Source: Burkholderiales bacterium (GTDB lineage: Bacteria > Pseudomonadota > Gammaproteobacteria > Burkholderiales > SG8-39). From it: a stretch of 53,142 bases of DNA. Positions within the stretch are counted from its first letter, which is position 1, and each line of letters begins with the position of its first letter. The notes under the pieces are model-generated. The model was not told the origin of the DNA. It worked only from the letters and a program-made list of their open reading frames with translations, and made no database searches. The DNA is taken from NCBI GenBank assembly GCA_014860445.1, contig JACZJT010000067.1:1-53142 (forward strand), in the 5' to 3' direction. Shown in pieces: positions 1-53,142 of the stretch. The position numbers and the translations under genes are program-made.

Positions 1-138
1 GCCCTTCGCCTCACCACCATACTTCTTGCTCAACACCAGCGTGATCGCCGCCGTCAGCGTCGTCTTCCCATGGTCCACGTGTCCGATCGTCCCTACGTTC
101 ACGTGCGGCTTCGTACGCTCAAATTTAGCTTTTGACAT
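1..138 (-). CDS. tuf: Elongation factor Tu, N-terminal fragment
   Basis: The 46 visible codons read as the start of EF-Tu, the GTPase that delivers aminoacyl-tRNA to the ribosome. The P-loop GHVDHGKT is at residues 19-26. The gene runs off the left edge of the window, so only the beginning of the G domain is present. The ATG at 138-136 follows an AAGGA-like ribosome binding site about 9 bases upstream. It is the last visible gene of a minus-strand tRNA-Tyr, tRNA-Gly, tRNA-Thr, tuf transcription unit, the same order as the E. coli tufB operon, so this is probably the tufB-position copy. Confidence 0.97.
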
Positions 139-183
139 GATCTCAGTCCTTCATTATCAATAATCAAAACTGCTTAACACTCA

Positions 184-258
<75 letters not shown>

Positions 259-314
259 GCAAACCGATTCTAGGTCGCTAACTTAATGTCGTTTTTCCCG
301 GGAACCGCTCAGAC

Positions 315-388
315 TGGAGCGGGTGAAGGGAATCGAACCCTCGTCGTAAGCTTGGAAGGCTTCTGCTCTACCATTGAGCTACACCCGC
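315..388 (-). tRNA. tRNA-Gly (TCC)
   Basis: Minus-strand cloverleaf with acceptor stem GCGGGTG/CACCCGC, the T-loop sequence GGTTCGATTCC, anticodon TCC in the loop CTTCCAA, and an encoded CCA end. It lies between tRNA-Tyr and tRNA-Thr in the same transcription unit. Confidence 0.97.
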
Positions 389-458
389 GTTTCACGACCG
401 AACTCCGCCTCACCCATTGACAACCCAGCGCATACGGCCAACCCGCGCCTAAAAAACT

Positions 459-545
459 TGGTGGAGGAGGTTGGATTCGAACCAACGTAGGCGCAAGGCC
501 AACAGATTTACAGTCTGCCCCCTTTAACCACTCGGGCACCCCTCC
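459..545 (-). tRNA. tRNA-Tyr (GTA)
   Basis: An 87-base minus-strand tRNA with the long variable arm of bacterial tRNA-Tyr. The acceptor stem is GGAGGGG/CTCCTCC with one G-T pair, the anticodon is GTA, and CCA is encoded. It is the promoter-proximal gene of the tRNA-tuf unit. Confidence 0.97.
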
Positions 546-559
546 GAACGAAACGGGAG

Positions 560-588
560 ATTATGCTCGTTTTCCCAACCCCAGTCAA
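560..588 (-). promoter_or_regulatory. Sigma-70 promoter of the tRNA-Tyr/Gly/Thr-tuf unit
   Basis: On the minus strand there is a -35 box TTGACT (588-583), a spacer of exactly 17 bases, and a -10 box CATAAT (565-560). A start about 7 bases further on would leave a very short leader before tRNA-Tyr at 545. The bases after the -10 (CTCCCG) form a GC-rich discriminator like those of stringently controlled stable-RNA promoters. The rest of 546-806 shows no gene or other signal that I can support. Confidence 0.75.
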
Positions 589-806
589 TCAAGCTTTAGC
601 CTTGCCGCTACGCCCACGAGGCCTCGAATTTTCGTTTTGGTCCGGGCAACGGTCCCGGAGCGTACCTGAGCAGCCCCTGCGCGGAGTGCTAAGATTTCGA
701 TCCTATGCGCCGTACCCGAAAAAAGCCGGGCAAGGCGTTTGAATACGTCAGCGAACCCTTGCGTGTCTGAATTTCCCAACGTTACCGGAAGACCGAGGCG
801 ATCCCG

Positions 807-1508
807 ATGAAGAAATTCCCACTTGTTTTGATTCCCGGTCTGCTCTGCGATACGCAACTGTGGCAATCCCAGGTAGCCGACCTGGCCGATATTGCGGATA
901 TCTGGATTGCAGACCACACGCGCTCCGACACCATGGACGGCGTCGCGCGCGACGTCCTTGCCGATGCGCCGTTCGCGAGCTTCGCGCTTGCCGGCCTGTC
1001 CATGGGCGGATATATAGCGCTGGAAATCATGCGCCGGGCGCCGCAGCGCGTGCTCCGGCTTGCGCTGCTCGACACCGCCGCGAATGCCGAGCTGCCGGAA
1101 CAGACACGCAGGCGCCTGGAGTTCCTGGAGTTGGCCGATCGCGGCGAGCTCCATCGGGTCGTCGAAGTCCTGCTGCCGCTGTCCATCCATGCTTCACGCC
1201 TCGATGAGCAGAATCTCGTCGATGTGATCAAGTCCATGGCCGAAAACGTGGGGCCGGACGCTTTCGCGCGTCAGGAAAAAGCCATCATGAGCCGCTCGAA
1301 CAGCCTCGGCTCGCTCGCAGCGATTCGTTGCCCGACGCTGGTGCTTTGCGGTCGGCAGGACGCGCTGACCCCGCTCGCGCGGCACGAGGACATGGCCGCC
1401 GGCATCGCGGGGGCGCATTTTGAGGTGATCGAAGATTGCGGCCATTTATCGACCCTGGAAAAACCCGCCGAAGTGAATGCGGCTCTGCGTCGCTGGCTCA
1501 CCGCGTAG
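807..1508 (+). CDS. Alpha/beta hydrolase
   Basis: A 233-residue cytoplasmic alpha/beta-hydrolase-fold enzyme. Visible elements are the N-terminal strand leading to IPGLL (residues 9-13, oxyanion region), the nucleophile elbow GLSMG with its serine near residue 65, an acid strand with GRQDALTP, and the catalytic histidine in DCGHLST near the C-terminus. These are the Ser-Asp-His parts of an esterase or lactonase-like hydrolase. The substrate cannot be read from the sequence. It stands alone between the divergent tRNA-tuf unit and the oxidoreductase gene downstream. There is no signal peptide. Confidence 0.88.
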   Translation: MKKFPLVLIPGLLCDTQLWQSQVADLADIADIWIADHTRSDTMDGVARDVLADAPFASFALAGLSMGGYIALEIMRRAPQRVLRLALLDTAANAELPEQTRRRLEFLELADRGELHRVVEVLLPLSIHASRLDEQNLVDVIKSMAENVGPDAFARQEKAIMSRSNSLGSLAAIRCPTLVLCGRQDALTPLARHEDMAAGIAGAHFEVIEDCGHLSTLEKPAEVNAALRRWLTA

Positions 1509-1622
1509 GGATCGGTCGCCTGTCCGTGTGGATGCCACACACTCGCGATTTTCGTAATTTCGAGCCTTGCTTTCACGGTGTATTCAGCCACAATAAAGTA
1601 GGATATTCCCGAAACCCCGGCA

Positions 1623-1628
1623 TATACT
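1623..1628 (+). promoter_or_regulatory. Possible -10 box before the indolepyruvate oxidoreductase gene
   Basis: TATACT at 1623-1628 differs from the -10 consensus by one base and lies 64 bases before the chosen start codon. The hexamer 17 bases upstream (AGGATA) is a poor -35, so the promoter may be weak or need an activator. Confidence 0.3.
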
Positions 1629-1691
1629 AGTTGTCAAAAAATGCGTCGCGCGCAATCTGCGGCGACCGCCATCGGCAAGGAGTTCTCCCTG

Positions 1692-4600
1692 ATGAATGCA
1701 CCAGCCAAATTTCATGAAGTGACGCTGGACGACAAGTACACACTGGATTCCGGACGCGTATTCATAACCGGGACGCAGGCCATCGTGCGCCTGCCCATGC
1801 TGCAGCGCGAACGCGACCTCGCGGCCGGACTCAACACCGCGGGTTTCATCTCCGGATATCGCGGATCGCCGCTGGGCGGAATCGACCAGGGAATGTTGGG
1901 CGCAAAAAAGCATCTTGAAGCCCACCACATCAAATTCCATCCCGGCGTAAACGAAGACCTGGCCGCGACCTCGATCTGGGGTACGCAACAGCTCAACCTG
2001 TTCAACGACGCCAAGTACGACGGCGTGTTTTCCATCTGGTACGGCAAAGGACCGGGGGTGGACCGTTGCGGTGACGTGTTCAAGCATGGCAATTCAGCGG
2101 GCACGTCCAGATATGGCGGCGTACTCGTACTTGCGGGAGACGACCACGCAGCCAAGTCGTCCACGCTTGCGCATCAGAGCGAGCACATACTCAAAGCCTG
2201 CATGATTCCGGTGCTCAACCCGGCCAATGTGCAGGAATATCTGGACTACGGCCTGCACGGCTTCGCCATGTCGCGCTACGCCGGCGTCTGGGTCGGATTC
2301 AAATGCGTGACCGACGTGATCGAGTCTGGCGCCTCCGTCTACATCGATCCGCATCGCGTGCAGGTCAAAATCCCTACCGATTTCACGCTGCCGCCGGGCG
2401 GCCTGAGCATACGCTGGCCGGACGGCATCCTCGAACAGGAGGCGCGCCTACTCGACTACAAGGTTTACGCCGCGCTGGCCTACGTGCGGGCCAACGGCCT
2501 CGATCGCATCATCTGGGACTCCCCGCGCGCACGCCTCGGTATCGTCACCACCGGCAAATCCTATGGCGACACCATGCAGGCGCTGGCCGACCTGGGCATA
2601 GACGAAAACACCGCGCGCGACATCGGCATCCGCGTATACAAGGTCGCCATGAGCTGGCCGCTGGAACCGCAGGGCGCGCGCAAATTCGCCCTGGGTCTGG
2701 AAGAAATCCTGGTGGTCGAGGAAAAGCGCCAGCTGATCGAATACCAGATCAAGGAAGAACTCTACGCCTGGCGCGCAGATCAGAGGCCGCCGCGCGTGGT
2801 GGGGAAATTCGACGATAACGGCGAATGGAGCCAGTCAGCAGGCCAACCGGCCGGCACCTGGCTGCTGCCCGCCAGCTACGAACTCTCACCTGCGATCATC
2901 GCCAAGGCAATCGCCGGCCGTCTCGCCAAGCTCGGGATGGACACGCAACTCGGCGCGCGTTACGGCGAGCGCCTGGCGTTTCTCGATTTCAAGGAAAAGG
3001 CGCTCGCGGCGCCGCAGGAAGTCCCGACTCTGCGTCAGCCCTATTTCTGCTCGGGCTGCCCGCACAACACCTCCACCCGTGTTCCGGAGGGGAGCCGCGC
3101 CACGGCGGGCATCGGCTGCCACTTCATGGCGGTGTGGATGGACCGCAGCACATCGACCTTCACCCACATGGGAGGTGAAGGTGTGCCCTGGATCGGCCAG
3201 GCGCCGTTCTCGAACACCAAACATATATTCGCCAATCTCGGCGACGGCACTTACTACCACTCGGGGCTCATGGCGATCCGCGCCGCCTGCGCCGCCAAGG
3301 TCAGCATGACCTACAAGATTCTGTACAACGACGCAGTGGCCATGACCGGAGGCCAGAAGCACGACGGCCCGCTCGATCCCGCCTCGATTTCGCGCCAGAT
3401 CGCAGCCGAAGGCGTGAATCCCGTGATCATTGTCACCGACGAGCCGGAGAAGTATCCCTCAGGCATCAACTGGGCCGCGGGTGTGACCGTGCGCCACCGC
3501 GACGAACTCGATGCGGTGCAGCGCGAACTGCGCGAACTCCCGGGCGTCTCCGCCATCATCTACGACCAGACCTGCGCCTCGGAAAAACGCCGCCGGCGCA
3601 AGCGCGGCGCGTTTCCGGATCCGGCCAAGCGCGTCGTCATCAACGAGATGGTGTGCGAGGGTTGCGGCGACTGCAGCGACAAATCCAATTGCCTGTCAGT
3701 GGAACCGCTGGAGACCGAGTTCGGCCGCAAACGCAGCATCAACCAGTCGACCTGCAACAAGGATTACTCCTGCGTCAAAGGCTTTTGCCCGAGCTTTGTC
3801 ACCGTAGAGGGCGGCAAGCTGAAAAAGGGAAAAGCGGGCTTGGCGAAGACGGCCGACGATTTTCCGGCGCTGCCCGAACCGACCGCTGCGGCCATAGACC
3901 AGGCCTACGGCATCCTGGTCACCGGCATCGGCGGGACCGGCGTCGTCACCATCGGCCAGATTCTGGCCATGGCTGCGCACCTTGAAGGCAAGGGCGTATC
4001 CGTGCTCGACATGTCCGGCCTTGCACAGAAGGGGGGCCCGGTGATGTCGCATGTACGCATCGCGAGCCAGCCCGAAGACCTGCACGCGGCGCGCATCGGC
4101 ACGGGGGATGCAAGCCTGGTGATCGGCTGCGACCTGGTCGTGGCAGCCGCCCCGGATGCGCTGGCCAAGATGAGCGAACCGAGGACGCGCGCCGTGATCA
4201 ATGCCACCACTGCGCCCACCGCCGAATTCGTGCACAACCCGAACTGGCAGCTCCCTGCCGGCAAGTTGCTGAACGATATCGCCCAAGCGTGCGGCAAGGA
4301 TAATGTGAGCTTCGTCGCCGCGGGCAGCATATCCACCAATCTGATGGGCGATTCCATCGCCACCAATATGTTCATGCTCGGCTATGCCTTGCAAAAGGGC
4401 TGGGTGCCGGTATCGAGCGCCGCGATAGAAAAGGCGGTGGAACTGAACGGTGTCGCGGTCGATTTCAACCTGAAGAGCTTCGTCTGGGGCCGGCGCGCGG
4501 CAATCGACCTCGCGCGCGTCGAAAGAATTGCCATACCAGCCGCGGTCATTCCGCTCAGCCAGCACCTGTCGCGCAACCTCGACGAACTGCTGGCGCGGCG

Positions 4601-5231
4601 CGTCGAACTGCTCACCGCCTACCAGGACGCGGGCTACGCGGCACGCTACAAAGCGCTCGTGGAAAAAGTGCGCCGGGTCGAATCGGAGAAAATCGGGGGA
4701 ACCAAGCTGACCGAGGCCGTCGCGCGCTATTACGCCAAGCTCATGGCCTACAAGGACGAGTACGAAGTCGCCCGACTGCACTCGGACCCTGCGTTCATGC
4801 AGAAAATCGAGGGCATGTTCGAGGGCGACTACAAAGTGGTGTTTCATCTCGCCCCACCCATGTTGAACAAGCCTGACCCGGCAACGGGCGAAGCAAAGAA
4901 ATCCACCTTCGGCCCGTGGATGAAGCGCGTGTTCGGGCTGTTGGCGGGCTTCAAGGGCCTGCGCGGCACGGCATTCGACATTTTCGGCCGCACCGAGGAA
5001 CGGCGCGGCGAGCGCGCGCTGATCGCCGAGTACGCGGACACGGTGGAGCAATTGCTGGCGGGGCTGACGCCTGACAAGCACGCGCTCGCGATCGAGATCG
5101 CAAGCATTCCCGAAACGATCCGCGGCTACGGACACGTAAAAGCACGCCATCTCAAACTGGCCGAAAAGCAACGCCTGGACCTGCTGGCGAAATTCAAGGC
5201 CCCGCTGGAGCGCAGCGCCAAAGCCGCGTAA
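1692..5231 (+). CDS. Indolepyruvate ferredoxin oxidoreductase family protein (fused alpha-beta subunits)
   Basis: An 1179-residue single-chain member of the 2-oxoacid:ferredoxin oxidoreductases. The family oxidatively decarboxylates aryl-pyruvates from aromatic amino acids to aryl-acetyl-CoA, using thiamine diphosphate and iron-sulfur clusters. An N-terminal pyrimidine-binding domain (GYRGSPLGG about residue 55) is followed by a conserved cysteine segment (YFCSGCPHNTS about 450) and a TPP-binding domain with GDGTYYHSG and a following NDA (about 520-555). A 4Fe-4S segment (CEGCGDC, then spaced cysteines, 650-700) precedes the IorB-like gamma domain with VTGIGGTGVVT (about 740). I chose the ATG at 1692 because AAGGAG lies 9 bases upstream; an in-frame ATG at 1641 lacks one. 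ChaC follows after 12 bases. The true substrate is uncertain. Confidence 0.93.
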   Translation: MNAPAKFHEVTLDDKYTLDSGRVFITGTQAIVRLPMLQRERDLAAGLNTAGFISGYRGSPLGGIDQGMLGAKKHLEAHHIKFHPGVNEDLAATSIWGTQQLNLFNDAKYDGVFSIWYGKGPGVDRCGDVFKHGNSAGTSRYGGVLVLAGDDHAAKSSTLAHQSEHILKACMIPVLNPANVQEYLDYGLHGFAMSRYAGVWVGFKCVTDVIESGASVYIDPHRVQVKIPTDFTLPPGGLSIRWPDGILEQEARLLDYKVYAALAYVRANGLDRIIWDSPRARLGIVTTGKSYGDTMQALADLGIDENTARDIGIRVYKVAMSWPLEPQGARKFALGLEEILVVEEKRQLIEYQIKEELYAWRADQRPPRVVGKFDDNGEWSQSAGQPAGTWLLPASYELSPAIIAKAIAGRLAKLGMDTQLGARYGERLAFLDFKEKALAAPQEVPTLRQPYFCSGCPHNTSTRVPEGSRATAGIGCHFMAVWMDRSTSTFTHMGGEGVPWIGQAPFSNTKHIFANLGDGTYYHSGLMAIRAACAAKVSMTYKILYNDAVAMTGGQKHDGPLDPASISRQIAAEGVNPVIIVTDEPEKYPSGINWAAGVTVRHRDELDAVQRELRELPGVSAIIYDQTCASEKRRRRKRGAFPDPAKRVVINEMVCEGCGDCSDKSNCLSVEPLETEFGRKRSINQSTCNKDYSCVKGFCPSFVTVEGGKLKKGKAGLAKTADDFPALPEPTAAAIDQAYGILVTGIGGTGVVTIGQILAMAAHLEGKGVSVLDMSGLAQKGGPVMSHVRIASQPEDLHAARIGTGDASLVIGCDLVVAAAPDALAKMSEPRTRAVINATTAPTAEFVHNPNWQLPAGKLLNDIAQACGKDNVSFVAAGSISTNLMGDSIATNMFMLGYALQKGWVPVSSAAIEKAVELNGVAVDFNLKSFVWGRRAAIDLARVERIAIPAAVIPLSQHLSRNLDELLARRVELLTAYQDAGYAARYKALVEKVRRVESEKIGGTKLTEAVARYYAKLMAYKDEYEVARLHSDPAFMQKIEGMFEGDYKVVFHLAPPMLNKPDPATGEAKKSTFGPWMKRVFGLLAGFKGLRGTAFDIFGRTEERRGERALIAEYADTVEQLLAGLTPDKHALAIEIASIPETIRGYGHVKARHLKLAEKQRLDLLAKFKAPLERSAKAA

Positions 5232-5243
5232 GCGCCGCAACGC

Positions 5244-5909
5244 ATGAGTCTTACCCGCATCGACCTCGAACGCGACCGGGTGCGCCAGGAACTCGCGCTG
5301 ACTCCGCTCGGCCAACATCTGCTGACCGACGCCGAGTTGCAGGAGTCCTTGTGGCAGATACTGGAGGCACGCGAGACCGACGAAGGCTGCTGGATATTCG
5401 GCTACGGCTCGCTGGTGTGGAATCCGCTGTTCCATTTCGAAGAAAAACGCGTGGTTACCACCCATGGCTATCACCGCAGCTTCTGTCTTTGGTCGCGCAT
5501 CAACCGCGGCACCATAGACCGCCCGGGTCTGGTGCTGGGTCTGGACCGCGGCGGGCGCTGCCGCGGCGTCGCCTATCGCATCGCAACGGATCGCGCAGAA
5601 AATGAACTGCGCCTGGTGTGGCGGCGTGAAATGCTGCTGGGCGCCTATATTCCACGCTGGGTGACCGTGAGCGACGGCGAACACCAGTTTCGCGCCATCA
5701 CATTTACCATCAACCGCGCCGGCCCGGCCTACGCCGGCCGCCTGTCGCCGGAGGCCATCGTCGAACGACTGACGACCTGCCACGGACGCATGGGCCCGGG
5801 ACTGGACTATCTGGTGCACACCGCCGAAGCCCTGCGCGAGTGCGGCATCGAGGACCGCCACCTGCGCAAGCTGTGCGATCTCGCCCACGCCATCAAGGCG
5901 CGCGGCTGA
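5244..5909 (+). CDS. chaC: ChaC-type gamma-glutamylcyclotransferase
   Basis: A 221-residue ChaC-family protein. The family cleaves the gamma-glutamyl group of glutathione to 5-oxoproline and Cys-Gly. The diagnostic substrate-binding motif GYGSLVW is at about residues 53-59, followed by the HGYHRSFCLWS strand typical of ChaC. The segment RREML near residue 130 carries the conserved catalytic glutamate. Length matches bacterial ChaC. It begins 12 bases after the oxidoreductase stop, so the two are probably co-transcribed, though no functional link is evident. Confidence 0.92.
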   Translation: MSLTRIDLERDRVRQELALTPLGQHLLTDAELQESLWQILEARETDEGCWIFGYGSLVWNPLFHFEEKRVVTTHGYHRSFCLWSRINRGTIDRPGLVLGLDRGGRCRGVAYRIATDRAENELRLVWRREMLLGAYIPRWVTVSDGEHQFRAITFTINRAGPAYAGRLSPEAIVERLTTCHGRMGPGLDYLVHTAEALRECGIEDRHLRKLCDLAHAIKARG

Positions 5910-5922
5910 TCCGACGCCATCC

Positions 5923-6195
5923 TAGGGGCTGTTGACATTCACCGCATGAGACGCGTTGCCTCCAAATGCGGATGACTGCAAGGCGCGCGACGAAGCCAAG
6001 GGTGGTTCCCTTGGCGAGGAGCGCAACGCCGCAGACGCCGCATTTGGAGGTAACCCGAAGGGACGGGGGATAATTTTGGCGCAGCGCTGCGTTACTCGTC
6101 GCTTGTTTGGAATGACCAAACGGCACTCCTCGCGCCTTGCGCTGCATCCCAAATTACCCCCGTCGCGCTCATGTGCTGAATGTCAACAGCCCCTA
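5923..6195 (+). repeat. MITE-like element with perfect 18-bp terminal inverted repeats
   Basis: The 18-base sequence at 5923-5940 (TAGGGGCTGTTGACATTC) recurs as its exact reverse complement at 6178-6195. Inside are two long imperfect hairpins. The first pairs 5955-5971 with 6038-6054 (one mismatch), with an apical CCAAGGG/CCCTTGG stem. The second pairs about 6062-6077 with 6151-6164, with GTTTGG/CCAAAC at its tip. There is no coding capacity. The structure fits a non-autonomous mobile or REP-like element. No direct target-site duplication is obvious. The right end supplies the TAG stop of the neighbouring pseudouridine synthase. Confidence 0.8.
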
Positions 6196-6924
6196 AAACA
6201 CCTCGCTTTCTCCCAGGTAGCGCCACTGTCCGAGCGGAAGATCCCCCAGCTTCACCTTGCCGATGCGGATGCGCTTGAGCCCGACCACTTCCATGCCGAC
6301 CAGCTCGCACATGCGCCGGATCTGGCGCTTCTTGCCCTGGCGCAGCACGAAGCGAAGCTGATCCTGATTGAGCCAAGTCACCTGGGCGGGCCGCAGCGCC
6401 TCCCCGTCCAGCGACAAACCGTGATTGAGCAGCGCCAGACCGGCCTTGGACAGGCGGCCCTGCACGCGCACCAGGTATTCCTTCTCGATCGCGGAGTTCT
6501 CGCCGATCAGTTGCTTGGCGATGCGCCCGTCCTGCGTCAGAACCAGCAAGCCCTGCGAATCGATATCGAGCCGTCCGGCCGGCGCCAGCCCTCTCAGGTG
6601 CATCGGTGTGTAGCCCAGAGGCGAGCGATCGCCCGGGAAACGGGTGTCGGCACCGATCAGGGCCACGGCAGGCTTGTAGCCCGGCTCTGCCTGCGCCGAC
6701 ACATAGCCTACCGGCTTGTTCAACAGCAGCGTCACGCGGGCCTGCTGGCTCGCCTGTCCCGCCCGGTTCAGGGTAATCTTGCTTGCCGGGTCGACACGCG
6801 TGCCAAGTTCGGTGACGCGTTCGCCGTTCACGAACACCCAGCCGCGCTCGATGTAACTGTCGGCTTCGCGGCGCGAGCACAGGCCCTGTTGCGACATCAG
6901 TTTGGATACGCGAACTTTTTCCAT
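6193..6924 (-). CDS. rluF: 23S rRNA pseudouridine synthase, RluF type
   Basis: An RsuA/RluB/E/F-family pseudouridine synthase that isomerises uridine in ribosomal RNA; by overall resemblance RluF (U2604 of 23S rRNA) is the best match. An S4 RNA-binding domain is at residues 1-60 (SRREAD). The catalytic motif [11 protein letters not shown] with the essential aspartate is at about 117-127, and the C-terminal RQIRRM motif is near 204. The ATG at 6924 gives the usual short N-terminus; a GTG at 6951 would add nine residues, and neither has a good ribosome binding site. The TAG stop lies inside the terminal repeat of the adjacent element, so the natural C-terminus may have been altered. RluB or RluE activity is possible. 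Confidence 0.88.
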
Positions 6925-7090
6925 AATGTCCGAAAAGATCCGGCGCGGCACAATGGCCGCACAATGACCGAATGCGCGCTAGGGTACCGCAACTCCGGCC
7001 TATGCTTTCATTGAACTATATTTCCGCCGGCCTGTAACTATTCCCGCCCTGTTGACGACTAATCAAACAAGCCCTCTCGGAGATTTCTCT

Positions 7091-8089
7091 ATGCATGCCA
7101 CGGTTCACCTGCTCGCCAACAGCGATTTCCCCCCACTTGAGCGCCGCAGTATCGAGACGCTGCAGGTCAACCTAGGCTACCGCTGCAACCAGAGCTGCGT
7201 TCACTGCCATGTCAATGCGGGGCCGAATCGAAAGGAAGAGATGACCGATGACACGGTCGACGCGGTCGTCAGTTTTCTTGCCGCCAGCCCGGAGATACGG
7301 GCCCTGGACCTTACCGGCGGCGCCCCCGAATTGAACCGCAATTTCCGCCGGCTGGTCATCGCCGCGCGCGCGCGCGGACTGCGCGTGATCGACCGCTGCA
7401 ATCTGACCATATTGGAGGAGCCCGGCTGCGACGATCTCGCCGCGTTTCTCGCCGCACACGGCGTCGAAATCGTCGCGTCCCTGCCCTGCTATCAGGAAGA
7501 GAACGTCGACAAACAACGCGGCACCGGCACCTTTGAAGCGAGCCTGAACGGGCTCCGGCGGCTGAACGCGCTGGGCTACGGCCGCGCGGACCGCGGCCTG
7601 GTCCTCGATCTGGTCTACAACCCGCAGGGCGCCAGTCTGCCGCCGGCGCAAGCGGCGCTGGAAGCCGATTACAAGCGCTACCTGGGAGAGCGCTACGGTA
7701 TCGAGTTCAATCACCTGTTCACCCTGGCCAACATGCCGATTCAGCGCTTCGGCAGCATGCTGATCTCCAAGGGACAGTTCAACACCTACATGTCGACCCT
7801 GCGCGCGGCGCACCGGGACGAAAACCTGGAGCAGGTGATGTGCCGCAGCCTGGTGAGCGTGGACTGGCAGGGCTACATCTACGACTGCGATTTCAATCAG
7901 CAACTCGGACTCGCGCTGAGCGACGGCAAGCGCCCACGGCTGCACATCACCGACGCGACGGCCGCCTTGCTCGAAAGCCTTCCGATCCGTGTGGCCGATC
8001 ATTGCTATGGCTGCACCGCGGGCCAGGGCTCCAGCTGCGGCGGCGCGCTGGAGGGCGACACCGCGCCTGCGCCGACCTGCAAGGCATGA
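7091..8089 (+). CDS. arsS: Radical SAM protein of the ArsS (arsenosugar biosynthesis) family
   Basis: A 332-residue radical SAM protein. The cluster-binding CxxxCxxC is C32, C36 and C39, followed by the LDLTGGAPE glycine-rich motif. The C-terminal half is the Cys-rich DUF3641-type domain, with CDF and CYGC/SSCGG clusters near 260 and 305-318. The family is linked to forming 5'-deoxy-5'-dimethylarsinoyl-adenosine, an arsenosugar precursor. Some relatives are selenoproteins; here the positions are ordinary cysteines. The ATG at 7091 follows GGAG by 8 bases; an upstream TTG at 7052 is less likely. Its stop overlaps the start of the next gene (ATGA). No arsM is seen in the window, so the arsenic role is by family only. 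Confidence 0.88.
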   Translation: MHATVHLLANSDFPPLERRSIETLQVNLGYRCNQSCVHCHVNAGPNRKEEMTDDTVDAVVSFLAASPEIRALDLTGGAPELNRNFRRLVIAARARGLRVIDRCNLTILEEPGCDDLAAFLAAHGVEIVASLPCYQEENVDKQRGTGTFEASLNGLRRLNALGYGRADRGLVLDLVYNPQGASLPPAQAALEADYKRYLGERYGIEFNHLFTLANMPIQRFGSMLISKGQFNTYMSTLRAAHRDENLEQVMCRSLVSVDWQGYIYDCDFNQQLGLALSDGKRPRLHITDATAALLESLPIRVADHCYGCTAGQGSSCGGALEGDTAPAPTCKA

Positions 8090-9027
8090 GCGCGCCGGGA
8101 AGGGTTTGCCCGCTGCGCTACCGCTACGGAGCACAGGCGATCGCCGACGCGCCCGAGCGGCATGCAGAAACCCTGTATGTGATCGGCGGGCTGTATGGCA
8201 ACCCGCAGGCGCTCGAGGCGGTAGAGGCGATGGCGCGCGCCGAACCCGGGCCGGTGACGCTTTGCTTTAACGGCGATTTCAACTGGTTCAACATCGATGA
8301 CGCGGGTTTTCGGTCGATCAACGAGACTGTGCTGAAGCATGACGCCATCCTCGGCAATGTCGAAGCCGAGCTCGGCGAGGATTCGGATACCGCCGGATGT
8401 GGCTGCGCCTATCCGGAGTCGGTCGACCAAAGCGTTGTCGAACGTTCGAACCAGATTCACGCCAGGCTGAAACGCACTGCGGCGCGGCACCGCGATCTGC
8501 TAGTCCGCTTGAGCGTCCTGCCCATGGTGGCGCGCTATCGCGTCGGAGCGGTGCGCATCGGCGTCGTGCATGGCGACGCCGAATCGCTCGCCGGCTGGCG
8601 CTTTGATCCTGCCAGCCTGGATGATCCCCGGGAGCACGCCTGGCGCGCAGCAGCCTTCGCCAATGCCCGGGTAGATGTATTCGCGAGCACGCATACCTGC
8701 GCCGCGGCCACGCGCCGCTTCGATCTCGACGGTGTCAAACTGGTTGCGAACAACGGCGCCGCAGGCATGCCGAACGAACGCAATGCGCACTTCGGCATGC
8801 TGACGCGCATAGGGGTGAAACCCTCACCCCACGCCAGTCTCTACGGACACGTTGTTCAAAACGCGCATGTCGACGCCCTCGCCATCGGCTATGACCATGC
8901 CGCCTGGCAACAATGCTTTCTCGACAACTGGCCGGCCGGCTCGCCCGCATGGTTGTCCTATTACGCACGCATCAGCAAGGGGCCGGAATGCAGGCTGCAG
9001 ACCGCTGACGAGCTGGCAGCAGCCTGA
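8086..9027 (+). CDS. Calcineurin-like phosphoesterase homologue coupled to arsS, with altered first metal motif
   Basis: A 313-residue protein overlapping the arsS stop codon by four bases, so translation is probably coupled. The order of motifs resembles calcineurin-like metallophosphoesterases: a first strand ending GLYGN (35-39), then FNGDFNW, GNVEAE, a GVVHGD segment and a late ASTHT. In active members the first motif is D-x-H-G-N; here the aspartate and histidine are replaced by G35 and Y37. The protein may bind a single metal, use other ligands, or have lost hydrolysis. Two cysteines follow GNVEAE (CGC). It may process an intermediate made by ArsS, which is inference. The fold call itself is moderately certain. 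Confidence 0.7.
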   Translation: MSAPGRVCPLRYRYGAQAIADAPERHAETLYVIGGLYGNPQALEAVEAMARAEPGPVTLCFNGDFNWFNIDDAGFRSINETVLKHDAILGNVEAELGEDSDTAGCGCAYPESVDQSVVERSNQIHARLKRTAARHRDLLVRLSVLPMVARYRVGAVRIGVVHGDAESLAGWRFDPASLDDPREHAWRAAAFANARVDVFASTHTCAAATRRFDLDGVKLVANNGAAGMPNERNAHFGMLTRIGVKPSPHASLYGHVVQNAHVDALAIGYDHAAWQQCFLDNWPAGSPAWLSYYARISKGPECRLQTADELAAA

Positions 9028-9064
9028 AAGGCTGGAACAAATTAACGCTTGTTACCGGCTCTGA

Positions 9065-9763
9065 CTACGCGCCCAAGCGCTCGGCCAGTTCCTCGAAGCC
9101 ATCGACGATCAGGTCGTGCGCCGGATTGGGCGTCGGGTCGGGCGGTCCCGCGGGGCCCCACTCGGCCGGCCGCTTGACGAACGCAGTTTTGTAGCCGTTT
9201 TCGCGCGCTGCGTTCAGATCGAAGTTGTGGCAGGCGACCATCATGATTTCGGACGGATCGAGCTGCAGCCATTTCGCCGCGGTGAGGTAAGACTCGGGGC
9301 GCGTCTTGTAGATGCCGATCATCTCGCAGGAGATGATGGCGTCCCAATCGAAGCCGTTTTTCTTCGCAACATCGATCACCAGCGAAGTCGTCAGCAGCGT
9401 GAGCGACGCAACGATGTACTTGCGCCGCAGGCGCGCCTGCACCGGAGGGAAATCCGGCCAGGCATCGAGCGCGTGCCAGGTACGCCAGATGGCGTCTCTG
9501 TCCTCTGCAGTAAGCGCGTCCAGCTGGTAATGCGCGATCACCTCGTCCAGCATGCGCCGGTGGAGGTCGTCGAAATTGAACTGGGGGTGAACCAGTCCGA
9601 CCATGCCCTTCAAGGAACGGCGCCGGTACTCGTTGGTGACCTCATGCCAGTCCGCCTTCAGTCCGCGCCGCGCGCCCGCCGCGGCGAACGCGCCGCTGAT
9701 GCCGCCGTGCCAATCCAGTATCGTGCCGCCGGTATCCAGGGTCAGTGCTTTGATGGTGCTCAT
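9065..9763 (-). CDS. HAD-superfamily hydrolase, haloacid dehalogenase-like
   Basis: A 232-residue HAD-fold protein. The nucleophile motif is D10-T-G12-G-T, so the aspartate found two residues later in phosphatases is missing. That pattern is seen in haloacid dehalogenases and phosphonatase-like members rather than in phosphatases. Later motifs are TLLTTS (motif II), the lysine in IYKTRPE (motif III) and the acidic/asparagine patch CHNFDLNAA (motif IV). The ATG at 9763 has a strong AGGAGAGGA site directly upstream, better than an ATG at 9778. It is immediately downstream of the transglutaminase gene on the same strand and may belong to that transcript. The substrate is unknown. Confidence 0.85.
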   Translation of the reverse strand: MSTIKALTLDTGGTILDWHGGISGAFAAAGARRGLKADWHEVTNEYRRRSLKGMVGLVHPQFNFDDLHRRMLDEVIAHYQLDALTAEDRDAIWRTWHALDAWPDFPPVQARLRRKYIVASLTLLTTSLVIDVAKKNGFDWDAIISCEMIGIYKTRPESYLTAAKWLQLDPSEIMMVACHNFDLNAARENGYKTAFVKRPAEWGPAGPPDPTPNPAHDLIVDGFEELAERLGA

Positions 9764-9774
9764 GTCCTCTCCTT

Positions 9775-10638
9775 TCATTGGGCGTGCCCGCTTGCGCTCT
9801 CCGGAATTGTTATCGATATTTCGGCCACGAGCGAGGAGACCGCCTTTCCGCGGAAACTGCCGCTGGTTGGCGCCGCCTCTCTCGGACTCTGACCGGCCGC
9901 CACGGCTATGTAGTCGTCCGAGATCGACAAGCCGCGACTCGGATCGAAACCGCGCCAGCCGGCTCCCGGCAGGTACACCTCGGCCCAGGCGTGCATGTGG
10001 CTGCCGGCGGCCGCATCGCCGATGCAGTAGCCGCTGACGAAGCGGGCGGCGATGCCCGCGCTGCGGCAGACGTCGATGAACAGCACGGCAAAGTCGCGGC
10101 AGGAACCCCTCCCCTGTTTCATGGTTTCGGCCGGTGTCCAGGGATCGCCGTCTTCGCGCAGCAGGTACTCGTAGCGCTTGGGTATGCTTTCCGCCAGCAG
10201 GGACAGAAACGGAATCGTCTCCTTATTCGCCGCCTGCATGATTTCTTGCGCAAACGCCGCCGCCGGGGAATCGTCGCTGTCGCGAACCATGTAGTGCGCG
10301 AGCAGGGCCGTCAGGCGCGGGTCATACTTGAGCGGCAGATTCAGCGCGGCCGGGTCGGTGATCAGAAAGTTGAAGGTATCGCCGTGATGGGTTTCCACCA
10401 GCGTATGAACGTCGATCACCAGTTCCTGGTGCAGTCCGCTGAACCAGATCGTTTCGGTGTTGTTGCCGTCAAGCCCGGTGCAATGTGCAATTCCGCTGGG
10501 CAGGGGCGTCACGTCGATGCGGTAGCTGCGCAGGGACTGGGCGGCGTCGCAGCGCGGCCGCAGCCTGACGGTAAACGGTTCCAGATACACAGCCAGGCTG
10601 TAGTGGTAGCGGGTGCGATGTGCAATCTCGAAGAGCAT
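9775..10638 (-). CDS. Transglutaminase-like cysteine peptidase
   Basis: A 287-residue protein with an N-terminal bacterial transglutaminase-like beta domain (residues 1-80) and a transglutaminase/protease core. The catalytic triad is visible as C180 (GRGSCRDFA), H216 (HAWAEV) and D232 (FDPSRG). No signal peptide is present, so it acts in the cytoplasm. It is the last gene of the ATP-grasp, alpha-E, Anbu, transglutaminase run on this strand. This is a recurrent bacterial neighbourhood proposed by comparative genomics to build and remove a peptide or amide tag. The family may cleave or transfer amide bonds; the substrate is not known. Confidence 0.9.
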   Translation of the reverse strand: MLFEIAHRTRYHYSLAVYLEPFTVRLRPRCDAAQSLRSYRIDVTPLPSGIAHCTGLDGNNTETIWFSGLHQELVIDVHTLVETHHGDTFNFLITDPAALNLPLKYDPRLTALLAHYMVRDSDDSPAAAFAQEIMQAANKETIPFLSLLAESIPKRYEYLLREDGDPWTPAETMKQGRGSCRDFAVLFIDVCRSAGIAARFVSGYCIGDAAAGSHMHAWAEVYLPGAGWRGFDPSRGLSISDDYIAVAAGQSPREAAPTSGSFRGKAVSSLVAEISITIPESASGHAQ

Positions 10639-10654
10639 GGGTTTGAAAGGCGCG

Positions 10655-11389
10655 CTACTCCCCCGGTAGCAGCTTATTGATCGCGTCCTTCGCCCATTCG
10701 CCCGGCATCTCCTCCACCGCGAGCCGCAGGCGCTCCTGCCACCATTCGGGCAGGTGCTGCAGGTCCTCGCGCTCGAACCGATGCTGGACTATCTCAAAGG
10801 AGTCTCGCCTGTACAGCACGACGTCGATGGGGAAATCGACATCGACCGCACTGATTCGCGTCGAGTCGAACGCGAGATAGGCCAGCTTGAGCGCCATTTC
10901 CATTGAGGATTCGTATCGCAGCACCCGGTCGATAATGGGCTTGCCGTAGCTCGACTCCCCGATCAGGAAGTAGGGCGACCCCTTCCCCACCTCGACCCAG
11001 TTTCCCTGCGGATAGAGCATGTAGAGCTTGTGCTCCTTGTCGTTCTCCAGCTGGCCCCCGACTATCGAGAACAGGTTGAAATCCAGTCCGCTTTCCCTGA
11101 GCGCCTCCTTGTCTTCAGTGGCGACGCGACGCAATTGTTCCGCAAACGCGTTCACCGCCTTGTATAGCCTATCGAAACTGGGGTCCTTCTCCTCCACCAC
11201 TTCTTCGAAGTAGGTCAGGGTCTTGTCGCGCACCGAACGCAGCCCGGAAGTCATCAGGAACATCGAATGCTTCCCGTGCTGGTGTACGGTCACCTTGCGC
11301 GCCGTGGTGCGCTCCGCCCCTGAAGTGAGCCGCGTGTCGGAGACGCCGACCAGGCCGTCCTGGATCCTGATTGCTGCGCAAAATGTCAT
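10655..11389 (-). CDS. Anbu-type bacterial proteasome homologue
   Basis: A 244-residue N-terminal-nucleophile hydrolase of the Anbu family (ancestral beta subunit, proteasome-like). After removal of Met1, Thr2 would be the free nucleophile. The following strand pattern (CAAIRIQDGLVGVSDTR) is that of a proteasome beta subunit, with SGLRSVRDK further on. An ATG at 11389 with GAGGA five bases upstream puts the threonine at position 2; a longer reading frame upstream is not used. Anbu assembles into rings or helical stacks, and its substrate is unsettled. The gene lies 7 bases after the alpha-E gene and 16 before the transglutaminase gene, the standard Anbu operon arrangement. Confidence 0.9.
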   Translation of the reverse strand: MTFCAAIRIQDGLVGVSDTRLTSGAERTTARKVTVHQHGKHSMFLMTSGLRSVRDKTLTYFEEVVEEKDPSFDRLYKAVNAFAEQLRRVATEDKEALRESGLDFNLFSIVGGQLENDKEHKLYMLYPQGNWVEVGKGSPYFLIGESSYGKPIIDRVLRYESSMEMALKLAYLAFDSTRISAVDVDFPIDVVLYRRDSFEIVQHRFEREDLQHLPEWWQERLRLAVEEMPGEWAKDAINKLLPGE

Positions 11390-11396
11390 CGGGTCC

Positions 11397-12380
11397 TCAG
11401 CTTTGCGTTTGTTGCTGGGTGCCGCCATTAGTGATGGGGCGCAGCGCGAAAAACGTTTCAAAAACCGCATCGTCTACCCGATTGAGTCGGGTTTGCAGGC
11501 CATCGAGAAATTCGTGCAATCCTCCCGCGATTATTTCGTCTATCTGCGTGTAGTTCAATTCCGCCAGCAGCCGGCCCAGTTGCTGCTCGGCTTTGTTGCT
11601 GAATGCATCCAGCGCCGAATCGCTGATTGCATGCAGCGACTGCGCGGCGCGCGAAAGGCAGGAATGCACCGAGCGGGGAAAATCGCGGTTAAGGATCAGG
11701 AAATCGGCAACCTTGAACGGATCGATCCGTTTGGAGTGCTTGCGGTACATCTCGAGCGCGCTCGCCGACTTCAGCAGCGCAGCCCACTGGATATTGTCGA
11801 TCGCCGTGCCCGCGGTTTGCGCGTCCGGCACCAGGATGAAATATTTCACGTCCAGTATGCGCGAGGTCTTGTCGGCACGCTCGAGCAGTTCGCCCACCTG
11901 CAGGAAATGCCAGGCTTCACCATGGGACATGGTGGCCTCGGTGATACCGTCGAACAAATGGCTCTGCATCTTTACGGCGGTATAAAAATCGTGCGGGTTC
12001 TCCGTCGCCAACTTGTTCTTCGCCGCGTCCCTGACCATCAGGTAAGACCGGTTCGCCTGTTCCCACATCTCCGTCGAAATGATTTCCCGCACCGAGCGCG
12101 CGTTCTCGCGTGCGCGGCGCACGCTGCTGAAAATGGAATTCGGGTTGTCTAGATCGAAGGTGAGAAAGTGCATCACGTTTTCGCGCGTAGCTTCGCCGTA
12201 ACGTTTCGCAAACTGTTCCTTGTCGCCGGTGATATTCACCAGCGGTCCCCATTGCTCGCCGAATGCCGCCGCCATGTCCAGCGTTAAATTGAGGTTGACG
12301 CCGATGAATCGCGCGACGTTTTCCGCTCGCTCCATATAGCGGCTCATCCAGTAGATCGAATTGGCGACGCGGCTCAACAT
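11397..12380 (-). CDS. Alpha-E domain protein (DUF403)
   Basis: A 327-residue, almost entirely helical protein of the alpha-E family. The characteristic start MLSRVANSIYWMSRYMERAE and the conserved NSI..RARENAR region (about residues 80-95) are present. Alpha-E proteins always travel with the circularly permuted ATP-grasp protein encoded next door, sometimes fused to it. They are thought to assist the amide ligation reaction, but no activity is established. There is no signal peptide or membrane segment. It is 36 bases downstream of the ATP-grasp gene and 7 upstream of the Anbu gene, so co-transcription is very likely. Confidence 0.92.
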   Translation of the reverse strand: MLSRVANSIYWMSRYMERAENVARFIGVNLNLTLDMAAAFGEQWGPLVNITGDKEQFAKRYGEATRENVMHFLTFDLDNPNSIFSSVRRARENARSVREIISTEMWEQANRSYLMVRDAAKNKLATENPHDFYTAVKMQSHLFDGITEATMSHGEAWHFLQVGELLERADKTSRILDVKYFILVPDAQTAGTAIDNIQWAALLKSASALEMYRKHSKRIDPFKVADFLILNRDFPRSVHSCLSRAAQSLHAISDSALDAFSNKAEQQLGRLLAELNYTQIDEIIAGGLHEFLDGLQTRLNRVDDAVFETFFALRPITNGGTQQQTQS

Positions 12381-12417
12381 CCCCGTTTTCCCTCTTTGGT
12401 ATCGTTTTCCCGCAGGC

Positions 12418-13857
12418 TCATCCGAACAACACCCAGGTATCCTTGCTTCCCCCGCCCTGGGACGAATTGACCACCAGCGAACCTTTTTTCAGTGCGACGC
12501 GTGTGAGGCCGCCGGGCATGACGTAAATCTCCTTGCCATACAGAATATAGGGCCGCAGGTCTATATGCCGTCCCTCGAAATGATCTTCCATGAGCACTGG
12601 CGCTCGCGACAAGGCCAGTGTCGGCTGCGCGATGTAGTTGCGCGGGTTCTTGCGGATATGCTCGGCAAACTTGGTGCGCTCCTCCGGCGTGGCATGCGGC
12701 CCTACCAGCATGCCGTAGCCACCGGACTCATTGGTGGCCTTGACCACCAGTTTGTCCAGATTGGCCAGCACGTACTCGCGCTCCTTTTCATTGGCGCAGA
12801 CATGGGTAGGCACATTCGGAAGAATCATGTCTTCATCGAGGTAATACTTGACGATCTGCGGAAGATAGGCATACACCGCCTTGTCGTCGGCAATGCCGGT
12901 GCCGGGTGCATTGGCGAGCGCAACCCTGCCAGTGCGATATACATCAATCAAGCCCGGCACACCCAGCACGGAGTCGGCCCGGAAAGCCTTGGGGTCGATG
13001 AAGTCGTCGTCGATTCTGCGATAAATCACATCCACGCGCTGAAAACCCCGCGTGGTGCGCATGTGGACGAAACCGTCCATCACCACCAGATCGCTCCCCT
13101 CAACCAGTTCCACGCCCATCTGCTGTGCGAGGAACGAATGCTCGAAATATGCCGAGTTGTACATCCCCGGCGTCAGCACCACGACTTTGGGCGCGGACAC
13201 CGTGTCCGGCGCCAGATACTGCAGTGTTTCCAGCAGGTGGGTAGGGTAATTGTCCACAGCCCGCACCCGCGAAGCTTCGAATACGATAGGAAAAGTCCGC
13301 TTGAGCACCTGCCGGTTTTCCAGCACGTAGGACACGCCGGACGGGCAACGCAGATTGTCTTCGAGTACGTAGTGTTGCCCATCCCGGTCGCGCACCAGGT
13401 CGGTACCTGTGATGTGGCACCAGATTCCGCGCGGGACATCGAGTCCAACGCATTGCGGCCGGAACGAGGCCGCAGAGCGAATGATGTCCTCCGGAATCGC
13501 CTTGTCCTTCAGGATTTTCTGCTCGTGATAAATGTCGTCGATGAAGAGATTGAGCGCATGGATGCGCTGCTTCAATCCGCGCTCTATATAGGCCCAGTCG
13601 CGCGCTTCCACGATGCGCGGAATGATGTCAAAGGGGAAAATCTTCTCGGTCCCGTCCTGGCTGCCGTACACGGTGAACGTGATGCCCATGTTGTACATGG
13701 CGGCTTCTGCTGCCCGCTGGCGGTCGATGACGTCGCCGCTATGGAGCGACTCGATGCGTTCGACGAGTATCCTAGCCCCCGGTCTCGGAACGCCGGGGGA
13801 CTCGATCAGTTCATCGTAGAATGTTTCCGTATCGTAGGAATTGAAATCCAATGGCAT
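12418..13857 (-). CDS. Circularly permuted ATP-grasp protein (DUF404/DUF407)
   Basis: A 479-residue circularly permuted ATP-grasp enzyme, first gene of the Anbu-associated operon. The family is predicted to be a carboxylate-amine ligase that forms a peptide or isopeptide bond. Visible ATP-grasp elements are the [11 protein letters not shown] metal/nucleotide segment (about 173-183), the [13 protein letters not shown] loop (about 395) and the C-terminal DLRPYILYG and [12 protein letters not shown] motifs. It is cytoplasmic. The ATG at 13857 gives the usual [11 protein letters not shown]-type start. The partner substrate, and whether the product is a small peptide or a protein modification, cannot be told from sequence. 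Confidence 0.92.
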
Positions 13858-13994
13858 GGCCGCAGGTTCTCAGCAATGGAGACGCGAAGTGGGAAGGACA
13901 GAAGAAACAGCGAGAATTTTCGCTCCCCAACAAGCATACAGCTTATCACGGCGACGGCGACTACGATTTGGACGGCGTGTCGCGGTAGCGGGAT

Positions 13995-14384
13995 TCAGCG
14001 TCCTGGCAGTACGACCTCGGCTATTCCCCCTCCGTAGCCGTACTTTTTATCGCGGGCCTGAAGCACCACAGTCCGCACGCCTCGGGGTATCGTCACACCG
14101 TACAGATCGCGCGTGAACGGCTGCTCGCCAGCATGGTCATGCCATAGCGTTCGCTCGCCGTAGACCCGTCCATCCTTGCCCATTACGCGAAAGCCGTCCG
14201 CATACCGATTCGGGCTGTCGTAAGGCGAAGAGACGGTCACGTCGAAGTCGAATTTCCCGGAAGTCTGTGTGCGAGCTTTTACGGCGAGAACATCGGGAAA
14301 TTTCTGCACGATCGCGTTTGGCGACTGCGCCGAGACCCCGGCGGCGAATAGCCACAACGCAAACAGAATCGTGAAACGGCGCAT
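13995..14384 (-). CDS. Small secreted protein of unknown function
   Basis: A 129-residue protein with a clear Sec signal peptide: MRR, a hydrophobic stretch, then AAGVSAQ with likely cleavage after the second alanine of the SA pair. I do not recognise the mature domain. It has a run of polar beta-type sequence with ERTLWHDHAGEQPF near the middle and a Gly-rich YGYGGG close to the end. It follows the peroxiredoxin-like gene on the same strand with a gap of about 30 bases. Upstream in-frame starts at 14396 or 14411 are possible and would lengthen only the n-region. The periplasm is the likely location. Confidence 0.75.
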   Translation of the reverse strand: MRRFTILFALWLFAAGVSAQSPNAIVQKFPDVLAVKARTQTSGKFDFDVTVSSPYDSPNRYADGFRVMGKDGRVYGERTLWHDHAGEQPFTRDLYGVTIPRGVRTVVLQARDKKYGYGGGIAEVVLPGR

Positions 14385-14414
14385 GCTTGGAAACATCTGC
14401 TCGTGGCGCACGAC

Positions 14415-14942
14415 TCAGGCGTCGCCACGCGCCGGATAGTCCTTGGCAACGACAAAATCCAGGCTCTGCAGGATCTCGCTGAAATGCGGCCGGCAAAAAG
14501 GCATGGTCGAGGTGGTGCCCCAGTAGAGCACGCTGTCGGGCCGCACGATGAACAGCCCCGGTTCGCTGAACAGCTCAGGCTCCACGATACCCACGGAAGT
14601 CGCGCCCTTGGAGCGCGAAACATACAGGCCCCAGTTGCGCGCCGCCTCGATGGTAAGGCCGTAGGCGACGCGCAGATTCGCGAGGCCCCAGCCCGACTTC
14701 GCCTGTTCGGCGCGGTCCTTCGCATCTGAACTGGCGGCAATCACCGTCACGCCGCGCTTTTCGAACTCCGGCAGCAGTTTCTCCAGTTCGGACAGATAGC
14801 GCCGGCAAATCGGGCAATGCAGTCCGCGATAGAACACCACCATGGTGAACTTCTGCGGCTTTTCGGCAGCAAGCGAGACACGCCCGCCGCCAACCAGATC
14901 GAGTTCGAGTGCGGGGACGGGTTTGTTTGGCATCAGCGACAT
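14415..14942 (-). CDS. Peroxiredoxin-like (AhpC/TSA family) thioredoxin-fold protein
   Basis: A 175-residue thioredoxin-fold protein with a CPIC active-site pair (C43, C46) in the place of the peroxidatic cysteine of AhpC/TSA proteins. The N-terminal strand order and the RYLSELEKLLPEFEKRGV helix fit the peroxiredoxin-like family that reduces peroxides or disulfides. The ATG at 14942 has GGAGGAG close upstream. No signal peptide is seen, although the gene just downstream is secreted. It is divergent from the DehI-family gene. The exact substrate is unknown. Confidence 0.85.
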   Translation of the reverse strand: MSLMPNKPVPALELDLVGGGRVSLAAEKPQKFTMVVFYRGLHCPICRRYLSELEKLLPEFEKRGVTVIAASSDAKDRAEQAKSGWGLANLRVAYGLTIEAARNWGLYVSRSKGATSVGIVEPELFSEPGLFIVRPDSVLYWGTTSTMPFCRPHFSEILQSLDFVVAKDYPARGDA

Positions 14943-15221
14943 AGTGCTCCTCCGAAAAATCATCAATTGGCGAAATAGGAATGCGTCGTTCCTTCCTTGG
15001 TCGCGGAAAGCGGGGATTTTCTTACACGGCGCCCGCACGGCGATTTCCGGGAATTCATGTATCATCGAACTCGGTAACGCTTCCCTGCCCGCCTTAATTC
15101 TTTCGAGACCATAACATGGGGGAAATTAATTAACGAATCGCATGCCTTCCCCCGCAATTGCAGCAGCGTTGACGGCAGCCCCGCAGACCGGCAGCGTCGC
15201 CACGATGATGGAGTCCAGCCA

Positions 15222-16103
15222 ATGATTGAAACTCCCCGCCTTTATCCCGAACCTCTGCCGGCAATTTTCCCGCTGCCCGAGTACGCCGCGACCGGCAGGA
15301 GAAAAGAACAGTACCAGGACATGAAACAGGTGCTTCAAGTCCCGTGGATGGGCGTTGTGACCATGGCCTACGCGCACTACCCCGGTTTCTTCGAAGTACT
15401 GTGGAATGGACTGAAACCCCTGGTCCAAAGCCGCGCTTTCGTCGAACACGCACAGGCACTTCAAGGCTTTGTCGAGGACGAGGTGCGCGCCCTCGCGCCG
15501 CCGCCTCTGGAGCCGCGCCTTCGAGAACTGGGCTATGCCGCGCGGGAAATCGACAACATCCGCGACATGATCGCAATCTTCTCGCATGGCAATCACCCTT
15601 ATCTGCTTATCTCGACCATCACCCGGTTGCTGCTCGAAGGCTGCGAGATCGGCGGCACCGCCGCCGCGCATCCCTACGAGGGGCGGCACGCGCCACAGGT
15701 GCAGGTTCCGTTCGTTCTCCTGGAAGCTCACCACGCGGACGCGCCCACCCGCGCCGTCTACGAAGACATCAAGGCCACACTTCACCTGCCGTTTGTGAAC
15801 ACCGACTATCGCGCCCTCGCACGCTGGCCCAGCTATTTCGCACTCGCGTGGGCGGACTTGAGAAAAGTGGCGAACGGTCCGACTCACGCTGCGATCTGTG
15901 CAGCGATACATAAGCGGGCAACAGAAGCAGTCGTCGGCGCCCTGCCCAATCCTGGCGGGCTGGCAACGGAAGCTCTGCGCGCGGCGGCAGACAAGGATGC
16001 ATCAGCGAAGGAGGTGCTGCAGACGTGCCGACTGTTTCAATGGCTGCTGCCGGGCCTGGTGACAAACGTGGCATTCTTTCGCTCGCAGCTCGAGTCCGCC
16101 TGA
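15222..16103 (+). CDS. DehI-family (group I) 2-haloacid dehalogenase homologue
   Basis: A 293-residue, mainly helical protein of the DehI/DhlI family, non-stereospecific 2-haloalkanoic acid dehalogenases that directly hydrolyse the carbon-halogen bond. The two-repeat layout is visible, with related LLL/W-rich segments in each half. The NTDYRALARWPSYFA stretch (about 190-204) corresponds to the region carrying the catalytic aspartate of characterised DehI as I recall it. The ATG at 15222 has GGAG 8 bases upstream. An ECF sigma gene begins 18 bases after its stop, so the two may share a transcript. Dehalogenase activity is not assured, since many family members are untested. Confidence 0.83.
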   Translation: MIETPRLYPEPLPAIFPLPEYAATGRRKEQYQDMKQVLQVPWMGVVTMAYAHYPGFFEVLWNGLKPLVQSRAFVEHAQALQGFVEDEVRALAPPPLEPRLRELGYAAREIDNIRDMIAIFSHGNHPYLLISTITRLLLEGCEIGGTAAAHPYEGRHAPQVQVPFVLLEAHHADAPTRAVYEDIKATLHLPFVNTDYRALARWPSYFALAWADLRKVANGPTHAAICAAIHKRATEAVVGALPNPGGLATEALRAAADKDASAKEVLQTCRLFQWLLPGLVTNVAFFRSQLESA

Positions 16104-16121
16104 ATTCGCCGAGCAGGCACC

Positions 16122-16694
16122 ATGGCCGAACAAGACGATCTGGCTCTATCCCTGGAGGCGCACCGAAAATACCTGCAGCGCTACGCGCAGTTTCACCTGC
16201 GCGACGCTTCGCTCGCCGAGGACGCGGTGCAGGACACGCTCATGGCGGCACTCGCGCAGCGCGATCGATTCGAAGGTCGCTCACAGCTGCGCACCTGGCT
16301 CACCGGCATCCTCAAGCACAAGATCATCGACATAACACGCAGTCGCGGCCGCGGGTTGCCTGCGGATGCTGTGTCACTGGGGGAAGACAGCGAAAGCTTT
16401 TCGGACTCCTTCAATGCCAAGGGGCAATGGGTCGATCCCCCGGCGGATTGGGGCATGCCCGATGAAGCGCTGGAGTCGAACCAATTCTGGCTCGTCTATC
16501 AGGAATGCTGCAAGCGCATGTCCAGGCGCGACGCCATGGTATTTTCGATGCGCGAGGTGATGGGACTGTCGTCGGAGGAAATCTGTAAGAAAATCGAAAT
16601 TACGACGACCAATCTGCATGTGATACTTTTCAGGGCGCGGTTGAGCTTGCGATCGTGCATGAACAAGAACTGGTTTGGGACCGATCATGAGTAA
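16122..16694 (+). CDS. ECF-type RNA polymerase sigma factor
   Basis: A 190-residue group 4 sigma factor. Region 2 (residues about 12-80) includes the DAVQDTLMAAL helix and the FEGRSQLRTWLTGILKHK core. A variable acidic linker rich in Asp/Ser/Pro follows (85-115). Region 4 (120-178) has the MSRRDAMVF..EVMGLSSEEI helix-turn-helix. It overlaps the start of a small zinc-finger anti-sigma gene by eight bases, a classic sigma/anti-sigma pair under coupled translation. The targets are unknown; it lies just upstream of the selD fusion gene, which is suggestive but not proof of control. Confidence 0.92.
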   Translation: MAEQDDLALSLEAHRKYLQRYAQFHLRDASLAEDAVQDTLMAALAQRDRFEGRSQLRTWLTGILKHKIIDITRSRGRGLPADAVSLGEDSESFSDSFNAKGQWVDPPADWGMPDEALESNQFWLVYQECCKRMSRRDAMVFSMREVMGLSSEEICKKIEITTTNLHVILFRARLSLRSCMNKNWFGTDHE

Positions 16695-16890
16695 GTTGAT
16701 GTATTCCTGCGAGCAGGCAGCGAAGCTTTCCTCGCAGGCAATGGAACAGCCCCTGGCGCCCACGGAGCGCATACTGCTGGGCATGCACCTGATGATGTGC
16801 AAGGGGTGCACCGGTTTTGTCCAGCAGATCGAGTTTCTGCGCCGCGCGTCGCGTAAAATTCCGGAGGTACTGGAAAAATACGGGGACTGA
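16687..16890 (+). CDS. Zinc-binding anti-sigma factor (zf-HC2/ZAS type)
   Basis: A 67-residue protein with the HxxxCxxC zinc motif of ZAS anti-sigma factors (H34, C38, C41) and an upstream cysteine C8 as the probable fourth ligand. The short helical C-terminus would wrap the cognate sigma factor. There is no transmembrane segment, so it is a soluble anti-sigma. Some members release the sigma factor when the cysteines are oxidised, which would fit a redox or reactive-selenium signal, but that is inference. It starts inside the end of the sigma gene (16687 versus sigma stop at 16694). Confidence 0.87.
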   Translation: MSKLMYSCEQAAKLSSQAMEQPLAPTERILLGMHLMMCKGCTGFVQQIEFLRRASRKIPEVLEKYGD

Positions 16891-16959
16891 CAGCGCAGGC
16901 TCCGCACGGACCGGGCGTCCGCAGTTCCACGGCCCGCCTTCCTCGAAAGGAATGACGCA

Positions 16960-19245
16960 ATGCAATCGCCGGATCAACCGGTCCTCCGGGACATCGTGCT
17001 TGTCGGCGGCGGCCACAGCCATGTCGTCGTGCTCAAGCGCTTCGGCATGCGTCCCCTGCCCGGGGTGCGCCTCACGGTGATCTGCCGCGATACCCACACG
17101 CCCTATTCCGGCATGCTGCCCGGATACATCGCGGGACACTACAGTTACGACGAGGTGCATATCGACCTCTCGAAGCTGGCCCGATTTGCCGGTGCACGCT
17201 TCTTTCGCGATGAAGCGCTGGGGCTGGACCGCGACGCGGGCAAAGTGCTCTGTCGCAGCCGCCCGCCGGTGCCCTATGACGCTCTGTCGATCAATATCGG
17301 CTCCACGCCGCAGATGAGCGATGTGGCCGGCGCAGCCGAATTCGCGGTTCCGGTCAAACCGATCAACGGGTTCAACCAGCGCTGGCTGCTGCTGCTGGAG
17401 CGTGTGCGCAAGCACGCCGGGGCCACGCGCATTGCGGTGGTCGGCGGCGGCGCCGGCGGCGTCGAACTGACTCTCGCCATGCAGTACCGCTTGCGCCATG
17501 AACTGCGCGCAGCGGGACGCAATCCGGACGAACTCACCTTTCATCTGTTGACCAGCGGCCCGGTGATCCTGCCGACACACAATTCGTCGGTGCGCCGCGT
17601 ATTCGAGCGCGTGCTGGCCGAGCGCGGCGTTACCATGCATTGCAACGCCGAAGTCAACCAGGTATCGGCATCGCGCCTGCAAACGACAACGGGCGAAACC
17701 GTGGACGCCGACGAGATTGTCTGGGTCACGCGCGCAGGCGGCGCGCCCTGGCTGCGCGAAACCGGTCTGGCGCTGGATGGGGACGGCTTCATTCAGGTGA
17801 CGGACACCCTGCAGACCGTGACCGACCCGAAGGTGTTCGCCGCTGGTGATATTGCCAGCATGGTGAACCATCCGCTGGAGAAAGCCGGCGTCTTCGCAGT
17901 GCGCCAGGGACCGCCGCTGGCGGAGAACCTGCGCCGCGCCGTCGAGGGCAGGGCGCTCGAACCGTACCGACCGCAGAGCAGTTGGCTCGCGCTGATCAGC
18001 ACCGGCGATCGCTATGCGGTGGCCTCGCGCGGCGCACTCGGCTTCCAGGGCGCCTGGGTTTGGCGCTGGAAGGACTGGGTCGATCGCCGCTTCATGCGCA
18101 AATTCAGCGAATTTCCTGCGATGCAGGCCGGGTCCGCGGATGCCGCCGCGTCAACGGTCAATCTCGGCGAAGAAGAGGCCGCGCAAGCCATATCCGCAAT
18201 CGCCATGCGCTGCGGCGGCTGCGGCGCGAAAGTCGGCGCTTCAGTGCTGTCGCGCGCGCTGGGCGCGCTGAGTCCCGTCGATCGCGACGACGTGCTTATC
18301 GGCCTGCACGCGCCTGACGATGCCGCGGTGGTACGCGTGCCGCCGGGCAAAGCGATGGTGCACACCGTGGATTTTTTCCGCGCCTTCATCGATGACCCGT
18401 ATATCTTCGGCAAGGTTGCCGCCAACCATGCACTCGGCGACATATTTGCAATGGGCGCAGAAGCGCAGTCGGCCACGGCGATCGTCACCGTGCCGCCCGG
18501 ACTGGAAGCCAAGGTCGAGGACGTATTGTTTCAGATGATGTCCGGCGCAATCGAAGTGCTCAACGACGCTAACTGTGCGCTGGTTGGCGGCCATACCGGC
18601 GAGGGAAAAGAGCTGGCGCTGGGTTTCGCCGTCAACGGTTTGGTGGACGAAGATATTGCGGCTGTGATGCGCAAAAGCGGCATGCGGCCGGGCGATGTGT
18701 TGATCCTCACCAAACCGATCGGAACCGGCACCTTGTTTGCCGCGCATGCGCGCCTGGAAGCGCGCGGCCGCTGGATCGACGCGGCCCTCATTTCCATGTG
18801 CCAGTCGAACCGGCTGGGCGCGCAGTGCCTGCGCGAGCATGGTGCGACAGCGTGCACCGACCTGACCGGCTTTGGTCTGCTCGGACATCTGGTGGAAATG
18901 ACCCGCCCCTCGGGCGTGGACGCGGAATTGAATCTATCCGCGCTGCCGGTGCTGGAAGGCGCGGAAGAGACCAGCGCAGCCGGCATCCTCAGTTCGCTGC
19001 AGCCGGCCAACGTGCGTCTGCGCCGCGCACTGCGCAACCAGCAGGAAGCGATTAACCATCCGCGGTATCCCCTGATCTTCGACCCGCAGACGGCGGGTGG
19101 GCTGCTCGCCAGCGTCCCCGCGGAACGCGCCGACGCCTGCATCAAGGCCTTGCACGCCCTGGGCTATATACATGCAGCGGCCATCGGACGCATACAGCCG
19201 CAGGGTGAAATGCAAGAACCCATCGTGCTCAAGCTGAGTTCCTGA
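16960..19245 (+). CDS. selD: FAD-dependent oxidoreductase-selenide water dikinase fusion (SelD/SenC)
   Basis: A 761-residue two-domain protein. Residues 1-385 are a type II NADH dehydrogenase-like flavoprotein with an FAD motif VGGGHSH near the start, NAD motif VVGGGAGGVEL (about 162) and an FAAGD motif (about 294). Residues 410-761 are SelD, which makes selenophosphate from selenide and ATP. The catalytic segment reads CGGCGAK with C418, C421 and K424: C421 and K424 match the essential Cys17 and Lys20 of E. coli SelD, while its dispensable Cys19 is Ala here. Such fusions are known. The flavoprotein half may supply reduced selenium. In this neighbourhood it could act as SenC of selenoneine synthesis. 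TVP38 follows 8 bases later. Confidence 0.93.
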   Translation: MQSPDQPVLRDIVLVGGGHSHVVVLKRFGMRPLPGVRLTVICRDTHTPYSGMLPGYIAGHYSYDEVHIDLSKLARFAGARFFRDEALGLDRDAGKVLCRSRPPVPYDALSINIGSTPQMSDVAGAAEFAVPVKPINGFNQRWLLLLERVRKHAGATRIAVVGGGAGGVELTLAMQYRLRHELRAAGRNPDELTFHLLTSGPVILPTHNSSVRRVFERVLAERGVTMHCNAEVNQVSASRLQTTTGETVDADEIVWVTRAGGAPWLRETGLALDGDGFIQVTDTLQTVTDPKVFAAGDIASMVNHPLEKAGVFAVRQGPPLAENLRRAVEGRALEPYRPQSSWLALISTGDRYAVASRGALGFQGAWVWRWKDWVDRRFMRKFSEFPAMQAGSADAAASTVNLGEEEAAQAISAIAMRCGGCGAKVGASVLSRALGALSPVDRDDVLIGLHAPDDAAVVRVPPGKAMVHTVDFFRAFIDDPYIFGKVAANHALGDIFAMGAEAQSATAIVTVPPGLEAKVEDVLFQMMSGAIEVLNDANCALVGGHTGEGKELALGFAVNGLVDEDIAAVMRKSGMRPGDVLILTKPIGTGTLFAAHARLEARGRWIDAALISMCQSNRLGAQCLREHGATACTDLTGFGLLGHLVEMTRPSGVDAELNLSALPVLEGAEETSAAGILSSLQPANVRLRRALRNQQEAINHPRYPLIFDPQTAGGLLASVPAERADACIKALHALGYIHAAAIGRIQPQGEMQEPIVLKLSS

Positions 19246-19253
19246 AGCGCAGG

Positions 19254-19916
19254 ATGCGAGCAAAACTGTTTGCGGGTGTCGCCTTAGCCGTAGTGCTTGC
19301 TGCGATCTATTGGTTATTGCACGAGTCCGGCGCGATGGCGACCATACTGAACCGCGCTGCGCTGCACGATCACATCGCCAGCCTGGGTGCATGGGGACCG
19401 CTGCTGGTGATCGGCCTGATGGTGCTGGCGATTCTGGTGAGTCCGATACCGAGCGCGCCCATCGCGATGGCCGCCGGCGCTGCCTACGGCCATACATGGG
19501 GCACGCTTTATGTAATCTTAGGTGCCGAGATCGGTGCGTTGACCGCTTTCGGACTGGCGCGCTGGCTGGGCGGGGAAACGCTGCGACGCTGGTTTGGCGA
19601 CCGACTGACGGTGGGATTGCTCGGTTCGCAAAACGCGCTGATGGGTATCGTGCTGGTGAGCCGCCTGCTGCCGTTCATTTCCTTCGACATCGTCAGCTAT
19701 GCAGCGGGACTCACGGTTCTGTCGTTCTGGCGTTTCGCCATAGCGACGCTGGTCGGCATCGTGCCCGCGAGCTTTCTGCTGGCCCATTTCGGCGGCGAGA
19801 TGGCCACCGGCGAATCCGATCGCATCATGATTTCGGTGTTGGCGTTGGGTGCCATTACACTGATTCCTTTGGCGGTGAAACTCGTGCGTGACCGCCTGCG
19901 CCGACCACCTCCTTAG
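19254..19916 (+). CDS. TVP38/TMEM64 family membrane protein
   Basis: A 220-residue integral membrane protein of the SNARE-associated/DedA-like TVP38 family. Segments are an N-terminal helix (residues 3-20), a long hydrophobic region containing VSPIPSAPIAMAAGAAYG (about 63-80), and further helices to about 205, ending in a basic tail. The family is poorly characterised; relatives act as lipid scramblases or affect membrane homeostasis. It starts 8 bases after the selD stop and is surely co-transcribed. A second TVP38 domain occurs at the other end of the island, fused to a disulfide reductase. The substrate is unknown. Confidence 0.87.
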   Translation: MRAKLFAGVALAVVLAAIYWLLHESGAMATILNRAALHDHIASLGAWGPLLVIGLMVLAILVSPIPSAPIAMAAGAAYGHTWGTLYVILGAEIGALTAFGLARWLGGETLRRWFGDRLTVGLLGSQNALMGIVLVSRLLPFISFDIVSYAAGLTVLSFWRFAIATLVGIVPASFLLAHFGGEMATGESDRIMISVLALGAITLIPLAVKLVRDRLRRPPP

Positions 19917-20089
19917 CGCTTCGACCTCCCCATTTGCGTCAGCCACGCCGGCGGCAATCAAGCTCCCAGGCCGAATTCCGACATCGCCAGGATCACCTCG
20001 TGATTGCTTAAACGAAAATGAACTGTAAGCAACGGCATCCCTGGCGCGACCAAGGGCGTATCCATCTATATTCCCACCGGGGGTGATTT

Positions 20090-21052
20090 ATCAAATTCCG
20101 ACGACTTCTTTGTTGCATCGTTGTTCTTGCAGCTGCCGCCCCGGCAGCCCTGCTAGCGCAAGAGATGAATGGTTTCGACCTGAATGGATCGTTGATTCCC
20201 GGCGAGCAGATCCACGCAGGCGGACCACCCAAGGACGGCATTCCGGCGATCGACAAGCCGGATTTCACCAAAGCTCGGCTTGCGGGCTTTCTGCACGACG
20301 ATGACGCCGTACTCGGCATGGTCCGTAACGGCGTCGCACGCGCTTATCCGGTGCGCATACTCAACTGGCACGAAGTGGTCAACGACCGGTTCGGCGAGGA
20401 TGCGGTAGTCATCAGTTTCTGTCCGCTGTGCGGCACCGGCGCTGCGTTCGATGCCCGCGTCGACGGTCGCGTGCTCGACTTCGGCGTCTCCGGCCTGCTC
20501 TACAACAGCGACGTGCTGCTGTATGACCGGCAGACCCAGTCGCTGTGGTCGCAGCTGCTGGCGCAGGCGATCAGCGGCCCGATGAAAGGAAAGCGCCTGA
20601 CGCTGCTGCCGCTGACGCACACCAGCTGGGCCGACTGGCGCGGGCAACAGCCGGAGACCGATGTACTCACGACCAATACCGGCCAGACGCGGCCTTATGC
20701 TCGCGATCCCTACGCAGGTTACGAAAGCAGCGAACAGATCATGTTTCCGGTGGCGTTCCGCTCGGCCGGCTTTCACCCGAAGGAACGCGTGCTCGGTGTC
20801 AGGATAGGCGATGTGGCGAAAGCCTACCCCTTCGTCGAACTGGGCAAGACCAATGGCCTGGTACCCGACCGGATCGGCGACACCGCACTGAACATCCGCT
20901 TCGACCACAAAGCCTCGCGCGCCACGGCGCATACAATCGACGGGCGGCAGCTTCCTGCAGTAGTCGGCTACTGGTTCGCGTGGTACGCGTTCAATCCGAC
21001 GACCGCGGTGTTCCGTGCGGCGGAGCATGCTTCGCCGAAACGCGGCCGCTAG
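20090..21052 (+). CDS. DUF3179 exported protein, apparently starting at an ATC codon
   Basis: A DUF3179-family protein of unknown function, with the conserved FCPLCGTGAAFD cysteine segment and the SGLLYNSDVLLYDR core. The first usual start codon is ATG 20165, which lacks an export signal. The same frame extends upstream to 20090, encoding a textbook signal peptide: KFRR, a long hydrophobic run, then ALLAQE. The extension begins with ATC at 20090, 6 bases after GGGGG and part of a near-perfect GGGGGTGAT ribosome binding site (20079-20087); a TGA stop (20084-20086) rules out a longer frame. I therefore place the start at ATC, read as Met, though a base error (ATG to ATC) is possible. EgtD follows 69 bases later. 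Confidence 0.8.
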   Translation: MKFRRLLCCIVVLAAAAPAALLAQEMNGFDLNGSLIPGEQIHAGGPPKDGIPAIDKPDFTKARLAGFLHDDDAVLGMVRNGVARAYPVRILNWHEVVNDRFGEDAVVISFCPLCGTGAAFDARVDGRVLDFGVSGLLYNSDVLLYDRQTQSLWSQLLAQAISGPMKGKRLTLLPLTHTSWADWRGQQPETDVLTTNTGQTRPYARDPYAGYESSEQIMFPVAFRSAGFHPKERVLGVRIGDVAKAYPFVELGKTNGLVPDRIGDTALNIRFDHKASRATAHTIDGRQLPAVVGYWFAWYAFNPTTAVFRAAEHASPKRGR

Positions 21053-21121
21053 ACTTCGCCGCACTTGATACACTTGCGAGTGAATGTGTTGGTTAATACG
21101 GGTTCAACCGTTCGGAAAATC

Positions 21122-22096
21122 ATGACACTTCAAACCGGCCCGACATTTTTCTCCTTTCCCGCCGACGCGCTTGCGCAGGAAGCGGAGGTGGCTGCCGTCG
21201 TCGCGGGGTTGATGGCGGAGGCACCCCGGGTGTCACCCAAGTATCTCTACGGCCCGCTGGGCTCGCGCCTGTTCGACGCCATCACCGAATTGCCCGAATA
21301 TTATCCAACCCGGACGGAGAAAGCGCTGCTGGAATCCTGTCGTGACCGCGTCGCCCGCGCAACCGGCCCGGCACCGAAACTCATCGACCTCGGCGCCGGA
21401 AACTGCGAAAAAGCGCGCAGCCTGTTTGATGCGCTCAAGCCCGCCCAGTACGTCGCCGTGGACATTTCCGCCGACTTCCTGCGCCAATCGCTGTCGCAGC
21501 TTCAGCGCGATTTTCCGCATCTGGAAATGCTCGGCGTCGGCAGCGACTTTTCATCCGGCTTGCGCCTGCCCGACGCGGTCAGCCGCGACAACCGCCTGTT
21601 CTTCTATCCGGGCTCTTCGATCGGAAACTTCACGCCGGAGCAGGCGCTCACATTCCTAGCCGGTATTCGTGACCATTGTGTCGGGGCCCATGGCGGCGGC
21701 CTGCTGATCGGCGTCGACCTGATCAAGTCCGAAGCGCTGTTGCAAGCTGCTTACGACGACGCCCTCGGGGTCACCGCAGCCTTCAATCTGAACCTCCTAA
21801 ATAATTTGAATGCGCTGATCGGCAGCAATTTCTCAGTAGCCGACTGGCGCCACCGCGCACTGTTCAACGTTGAAGCCTCGCGCATCGAAATGCATCTCGA
21901 GGCCAGGCGCGATCTCGGCGTGCGCTGGCCCGGCGGCGCGCGCGCGTTTCGACAGGGCCAGCGCATCCATACCGAAAACAGCTACAAGTACGCCCTCGCT
22001 GATTTCAAGGCGCTGCTGGAGCGAGCTGGCTTCAGCCGCATCCAGTCATGGACCGACGATAACAACTGGTTTGCACTGTGCCACGCTGCGATTTGA
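21122..22096 (+). CDS. egtD: L-histidine N-alpha-methyltransferase EgtD
   Basis: A 324-residue SAM-dependent methyltransferase that trimethylates histidine to hercynine, the backbone of ergothioneine and selenoneine. Visible features are the substrate segment PEYYPTRTE (about 58-66), the SAM motif IDLGAGNCEKA (about 88-98), FYPGSSIGNF (about 160), and near the C-terminus HTENSYKY with the Glu/Ser pair that holds the histidine ring in EgtD. Length matches the roughly 320-residue family norm. The ATG at 21122 is chosen; a TTG at 21065 would add 19 unsupported residues. With SenA and SenB 6 kb downstream it is the expected hercynine source. No egtA, egtC or egtE is visible. Confidence 0.94.
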   Translation: MTLQTGPTFFSFPADALAQEAEVAAVVAGLMAEAPRVSPKYLYGPLGSRLFDAITELPEYYPTRTEKALLESCRDRVARATGPAPKLIDLGAGNCEKARSLFDALKPAQYVAVDISADFLRQSLSQLQRDFPHLEMLGVGSDFSSGLRLPDAVSRDNRLFFYPGSSIGNFTPEQALTFLAGIRDHCVGAHGGGLLIGVDLIKSEALLQAAYDDALGVTAAFNLNLLNNLNALIGSNFSVADWRHRALFNVEASRIEMHLEARRDLGVRWPGGARAFRQGQRIHTENSYKYALADFKALLERAGFSRIQSWTDDNNWFALCHAAI

Positions 22097-22149
22097 CTGC
22101 CTGTCCGTAGGCAGCAGACGCGGCTCCCCATCACCTGCCAGGAGTCGCT

Positions 22150-23370
22150 ATGGCCGTTCAGTCACATTCGCTTTCCTTTCCCGGCGCCGGCGGCGCAACG
22201 CTCGCCGCACGCCTCGATCTGCCGCCGGCAGGCCCGCCGATTGCCTACGCGCTGTTCGCGCACTGCTTCACCTGTTCCAAGGAAACCAAGGCCGCAACCT
22301 ATGTCAGCGCAGCCCTGGCCGAGCGCGGCATCGCCGTGCTGCGCTTCGACTTCACCGGCCTCGGCGGCAGCGAAGGGGAGTTTGCGAGCACCAATTTTTC
22401 ATCGAACGTTGAGGATCTCGTTGCGGCGGCCGACTACCTGCGCCAAAACTACAGTGCGCCCGCCGTCCTGGTCGGCCACAGCCTCGGCGGCACGGCAGTC
22501 CTCGCCGCCGCATCGCGTGTGCCAGAGGCGGTCGCGGTCGCAAGCATCGGCTCGCCTTTCGACCCCGCCCATGTGCTGCATCTGATCAAGAACAAGGCCT
22601 TGGTCGAGCGCGATGGCGAGGCCGAGGTCGATATCGGCGGTCGTCCGTTTCGCGTACGCCGACAGTTCCTCGAAGACATGTCGGGCAGCAAGCTCGGGGA
22701 CAAACTCGCGCGCATGGGCAAGGCGCTTTTGGTGATGCATTCGCCACGCGACAGCGTCGTCAGCATCGACAATGCAAGCCAGATATTCACCACGGCCAAA
22801 CATCCGAAGAGCTTCGTTTCCCTCGATCCGGCCGACCACATGCTGTCGCGGCGCGAGGATGCGCTGTTCGCCGGCAGCATTTTGGCCTCCTGGGCGATGC
22901 GCTACCTCGGCGTGGCGGCTGCGGCCGCGGCGGCGCCCGAACCCGGCAAGGTGGTGGTGCAGGAAACCCGCGATGGCAAATTCAGCCAGCGCGTGGTGGC
23001 CGGGCATCACGTGATCCGCGCGGACGAACCGGTCTCGGCCGGCGGCATGGACAGCGGCCTCGCGCCCTACGACCTGCTACTCGCCGGTCTCGGCGCCTGC
23101 ACCTCGATGACCATGCGCATGTACGCCGATCTCAAGGGATTTCCGCTCGAGCGCGCGACCGTCGAGCTGAAGCACGACAAGATTCACGCGACCGATTGCG
23201 CCGACTGCGAAACCAGAGACGGCAAGGTCGACCGCATCGAGCGGCTGATACGCCTGGAAGGCCCCTTGAGCGAGGAGCAGCGCGCCAAGCTGCTCGAAAT
23301 ATCGAACAAATGCCCGGTGCACCGCACCCTGCATTCGGAGATCAGCATTCCGACCGTTCTAGTTGATTAG
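22150..23370 (+). CDS. Bifunctional alpha/beta hydrolase-OsmC family protein
   Basis: A 406-residue fusion. Residues 1-255 are an alpha/beta hydrolase with elbow GHSLGG (serine about residue 117), aspartate in HSPRDSVV and histidine in DPADHML. Residues 270-406 form an OsmC/Ohr-type domain with two cysteines, one in [14 protein letters not shown] (about 317) and one in NKCPVHRTL (about 390), the usual peroxide-reducing or thiol-handling pair. This domain combination is widespread. AGGAG lies 6 bases before the ATG. The gene follows egtD by 53 bases and converges with the ABC-transporter operon. A role in detoxifying organic or selenium-based peroxides is possible but unproven. Confidence 0.9.
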
Positions 23371-23382
23371 GGCCGGACGAGA

Positions 23383-24195
23383 TCAGCCGCCGGGCCGCAT
23401 CTGGCGGCGGCGTACGAAGGCGCTGGCCGCATCCACCAATACGACCAGCGCGAACATGGCGATAATGACGCTGGAGGCCTGCGCTTCGTGCAGCAGCGAC
23501 AGTTCGTAGTAAAGCATTTGCCCCAGGCCGCCGGCGCCGACGAAACCTAGCACCGTCGCCATGCGAATATTCATCTCCCAACGATACAGGCTGTAGGCGA
23601 TGAGTTGCGGCGCGATCAGGGGTAGCGTGGCGTAACCGAACACAAGCGCAGGCGCCGCACCGCTTTCCACCAGCGCGCGCGCAGGCTCGGGCGCTGCATT
23701 CTCCAGGCTTTCCGCAAACAAACGTCCGAGCACACCCGACGTATGCAAGGCAAGCGCGAGCGTACCGGCGAACGGCCCCAATCCCGCGGCCAGCACCATC
23801 AAGGCCGCCCAGACCAGTTCCGGCACCGAACGCAAGGCATTGAGCAGGAAACGGGTCAGCGCTTTCAGCACCGGGCCCATGCGTCCAGCTGCGGGCAGCG
23901 CGAGCAGCAGTCCGGCGCCCGCCGCAAGCAAGGTTCCGAGCGCGGATATCGCCAGGGTTTCGAGTGTGCCTTTGGCGATTTTGCGGAGGAACTCGGCGCT
24001 GGTATCGGGAGGAAAGAAACGCAGGACGAAGCGCAGCATGCCGCGGCCCGATTCCGCGCTGAACAAGCGCGATAAATCCAGAGACAGATAGGCAAAACTG
24101 GCCCAGACGAGCAGCGACAGCAACAACAAAGTGAGCCAGCACTGCAGGCAAAAACCCATGGCCGCACGCCGCTCGGCAAAAGTGGCTGCGCTCAT
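23383..24195 (-). CDS. PhnE-like ABC transporter permease, second copy
   Basis: A 270-residue inner-membrane permease of the phosphonate-type (PhnE) binding-protein-dependent family. The hydrophobic helix at 15-40 is followed by the permease core (about 75-260) and the coupling-helix motif GFVGAGGLGQ, which contacts the ATPase. Its ATG overlaps the stop of the preceding permease gene (ATGA), so the two are made together and probably form a heterodimeric channel. It is the last gene of the senA-led minus-strand run and converges with the hydrolase-OsmC gene. By context the transporter more likely carries selenate or a related oxyanion than a phosphonate. Confidence 0.88.
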   Translation of the reverse strand: MSAATFAERRAAMGFCLQCWLTLLLLSLLVWASFAYLSLDLSRLFSAESGRGMLRFVLRFFPPDTSAEFLRKIAKGTLETLAISALGTLLAAGAGLLLALPAAGRMGPVLKALTRFLLNALRSVPELVWAALMVLAAGLGPFAGTLALALHTSGVLGRLFAESLENAAPEPARALVESGAAPALVFGYATLPLIAPQLIAYSLYRWEMNIRMATVLGFVGAGGLGQMLYYELSLLHEAQASSVIIAMFALVVLVDAASAFVRRRQMRPGG

Positions 24196-25028
24196 GCGAG
24201 CAGCTTTCGCAAAAACACGCTGAGCGCATCTGCCAGCAGAACCAACAGCAGAAACACGATCAGAATGGTCGAGACCTCGCCGCCGTTGAGCATTTTCATC
24301 GACTGATCCATCAACTGGCCCAGCCCGCCGGCGCCGACAAAACCCATGATCACGGAAGCGCGCACCGCGCACTCCCATCGATAGATAGTGTAGGAGGCCA
24401 GTTCCTGCGCCGCGCCCGGCAGCAACCCGTAGAAGAACGCCATCAGCCTGCCGCTTCCTGTTTCGAGCAGCACGCGCGCGGGACGCGTGTCGCCCGATTC
24501 CATGATCTCGGAATACACCTTGCCCAGCATGCCCCCATAGGTGAGGCCGATCGCCAGCACGCCCGCTGCAGGTCCCAGCCCGAAGGCGCGCACCAGCAAC
24601 AATGCCCAGACCAGTTCCGGGATGCCGCGCAATATCAGCAGCACCATGCGTGCGAGCGCGCGAATCGCCTCGCCCACACTGCGATCAGGACCGGGGCCGA
24701 TGCGCGAAACCGACAGGCTGTGGGTAAGCACCAGTCCCAGCGGCAGTGCGAGCAGCATTGCAAGCGCCGTGCCTGCGGTGGCCATGGCCAGGGTCTCTAT
24801 GGTTGCCTTGAGCACGAAAACGAGAAATTCGCCGCTTAGATTCGGCGGAAAAAACTGCCCGAGAAAACCGCCCATTACCGCAAGATTGCGCGCATCGAAC
24901 AGATCTACTGGTCGGAATTCTGCGATCTGCACCAGCGGCCACAAGGCCAGCAGCGCGAGCAGCGCCCAGCCTGCACGCCTGCGTGCGTCCGGATCGCGCA
25001 ACCGCGGTTGCGCTACGCTATGCGACAT
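24192..25028 (-). CDS. PhnE-like ABC transporter permease, first copy
   Basis: A 278-residue PhnE-family permease, paralogous to the one it overlaps. It has an N-terminal helix (residues 18-35), the core with ATIETLAMATAGT (about 70) and the same GFVGAGGLGQ coupling motif. The start at 25028 lies 12 bases after the ATPase gene. Two adjacent permease genes with a PhnC-type ATPase and PhnD-type binding protein make a complete importer. None of the C-P lyase genes (phnG to phnM) that go with phosphonate use are in the window. Confidence 0.88.
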   Translation of the reverse strand: MSHSVAQPRLRDPDARRRAGWALLALLALWPLVQIAEFRPVDLFDARNLAVMGGFLGQFFPPNLSGEFLVFVLKATIETLAMATAGTALAMLLALPLGLVLTHSLSVSRIGPGPDRSVGEAIRALARMVLLILRGIPELVWALLLVRAFGLGPAAGVLAIGLTYGGMLGKVYSEIMESGDTRPARVLLETGSGRLMAFFYGLLPGAAQELASYTIYRWECAVRASVIMGFVGAGGLGQLMDQSMKMLNGGEVSTILIVFLLLVLLADALSVFLRKLLA

Positions 25029-25040
25029 GGCGCAGATGCA

Positions 25041-25910
<870 letters not shown>

Positions 25911-25951
25911 GCTGCTGCAGCTATCGCTTCAGCACCCGGACTCGCGACATA

Positions 25952-26809
25952 TCATTTGATAAGCCCGGCCGATTTTGCGGCGTTCTCGATGCCGTCGTAA
26001 TTGGCCGCCTTGGTTGGAATGAACTTGGACGCACGCTGCAATTCCAGAATGACCTTGTTCGCCGGATTGGCCGGGTCGAGTTTGAGAAAGGCGGCGCTGA
26101 GTTTTTTCACCAGGGCCGGGTCGAGATCGCCGCGCACCGTCCAGTTGTAGTCGTAATAGGGCGGCGTCGACGCGAGCACCCGCACCTTCAGCGCATTGGG
26201 ATTTTTGCCGGCCATCAGCTTGTCCCACACCGAGGCATTGAGCACGCCGGCTTCGGCCTTGCCACCGGCCACGAACGCGACCGTCGCGTCATGCGCGCCC
26301 GAGAACGCGACGTTTTTGAAATCCTTGTCGGGATCGATCCCCGCCTGCAGCAGGAAAAAGCGCGGCATCAAGTGTCCCGAGGTCGAAGATGGCGAACCGA
26401 AGGCGAAGGTCTTGCCCTTGAGATCGGCCAGGGTCTTGGCTTTGCTTCCGGCCGGGACGATGAAACGGCTGGTGAATTTTTCGTCCTCGGCGCGTTGCAC
26501 GATCGGAATGGCGGTGCCGTTGGTGCGCAACTTCGCCTGCACGAATGTAAATCCGCCCAGCCAGGCAAGGTCCAGTTTGCCCGTGGCCAGCGATTCGACC
26601 ACGGCAGCATAGTCGGTCACCGGCGTGAACTCGACTTTCATGCCGGTTTCATGCGCGAGATATTCCCCCAGTGGCTTGAACTTGCGCTGCAGTTCGGTCG
26701 GCGCTTCATCGGGAATGGCGGATACCCTGAGTACGCCCTGTGCCACAACGCCTTGGGTGAAGGGCAGGCCGAATAGGGCAAGAATCAACACACGTAATAC
26801 AGTGTTCAT
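25952..26809 (-). CDS. PhnD-like periplasmic binding protein, putative selenate/selenium-oxyanion importer
   Basis: A 285-residue periplasmic solute-binding protein with a signal peptide (hydrophobic LILALFGLPF, cleavage after VVAQ or nearby). The mature start LRVSAIPDEAPTELQRKF and the segments PVTDYAAVVESL and LAWLGGFTFVQ resemble, from memory, the PhnD-related family annotated as putative selenate ABC transporter substrate-binding proteins, found beside selenium genes. It is encoded 171 bases downstream of senA on the same strand and heads the permease/ATPase genes. The ligand is inferred from family and context only; phosphonate, phosphite or another oxyanion remains possible. Confidence 0.85.
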   Translation of the reverse strand: MNTVLRVLILALFGLPFTQGVVAQGVLRVSAIPDEAPTELQRKFKPLGEYLAHETGMKVEFTPVTDYAAVVESLATGKLDLAWLGGFTFVQAKLRTNGTAIPIVQRAEDEKFTSRFIVPAGSKAKTLADLKGKTFAFGSPSSTSGHLMPRFFLLQAGIDPDKDFKNVAFSGAHDATVAFVAGGKAEAGVLNASVWDKLMAGKNPNALKVRVLASTPPYYDYNWTVRGDLDPALVKKLSAAFLKLDPANPANKVILELQRASKFIPTKAANYDGIENAAKSAGLIK

Positions 26810-26980
26810 AAAGACGTTCTCCGGAGAATTTTGCTTTCAACAACTGGCGGCAGTTAGCGGCCGAATACGCCATGGTGATGATTGCCGCTTTGACATCTGC
26901 ACGGGTGCAGAGGGGTCTACTATACCGTGGCCGCTGTGCGCATGCTGTACTTGGTCGGGATTGCACCCATAATCTTACAT

Positions 26981-28180
26981 TCAGATCGCGCAGCTGCGAA
27001 AACCGCAGAACATGTCGGCCCGCTCGGGCGCGTAGAAATTGCGCCAGGTATCGCGCAGCAGTCTCGGCGGCGTGGCGAAGCTGCCGCCGCGCAGCACGCG
27101 ATGCTCGTCGGCAAACCAGGGCTCGGAATATTCCTTGTAGGGATCGGCGGAGAATCCGGGGTAGGGCGAAAAGCGGCTGCCGGTCCATTCCCACACCCGG
27201 CCGCGCTCGAAGCGATCGGCGTGAGTGGCGGCGGCCAATTCCCATTCCGCCTCGCTGGGCAGGCGCCGCCCTGCCCAGGCACAGTAGGCTTGCGCTTCGT
27301 GCCAGCTGACGTGCATGACCGGCTGCTGCGCCGCGAGCGGCAACCAGCGATCGAAACGACGCATAGCCCACGCATCCCCTTCGCGCCGCCAGTAACGCGG
27401 ATGATCCAGTGCCAACCGCTCACGCATGACCCAGCCCGCCTCGCTCCAGAATTCACGCCGTGCGTAGCCGCCCGCTTCGACGAAGGCCGCGTATTCGGCA
27501 TTGCTTACGGCGCGCGATGCGATTGCAAACGCGGGCAAGCTGATTTCGTGCGCCCATTTTTCGTTGTCAAATACGAAGCCGGTGCCCGGGCCAGCCCCGA
27601 GCATGTGGCTTCCCGCGGGAATCGCCAGGTCCGTCGCGGGCGATGCATCGGTTTCCGGCCAGGACAAAGGCATCGTATAAGCCAGCGTTTGCCACATATA
27701 ACAAAACGCTTCGTTATGCATGTCCTGGTGAAACAGCGCGAGCTGTGCGAAATACGCGCGCGCATCACTAAGCGTTTCGCCATCGAGCAGCGACAGCGTA
27801 CGCTCGAGTACCGCCTCGATATAGGCCCGCGTTGCGCGCGCATCGGGCAGGTCCAGGGACCAGCGCGTGTCGTGCGCTACACGTGCCGAGTCGTACCAGC
27901 GATCGGCGTTAGGCAGCATCGAAGGCGCGGCGAAATCCCCGCCGCGGTGCAGCCAGAACTCCTGGAACCATGCGGTATGGCCGAGTTCCCACAGCGGCGG
28001 ATTGACGATCGGAAGCAAGGGAACGACGGCATTCCCGTCCTCGAGAAACCGTGTCAACACGCAGGTCAACTCGTGAGTCTCGGTCAGCCAATCGCGCAGA
28101 ACGTTCGCCGGCGGATGCGGCCGGTACAAGGAAAAATCCGGCCAGCCAGCGCGCGTCGCCGGCTCTGCTATATTGTCCAT
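26981..28180 (-). CDS. senA: EgtB-like enzyme, probable selenoneine synthase SenA
   Basis: A 399-residue non-haem iron enzyme of the EgtB superfamily. The N-terminal DinB-like domain carries the iron ligands H68 (ELGHTAWF), H151 and H155 (FHQDMHNEAF, the HxxxHxE pattern with E157). The C-terminal formylglycine-generating-enzyme-type domain has VMHVSWHEAQAYC, RVWEWTGSRF, VLRGGSF and a final CGFRSC. EgtB forms the C-S bond of ergothioneine; SenA, its selenium counterpart, joins a selenosugar to hercynine. The divergent SenB-type gene 79 bases away and the selD and selenate-type transporter context make SenA the better call. The ATG at 28180 follows GAGGAAG. Ergothioneine synthesis cannot be excluded. 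Confidence 0.87.
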   Translation of the reverse strand: MDNIAEPATRAGWPDFSLYRPHPPANVLRDWLTETHELTCVLTRFLEDGNAVVPLLPIVNPPLWELGHTAWFQEFWLHRGGDFAAPSMLPNADRWYDSARVAHDTRWSLDLPDARATRAYIEAVLERTLSLLDGETLSDARAYFAQLALFHQDMHNEAFCYMWQTLAYTMPLSWPETDASPATDLAIPAGSHMLGAGPGTGFVFDNEKWAHEISLPAFAIASRAVSNAEYAAFVEAGGYARREFWSEAGWVMRERLALDHPRYWRREGDAWAMRRFDRWLPLAAQQPVMHVSWHEAQAYCAWAGRRLPSEAEWELAAATHADRFERGRVWEWTGSRFSPYPGFSADPYKEYSEPWFADEHRVLRGGSFATPPRLLRDTWRNFYAPERADMFCGFRSCAI

Positions 28181-28259
28181 GATGTCGCTTCCTCTGCCAC
28201 GCCATGCATAAGCGAATTTTCTCCCGCTGGGCGTTAATATCGCTGCTGCGGCGCATTCC
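28181..28259. promoter_or_regulatory. Divergent senA/senB control region
   Basis: The 79 bases between the two divergent start codons must hold the promoters of both genes and the senA ribosome binding site. A TTAATAT near 28235 could serve as a -10 for senB, and TTATGC on the other strand as a -10 for senA, but neither has a convincing -35. I see no clear operator palindrome. Joint control of the two genes from this gap is an inference from layout. Confidence 0.4.
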
Positions 28260-29216
28260 ATGCGCATACTCATTGTAACGCCCGCAGCGCCCGGATCGCG
28301 CCACGGCAACCGCGCCACCGCGCTGCGCTGGGCTCGGCATCTGCGCGCGCTCGGACATGAAACCGAGATTGCGCTCGAATGGGACGGGCGCGATTGCGAG
28401 CTTCTCATCGCCTTGCATGCGCGGCGCAGCCATGCGGCGATTCGCGCCTGGAAAGCCGCGCACCCGCGGCTCCCCCTGATCCTGGTGCTCACGGGCACCG
28501 ATCTTTACCGCGATATACGCAGCGACGCCGACGCGCGCGCGTCGCTCGACCTGGCCGACCGCATGGTCGTCCTGCAAACCAAAGGCCTGGACGAATTGAA
28601 CGCGGCGCAGCGCGCGAAGACCAGCGTCATTTTCCAGTCGGTGCGCGCGGTACGGCGGCAGACGCCGCCGCGCAGCTATTTCCTCGCCACGGTGATCGGT
28701 CATTTACGCGAGGAGAAAGATCCGTTTCGCGCCGCACTGGCCCTTGCGCACCTGCCGCGGGCCGCGATCCGCGTGGTCCAGCTGGGCCAGGCGATGACAC
28801 CCGAAATGGGGCGTCAAGCGCGTGCCTTGATGCGCGCCGAGCCGCGCTACCGCTGGCTGGGCGAACTCGATCATGCCGGCGCGATGCGCTGGCTGGCGCG
28901 CAGCCACGCGATGGTGATATCGAGCCGCATGGAAGGCGGCGCCCACGTGGTTTCCGAGGCAATAGGCATCGGCGTGCCGGTCATCGCCTCCGCCATACCC
29001 GGAAATATCGGACTGCTCGGCGAACGCTATCCGGGTTACTACCCGGTCGCGGACGAGGCGGCGCTGGCGGAGCGACTTGCGCGCGCACAAAGCGATCCGG
29101 TCTGGCTGGCCGCACTGGAAGCAGCGGTAAAGGCGAGTGCACACGAAATCGGTCCTGCGGCTGAACGCGCAGCCATCGCCAAATTGATCACCGATTTGAT
29201 GTGCAGCCGCGAATGA
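28260..29216 (+). CDS. senB: Glycosyltransferase, probable selenosugar synthase SenB
   Basis: A 318-residue glycosyltransferase of GT-B fold, matching from memory the TIGR04348 family repeatedly found beside selD and now identified as SenB. SenB couples selenophosphate with a UDP-sugar to make a selenosugar, the selenium donor for SenA. Features are the N-terminal ILIVTPAAPGSRHGNR (residues 3-18), a short LVLTGTDLYRDI linker (76-87), and the C-terminal donor half with VIGHLREEKDP (about 140) and the sugar-nucleotide site SRMEGGAHVVSEAIGIGVPVIAS (about 220-243, E-x7-E type). It is transcribed divergently from senA. It starts at ATG 28260 with only a weak ribosome binding site. Confidence 0.9.
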   Translation: MRILIVTPAAPGSRHGNRATALRWARHLRALGHETEIALEWDGRDCELLIALHARRSHAAIRAWKAAHPRLPLILVLTGTDLYRDIRSDADARASLDLADRMVVLQTKGLDELNAAQRAKTSVIFQSVRAVRRQTPPRSYFLATVIGHLREEKDPFRAALALAHLPRAAIRVVQLGQAMTPEMGRQARALMRAEPRYRWLGELDHAGAMRWLARSHAMVISSRMEGGAHVVSEAIGIGVPVIASAIPGNIGLLGERYPGYYPVADEAALAERLARAQSDPVWLAALEAAVKASAHEIGPAAERAAIAKLITDLMCSRE

Positions 29217-29337
29217 CGCTCGAATTGAATACTTCGCCCGCGACATTCGGCAGAATACGGGCAAATGGCGCGTAAGAATTCGGAGAGTTCGCCCGACCAA
29301 GGCGAGTATTCTGAATAAAACCTGACCTGGAATCCAG

Positions 29338-31482
29338 ATGACCCGCCAACGCCTCGTACTGATCGCCCTGCTCCTGGGTGCTGTTCTCGCGTACTACAAC
29401 TTCGACCTGGGTCACTATCTCAGCCTGGAGTATTTCAAGAGCCAGCAGGCCGCCATCGAAACCTGGCGCGCGGCGCATCCGGCAAAGGCGGCGCTGGTCT
29501 ACTTTTTCGCCTACGTCGTGGTCACCAGTCTTTCGCTGCCCGGTGCGGCGGTGATGACGCTCGCCGGCGGCGCGGTGTTCGGCTTGCTTTGGGGGACGGT
29601 GCTGGTGTCATTCGCGTCCACGCTGGGCGCAACGCTGGCCTTCCTCGTATCGCGCTTCCTGCTGCGCGACTGGGTACAAGGCCAGTTCGGCGAGCGCCTG
29701 CGTGCCATCAACGCCGGTATTGCACGAGAAGGCGGGTTCTATCTGCTTGCGCTGCGCCTGGTCCCGGTCTTCCCGTTTTTTGTCATCAACCTGGTGATGG
29801 GTCTCACGACACTCCCCACCCGGACGTTTTACTGGGTCAGCCAGGCAGGCATGCTTCTGGGAACCATCGTCTACGTCAATGCCGGCACCCAGCTTGCGAA
29901 AATCGAGTCCCTGTCCGGCATACTCTCGCCCGCGATTCTCGCCTCGTTTGCACTGCTGGGCATCTTCCCCCTGATTGCAAAAAAGATTATCGAGCGTTTG
30001 CGCACCGTGAAGGTTTACGCGGGATGGAACAGGCCGCCGCGCTACGACCGCAACCTTGTTGTGATCGGCGCAGGCTCAGCCGGCCTGGTCACCGCCTATA
30101 TCGCCGCGGCGGTGAAGGCCAAGGTCACGCTGGTCGAGAAACACAAACTGGGTGGAGATTGCCTGAATACCGGCTGCGTGCCTTCGAAAGCCCTGATCCG
30201 CTCCGCCAAGCTCTTGTCTCATATGCGCCGTTCGTCTGAATTCGGCATCCGCGAGGCAAGCGCGAAATTCGACTTCGCCGAAGTGATGGAGCGCGTGCAA
30301 AGCGTCATCAAGAAAGTCGAGCCGCACGACTCCGCCGAGCGTTACACCGAGCTCGGGGTCAATGTGGTCGAGGGAACGGCGAAAATCGTCTCGCCCTGGG
30401 AGGTGGAAATCACGCGCAACGACGGTAGCGTGCAACGCCTCACGACGCGCAGCATCGTGATCGCCACAGGCGCGCGTCCCTTCGTTCCGCCGATTCCGGG
30501 CATCGAGGAAACCGGCTATCTCACCTCAGACACCGTGTGGAGTCTGCGCCAGCTACCGCGGCGCCTGGTGGTGCTCGGCGGCGGCCCGATCGGCTCCGAA
30601 CTCACCCAGACCTTTGCACGGCTCGGAGCCGAAGTCACGCAGGTGGAAATGGCGCCGCGCATTCTGATCCGCGAGGACCCCGAAGTCTCCGACCTGGTGA
30701 CGCAGCGTTTTCGCGGCGAAGGCATAGCCGTCCTGGTCAATCACAAGGCGAAACAGTTCATCGTCGAAAACGGGGAAAAGATCCTCATCGCCGAACACGA
30801 GGGCCGGGACCTGCGCATCCCTTTCGACGCGCTGCTCGTCGCCGTCGGGCGCGTCGCCAATCTGAAAGGCTATGGCCTGGAGGAACTCGGCATAGCGACA
30901 AGCCGCACCGTCGACACCAACGGATTCCTGCAAACCCGGTTTCCCAACATCTACGCCGCGGGTGATGTTGCCGGGCCGTATCAGTTCACCCACACTGCCG
31001 CGCATCAGGCCTGGTATGCGGCGGTGAACGCGCTGTTCGACCCGTTCAAAAAATTCCGTGCGGACTATTCGGTCATTCCCTGGGCGACATTCGTCGACCC
31101 GGAAGCGGCACGGGTGGGGTTGAACGAGATCGAAGCAAAAGAACGCGCGATCCCCTATGAAGTATCGGTCTACGGCATCGACGATCTGGACCGGGCGATC
31201 GCCGATGGCGAGGCCCATGGCTTCATCAAGGTACTCACGGTGCCCGGAAAGGACAAGATACTCGGCGTCACCATCGTAGGCGAACACGCCGGCGATCTGA
31301 TCGCAGAATATGTGCTCGCGATGCGCCACGGCATCGGGCTCAACAAAATCCTCGGCACCATCCATATCTACCCGACCATGGCGGAAGCCAACAAGTACGT
31401 GGCGGGTGTCTGGAAAAAGGCGCATGCGCCGCAGAAACTGCTGCAGTGGGTCGAGCGCTTCCATGCCTGGCGGCGCGGGTGA
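29338..31482 (+). CDS. TVP38 membrane domain fused to a mercuric reductase-like disulfide oxidoreductase
   Basis: A 714-residue fusion. Residues 1-220 are a TVP38/TMEM64 membrane domain (helices about 5-22, 50-95, 130-165, 195-215). Residues 235-705 are a full flavin disulfide reductase: FAD motif VVIGAGSAGLV, redox pair GGDCLNTGCVPSK (cysteines about 279 and 284), NAD motif VVLGGGPIGSE, FAD motif YAAGDVAG and the dimerisation domain ending in GTIHIYPT with the active-site histidine. It lacks the extra metal-binding cysteines of true MerA. The membrane domain would tether a reductase to the inner membrane. The substrate is unknown; the location next to senB invites a selenium-reduction hypothesis. 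A DUF547 gene overlaps its stop (GTGA). Confidence 0.92.
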   Translation: MTRQRLVLIALLLGAVLAYYNFDLGHYLSLEYFKSQQAAIETWRAAHPAKAALVYFFAYVVVTSLSLPGAAVMTLAGGAVFGLLWGTVLVSFASTLGATLAFLVSRFLLRDWVQGQFGERLRAINAGIAREGGFYLLALRLVPVFPFFVINLVMGLTTLPTRTFYWVSQAGMLLGTIVYVNAGTQLAKIESLSGILSPAILASFALLGIFPLIAKKIIERLRTVKVYAGWNRPPRYDRNLVVIGAGSAGLVTAYIAAAVKAKVTLVEKHKLGGDCLNTGCVPSKALIRSAKLLSHMRRSSEFGIREASAKFDFAEVMERVQSVIKKVEPHDSAERYTELGVNVVEGTAKIVSPWEVEITRNDGSVQRLTTRSIVIATGARPFVPPIPGIEETGYLTSDTVWSLRQLPRRLVVLGGGPIGSELTQTFARLGAEVTQVEMAPRILIREDPEVSDLVTQRFRGEGIAVLVNHKAKQFIVENGEKILIAEHEGRDLRIPFDALLVAVGRVANLKGYGLEELGIATSRTVDTNGFLQTRFPNIYAAGDVAGPYQFTHTAAHQAWYAAVNALFDPFKKFRADYSVIPWATFVDPEAARVGLNEIEAKERAIPYEVSVYGIDDLDRAIADGEAHGFIKVLTVPGKDKILGVTIVGEHAGDLIAEYVLAMRHGIGLNKILGTIHIYPTMAEANKYVAGVWKKAHAPQKLLQWVERFHAWRRG

Positions 31483-32294
31483 AGGCTGCAGACCTGAAAC
31501 GCACGATCGTCGCGCTCGTCCTCACGCTCACCGCCGCCAGCGCGTTCGCCTTCGATCACAACCATGCGGCCTGGACCGCGTTGCTGAAGAAACACGTCGT
31601 GCTGCTTCCGGGCGGCAACGCCTCGCAGCTGCGCTACGCGGGCGTGCTGGCCGAACGAAAAAACCTTGAAGCCTACCTCGACAGCCTTTCGTCGGTGACC
31701 GAACCCGAGTACCGGAGCTGGGCCAAGGCGCAGCAACTCGCGTTTCTGATCAACGCCTATAACGCGTTCACAGTCGAACTGATACTCGGCAAATACCCGG
31801 ACCTTGCATCAATCAAGGACCTGGGCAGCGTGTTCCAGTCGCCCTGGAAGCGCAAGTTTTTCACCCTGCTCGGCAGCCAACGCCACCTCGACGACATCGA
31901 ACAGGGCATGATCCGCGCCCCCGGCGCATTCGATGAGCCGCGCATTCATGTGGCGCTGGTCTGCGCCTCGATCGGCTGCCCAATGCTGCGCAACGAGGCC
32001 TACACCGCCGAGCGGCTGGACGCGCAACTCGAAGACGGTATGCGCCGGTTTTTCTCGGACCGCACGCGCAACCGCTACGATGCCGCCAGCAACACGCTGC
32101 GCGCATCGAAACTGTTCGACTGGTACGGCAAGGATTTCGGGCAGGGTCACGCCGGTTTCGCCTCGCTCGCCGCAACCTTCGCTAAATACGCCGAGCGCCT
32201 GGCTGATACGCCCGAGGCGCAGGCGCGCATCCGCTCGGGCGACTATCGCCTCGAATTCCTCGACTACGACTGGACGCTCAACGACGCGCGCTGA
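31479..32294 (+). CDS. DUF547 exported protein
   Basis: A 271-residue DUF547 protein with an N-terminal signal peptide (KRTIVALVLTLTAASAFAF). The DUF547 core shows LINAYNAFTVELIL (about 95-108), IEQGMIR and HVALVCASIGCP (about 155-170), where the cysteine pair and histidine may bind metal or act as catalysts. I place the start at GTG 31479, overlapping the stop of the upstream reductase gene by four bases. A start at 31446 would extend into that gene and bury the signal peptide. Function is unknown; export and tight coupling suggest it works with the membrane reductase. Confidence 0.86.
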   Translation: MKAADLKRTIVALVLTLTAASAFAFDHNHAAWTALLKKHVVLLPGGNASQLRYAGVLAERKNLEAYLDSLSSVTEPEYRSWAKAQQLAFLINAYNAFTVELILGKYPDLASIKDLGSVFQSPWKRKFFTLLGSQRHLDDIEQGMIRAPGAFDEPRIHVALVCASIGCPMLRNEAYTAERLDAQLEDGMRRFFSDRTRNRYDAASNTLRASKLFDWYGKDFGQGHAGFASLAATFAKYAERLADTPEAQARIRSGDYRLEFLDYDWTLNDAR

Positions 32295-32353
32295 ACAAAT
32301 CGAAACAGCAGTATTGCCCGAGGTTCGATAGAATCTTTGCCCGGAGATCTCCT

Positions 32354-32734
32354 ATGACCCACACCATCCGAACTGCCAGCGTCGTCATCAACGGCCGCAA
32401 TGTCGCGATCGAGTGGACCAAGGCTGCGCAAAGCGAACTAAGCCGGCGCGACAATCCGCTGATCGTCGAACTGGAATTGTATTTTTCCTGCCTGGTGAAG
32501 AAATTCGTGCACTTTCGCGAGGATGCCGGCGACAGGGAAACCGTCGCCGCGAACGAAAGGCTGTTGCTCTACTATCGCCCGGTAACCTCGACCGCCTGCA
32601 GCTTCGCTGTCGCCGAACGGCTGGGGCGCCAGCCCGAAATGGAGTTGCATACCAGGGCAGTCGGCAGGATCTCACCTAAGAAGGTCAGCCTCGACTTCAC
32701 CAGGGGCCGCTGGAAGGGCGATTTCAGCCTGTAG
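32354..32734 (+). CDS. Conserved-looking hypothetical protein, 126 residues
   Basis: I do not recognise this protein. It is soluble, mixed alpha/beta and rich in charged residues, with no signal peptide or membrane segment. It has a single central SCLVKK segment, an LLLYYRPV strand, and a basic C-terminus with KVSLDF then RGRWKGDFSL. A GGAGAT ribosome binding site precedes the ATG by 6 bases, and codon usage matches its neighbours, which supports a real gene. It stands between the DUF547 gene (59 bases upstream) and the FAH-family gene. Confidence 0.72.
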   Translation: MTHTIRTASVVINGRNVAIEWTKAAQSELSRRDNPLIVELELYFSCLVKKFVHFREDAGDRETVAANERLLLYYRPVTSTACSFAVAERLGRQPEMELHTRAVGRISPKKVSLDFTRGRWKGDFSL

Positions 32735-32838
32735 CTCCGGCACCACCGCATCGATCCGGGTTTCGTCAAGCGCCGTGCAGGAGCCGTTGTCAGGCGCAAA
32801 CAGTTAAAATGCGGCTGCACACGGAAAACTGAACCAAC

Positions 32839-33831
32839 ATGAAACTCGCCACTCTCAAGGACGGTACCCGCGACGGCACGCTGATCGTGGTATCGCGCGA
32901 CCTCAAGCACGCAATCAAAGCCGACGACATCGCACCGACGCTGCAAGCGGCGCTGGACGACTGGGACTATATTTCGCCGCAGCTCACCGACCGCTATGAC
33001 GCGCTCAACCGCGCGCCTGGCACCCGTGCCTTCGAATTCGATCCGGCGCTATGCGCCTCACCGCTGCCGCGCGCTTACCAATGGGCCGACGGCTCCGCCT
33101 ACGTCAGCCACGTCGAGCGTTTGCGCAAGGCGCGCGGCGCGGAAATGCCCAAGTCCTTCCGCAGCGACCCGCTCATGTACCAGGGTGGATCGGACGCCTT
33201 CCTCGGCCCCAACGAGGACATTTCACTGGAGTCCGAAGACTGGGGCCTGGATCTGGAAGCCGAAATCGCGGTGATTACCGGCGACGTGCCCATGGGCATC
33301 CCGAAAAAGGAAGCCGGCGGGCACATCCACCTCGTGATGCTCGTCAATGACCTGTCTTTGCGCGATCTGGCGGCTGCGGAACTTGCGAAAGGCTTCGGTT
33401 TCTTCCAGAGCAAGCCGAGTTCCGCGTTTTCCCCGCTGGCGCTGACGCCGGACGAACTCGGCCCGGCCTGGGATGGAAGCAAGCTGAGCCTGCCGCTGCT
33501 GGTTCAAGTCAACGGCGAGGAACTGGGGCACCCCAACGCCGGCGTGGACATGGGCGTGGATTTCCCGCGGCTGATCGCGCATGCCGCCGGCACCCGGCCG
33601 CTGGCGGCCGGCACCATCATCGGCTCGGGCACGGTGTCGAACGCGGATCAAAGCGTTGGCACGGCCTGCATCGCGGAAAAGCGCGCGCTCGAAACCATCG
33701 CCGACGGCGCAGCAACGACGCCTTTTCTCAAGTTCGGCGACCGCGTGCGCATCGAAATGCTCGACGCCGAGGGCAATTCCCTGTTCGGAGCGATCGAACA
33801 GCAAGTCGCCAAATACACACCGCCCAGATAG
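32839..33831 (+). CDS. Fumarylacetoacetate hydrolase family protein
   Basis: A 330-residue FAH-family hydrolase that would cleave a beta-diketone or act as a decarboxylase/hydratase on a hydroxylated keto acid. The N-terminal SH3-like part (1-75) is followed by the FAH barrel. Metal ligands appear in LEAEIAVITGD (Glu pair, about 133-143) and LVNDLSLRD (Asp, about 171), with a GTIIGSGTV loop near 260. The size fits the subgroup related to FahA-like enzymes rather than small HpcE types. A Bcr/CflA transporter gene begins 7 bases after its stop, suggesting one transcript. The substrate is not determined by the sequence. Confidence 0.88.
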   Translation: MKLATLKDGTRDGTLIVVSRDLKHAIKADDIAPTLQAALDDWDYISPQLTDRYDALNRAPGTRAFEFDPALCASPLPRAYQWADGSAYVSHVERLRKARGAEMPKSFRSDPLMYQGGSDAFLGPNEDISLESEDWGLDLEAEIAVITGDVPMGIPKKEAGGHIHLVMLVNDLSLRDLAAAELAKGFGFFQSKPSSAFSPLALTPDELGPAWDGSKLSLPLLVQVNGEELGHPNAGVDMGVDFPRLIAHAAGTRPLAAGTIIGSGTVSNADQSVGTACIAEKRALETIADGAATTPFLKFGDRVRIEMLDAEGNSLFGAIEQQVAKYTPPR

Positions 33832-33838
33832 GGCACCC

Positions 33839-35041
33839 GTGAAACTGCCGCCGACCTCGGCGGGGTACATCGCCATCCTGATGGTGATGCTGGCCCTGCT
33901 GCCCTTATCGACCGATCTGAATCTGGCGTCGCTGCCGGGTCTTTCGCGCTATTTCAACAGCAGCGTTTCGCAAGTGCAGCTGACGCTGTCGGTGTTCGTG
34001 GCCGGTTTTGCGCTCGCGCAACTGGTGTTGGGCCCGCTGTCGGACCGCTACGGCCGGCGCCCGGTCGTGCTCGCCTGCTGCGGCATCTATGTCGCTGCCG
34101 GCATCGCCTGCATGCTTGCCGATTCGATGGCCGTACTGCTGACGGCGCGCTTTTTCCAGGCCATCGGCGCCTGCGGCGGCACGGTCGTGGGCCGCGCCAT
34201 CGTGCGCGATACTTACGGCGCCGGCGGCACTGCGCGCATGCTCGGCTACCTGCATGCCGGCGTGGCGCTCGCGCCCATCCTCGGCCCCAGCCTGGGCGGA
34301 TTCCTGGAGACATGGTTCGGATGGCGCGCGAATTTCGCGCTGCTGGCCGGTATCGGCGGCGCCCTGCTCGCCGCAGTCTGGCTGTTGCTCGCAGAAACCA
34401 ACCTGCAGCGCGACCCCCATGCAACGGACGCGAAACCGATGCTGGCCAATTACCGCACACTGCTTTGCGACCGGCGCTACGCCGGCTACGTGCTGTGCCT
34501 CAGCTGCGGATACGCCGGCATATTTGCGTTCCTATCCGGGGCCTCGTTCATCATGATTCCGGTATTGGGTCTGTCGCCGCAACGCTTCGGCATGCTCTAC
34601 GGCCTTACCGTACTGGGTTACGTCATCGGCACCATGAGCGCCGGCCGGCTGTCGCAGAAACTGGGTGTCGATCGCATGCTCAAGTACGGCACGCCGCTCG
34701 CGCTCGCCTCGGGCAGTGCCATGCTGGCGCTGGCACTTGCCGGCGTGCAGAACCTCGCCGCATTGATGGTCCCGATGTTCTTCTACCTGATCGCCGCCGG
34801 CATCAATCTGCCGAATGCCATGGCGGGCGCAATCGGCCCGTTTCCCAGGATGGCGGGGATGGCTTCGGCGCTGATGGGATTCATCCAGATGGCCGTCGGC
34901 GCGGGCGTTGGCTATGTCGTGGGCAAGCTGCACGATGGCAGCACGGTGCCGATGACCGCCGCCATCGCCGCGGCGGGTTGGGGCGTGTTCCTTGTCTACT
35001 GGGTCATGGTGCGCGACTTCGGGAGGCACGTCCGGGCCTGA
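33839..35041 (+). CDS. Bcr/CflA-family MFS multidrug efflux transporter
   Basis: A 400-residue, 12-helix major facilitator of the Bcr/CflA drug:proton antiporter family. Motif A between helices 2 and 3 is LSDRYGRRPV (about 61-70), and motif C-like GVALAPILGPSLGGFLE lies in helix 5, typical of exporters. The start is GTG at 33839, giving a short cytoplasmic N-terminus before helix 1; longer readings run into the FAH gene. It lies 7 bases downstream of the FAH gene and converges with phaZ. Confidence 0.87.
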   Translation: MKLPPTSAGYIAILMVMLALLPLSTDLNLASLPGLSRYFNSSVSQVQLTLSVFVAGFALAQLVLGPLSDRYGRRPVVLACCGIYVAAGIACMLADSMAVLLTARFFQAIGACGGTVVGRAIVRDTYGAGGTARMLGYLHAGVALAPILGPSLGGFLETWFGWRANFALLAGIGGALLAAVWLLLAETNLQRDPHATDAKPMLANYRTLLCDRRYAGYVLCLSCGYAGIFAFLSGASFIMIPVLGLSPQRFGMLYGLTVLGYVIGTMSAGRLSQKLGVDRMLKYGTPLALASGSAMLALALAGVQNLAALMVPMFFYLIAAGINLPNAMAGAIGPFPRMAGMASALMGFIQMAVGAGVGYVVGKLHDGSTVPMTAAIAAAGWGVFLVYWVMVRDFGRHVRA

Positions 35042-35086
35042 GCCCGTTCGCGCCCTGCGCGCCAGCGGCGCCGCATGCCGACCGGC

Positions 35087-36328
35087 CTAGCCGTGGCGCC
35101 GAATGAAGTCGCGTATGCGCGGGTACAACTGCTCGCGAAAGCGCCGTCCGCTGAATATGCCGTAGTGACCCACGCCGGGTGCAAGATGGTGTTCGCGCTT
35201 TTTCGCCGGAATCGACGTACACAAGGCGTGCGCGGCTTCCGTCTGGCCGTTTCCGGAAATATCGTCCAGTTCGCCTTCGATGGTCAGCAAGGCGGTCTTG
35301 GTAATGGCCTTCGGCCGCACCAACTGTTCGCGCACGAACATGCGACCCTTGGGCAGGGAGAATTCCTGAAACACGGTCTTGATGGTGTCCAGGTAGTACT
35401 CCGCAGGCATGTCGAGCACGGCGTTGTACTCGTCGTAAAAGCGCCGGTGCGCCTCGGCCGACTCACCGTCGCCTTCGACCAGATGATTGTAGAAATCGCG
35501 ATGCGCATCGGCATGCCGTGTGGGGTTCATTGCGACGAAGCCCGCGTGCTGCAGGAATCCCGGATAGACCTGGCGCATGGCGCCCGGGTATTTCGCCGGC
35601 ACGCGCTGAATGACATTGCTCTTGAACCAGGACAAGGGCTTCGTCGTGGCAAGGTTGTTGACCGCGGTGGGACTGCGCCGGGCGTCGATCGGCCCGCCCA
35701 TCATGATCATGGTGCGCGGCTGGACCGGGGCGTCGGCTTCGGCCATGAGCGCAATCGCAGCCAGCACCGGCACCGTGGGCTGGCACACCGAGATGACATG
35801 CACTTCCGGGCCGAGAAAGCTGATGAATTCGCGCACGTAGTCGACGTAGTCGTCCAGGTGGAACGGTCCGTGGTGCAGCGACACCATGCGTGCGTCCACC
35901 CAATCGGTGATGTAGACGTCGTGGTCGCTCAGCAGCGTGCGCACCGTATCGCGCAACAGTGTCGCGTGGTGGCCGGAGAGCGGCGCGACCAGCAGCACTT
36001 TGGGATCGGCACGACGATTTTTCGAAACGCGGCGCGTGCCGAGATCGCGCTCGAAATGCAGCAAGCGGCAGAAAGGTTTTTCCAGCGCGACCGTTTCCGT
36101 GACCGCAACCGACTTGGCGCCGACGCGTGCCTCGCTGATCTCGAATTCGGGTTTCTGGTAACGCTGGGTGACGCGGACGAAAAGCTCGCTGCCGGCTGCG
36201 ATTTTGCGGCTGAGCGGGGAGTAGTAGAGTGGACTGAAGGGATAGCTGAACAGGTTGGCGTTGATGCTGGCCCACATCTGCCAGGGGGCCAGTGCCGCGT
36301 GACTCATTTCGTGCAGGGTGTACAGCAA
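35087..36328 (-). CDS. phaZ: Intracellular polyhydroxybutyrate depolymerase PhaZ
   Basis: A 413-residue enzyme that mobilises stored PHB granules. It closely follows Ralstonia-type PhaZ1: MLYTLHE start, VTDWVDARMVPL-like segment, the nucleophile motif VCQPTVPVL with a catalytic cysteine in place of serine, MMGGPIDARRSPTAVN, an acid strand EGELDDISG, and HYGIFSGRRF near the C-terminus. I chose TTG at 36328 because it gives the family start and has GGAG 8 bases upstream; a GTG at 36337 adds three residues. It indicates that the organism stores PHB. It converges with the Bcr/CflA gene. Confidence 0.93.
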   Translation of the reverse strand: MLYTLHEMSHAALAPWQMWASINANLFSYPFSPLYYSPLSRKIAAGSELFVRVTQRYQKPEFEISEARVGAKSVAVTETVALEKPFCRLLHFERDLGTRRVSKNRRADPKVLLVAPLSGHHATLLRDTVRTLLSDHDVYITDWVDARMVSLHHGPFHLDDYVDYVREFISFLGPEVHVISVCQPTVPVLAAIALMAEADAPVQPRTMIMMGGPIDARRSPTAVNNLATTKPLSWFKSNVIQRVPAKYPGAMRQVYPGFLQHAGFVAMNPTRHADAHRDFYNHLVEGDGESAEAHRRFYDEYNAVLDMPAEYYLDTIKTVFQEFSLPKGRMFVREQLVRPKAITKTALLTIEGELDDISGNGQTEAAHALCTSIPAKKREHHLAPGVGHYGIFSGRRFREQLYPRIRDFIRRHG

Positions 36329-36499
36329 ATTAAGCACTCCGTTGTAAACGCGTTAGGGGGTTATACCAAACTTCCCGCGATAGCGCACCCTTTGATGTCG
36401 AATGTTCCGACCGAATCGACAGGGTTTCACCATCCGGAATAAGCCGCAATTGTGCTAGCCTGTCGCGCATTGCGATCATCGCGTCGAAACATCGAAATC

Positions 36500-38884
36500 A
36501 TGAAAATTGCATTGAAAACAATCACGGCACTGGTCCTGGTACTGCTGCTTGCGCTGACTGCGGGCTATATATGGCTGCGTCAGTCGCTGCCCCAACTCGA
36601 TGGCACGCTCACCCTCTCCGGCCTCAAGGCGCCGGTGGAAATCGTGCGCGACCGCCACGGCGTGCCCCACATCTACGCAGGCAGCGTCGAAGACGCCTAT
36701 TTCACGCTCGGTTTCGTCCACGCACAGGATCGCCTGTGGCAAATGGAAATGAACCGGCGCATAGCCGCCGGGCGTCTGTCCGAGGCGCTGGGCGCGGCGA
36801 CCCTGGATGCGGACAAGTTTCTGCGCACCCTGGGCGTGCGCCGCGTCGCCGAAGCGACGCTGAAATCATTGAACGTGGAAACGCGCAGCCAGCTCGACGC
36901 CTACGCAGCAGGCGTCAACGCCTTCCTCGCGCAACGCTCGGGACCGCTGCCACCGGAATTTCTGCTCACCGGCGTCAAGCCCGAGCCCTGGCAAAGCGCG
37001 GACTCCGTCGCCTGGATCAAGATGATGGCCTGGGACCTGGGCGCGAACTGGCGCACCGAGTTGCTGCGCCTGCGCCTGGCGAAGAAACTTTCCACGGCAC
37101 AGATAGGCGAATTTCTGCCGCCCTACCCGGGTGATGCGCCGCTCGCCGTCACCGACTACGCCACGCTGTATCGGCAGCTCGACGCGAGCAAACTCGCAGC
37201 GCTAGCGTTGCCGGGCCTGACCGAGGACGGCGCCTCCAACAACTGGGTGCTCGCCGGCGGTCGCACGGCAAGCGGCAAGCCCTTGCTCGCGAACGACCCG
37301 CACCTCGGCCTGGCCGCGCCCGCCGTTTGGTATTTCGCGCATCTGTCTGCGCCTGGCCTCGACGTCATGGGCGCCACGCTGCCGGGCGTGCCCGCCGTGG
37401 TGCTGGGGCGCAACCGGGAGATCGCCTGGGGATACACCAATACCGGGCCCGACGTGCAGGACCTGTATGTGGAGCGCGTCGATGACACCGGCCAGGTCCT
37501 CGCGCCGCAGGGCTGGCAGAAGCTCGCCACGCGCAGCGAAGTGATCAAGGTCAAGGGCCAGCCGGACGTGGCGATTACGGTGCGCAGTTCGCGCCACGGT
37601 CCGCTTATTTCCGATGTGTTCAAGCCGGCGGCTGACGCCTTGCCGCAACAATTCGCGCTGGCTTTTTCATGGACGACGCTGCGCGAAGACGATCTGTCCA
37701 TGCAGGCGGCCGGAAAATTCGCGACGGCCGGAAACTGGAGCGATTTTCTCGCCGCGGCGCGCAATTTTCATTCGCCGCAGCAGAACATGGTCTACGCCGA
37801 CACCAAGGGCAACATCGGCTACATCGCACCCGGGCGCGTGCCGGTGCGCAAACCTGCAAACGATCTCAAAGGGCTGGCGCCCGCACCGGGCTGGGATGCG
37901 AAATACGACTGGGATGGCTTCATCGCGTTCGAGGACCTGCCGCGGAGCTACAACCCCGCCTCTGGCGAAATCATGACAGCCAATCACAAGATCGTGGCCA
38001 AGGACTACCCGCACTTCATCACCAGCGAGTGGGTCCTGCCTTATCGTGCCGAGCGCATCAAGCAGCTGCTGGATGCGATACCCAAGCATACGCTGCAGAG
38101 CTTCGAAAAAATCCAGGCCGACACGGTTTCGCTGCAGGTGCGCGAAATCCTCCCGCTGCTGCTCAAGACCAAGGCCGCGGACACCGATGCACAGCAGGTG
38201 TTGCGGCAACTGGCGCAGTGGGACGCGGACATGGTGCTTGGCGGCGCGGAGCCGCTGATCGTGAGCGCCTGGCTGCGCGAGCTCGGCCGGCTGATCTATG
38301 CCGACGAACTCGGCGACCTGTTCACCAGCGAGTGGGCGCATCGCGCCGAATTCATGCACGCGGTGCTCGCCGACACCGGCGGCCAGGGACACTGGTGCGA
38401 CAACGTGAACACGGCGGCGAAAGAAACCTGCGCCGAGCTATTGCCCCGCGCGCTCGGTCTGGCGCTGGCCGATCTGAAGCGCCGCTACGGCGAGGACCGT
38501 TCGCGATGGCACTGGGGCGACGCGCATTACGCCCTGTCCGAGCATCGTCCCTTCGGCCGCCAGGCGCTGCTTGCGAAGCTGTTCGACATACACGTTCCCA
38601 CGCCCGGCGACACCTATACGGTCAATGTGGGCCGCAACACCCTGGCCAACGAGGGTGCGCCGTTTGCCAGCCGCCACGCAGCGTCGCTGCGCGCAATTTA
38701 CGACCTCTCCGACCTGGACAAGTCGGTCTACATTCACTCCACCGGCCAGTCGGGCAACCTGCTGTCGCCGCTGTACAAGAATTTCGCGGAGCGCTGGGCG
38801 CGGGTCGAATACCTGCCAATGTCGATGCAGCGCAGCGACGCCCTCTCCGCTTCTCTGGGCACGCTCAGGCTGAAGCCGCAGTGA
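36500..38884 (+). CDS. Penicillin acylase family protein (N-terminal-nucleophile amidase)
   Basis: A 794-residue precursor of the penicillin amidase family, exported and self-cleaved into alpha and beta subunits. Residues 1-25 form a signal or anchor helix. The alpha chain starts with PVEIVRDRHGVPHIYA. The cleavage site precedes Ser246 in DGASNNWVLAG, the Ntn nucleophile that becomes the beta-chain N-terminus. Downstream are NDPHLGL and GRNREIAWGYTN, conserved in the family. Members hydrolyse N-acyl amides, including penicillins and, in some bacteria, acyl-homoserine lactones; which one applies here is unknown. An upstream start at 36452 would mask the signal sequence. Its stop abuts the stop of the convergent eamA gene. 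Confidence 0.91.
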   Translation: MKIALKTITALVLVLLLALTAGYIWLRQSLPQLDGTLTLSGLKAPVEIVRDRHGVPHIYAGSVEDAYFTLGFVHAQDRLWQMEMNRRIAAGRLSEALGAATLDADKFLRTLGVRRVAEATLKSLNVETRSQLDAYAAGVNAFLAQRSGPLPPEFLLTGVKPEPWQSADSVAWIKMMAWDLGANWRTELLRLRLAKKLSTAQIGEFLPPYPGDAPLAVTDYATLYRQLDASKLAALALPGLTEDGASNNWVLAGGRTASGKPLLANDPHLGLAAPAVWYFAHLSAPGLDVMGATLPGVPAVVLGRNREIAWGYTNTGPDVQDLYVERVDDTGQVLAPQGWQKLATRSEVIKVKGQPDVAITVRSSRHGPLISDVFKPAADALPQQFALAFSWTTLREDDLSMQAAGKFATAGNWSDFLAAARNFHSPQQNMVYADTKGNIGYIAPGRVPVRKPANDLKGLAPAPGWDAKYDWDGFIAFEDLPRSYNPASGEIMTANHKIVAKDYPHFITSEWVLPYRAERIKQLLDAIPKHTLQSFEKIQADTVSLQVREILPLLLKTKAADTDAQQVLRQLAQWDADMVLGGAEPLIVSAWLRELGRLIYADELGDLFTSEWAHRAEFMHAVLADTGGQGHWCDNVNTAAKETCAELLPRALGLALADLKRRYGEDRSRWHWGDAHYALSEHRPFGRQALLAKLFDIHVPTPGDTYTVNVGRNTLANEGAPFASRHAASLRAIYDLSDLDKSVYIHSTGQSGNLLSPLYKNFAERWARVEYLPMSMQRSDALSASLGTLRLKPQ

Positions 38885-39805
38885 TCAGCGCTTCGACGCG
38901 GCGGATCTGCCCCTGAGGTAGAGATTGTTGGCGATCAGCGCCAGCACCACCAGACCCGCGCCGGCGAGTTCTATGGTTTCGAAATGGTGGCCCTGCATGA
39001 TGCGGATCGCAAACGTCACCACCGGCACCAGATTGCCGAGCAGCATGGCATTGAGCGCGCCGAGGTAGCCGATGGCCATGTTCCAGAACAGCACCGCCAG
39101 CACCACCGTCAGCAGCGCCAGATAGGCGATCTCCCAACCGAGGGTGGCCACGGTCGCACCGGCCGGGGCGCTCGCATATCCAAGCAAGCTCGCGATCCCG
39201 GTGAGCACAAATATCCCCGCCGCCCCCGGCAAACTGGTAAGCGTTGTAAAGCGCAGCGCGGACCAACCGGGAAAGCTGACCGCGCCTATGGTGTAGATGA
39301 TCCAGCTCATGGCGCCGAGGAAGATCAGCATGTCGCCGAAGAAAGTACCGCCGGCGAACGCGTGCACCGGATCACCCTTGGTGATGACCATGAACACGCC
39401 GAGGATTGCGACCGTAATGCAAACCAGGGTGAAATTGGCCGGCCGGGTGCCCTTCAGCGCCCAGTGCACGAATGCCGCGATCGGCGTCTGCAACGCCATG
39501 ATGATGGCGGCATGTTCCGGACGGGAGCGGCTGAGACCGGCAAACACCAGGATGGAGAAGCCGCTGAAACCCACGACGCCGTAGAACGAAGCCTGCAGAA
39601 ACCTGCCGCGGTAGCGCAGTGCCTCGGCACCTTCGCGCCAGTAAAGAATCGCTGCAAACAGGGGAGCGGCAATGCCGTAGCGGATCGCAGACAGCCAGAA
39701 CGCATCCAGGGTCAGCAGCGCCGCTTTCGCCACGGGGAACATCCCGCCCCAGATGAGCACGGTGACGAGCATGATCAGCACGCCCTTGAACTGGTTCGTC
39801 TGCAC
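38885..39805 (-). CDS. EamA (DMT) family transporter
   Basis: A 306-residue ten-helix drug/metabolite transporter with two EamA repeats (residues about 8-140 and 155-290). The second-helix WGGMFPVAKAAL of repeat one and AMSWIIYTIGA of repeat two are typical. It probably exports an amino acid or small metabolite; the substrate cannot be inferred. The gene ends exactly where the convergent penicillin acylase gene ends, with no intergenic space. Confidence 0.87.
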   Translation of the reverse strand: MQTNQFKGVLIMLVTVLIWGGMFPVAKAALLTLDAFWLSAIRYGIAAPLFAAILYWREGAEALRYRGRFLQASFYGVVGFSGFSILVFAGLSRSRPEHAAIIMALQTPIAAFVHWALKGTRPANFTLVCITVAILGVFMVITKGDPVHAFAGGTFFGDMLIFLGAMSWIIYTIGAVSFPGWSALRFTTLTSLPGAAGIFVLTGIASLLGYASAPAGATVATLGWEIAYLALLTVVLAVLFWNMAIGYLGALNAMLLGNLVPVVTFAIRIMQGHHFETIELAGAGLVVLALIANNLYLRGRSAASKR

Positions 39806-39962
39806 GCGCTGTCCTTGAAATACGTTGGAAAAATGCGGGCCGCAAGATCGGAGGCGGAAGCTCCACGATATTACACGACGCGCGCGTCGAAAGCTGTGCC
39901 GCCGGATGCGCGCGTTCGCATCGAAAAAGGCATGCCGCCATGCGGCACCGATGCATAAGCCG

Positions 39963-39989
39963 TTGACGGGCTACGATTTCCGATACAAT
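39963..39989 (+). promoter_or_regulatory. Candidate promoter of the receiver-protein gene
   Basis: TTGACG (39963-39968) and TACAAT (39984-39989) are good -35 and -10 matches, but the spacer is 15 bases, shorter than ideal. The leader that follows contains a CCCCGC/GCGGGG inverted repeat (39999-40004 and 40017-40022) just ahead of the start codon, which could limit translation. Confidence 0.4.
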
Positions 39990-40037
39990 GCCCGTTCGCC
40001 CCGCGGCGCGCCTCAGGCGGGGGGACCAGAGCCGCGC

Positions 40038-40466
40038 ATGCCTGACGAAAAAAAATACCGGATACTCATCATCGACGACGACGTCGGCTTTCGCGACCTG
40101 TTGCGCTTGCATTTGAAGGCCGCCGGCTACGAGGTACAGGTCGCAGAGGACGGGGTCACGGGCGGTCGTGCGCTGCTGGAGCAGACACCGGACCTGGTCG
40201 TGTCCGATCTCAACATGCCTTATCTGGACGGTTTCGAATTATTGAGGCTGCTGCACTCGGATGCGGAAACCGCTTCGATCCCGGTCATCCTGCTCTCAGG
40301 ACGCAGCGACAGCGACACCATGGCAAAGGCGGTGGAGCTCGGTGCCTCGGACTACCTTTCCAAGCCGGTCACGCGCGACCAGCTGCTGGAGTCGATCGAA
40401 GCCTGCCTGCGCAGAAGCAAGGGCAGGACCCAATCCCCGGATTACGGATCGACCCCCGCAGTCTAG
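40038..40466 (+). CDS. Single-domain response regulator (CheY-like receiver)
   Basis: A 142-residue stand-alone receiver domain. The acidic pair is in IIDDDVGF (about 11-15), the phospho-acceptor aspartate in VVSDLNMPYLDG (about 60), the threonine/serine switch in ILLSGRS, and the conserved lysine in YLSKPVT. There is no output domain; a 25-residue polar tail rich in Ser/Arg/Pro follows. The ATG at 40038 is used. No histidine kinase is adjacent, so the partner is encoded elsewhere. It converges with fadD, 12 bases apart. Confidence 0.88.
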   Translation: MPDEKKYRILIIDDDVGFRDLLRLHLKAAGYEVQVAEDGVTGGRALLEQTPDLVVSDLNMPYLDGFELLRLLHSDAETASIPVILLSGRSDSDTMAKAVELGASDYLSKPVTRDQLLESIEACLRRSKGRTQSPDYGSTPAV

Positions 40467-40478
40467 GGTTTTCGGTTC

Positions 40479-42155
40479 TCAGCCGGCTTTTTCGTCGCGC
40501 AAGGCGCGCCGCAGGATTTTCCCGACATTCGTCTTGGGCAATTCCGTCCTGAATTCTACGTACTTCGGACATTTGTAGCCGGTCATGTTCTGATGGCAGT
40601 GCGCGCGCACTTCCTTTTCCGACAGATCCGGATCCTTCCTCACCACGAACAGTTTTACCGCCTCGGTCGAATGCTCGTCCGGCACGCCGACTGCCGCGCA
40701 CTCCACCACACCGGGAAGCATCATCACCACGCCTTCGATTTCATTCGGATAAACGTTGAATCCGGACACCAGGATCATGTCCTTCTTGCGGTCGACAATG
40801 CGCGTGTGGCCCTTCTCGTCCATGATGCCGATGTCGCCGCTGCGGAAAAACCCGTCGGCCGTCATCACCTTCGCCGTCTCGTCGGGTTTTTGCCAATATC
40901 CCGCCATGACCTGTGGCCCGCGGATGCAGATCTCGCCTGTTTCACCCAGCGCAAGCTCGTTGCCGGCATCGTCACGGATGGAAATTTCGGTGGAAGGCAC
41001 GGGCAGTCCGATCGATCCGTTGAACTCCTTCAGGTCTGGCGGATTCGTGGTCGCGACCGGCGAGGTCTCGGTGAGGCCGTAGCCTTCGATCAGGGTGACG
41101 CCGGTGATCTTTTTCCATTTTTCCGCTACAGCCTTCTGAACCGCCATGCCGCCGCCGTTGGAAATGCGCAAAGCGCTGAAATCGAGTTTCTCGAAATCCG
41201 GATGGTGCATCAGGCCGTTGAACAGGGTGTTGACCCCGGTGATGGTGGTGTACTTGTGGTTTCCGAGCTCCTTGACGAAACCCGGAATGTCGCGCGGATT
41301 CACGATCAGCACGTTCTTGCCGCCGATCTTGAGCATCATCAGGCAATTCACCGTCAGCGAAAAGATATGGTAGAGCGGCAGCGCCGTGATAATGATGTAG
41401 TGCTTGCGGTCGTATTCGGTCAGGAACGGATCCAGCCAGGCATCGACCTGGGTCAGGTTGGCGGTAATGTTGCGGTTCAGCAGCATCGCACCCTTGGATA
41501 CGCCGGTGGTGCCGCCGGTGTATTGAAGAAATGCGATATCGTCGGGTTTGATCTCCACCCGGTCCAGCGTCATGGCCGAGGCCGCGCCCAGCACCTTGTT
41601 AAAGCGGATCGCGTGGTCAAGCTCGAACGCCGGTACCATTTTCTTCAGGTTGCGCACGACGAAATTGACCAGCGTCCCCTTCGCGCCGCCCAACAGGTCG
41701 CCCATCGCCGCGACCACGACCTGCTTCACCGGCGTCTTCGCGATCACCTGCTCCAGCGTGTGCGCGAAATTCTCGAGGATCACGATCGCCTTCGCGCCGG
41801 AATCGTTCAGCTGGTGCTCGAGTTCACGCGGCGTATACAGCGGGTTGACGTTCACCACCACCAGTCCTGCGCGCAACACCCCGAACAGCGCGACCGGGTA
41901 CTGCAGCACATTGGGCATCATCAACGCGACGCGGTCACCCTTCACCAGCCCCTGCGACTGCAGCCAGGCGCCGAATGCCGCCGACATGCGATCGAGCTCG
42001 CCAAACGTTATTTCCTTGCCCATGCAATAGTAGGCCGGGCGCTCCCGAAAGCTGGCTACGCTTTCCTCGAACAGGTCGCGGATCGACTGGTATTTGTTCG
42101 CGTCTATGTCGGCCGGTACGCCGGCCGGATAGTGTTTAAGCCAGATCTTTTCCAT
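40479..42155 (-). CDS. fadD: Long-chain fatty acid-CoA ligase
   Basis: A 558-residue acyl-CoA synthetase of the FadD type that activates fatty acids with ATP and CoA for beta-oxidation. The P-loop [12 protein letters not shown] (about 212-223), the [14 protein letters not shown] adenylation motif (about 345-360), the hinge [20 protein letters not shown] (about 430-450) and the C-terminal catalytic lysine in [11 protein letters not shown] are all visible. Length agrees with E. coli FadD (561). It starts at ATG 42155. It is transcribed alone and fits with the PHB and acyl-CoA genes elsewhere in the window. Confidence 0.95.
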
Positions 42156-42275
42156 TCAGTACATCCTCCAAGGAAGCGCTTTTGCCTATTGTTTGGTTTG
42201 GTCGGTTTCTCGCAACAGGCGCCATGATAAACCGTGCCGCTCGAATGCGCCCGCAATGCGACAGCGATCGGGAGT

Positions 42276-43484
42276 TTATCCCGCCGTCGCGCGTATGCGA
42301 CGCGCAAGGTAGATGCTCGCGAGCGTCGCCGCCGAGGCGAGAACGCCCACGACACCGTAGTGGGTCAGTTCGCCCGCGTCGTTCCTGCCGATGATCAGGC
42401 TCGCCCCGAAGGCCGCCGTGCCCGACGCGAGTTGCTGAATCGAGGAGTTGAAGCTCATGAAGCTTCCGCGCAGTCTTGGCTTCACGCTCGCCGTCATCAG
42501 CGCCATCGCGGGAACGAAGCGCCCCGACATCATGCACATCATGAACGCCGAGGATGCGATGGCGAGATAAATGGGCACGCGCGGAAGATGAGTCAGGTTG
42601 AGCATGGCCAGTGCCGATCCGCAGGCGACCAGCATGAACACGCGCTGCTTGCCGTGCAAGTCGGTCAGCCGACCCACCAGGCGCACCGTGAGCAGGGTCA
42701 GCGTACCGCCGACCAGGTAAAGCAGGGGCAGTTGCGCTTCTCTTACCCCGACGTTCGCGACCATATAGGGGCTGATGAACGGAATGACGGCGAAGCCGGA
42801 GAAAAACAGCGTGGCCGAAAACAGAAAGGCCCTGCGGTGGTTCGGATCGCTGAACACCGCCACGGCCTGCGCCAGCGGATGGCGCTCGCGAGCCGCGCGC
42901 AAATGGTCGCGCATGCGCGGGAGCAGCCACAGCACACCGCACCAGGTGACGACGCACAAGCCGGCGAGAAAGAAATACGGGGCGCGCCAGGTAAACTGGG
43001 TTGCCAGGGACAGGCTGACCGGCACGCCGACCGTCGCGGCGATGGAGAAGGAGGACATCACCACGCCCAGCGCGGAGCCGCGGCGGCTCTCCGGTATCAG
43101 GTCGCCGACGATGGCGAACACGATCGCCGACAGCACGCCGCCGAATGCCCCGGCCAGCGCCCGCGCCACCAGCAGCGCGCCGTAACTGCCGGCGGACGCG
43201 GCGAACATCGTGGTCGCGCCGAAACAGGCATACAGGATGAGCAGCGATTTCTTGCGATCGAAGCGGTCGATGAAAAAAGCGGCCGCAAAGCCGACGGCGG
43301 CTGCGCTGAAGGTATAGACCGAAACCAGGAATCCGAATTTCGTCGGCCCGATGGCGAACATGCGCATGAACTGCGGCCCGAGCGGCATCAGGATCATGAA
43401 ATCAAGTATATGGCTGATCTGCACGCCGGCCAGCACCAGCAGGACCGCCCACTCGCGCACGACCGGCTTGTCGGCCGGTTTCAT
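42276..43484 (-). CDS. MFS transporter, second of a coupled pair
   Basis: A 402-residue 12-helix major facilitator. Motif A-type FIDRFDRKKSLL lies after helix 2 (about residues 70-81), and AIVGDLIPESRRGSALG at the loop before helix 5 resembles arabinose-efflux/sugar-type exporters. Its ATG overlaps the stop of the upstream MFS gene (ATGA), so both are translated from one message. Whether they act separately or as a pair is unknown. Confidence 0.87.
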   Translation of the reverse strand: MKPADKPVVREWAVLLVLAGVQISHILDFMILMPLGPQFMRMFAIGPTKFGFLVSVYTFSAAAVGFAAAFFIDRFDRKKSLLILYACFGATTMFAASAGSYGALLVARALAGAFGGVLSAIVFAIVGDLIPESRRGSALGVVMSSFSIAATVGVPVSLSLATQFTWRAPYFFLAGLCVVTWCGVLWLLPRMRDHLRAARERHPLAQAVAVFSDPNHRRAFLFSATLFFSGFAVIPFISPYMVANVGVREAQLPLLYLVGGTLTLLTVRLVGRLTDLHGKQRVFMLVACGSALAMLNLTHLPRVPIYLAIASSAFMMCMMSGRFVPAMALMTASVKPRLRGSFMSFNSSIQQLASGTAAFGASLIIGRNDAGELTHYGVVGVLASAATLASIYLARRIRATAG

Positions 43485-44677
43485 CGCAGCTTCAGAAGCA
43501 GCGGCGCGAGTGCGCCCACCATGCCCAGACTGGCGTAGGCGAGCGTCCATGCACCCGGACTGGCGTTGCCTCCGGCCGCGTCCAGCACCGCGCCGAACGC
43601 CAGCGGCGCGATGAAGCCTGCGCCGAAACCCAGCATCGAATGCAGGGCCATGCTGGCGCCGCGTATGTTCGGATCGGAGTTGGCCACCATGCCCGAGGTC
43701 AGCGCAGAGGAATCCCCCATGTGCAGGCTGAGCATGACAAAGGAGAGCCCGACGACCGCGTACCAGGGCATGCCGGAGAATGCGCCGAACAGGCAGGTGC
43801 ACAAACCCGAGCAGACCATGATTGCGGGCACGACGCGGTTGCGGCCATAGCGCATCGCGAGTTCGTTGCCGAGCACGCTGGCGCCCGGACCGAACATATT
43901 GGCGATGGCCGCGATCAGCACCGGGCTCCATGGCCAGGGACCGCCGGCCGACAGGCTCTGGCTGAATACGAAAAAAGCCACCATCCAGGAGCGCGAGCCG
44001 AACAGTTCCCAGCAGTGAACCGTGTAGCCGAAAATATAGCCGCGCGCCGCGCGATTGGCGAGCACCGGCCGCATATCGAGCAAGGCCCTCGGCCCGGGTG
44101 CGGGCGGCCGCCGGGGCGGCAATCCGAGGACGATCATCAGGCCCGCGGCGAGCGGGCCGAGCGCGCACAAGGCAAATGCCCAGCGCCAGCCCAGGGTCGC
44201 GGCGAACCCGCCCGCAAGCAGGATCGAGAAGCTCGCGCCGAAACCGAACACCGCCGTATAAAAAGAAACGGCGCGGCTTTGCGCACGATCGCCGAGATTA
44301 TCGGTAAGCGCCCTCAGACCGGGCATATAGGTGCCGGCAATGCCGGCGCCGGTCAGCCCTTGAAAAAACGCAGCCGACCACACGCCGTGCGCGAATAGCG
44401 CAAAGCCGAGACAGCCAAAGGCGGCAAGCAGGCTGGAAAAAAAATACACGCGGCGCGCATCGACCCGGTCGGTCAGACCGCTCAGCACAGGCACCGACGC
44501 CATGTAGCCCGCGAAAAACATGCCTGAGATCAGTCCGGCGGCCGAATTGCTCGCACCCCATTCCTGCTGCAGCTGCGGTAGCAGCGTCGGGTAGATCGCA
44601 TAGCACAGCATGCTTGCGACATGCGCGAGGCAGACCCAGGCGATGAGGCCCACCGGGCTACTGGTTATTCTCTTCAT
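43481..44677 (-). CDS. MFS transporter, first of a coupled pair
   Basis: A 398-residue 12-helix major facilitator. The loop after helix 2 reads GLTDRVDARRVYF, helix 5 carries GAGIAGTYMPGLRAL, and AMHSMLGFGAGF-like small-residue patches occur late. It resembles CynX/NimT-like or general permease families, without a clear substrate. The ATG at 44677 is used (a TTG at 44683 would add two residues). The upstream side abuts the large palindromic repeat region, which may isolate it from transcription on that side. Confidence 0.86.
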   Translation of the reverse strand: MKRITSSPVGLIAWVCLAHVASMLCYAIYPTLLPQLQQEWGASNSAAGLISGMFFAGYMASVPVLSGLTDRVDARRVYFFSSLLAAFGCLGFALFAHGVWSAAFFQGLTGAGIAGTYMPGLRALTDNLGDRAQSRAVSFYTAVFGFGASFSILLAGGFAATLGWRWAFALCALGPLAAGLMIVLGLPPRRPPAPGPRALLDMRPVLANRAARGYIFGYTVHCWELFGSRSWMVAFFVFSQSLSAGGPWPWSPVLIAAIANMFGPGASVLGNELAMRYGRNRVVPAIMVCSGLCTCLFGAFSGMPWYAVVGLSFVMLSLHMGDSSALTSGMVANSDPNIRGASMALHSMLGFGAGFIAPLAFGAVLDAAGGNASPGAWTLAYASLGMVGALAPLLLKLR

Positions 44678-44762
44678 TACCAATGGATATGCCTGTCAGC
44701 GAGTTTCTGTTCTGGCGGGAGGGGTTACTGTACCGAATAATGTCGGGGGCAGCCCGACGGCT

Positions 44763-45175
44763 GGTTACTTTCTTTTGCGTGCCCAAAAGAAAGTAACCAA
44801 AGAAAAGGGCACCCCACGGTGACGGTCGCCTGCGGCGACTTCCCTGCGATGCTCGCGCGCCGCGGCGCCTGCGGAACTCGCCCCTCGCAAGAGCGAGGGG
44901 CTCAGACAGTCCTCGGCGACAACCCCGCGACGCGCTGCGCTTCTCGGCGTCACCGAGGGGATATCGGCAGCCGGCACCGCTACGGGTTTGTGCCCCCTGT
45001 GCCGCGCCGAGCAACGCAGGCTGTGCGGGGGAAGTCCGCGAGCACTGTCTGAGGCCCGCAGGGCCGAGTTGCGCAGCGGCCCGCTCAGCCGAGTAGCGCA
45101 GGGCAGCCCGAAGGGCCGCGGCACCGGGGTCGCCTTCTTTTGGTTACTTTTCTTGGCGAGACAAGAAAAGTAACC
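44763..45175 (+). repeat. Large nested palindromic element (about 410 bp)
   Basis: This fills most of the 520-base gap between genes. Each end is a perfect hairpin with the same GGTTACTTT-type start: 15-bp arms at 44763-44777 and 44784-44798 on the left, and 14-bp arms at 45142-45155 and 45162-45175 on the right. The two ends are also inverted copies of each other in their flanks. Inside is another inverted pair, CTCAGACAGTCCTCG (44901-44915) against 45039-45053 with one mismatch, plus CCCCTCGC/GCGAGGGG at 44881-44900. Open frames on both strands look like shadows. Similar elements recur in betaproteobacterial genomes, from memory; the end hairpins could stop transcription in both directions. 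Confidence 0.75.
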
Positions 45176-45198
45176 CGCCCGCCGGGGCGGGGCCCGGC

Positions 45199-45975
45199 TC
45201 ACCTATGTTCGAACTTCGGCTTGCGCTTCTCGACAAACGCCGCCATGCCTTCCTTCTGGTCTTCGGTGGCGAACAGGGAGTGAAATACGCGCCGCTCGAA
45301 CAGCACGCCCTCGTTGAGCGTGGTCTCGTAGGCGCGGTTGACCGATTCCTTCGCCGCCATCACCACCGGCAGCGAGAATTCGCAGATCTGGCTGGCGGCG
45401 GCCAGCGCTTCGTCCAGCAGCTTGTCCGCGGCCACCACGCGCGACACCAGCCCGGCGCGCTCGGCTTCGGCGGCGTCCATCATGCGCGCGGTCAGCACCA
45501 TGTCCATGGCCTTGGCCTTGGATACGGCGCGCGGCAGGCGCTGCGTGCCGCCCGCTCCGGGGATGACGCCGAGCTTGATCTCGGGCTGTCCGAACTTCGC
45601 CGTGTCGGCGGCGATGGTGAAATCGCACATCATCGACAGTTCGCAGCCGCCGCCCAGGGCGAAACCGGCCACCGCCGCGATCACCGGCTTTCTCACCGTG
45701 CGGATGCGCTCCCAGTTGCGCGTGATGTACTCGCTCTTGTACACATCCATATAGGTCCAGTCCTTCATCGCGCCGATGTCGGCGCCTGCGGCGAACGCCT
45801 TTTCACTGCCGGTGATCACCATGCAGCCGATGCTCTCGTCGGCGTCGAATTTAGCCAGCGCGTCGCCGAGTTCGTCCATCAGCGCGTCGTTGAGCGCATT
45901 GAGCGCCTTCGGCCGGTTCAGTGTGATCAGGCCGACGCGGCCGCGGGTTTCAACCAGTATGTTCTCGTAGCTCAT
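45199..45975 (-). CDS. Enoyl-CoA hydratase
   Basis: A 258-residue crotonase-fold enzyme that hydrates trans-2-enoyl-CoA in beta-oxidation or the late phenylacetate pathway. The CoA/oxyanion segment [10 protein letters not shown] is at 61-70. The two catalytic glutamates are E112 (GGGCELSM) and E132 (GQPEIKLG), 20 residues apart as in true hydratases. The C-terminal KRKPKF is typical. PaaF-type function is possible because paaI and paaY lie nearby, but no paaABCDE genes are seen. Confidence 0.93.
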
Positions 45976-46028
45976 TTCATCGCCTCATGTGTAGAAGGTT
46001 CAAAATCTTTTGACTCGTCCAATCGCCG

Positions 46029-46796
46029 TCATTTCAAGGCCTGTACCACGCCGCGCGCAGCCGCAGACAGGAGCATGAGGTCCATGCCTGCGATCGGCAG
46101 GGTGTATCCCTTCGCCAGGTACGGCTTCATCCCCTCGGCAGTCGCGGCAAAAATGGCAAGCTTCATGCCGGCCGCGGCGCAGGCCTTGCGCACCGTTTCG
46201 ATCGCCTGCTCCACCTCGGGGTCGTTGACCTGTCCCAGCTTGCCCATCGTGCCGGACAGGTCGTATGGGCCGATCATCAGCGCATCCACCCCGGGTACGC
46301 GCACGATGGATTCGATGTTGTTCACCGCGTCGATGTGCTCGATCTGCAGCATGACGATGACATTGTCGTTGGCGCTCTCGACATAGTCCTGAAAATCCAG
46401 CCCGTAGCCCTGGGCGCGAACGATGCCCACGCCGCGGCTGCCGCGCGGCGGATATTTGCAGTAGCGCACGATGCGCTCGGCATCCCCGGCAGTATTCACC
46501 TGCGGCACGACGACGCCGGCCGCGCCGATGTCCAGTGCCTTCTTGATCAGCGCCTCCTCGCCCGCCGGCACGCGCACCAGGCAGGGGCAACGCGCCGCCT
46601 GCAGCAGGCCCTGTGCCGCCAGATGGTCAAGCGGCGCATGTTCGGTGTCGATGAACAGCCAGTCGAAGCCGGCGCGCGAAAACATCTCGGCCACCTCGGC
46701 ACAGGGGAGCGCAATGATGCTGCCCAGCAGGATTTCGCCCGCACGCAGGCGCGCGGCAAATCCGGCGTTGATTTCAGCGATGGAGGGATGGCTCAT
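46029..46796 (-). CDS. HpcH/HpaI-family aldolase
   Basis: A 255-residue class II pyruvate aldolase-fold protein (HpcH/HpaI, citrate lyase beta superfamily) that cleaves 4-hydroxy-2-keto acids to pyruvate and an aldehyde. Metal ligands are the glutamate in MLQIEHIDA (about residue 150) and the aspartate in GPYDLSG (about 176). DTEHAPLD (about 50) and the arginine in CLVRVP bind substrate. It sits between the enoyl-CoA hydratase and paaY genes on the same strand. It may serve aromatic breakdown or act on 2,4-dihydroxyheptenedioate-like compounds; the exact substrate is open. Confidence 0.88.
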   Translation of the reverse strand: MSHPSIAEINAGFAARLRAGEILLGSIIALPCAEVAEMFSRAGFDWLFIDTEHAPLDHLAAQGLLQAARCPCLVRVPAGEEALIKKALDIGAAGVVVPQVNTAGDAERIVRYCKYPPRGSRGVGIVRAQGYGLDFQDYVESANDNVIVMLQIEHIDAVNNIESIVRVPGVDALMIGPYDLSGTMGKLGQVNDPEVEQAIETVRKACAAAGMKLAIFAATAEGMKPYLAKGYTLPIAGMDLMLLSAAARGVVQALK

Positions 46797-46841
46797 TGTG
46801 AACGGCGTAGTGAATGATGCAGCCCGATATTGACCGCGCCT

Positions 46842-47459
46842 TCAAGCGCCGGCTTTCCGGTTTTTCCACACGGACAGCGGCAGTACTTCCTGGGGCGCGA
46901 GCCGCTTGCGCCCGGGCTCGGCCTCGCTCAGCGCCACGGTTTCGCGCATGCTGGCGAGGCTGCGCACAGCCAGGTTCTGATACAAGCGCGTCGCGTCCAC
47001 CTTCCAGGCCAGTTCATCTGCGCTCAGATCGCGCATCACCTTTCCCGGAATGCCCGTGACCAGCGTGCGCGGCGGCACACGCATTCCCGCCTTGACGAAG
47101 GCCATCGCGGCGACAAAGGCCGACTCCCCCACCACGGCGTTGTCGTTGACCACGGCGTTCATGCCGACCAGGGCGTTGCGGCAGATGCGCGCGCCATGAA
47201 CGACGGCGCCGTGACCGATATGGCCGTCCTGCTCGATCACCGTGTCCGATTCGGGAAAGCCGTGCACGATGCAGCAATCCTGGATATTCGCGCCGGCCTC
47301 GATGACCAGGCGCCCGAAATCGCCGCGCAGGCTGGCCGAAGGACCTACGTATACGCCTGCGCCGACGATTACATCGCCGATCAGCACGGCGCTCGGATGC
47401 ACGTATGCATCCGGGTGCACGACGGGCGTGATGCCGTCGATGGAATAGACTTTGACCAT
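46842..47459 (-). CDS. paaY: PaaY-like hexapeptide-repeat protein (gamma-carbonic anhydrase fold)
   Basis: A 205-residue left-handed beta-helix protein that follows E. coli PaaY closely from [11 protein letters not shown] to EVEPGRKRL-like C-terminus. PaaY is a thioesterase that clears dead-end CoA esters in phenylacetate degradation. Metal-binding histidines are in IVHGFPESD and [11 protein letters not shown] (about 80-100). I use the ATG at 47459, matching the family start; an ATG at 47489 adds ten residues and cannot be excluded. It is divergent from paaI. Confidence 0.88.
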
Positions 47460-47538
47460 GAGGGGGAGCGCCCGCGGCAAAGCGCTCATTTTACTTCTGT
47501 TGGTGTATGCTCTGAAACCTCAATTTTCGAGCTTTGCC

Positions 47539-47979
47539 ATGCACAGGACAGCGCAACAACTGGCCGAAGCCGCCGCCGCAGCAATGCAGGCACGCGATCG
47601 CGTCGCAGACGCGCTCGGTATGCGGCTGCTCGGCGTCGGTCCCGGATCGGCAAGCATGCAGATGAGCGTGCGCGAGGACATGGCCAACGTGCACAACACC
47701 TGCCACGGCGGCTACATATTCACGCTCGCCGACACGGTTTTTTCCTACTGCTGCAACAGCCACAACAAGAACGCAGTGGCCGTTACCTGCGTCATCGAGT
47801 ACCTGCGCCCGGCCTACATTCACGATCTGCTCACCGCGGACGGGAGCGAACAGGGACTGGAGGGCCGCAACGGCGTGTACGACATCCGCGTAGAAAACCA
47901 GAAAGGCGAGCTCGTCGCGCTGTTCCGCGGCAAGTCGACCCAGGTCAAGGGCGAAGTCACCGACCTCGACAAGCGCTAG
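47539..47979 (+). CDS. paaI: Hydroxyphenylacetyl-CoA thioesterase PaaI
   Basis: A 146-residue hotdog-fold thioesterase. The motif NTCHGGYIFTLADTVF (about 54-69) contains the conserved Gly-Gly and the catalytic aspartate of PaaI, and EYLRPAYIHDLLTA continues the hotdog sheet. PaaI hydrolyses hydroxyphenylacetyl-CoA and ring-open by-products that would tie up CoA. The ATG at 47539 is chosen; a longer frame from 47452 would overlap the divergent gene's start. The roughly 80-base gap to paaY should hold divergent promoters, but I see no clear boxes. Confidence 0.92.
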   Translation: MHRTAQQLAEAAAAAMQARDRVADALGMRLLGVGPGSASMQMSVREDMANVHNTCHGGYIFTLADTVFSYCCNSHNKNAVAVTCVIEYLRPAYIHDLLTADGSEQGLEGRNGVYDIRVENQKGELVALFRGKSTQVKGEVTDLDKR

Positions 47980-48004
47980 CGTCGCCGCGATCGCACCGGT
48001 CCTG

Positions 48005-50962
48005 CTAGCCTGGCAGGGCGTAGCCCCGCTCGCGGAACAGCCGCAGACAGGCGGCAACGACTCGCGCATCGTAGAACCTGCCGCTGTTGGTTTCGATTTC
48101 CGCGAGCGCCGCGTCCAGACCGATGCCCGGCCGGTAGGGCCGGTGCGAAGACATGGCTTCGACCACATCGGCCACCGCCATCACGCGCGCTTCGAGAATA
48201 ATCTCATCGCCCTTCAGCTTGCGCGGGTAGCCGCTGCCGTCCAGCCGCTCGTGATGCTGCAGGATGATCTGTGCGACAGGCCATGGAAAGTCCACGTTTT
48301 TCAGCACCTCGAATCCGCTTTGCGGGTGGTTCTTGATGAGTTCGTACTCCATCGGCGCCAGCCGCGTCGGCTTGCTCAGGATTTCCGCAGGTACGCTGAT
48401 TTTGCCGAGGTCGTGCACATAGCCGGCGAGTCGCAGCCCCTTGACCGTGGACTCGGGCAGGCCCATCTCGGCGCCTATGGCCGCCGCAAGCTCGCCCACG
48501 CGGCGCTCATGCCCGGCGGTATAGGGATCGCGCAATTCCACCACGCTCGACACCGCCTGCAGCGTCGACTCCATCGCGTTCTCGAGGCGCTCGACATAGC
48601 GGTCGATCTCGGCCTGCGCGCGCTTGCGTTCGCCTATGTCCTGCGCCATGCCCAGGATCACTTTCCGCCCCTGCACCGTCGCCAGGATTGCATGGCCGCC
48701 CATGTCGGCAATGCTGCCGTCTTTGCGCAGCGCTCCAAAAGTATGCTCGACCGTCCTCTGCTCTCCCGACAACAGCTGGCGCATCGCCTCGGCTATTCCG
48801 GCGCGGTCCGATTCTGCGACCAGATCGACCATCGACATTCCGATCAATTCGTCTTCGGCATATCCCAGGATCTCGGCAGCGCGCCGGTTGACGTAGCTCA
48901 GCTTGCCGTCATCGAGCACGAACATGGCCGAAACGTTTTGTTCGAGCATGCTGCGGAAACGCGCCTCGCTTTGCACCAACTCCGCTTCAGTCCGCTCGCG
49001 CGCCGCTTCGCGCTGGAAATTGTCCAGCGCGAAGGAAACGTCCTCCGCCATTTCCTCGATCAGTGCCTGCGTCGCGGGATCGAAGGCGCCGCGCTCCCCC
49101 GCATACAGGGCAAGCGCGCCCACCACCGCTCCCCCGCTGCGCAACGGAAGCGCGGCCATCGAGCGCAGGCCGAATTCGGCAGCCGTAGCACGCCATGGTT
49201 CGCTTACTGCATCGTGGAGAAAATCCTGGCAGTAGTAGGGCCGGCCCTGGCGCAGGGCGAGCGCCAGCGGCCCCTGCCCCTCGGGCAGATCCGGATCGGT
49301 GCTGACGCGGATCTTGTCGACATATCCGGCCGCGCTGCCGGCTGCGGCCTCGGGCAGCACCTGCTTGCTGGCCGCGTCGATCAGCCCCACCCAGGCACAG
49401 GCATAGCCGCCGAATTCGGCCGCGATGCTGCAAATGCGCGGGTAAAGTCGGCTTTTGTCCCGTAGCCGCACGATGAGCTGGTTGGTTTCGCTCAGGGTCG
49501 CGTAGGCTCGATTCTGGCGGCGGATCTGTGCGTCTGCGGCATGGCGCTCGCTGATGTCGCGCACGAAATTCTGCCGATAGCGCCTGCCGTCGATGTCCAG
49601 CGTCTGCGCGCTGATTTCCACCGGGAACGTACTGCCGTTCTTGCGCCGGTGCTCGGTTTCGAACAGCACACCCTCCGGTCCGTGCTCGTGTTGCCAGTCG
49701 CGCTCGACCGCAGCCTGCGCTGCCTCCGTGCGCAAATCGGATATGTTCATGCGCCGCAGTTCCTCCGCGCTATAGCCGTAGGCTGCGACCGCGGCATCGT
49801 TTGCCTCGATGATTTCGCCGGACGGTCCGATCAGCAGGATGATGTCGCGCGCGAGCTTGAACAACTGCTCGATGTGGCGGGTCAGCGCCGCGCGCTCATC
49901 GCGCTGGCGCTCCAGCGCATCGAGCATATGGTTGAACTGCCGCGCCACGTGCTCGATTTCGGTGGCGCCGCTGATGTGTGCACGCGCGCCATGCTCGCCG
50001 CCGCTGATCTTTTCCGCAATTGCAGCGAGTTCGCGTATCGGCCTGGCGATGGCCAGGCTGGTTTGCCGCGCCAGCACCAGCACCAGCAGCAGCGCAAAAA
50101 TGCCCACGGCGATACTGCGCCTGAGCGCGGCACGGTAGTCGGCGAACACCCCGTCCTCGGGCAGGCCTGCGAACACACGCCAGCCGGTGCCCGGAATGGT
50201 GACCAGTGCATAGACGCGCCGGACGCCGTCGAGGTCGGTCTCCGTGATGAAACCTTCGCGCATGCCGCGTATCGCCTCGACCTTCACCGCAGGCAGAGGC
50301 TTGCCGATCCAGGTTGCTGGATCGGCCGAGCGCAGCAGGAACCGGTCGGCCCGGTCGAACACCGGCACCAGGGCGTCCTTGGGGACGCCGTACATGACGC
50401 GCTCGTTGAGTGCGAGCAGGTCGAGCGAAAGGTTAACGAAGCCGGAGCGCCTGCCGTCGTCGCCGCGCACCGGGTAGGTCAGCACCGTGACCCAGCGGCC
50501 GCTCAGCGTTCCCTGAAAGGCGTCTCCGGCGACGAAGGTTTCGCTGCGCAGGCCCTGCTCGACCCAGGGAAATTCGAGCGCCGCTTTCGGTGGGGTCGGA
50601 TTGGGCCGGTGGGAATAGATATTGTTTGCCCGCAGGTCACGCACGCCGAGATTAATGACATGCGGGCGATTGCGCACGAACTGCTCCGAGTTGAAGCGCT
50701 GCGCGCGCACCGGAGGATTGCCGCGGAATTCCGCAGCCGCGATGCGCAGCACCTCTTCGTGGTCGCTCAGCGCCAGTTCAAGGTGGTGCGCGACATCTCC
50801 CGCCACGATCTTCACCTTCTCGTAGGCGGCCCTGCGCGCATGGCGCGCGTCGTTCGCGACATGCCACGCGGCAAACGCCGCGCATGTCGCCAGGACGATC
50901 AGCACCAGCAGCAGCAACTGGCTGCGTATCGAAAGGCGACGGAAGAAGGAAAGCGATACCAC
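48005..50962 (-). CDS. Multi-sensor HD-GYP phosphodiesterase (dCache-HAMP-PAS-GAF-PAS-HD-GYP)
   Basis: A 985-residue inner-membrane signalling protein predicted to hydrolyse cyclic di-GMP. Helix 1 (residues 14-33) is followed by a periplasmic dCache sensor (35-280), helix 2 (about 285-305) and a HAMP linker (305-360). A PAS domain (370-480) precedes a GAF domain (495-640), a second PAS (655-775) and the HD-GYP domain (790-985). Catalytic elements HDLGKI and HHERLDGSGYP are intact, and AGHERRV supplies another ligand. The start is GTG at 50962. The sensor domain would bind a small molecule outside the cell, such as an amino or organic acid. It is transcribed alone. Confidence 0.93.
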   Translation of the reverse strand: MVSLSFFRRLSIRSQLLLLVLIVLATCAAFAAWHVANDARHARRAAYEKVKIVAGDVAHHLELALSDHEEVLRIAAAEFRGNPPVRAQRFNSEQFVRNRPHVINLGVRDLRANNIYSHRPNPTPPKAALEFPWVEQGLRSETFVAGDAFQGTLSGRWVTVLTYPVRGDDGRRSGFVNLSLDLLALNERVMYGVPKDALVPVFDRADRFLLRSADPATWIGKPLPAVKVEAIRGMREGFITETDLDGVRRVYALVTIPGTGWRVFAGLPEDGVFADYRAALRRSIAVGIFALLLVLVLARQTSLAIARPIRELAAIAEKISGGEHGARAHISGATEIEHVARQFNHMLDALERQRDERAALTRHIEQLFKLARDIILLIGPSGEIIEANDAAVAAYGYSAEELRRMNISDLRTEAAQAAVERDWQHEHGPEGVLFETEHRRKNGSTFPVEISAQTLDIDGRRYRQNFVRDISERHAADAQIRRQNRAYATLSETNQLIVRLRDKSRLYPRICSIAAEFGGYACAWVGLIDAASKQVLPEAAAGSAAGYVDKIRVSTDPDLPEGQGPLALALRQGRPYYCQDFLHDAVSEPWRATAAEFGLRSMAALPLRSGGAVVGALALYAGERGAFDPATQALIEEMAEDVSFALDNFQREAARERTEAELVQSEARFRSMLEQNVSAMFVLDDGKLSYVNRRAAEILGYAEDELIGMSMVDLVAESDRAGIAEAMRQLLSGEQRTVEHTFGALRKDGSIADMGGHAILATVQGRKVILGMAQDIGERKRAQAEIDRYVERLENAMESTLQAVSSVVELRDPYTAGHERRVGELAAAIGAEMGLPESTVKGLRLAGYVHDLGKISVPAEILSKPTRLAPMEYELIKNHPQSGFEVLKNVDFPWPVAQIILQHHERLDGSGYPRKLKGDEIILEARVMAVADVVEAMSSHRPYRPGIGLDAALAEIETNSGRFYDARVVAACLRLFRERGYALPG

Positions 50963-51162
50963 TAGATGACCATTTCCAACTCAAGGCAGTATGACGGGAT
51001 GAATCAGGTCCGCAAACCTATTGCGGAAAAATGCAGCAGGGTTTTGGAAAGACCACAACCACAGCGCGGTTGATGCTGCATGCCTTGCTATTGTCGCGCA
51101 CCGACAAATCAAGCGCTTGACGTGGATCAACCGGCATGTCGCGCGCGGCAGCGTCACCGCCG

Positions 51163-51972
51163 CTAGCGCATCTCGCCGCGCAGCCGACGCGCCATGGCGC
51201 GCGCGTAGTAGGCCGGCGCGATCCGGCTCACCCACCAGGCGAGCTTCGATGTGCGCCCCGGCAGCAGCAGGCGCTTGCCGCGCTCCGCTGCGCGCAGCAC
51301 CTGCGCCGCAATGTCCTCCGGCTGCGCACGTACGCCCACGATCTGCTGCGCGTGGCGCACCGCGGCACCGTCGCCGCCCAGCGCGTTTTTGTCGATGCCG
51401 GTGGCGATGAATGACGGGCAGACCATGAGCACGTCCACGCCGTCGTCGGCAAGTTCGCTGCGCAGGCTATCGAAAAAACCATGCAGCGCGTGTTTTGCCG
51501 CCGCATAAGCCGTACGCGCGATCAGCGGCGCAAAGCCGGCGACGCTGGAGATGACGATGATGAGTCCGCGTGACGCGAGCAGCGCATCCAGTGCCGCGCG
51601 GGTACAGTGCACCGATCCGAAGAAATTGACCTCCATCACGCGCCGCGTCACCGCCGGGTCGGTACGCCGGTACGCGCTGCGGTGGCTGATGCCGGCATTG
51701 TTGATGAGCACGTCGACGCGGCCAAAGGACGCGAGCACCGCCGCCATCGCCCGCTCGCAGGCAGCGAAGTCGGTCACATCGCAGGCGATGGCCAGCGCCT
51801 GCCGTTTGCGGCTGCGCAGTTCCGCAACCAGCGCCTCGGCCCCGGCCGCATCGCGGTCGAGCGCCGCAACGCGCGCGCCGGCGGTCGCGTAAGCGTGCGC
51901 CAGCGCCCGCCCCAGGCCGCCGGCCGCACCGGTGATCACCACCACCTTGCCGTCGAAATTGCGCCGCGTCAT
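51163..51972 (-). CDS. Short-chain dehydrogenase/reductase
   Basis: A 269-residue classical SDR oxidoreductase. The cofactor motif TGAAGGLG is near residues 14-21, NNAG at about 93-96, the catalytic serine in ISSVAG, and the YxxxK pair in TAYAAAKHAL. An aspartate and arginine after the second strand (ALDRD) suggest NAD preference. A basic/hydrophobic tail (LAWWVSRIAPAYYARAMARR) may touch the membrane. Its ATG overlaps the stop of the upstream epimerase gene (ATGA), so the two enzymes are probably made together for one pathway, possibly lipid or sterol-like. Confidence 0.88.
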   Translation of the reverse strand: MTRRNFDGKVVVITGAAGGLGRALAHAYATAGARVAALDRDAAGAEALVAELRSRKRQALAIACDVTDFAACERAMAAVLASFGRVDVLINNAGISHRSAYRRTDPAVTRRVMEVNFFGSVHCTRAALDALLASRGLIIVISSVAGFAPLIARTAYAAAKHALHGFFDSLRSELADDGVDVLMVCPSFIATGIDKNALGGDGAAVRHAQQIVGVRAQPEDIAAQVLRAAERGKRLLLPGRTSKLAWWVSRIAPAYYARAMARRLRGEMR

Positions 51973-52943
51973 GCGCCGCCGCGCCGCGCGCGCGCCTCTC
52001 GGTAGAACTCGAATACTTCCGCCGTGGTCTTCTGCGGCACGTAGCCGAATTGCTCCTTCAGGCGCCGGTTGGTCAGCACCGGCCGGTAACGCAGGAAATT
52101 CACCTGCTCCGGACCGTACTGCGTCAGGCCCAGTGGTTTGAGCAAGGCGAGTGCGGCTTGCAGCAGCCATGCGGGCAGCACCACGCAGCGCTTGTCCAGT
52201 TGCGCGGCGATTTCATGGATGCGCATGGCGCCGTCGCCGGCGACGTTGTAAATGCCGGTCTTGTCCGAGTACACCGCTACGCGCAGGCATCCGACCACGT
52301 CCTGATCCCAGATGAACACAAAGGGGCTGTCCGAGCCGCGGATGGCAATCAGCCGCGGTTTTTCGAACAGGTCGGTGATCTGGTTCTGCACCGTTTCGCC
52401 GAGGATGGTGCCGATGCGAAACACCACCTGCGCGAGTTGCGGTTCCTGCACGCGATAATCCGCGAGCAATTCCTCGACCAGGCGCTTGTGCCAGGAATAG
52501 GCGAACGCCTGATTACCGCGCACCGGCGCATCCTCGTTGATCCAGGCCGGATTGTCGGCGTGATAGCCGTAGGCTGCGCCGCTCGAAGACACGACGATTT
52601 TTTTCACCTCCGCCGCGACGCAGGCCTTGAGCAGGTTCTCGGTCCCGAGCACGTCGACCGAATATTCGAATTCGCGATCGCTGTGTTTGCCCGGCGTGAC
52701 GATCGAGGCGAGATGCACCACCGTGTCGATCGCATGGCGCTGCAGCATCGCAAGCAGATCCGGCGCACGGATGTCGGCGGCCTCATACAGCACATCCGCC
52801 AGGCGTTGTTCCTGCGGCACTTCGCGCACATCCATCGCGACCAGCACCGCCGGCCTGCGCGCAGCGTCGGCCGCCAACGCCGCCACCAGCTGGCTGCCGA
52901 GATAGCCGGCCGCGCCCGTCACCAGTACGCGCGGCGCATCCAC
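51969..52943 (-). CDS. NAD-dependent epimerase/dehydratase family protein (extended SDR)
   Basis: A 324-residue extended SDR. The NAD motif is TGAAGYLG (about 9-16), followed by the acidic MDVREV strand end. The active site is the SSSGAAYG serine and the YSWHK tyrosine-lysine pair (about 148-152). The C-terminal substrate domain includes YNVAGDG. Substrates could be sugar nucleotides or isoprenoid/steroid-type alcohols. It starts at GTG 52943, immediately beside the right-end repeat, so its ribosome binding site (GGGA about five bases upstream) would lie inside the repeat. It overlaps the next SDR gene by four bases. Confidence 0.87.
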   Translation of the reverse strand: MDAPRVLVTGAAGYLGSQLVAALAADAARRPAVLVAMDVREVPQEQRLADVLYEAADIRAPDLLAMLQRHAIDTVVHLASIVTPGKHSDREFEYSVDVLGTENLLKACVAAEVKKIVVSSSGAAYGYHADNPAWINEDAPVRGNQAFAYSWHKRLVEELLADYRVQEPQLAQVVFRIGTILGETVQNQITDLFEKPRLIAIRGSDSPFVFIWDQDVVGCLRVAVYSDKTGIYNVAGDGAMRIHEIAAQLDKRCVVLPAWLLQAALALLKPLGLTQYGPEQVNFLRYRPVLTNRRLKEQFGYVPQKTTAEVFEFYREARARRGGA

Positions 52944-53136
52944 TAGTGTCCCGAATCGCTAGTTCGTTGACCAGGTGCCCGGCATTGCAGCGTTCGTCGT
53001 AACAGAAAAGCGGCGAAATCGGCGCCAGACAAGGCGCAAAGCGCAGCAAGGTTGGACACCTTGCGAGCATTTGCAACGCCGTATGGCGTCGATTCTCGGC
53101 GTCTTTTCTTCAGCGAATTAGCAATTCGGGACACTA
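52944..53136 (+). repeat. Short inverted-repeat element at the start of the epimerase gene
   Basis: The first 23 bases (52944-52966) are matched by the inverse complement of the last 23 (53114-53136) with two mismatches. The 193-base element has no coding capacity. An inner block at 53030-53081 shares a hairpin-forming pattern (CAAGGCGC ... CAAGG/CCTTG ... GCAACGCCG) with the block at 5979-6031 of the element near rluF. The two elements may belong to one family. It directly abuts the GTG start of the epimerase gene on the minus strand. Confidence 0.7.
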
Positions 53137-53142
53137 TCTGCC

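What the first reader, a model, noticed from the sequence alone, without database searches (positions are those of the whole stretch)
16960..29216. A selenoneine biosynthesis island with all expected enzymatic steps
Within 12 kb there are a SelD fusion (selenophosphate), EgtD (hercynine), a SenB-type selenosugar synthase and an EgtB-like enzyme divergent from it that best fits SenA. Together they cover every enzymatic step of the known senABC pathway plus its hercynine precursor. The usual sulfur-route genes (egtA, egtC, egtE) are absent, which favours selenium over ergothioneine. What appears new is the extended neighbourhood around these genes.
Basis: partly seen in the sequence, partly recalled or inferred. 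Interest (0 to 1): 0.88.

Follow-up and report, generated by a model that had tools for sequence, protein, structure and literature searches.

The report
Selenoneine gene island with selenium importer
A bacterium carries in one 12-kb stretch the genes to make selenoneine, a selenium-containing antioxidant, next to a predicted importer for its selenium, and that importer belongs to the same protein family as a puzzling transporter of ocean picocyanobacteria.

Summary
The island is real. All four enzymes pass their NCBIfam cut-offs: NDH-SelD fusion, EgtD, SenA (510 bits, cut-off 420; EgtB model 288, cut-off 360) and SenB (396, cut-off 300). SenA groups with solved SenA, away from EgtB and OvsA. 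This is the published senABC route plus hercynine synthesis.

Less obvious is an ABC importer downstream of senA. Its binding protein is TIGR04553, "putative selenate" transporter. Solved picocyanobacterial PhnD1 proteins (phosphite binders of debated role) also pass the TIGR04553 cut-off; PtxB does not. All ten published PhnD1 pocket and cap residues are identical in the window protein. In the order, 15 of 66 such binding proteins lie in one stretch with SelD, and none of 65 with the C-P lyase genes searched. I propose a selenite importer: the pocket fits a pyramidal XO3 anion rather than selenate.

Enzymatic pathway about 0.93, selenium importer about 0.8, selenite specifically about 0.65. 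No transport or product assay was possible.

The parts
16960..19245 (+). NDH-SelD fusion: FAD/NAD(P) oxidoreductase domain fused to selenophosphate synthetase (the SenC role)
   Evidence: TIGR03169 526.3 bits (310), TIGR00476 297.3 (125); CGGCGAK motif at aa 418, (that Cys and Lys of this motif are catalytic is recalled)
21065..22096 (+). EgtD, histidine N-alpha-methyltransferase making hercynine
   Evidence: TIGR03438 375.9 bits (290.9)
26981..28180 (-). SenA, selenoneine synthase
   Evidence: NF041186 510 bits (420); tree; start at the Met of 28180 inferred
28260..29216 (+). SenB, selenosugar synthase
   Evidence: TIGR04348 396.3 bits (300); catalytic residues
25952..26809 (-). Periplasmic binding protein of the importer (TIGR04553, PhnD1 type); proposed selenite binder
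   Evidence: 368.5 bits (250); ten pocket and cap residues identical to Pm_PhnD
25041..25910 (-). ATPase of the importer, PhnC-like
   Evidence: best match TIGR02315 212.8 bits, under its cut-off of 266.1
24192..25028 (-). Permease of the importer, PhnE-like
   Evidence: TIGR01097 200.1 bits, under its cut-off of 216.7
23383..24195 (-). Second permease of the importer, PhnE-like; the open frame runs to 24378, start at 24195 inferred
   Evidence: TIGR01097 237.9 bits (216.7); Met positions
29338..31482 (+). VTT membrane domain fused to a MerA/lipoamide-dehydrogenase-like flavoprotein; weak candidate for the final reduction step
   Evidence: also in the five nearest relatives L015-L019; role inferred only
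19254..19916 (+). VTT-domain membrane protein directly behind the NDH-SelD gene; role unknown
   Evidence: PF09335; 8-bp gap; also by SelD in L015 and L018

Best explanation
This is a selenoneine (sen) island with its own importer. Proposed flow: (1) the PhnD1-type binding protein captures selenite (HSeO3-) in the periplasm and the PhnC/PhnE/PhnE-like module imports it (family and linkage shown; ligand inferred). (2) Selenite is reduced to selenide, perhaps with help of the oxidoreductase domain fused to SelD (inferred). (3) SelD makes selenophosphate. (4) SenB joins it to a UDP-sugar to give a selenosugar. (5) EgtD makes hercynine. (6) SenA joins hercynine and selenosugar; elimination and reduction give selenoneine. 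Steps 3-6 follow from membership in characterised families and were not assayed here. Selenite is preferred over selenate because the conserved pocket holds three oxygens and caps the fourth position with a tyrosine.
For: Enzymes over curated cut-offs, SenA tree, SenB residues. Importer: TIGR04553 (7); PhnD1 chains 5lq5 and 7s6g pass the same cut-off, PtxB does not; tree split TIGR04553+PhnD1 against PtxB at 100/100 (95); ten pocket and cap residues identical. Linkage: of 66 over-cut-off genomes in 300 of the order, 15 counting the window have SelD in the same stretch; 0 of 65 fetched have the C-P lyase genes searched; of 15 sub-cut-off relatives 0 have selenium genes. SelD in 60 of 66 genomes with the protein against 155 of 234 without; SenA in 32 of 66 against 33 of 234. 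Other traits and phyla: mnmH...SBP-selD (69), beside selA-fdh, Chloroflexota sen loci L088, L089.
Against: No binding, transport or product data. 51 of 66 loci show no SelD nearby (22 of the 65 fetched stretches are under 19 kb), and 6 of 66 genomes show no SelD over cut-off. In the window's six-member SenA clade the importer is seen only in the window and L018, and in L015 EgtD follows SenA directly. PhnD1 binds phosphite tightly, and its students favour a phosphate transporter. A P. putida protein named phosphonate/selenate binding protein is about three times more abundant without phosphate. In L088 and L089 two of the ten pocket residues differ. Five of eight plasmid loci examined show no selenium gene.
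Confidence: 0.75

Rival explanations
1. The enzymes make selenoneine, but the importer carries selenate, as its NCBIfam name says.
For: The family name; the selenium linkage fits either oxyanion.
Against: The PhnD1 pocket with its tyrosine cap disfavours a fourth substituent (PMC5700983 passages) and all ten residues are kept. But PhnD1 does hold phosphate in a crystal at lower affinity, so tetrahedral anions are not excluded outright.
Confidence: 0.12
2. The enzymes make selenoneine, but the importer is a phosphite, phosphate or phosphonate transporter that sits there by chance.
For: PhnD1 members bind phosphite at nanomolar and phosphate at lower affinity; the permeases and ATPase are PhnE/PhnC-like.
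Against: SelD in the same stretch in 15 of 66 over-cut-off loci and C-P lyase genes in 0 of 65 fetched, with differing gene orders; operon with mnmH and selD on a Sphaerotilus plasmid. ptxD was not searched.
Confidence: 0.15
3. The EgtB-like enzyme makes ergothioneine, and SelD serves only tRNA selenouridine.
For: EgtD is present; SenA and EgtB are homologous; the host has SelU.
Against: EgtB model under cut-off, SenA model over it; a separate EgtB exists; SelU has its own SelD neighbour without an NDH match; SenB has no part in the sulfur route; SelD occurs in 63 of 65 genomes with SenA over cut-off against 152 of 235 without.
Confidence: 0.04

Closest known systems
senABC cluster of Variovorax paradoxus DSM 30034 (Kayrouz 2022, not read; seen through PMC9814287 whole text, and passages of PMC10702425 and PMC10891094)
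   Same: SenA, SenB and a selenophosphate synthetase in one locus; SenB active-site residues kept
   Different: Here SelD is fused to an oxidoreductase and lies 8 kb away, EgtD is inside the island, and an ABC importer follows senA
TIGR04553 putative selenate ABC transporter binding protein
   Same: 368.5 bits, cut-off 250
   Different: I read the ligand as selenite; here it lies in a sen island
PhnD1 of Prochlorococcus and Synechococcus (5lq5, 7s6g)
   Same: Both pass the TIGR04553 cut-off; the ten pocket and cap residues are identical
   Different: Described as phosphite or phosphate binder; not reported beside selenium genes in what I read
NDH-SelD fusions of cyanobacteria (PMC1273633, passages)
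   Same: Oxidoreductase domain before SelD
   Different: There noted with ybbB; here inside a selenoneine island, while the genome has another SelD by SelU
EgtB sulfoxide synthase
   Same: Homology and His motifs (ELGHTAWF, HQDMHNE in the window)
   Different: Apart in the tree; EgtB cut-off not met

Membership tests
SenA (NF041186) | Score over the curated cut-off of 420 | tested here: met
   510 bits
SenA (NF041186) | Groups with solved SenA, not with EgtB or OvsA | tested here: met
   30-row group with 8k5i at 94/82, just short of the starred level; EgtB rows split off at 99/89; the 8k5i branch is long
SenA (NF041186) | Makes selenoneine from hercynine and selenosugar | not testable with these tools
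   Needs enzyme assay
SenB (TIGR04348) | Score over the cut-off of 300 | tested here: met
   396.3 bits
SenB (TIGR04348) | N20, T23, K158 and EGGAHV | tested here: met
EgtB (TIGR03440) | Score over the cut-off of 360 | tested here: not met
   288.4 bits
EgtD (TIGR03438) | Score over the cut-off of 290.9 | tested here: met
   375.9 bits
SelD (TIGR00476) | Score over the cut-off of 125 | tested here: met
   297.3 bits; CGGCGAK motif, (catalytic role recalled)
'fusion_not_SelD' (TIGR04369) | Score over the cut-off of 700 | tested here: not met
   456.7 bits
TIGR04553 selenium-linked binding protein | Score over the cut-off of 250 | tested here: met
   368.5 bits
PhnD1 (Pm_PhnD type) | Ten pocket and cap residues | tested here: met
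   10 of 10 identical
PtxB phosphite binders | On the PtxB side of the tree; Tyr at the F90 position | tested here: not met
   Split at 100/100; Phe at that position
Selenite transporter (proposed) | Binds and imports selenite | not testable with these tools
   Needs binding and uptake assays

The most novel reading that the evidence does not exclude
TIGR04553 and picocyanobacterial PhnD1 are one family of selenite importers. The PhnDCE transporter, whose PhnD1 is reported in all 97 picocyanobacterial strains of the Cyanorak database (PMC10284923, section read) and is now read as a phosphite or phosphate transporter, would supply selenium to their NDH-SelD fusion; its tight binding of phosphite would be fortuitous, because protonated phosphite and biselenite are both pyramidal XO3 mono-anions. 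In the window the same importer is coupled to selenoneine synthesis.
Probability: 0.5. Interest if true: 0.8.

Novelty: new variant of a known kind. Interest (0 to 1): 0.55.

Why it matters
If true, a widespread family of ABC importers gets a concrete ligand, and selenium metabolism gets a dedicated first step. It would also answer the question left open for picocyanobacterial PhnDCE (why strains that cannot use phosphite keep a transporter that binds it) by a simple binding test. For selenoneine it marks a natural cassette from trace selenite to product.

Tried and rejected
SenA/SenB without selenium: many SenA-like loci of the second large clade show SenA and SenB but no SelD nearby. I asked whether their genomes lack SelD, which would suggest a sulfur product. 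47 of 50 genomes searched (42 of the 45 of that clade) have SelD over cut-off, so this was dropped.

Conserved neighbours: clustering of ORFs round 81 SenA-like loci gave many overlapping-frame artefacts and lineage synteny (lpxB and an RNA methyltransferase-like protein among five representatives annotated). The VTT/MerA-like fusion is shared with the five nearest relatives, elsewhere only weak oxidoreductase matches occur (L049, L065, L093), so it stays a weak candidate.

Neighbours of TIGR04553 loci without selenium genes: of 8 representatives scanned, 5 had a Pfam match (TctC, LGT, MurJ, SDR, SBP_bac_3) and 3 none; nothing points to phosphorus or selenium. ptxD was not searched in any locus.

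AlphaFold2 of the binding protein with 6 sequences gave mean pLDDT 62.8, too poor for a fold search; none was run. A scan of viral contigs found no relative.

Literature: no paper linking PhnD-type proteins with selenite turned up (listings); the library lacks most subscription papers, including the Nature sen paper. The phrase 'selenate ABC transporter' occurs in 3 papers, of which I opened one (PMC9426549). The main text of PMC10284923 has no word beginning with 'selen'; its supplement was not seen.

Full report
Observation. The window is a whole contig (C25) of a 4.6-Mb genome in 73 contigs, listed as 99.52% complete. By SenA the nearest relatives are Burkholderiales and Betaproteobacteria MAGs (82% identity for L015). 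The SenA frame opens at 28498, but the likely start is the Met at 28180, so senA and senB diverge from a 79-bp gap.

SenA or EgtB. The protein scores 510 bits with the SenA model (cut-off 420) and 288 with the EgtB model (cut-off 360). Its best solved relatives are SenA structures (8k5i, E 2e-97); OvsA and EgtB are weaker. In a tree of 86 rows (80 loci, the window, the own EgtB, four solved references) the EgtB rows and OvsA stand apart and the window falls in a 30-row group with 8k5i SenA (94/82, just short of the starred level; the reference is a long branch). SenB carries counterparts of N20, T23, K158 and EGGAHV (PMC10891094, passages).

Genome context. The same genome carries an EgtB on C68 (577.5 bits), nearest in the PDB to 8qf6, 6qki and 6o6l; a second EgtD on C34; SelU on C40 with another SelD beside it that shows no match to the NDH domain; and no SelB over cut-off. 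It may therefore make ergothioneine and selenouridine too, while the island has a SelD and an EgtD of its own.

The importer. Behind senA on the same strand follow a binding protein, an ATPase and two permeases. The binding protein belongs to TIGR04553, 'putative selenate ABC transporter' (368.5 bits, cut-off 250). Its closest solved relatives are picocyanobacterial PhnD1 proteins. Chain letters of 5lq5 and 7s6g themselves pass the TIGR04553 cut-off (301.6 and 338.3); P. stutzeri PtxB does not (166.4). In a tree of 97 rows the two PtxB references and 14 of the 15 sub-cut-off relatives lie on one side, TIGR04553 and PhnD1 on the other, at 100/100; the fifteenth, L174 (220 bits), lies on the TIGR04553 side. 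Several rows there have long branches.

The pocket. Bisson et al. describe the phosphite pocket of Pm_PhnD (PMC5700983, passages): oxygens held by Y46, S126, T127, S128, H158 and D205, a tyrosine cap Y206 bound to D13 and N176, and F90 where T. erythraeum PtxB has Y100. All ten are identical in the window protein. Of the 65 other over-cut-off proteins of the order sample 38 have the same ten, 24 have a variant with E, D and N at 13, 176 and 205, and 3 differ otherwise or are cut short. Of the 24 of variant type only 1 was linked to selenium genes, so its ligand is less sure. The Chloroflexota proteins L088 and L089 keep 8 of 10. All 7 plasmid-borne proteins tested keep the ten. Such a pocket suits a pyramidal XO3 mono-anion. 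Biselenite is one; selenate is not. The authors took the contact with D205 as a sign of a mono-anionic ligand; by recalled pKa values selenite (about 8.3) stays more protonated in neutral or sea water than phosphite (6.7, also given in that paper).

Linkage. In 300 genomes of the order TIGR04553 is over cut-off in 66. I fetched the stretch round all 65 outside the window, up to 20 kb; 22 of the 65 are under 19 kb because contigs end. SelD lies in 14 of these 65 stretches, so in 15 of 66 with the window; SenB, SenA or SelU accompany it in 12 of those 14 (L123 and L136 show SelD alone; L130 shows SelD with an EgtB/SenA-like match). C-P lyase genes (phnG, H, I, J, M) were found in none of the 65. 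As a control I fetched 15 sub-cut-off relatives from the upper part of the list: 0 have selenium genes; 3 match phnM and one of these also phnH, phnI and phnJ. Gene orders differ among linked loci (L121 SenB-SelD-SBP; L140 SenA-SelD-SBP; L142 and L151 with SelD and SelU), which argues for repeated association. At an assumed chance of 2 to 5% per locus even 14 of 66 has P of 5e-11 to 4e-6. Co-occurrence points the same way: SelD in 60 of 66 genomes with the binding protein against 155 of 234 without (p 2.5e-5), SenA in 32 of 66 against 33 of 234 (p 2e-8); these tests ignore relatedness. Outside the order the transporter stands with SelD, SenA and SenB in two Chloroflexota loci (L088, L089). On plasmids I examined 8 loci out of 1104 records with a match: one has mnmH-ATPase-permease-SBP-selD in a row, two have it divergent from an fdh-selA run, and five show no selenium gene (the Aeromonas record had no annotation there and was searched by protein match). 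So it goes with all three selenium traits, as a general selenium importer would.

Against. Most TIGR04553 loci are unlinked, and 6 of 66 genomes show no SelD over cut-off. In the window's own six-member SenA clade the importer is seen only in the window and L018, several of the other stretches being short, and in L015 EgtD directly follows SenA: the importer is a variable part of the island. Pm_PhnD binds phosphite within the 50-240 nM range given for three proteins; Shah et al. conclude on a constitutive phosphate transporter and show a PhnD1 crystal with phosphate, while calling the situation paradoxical (PMC10284923, passages and two sections). In P. putida a protein called phosphonate/selenate binding protein is present with and without phosphate, about three times more abundant without (0.309 against 0.959%), while PstS1 rises about eight times (PMC9426549, one section); whether it is TIGR04553 I did not test.

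What is known. The senABC pathway is published (PMC9814287, whole text; PMC10702425, passages). NADH-dehydrogenase-like/SelD fusions in Prochlorococcus and Synechococcus, which also have ybbB, were noted in 2005 (PMC1273633, passages). The selenium link of TIGR04553 is implied by its NCBI name. What I did not find in print (a library without most subscription papers) is the joining of TIGR04553 with PhnD1, the reading of the ligand as selenite, or the placing of this importer in sen islands.

Verdict. As a biosynthetic island it is a member of a known kind; its importer makes it a variant and yields a testable claim about a widespread transporter. Shown: family membership, arrangement, linkage, pocket identity. 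Inferred: ligand, transport, product.

Noticed in passing
window 16122-16960: An ECF-type sigma factor (TIGR02943, 219.7 bits, cut-off 162.2) and a short Cys-containing ORF lie directly upstream of the NDH-SelD gene; they may control it.
   Followed up: no
L112 and L127: Loci with EgtB over cut-off (571.8 and 566.6 bits) together with EgtD, SelD, SenB and the TIGR04553 importer; L112 shows no SenA in the stretch, though its genome has SenA elsewhere. A possible mixed sulfur/selenium arrangement.
   Followed up: partly
genomes G300-G349 behind 50 SenA-like loci: In 32 of the 50 genomes the SelD match contains an in-frame TGA, as expected if SelD is itself a selenoprotein there.
   Followed up: no
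window 22150-23370: Alpha/beta-hydrolase fused to an OsmC domain beside EgtD; sub-cut-off match (50.6 bits, cut-off 95) to an 'OsmC-related (seleno)protein' model.
   Followed up: no
window 20165-21052: DUF3179 protein (302.8 bits), 12 bp before EgtD; among the fetched SenA loci matched by phmmer only in L018.
   Followed up: partly
window 14415-15065: Peroxiredoxin-like protein with a sub-cut-off match (40.4 bits, cut-off 120) to 'SelL-related redox protein'.
   Followed up: no
L192 (Methylorubrum populi plasmid pMPOP01): Annotated senA and senB on a 25-kb plasmid with an IS6-like transposase gene abutting senA and an IS256-like one nearby, no selD in the stretch shown: sen genes can sit on mobile DNA.
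   Followed up: no
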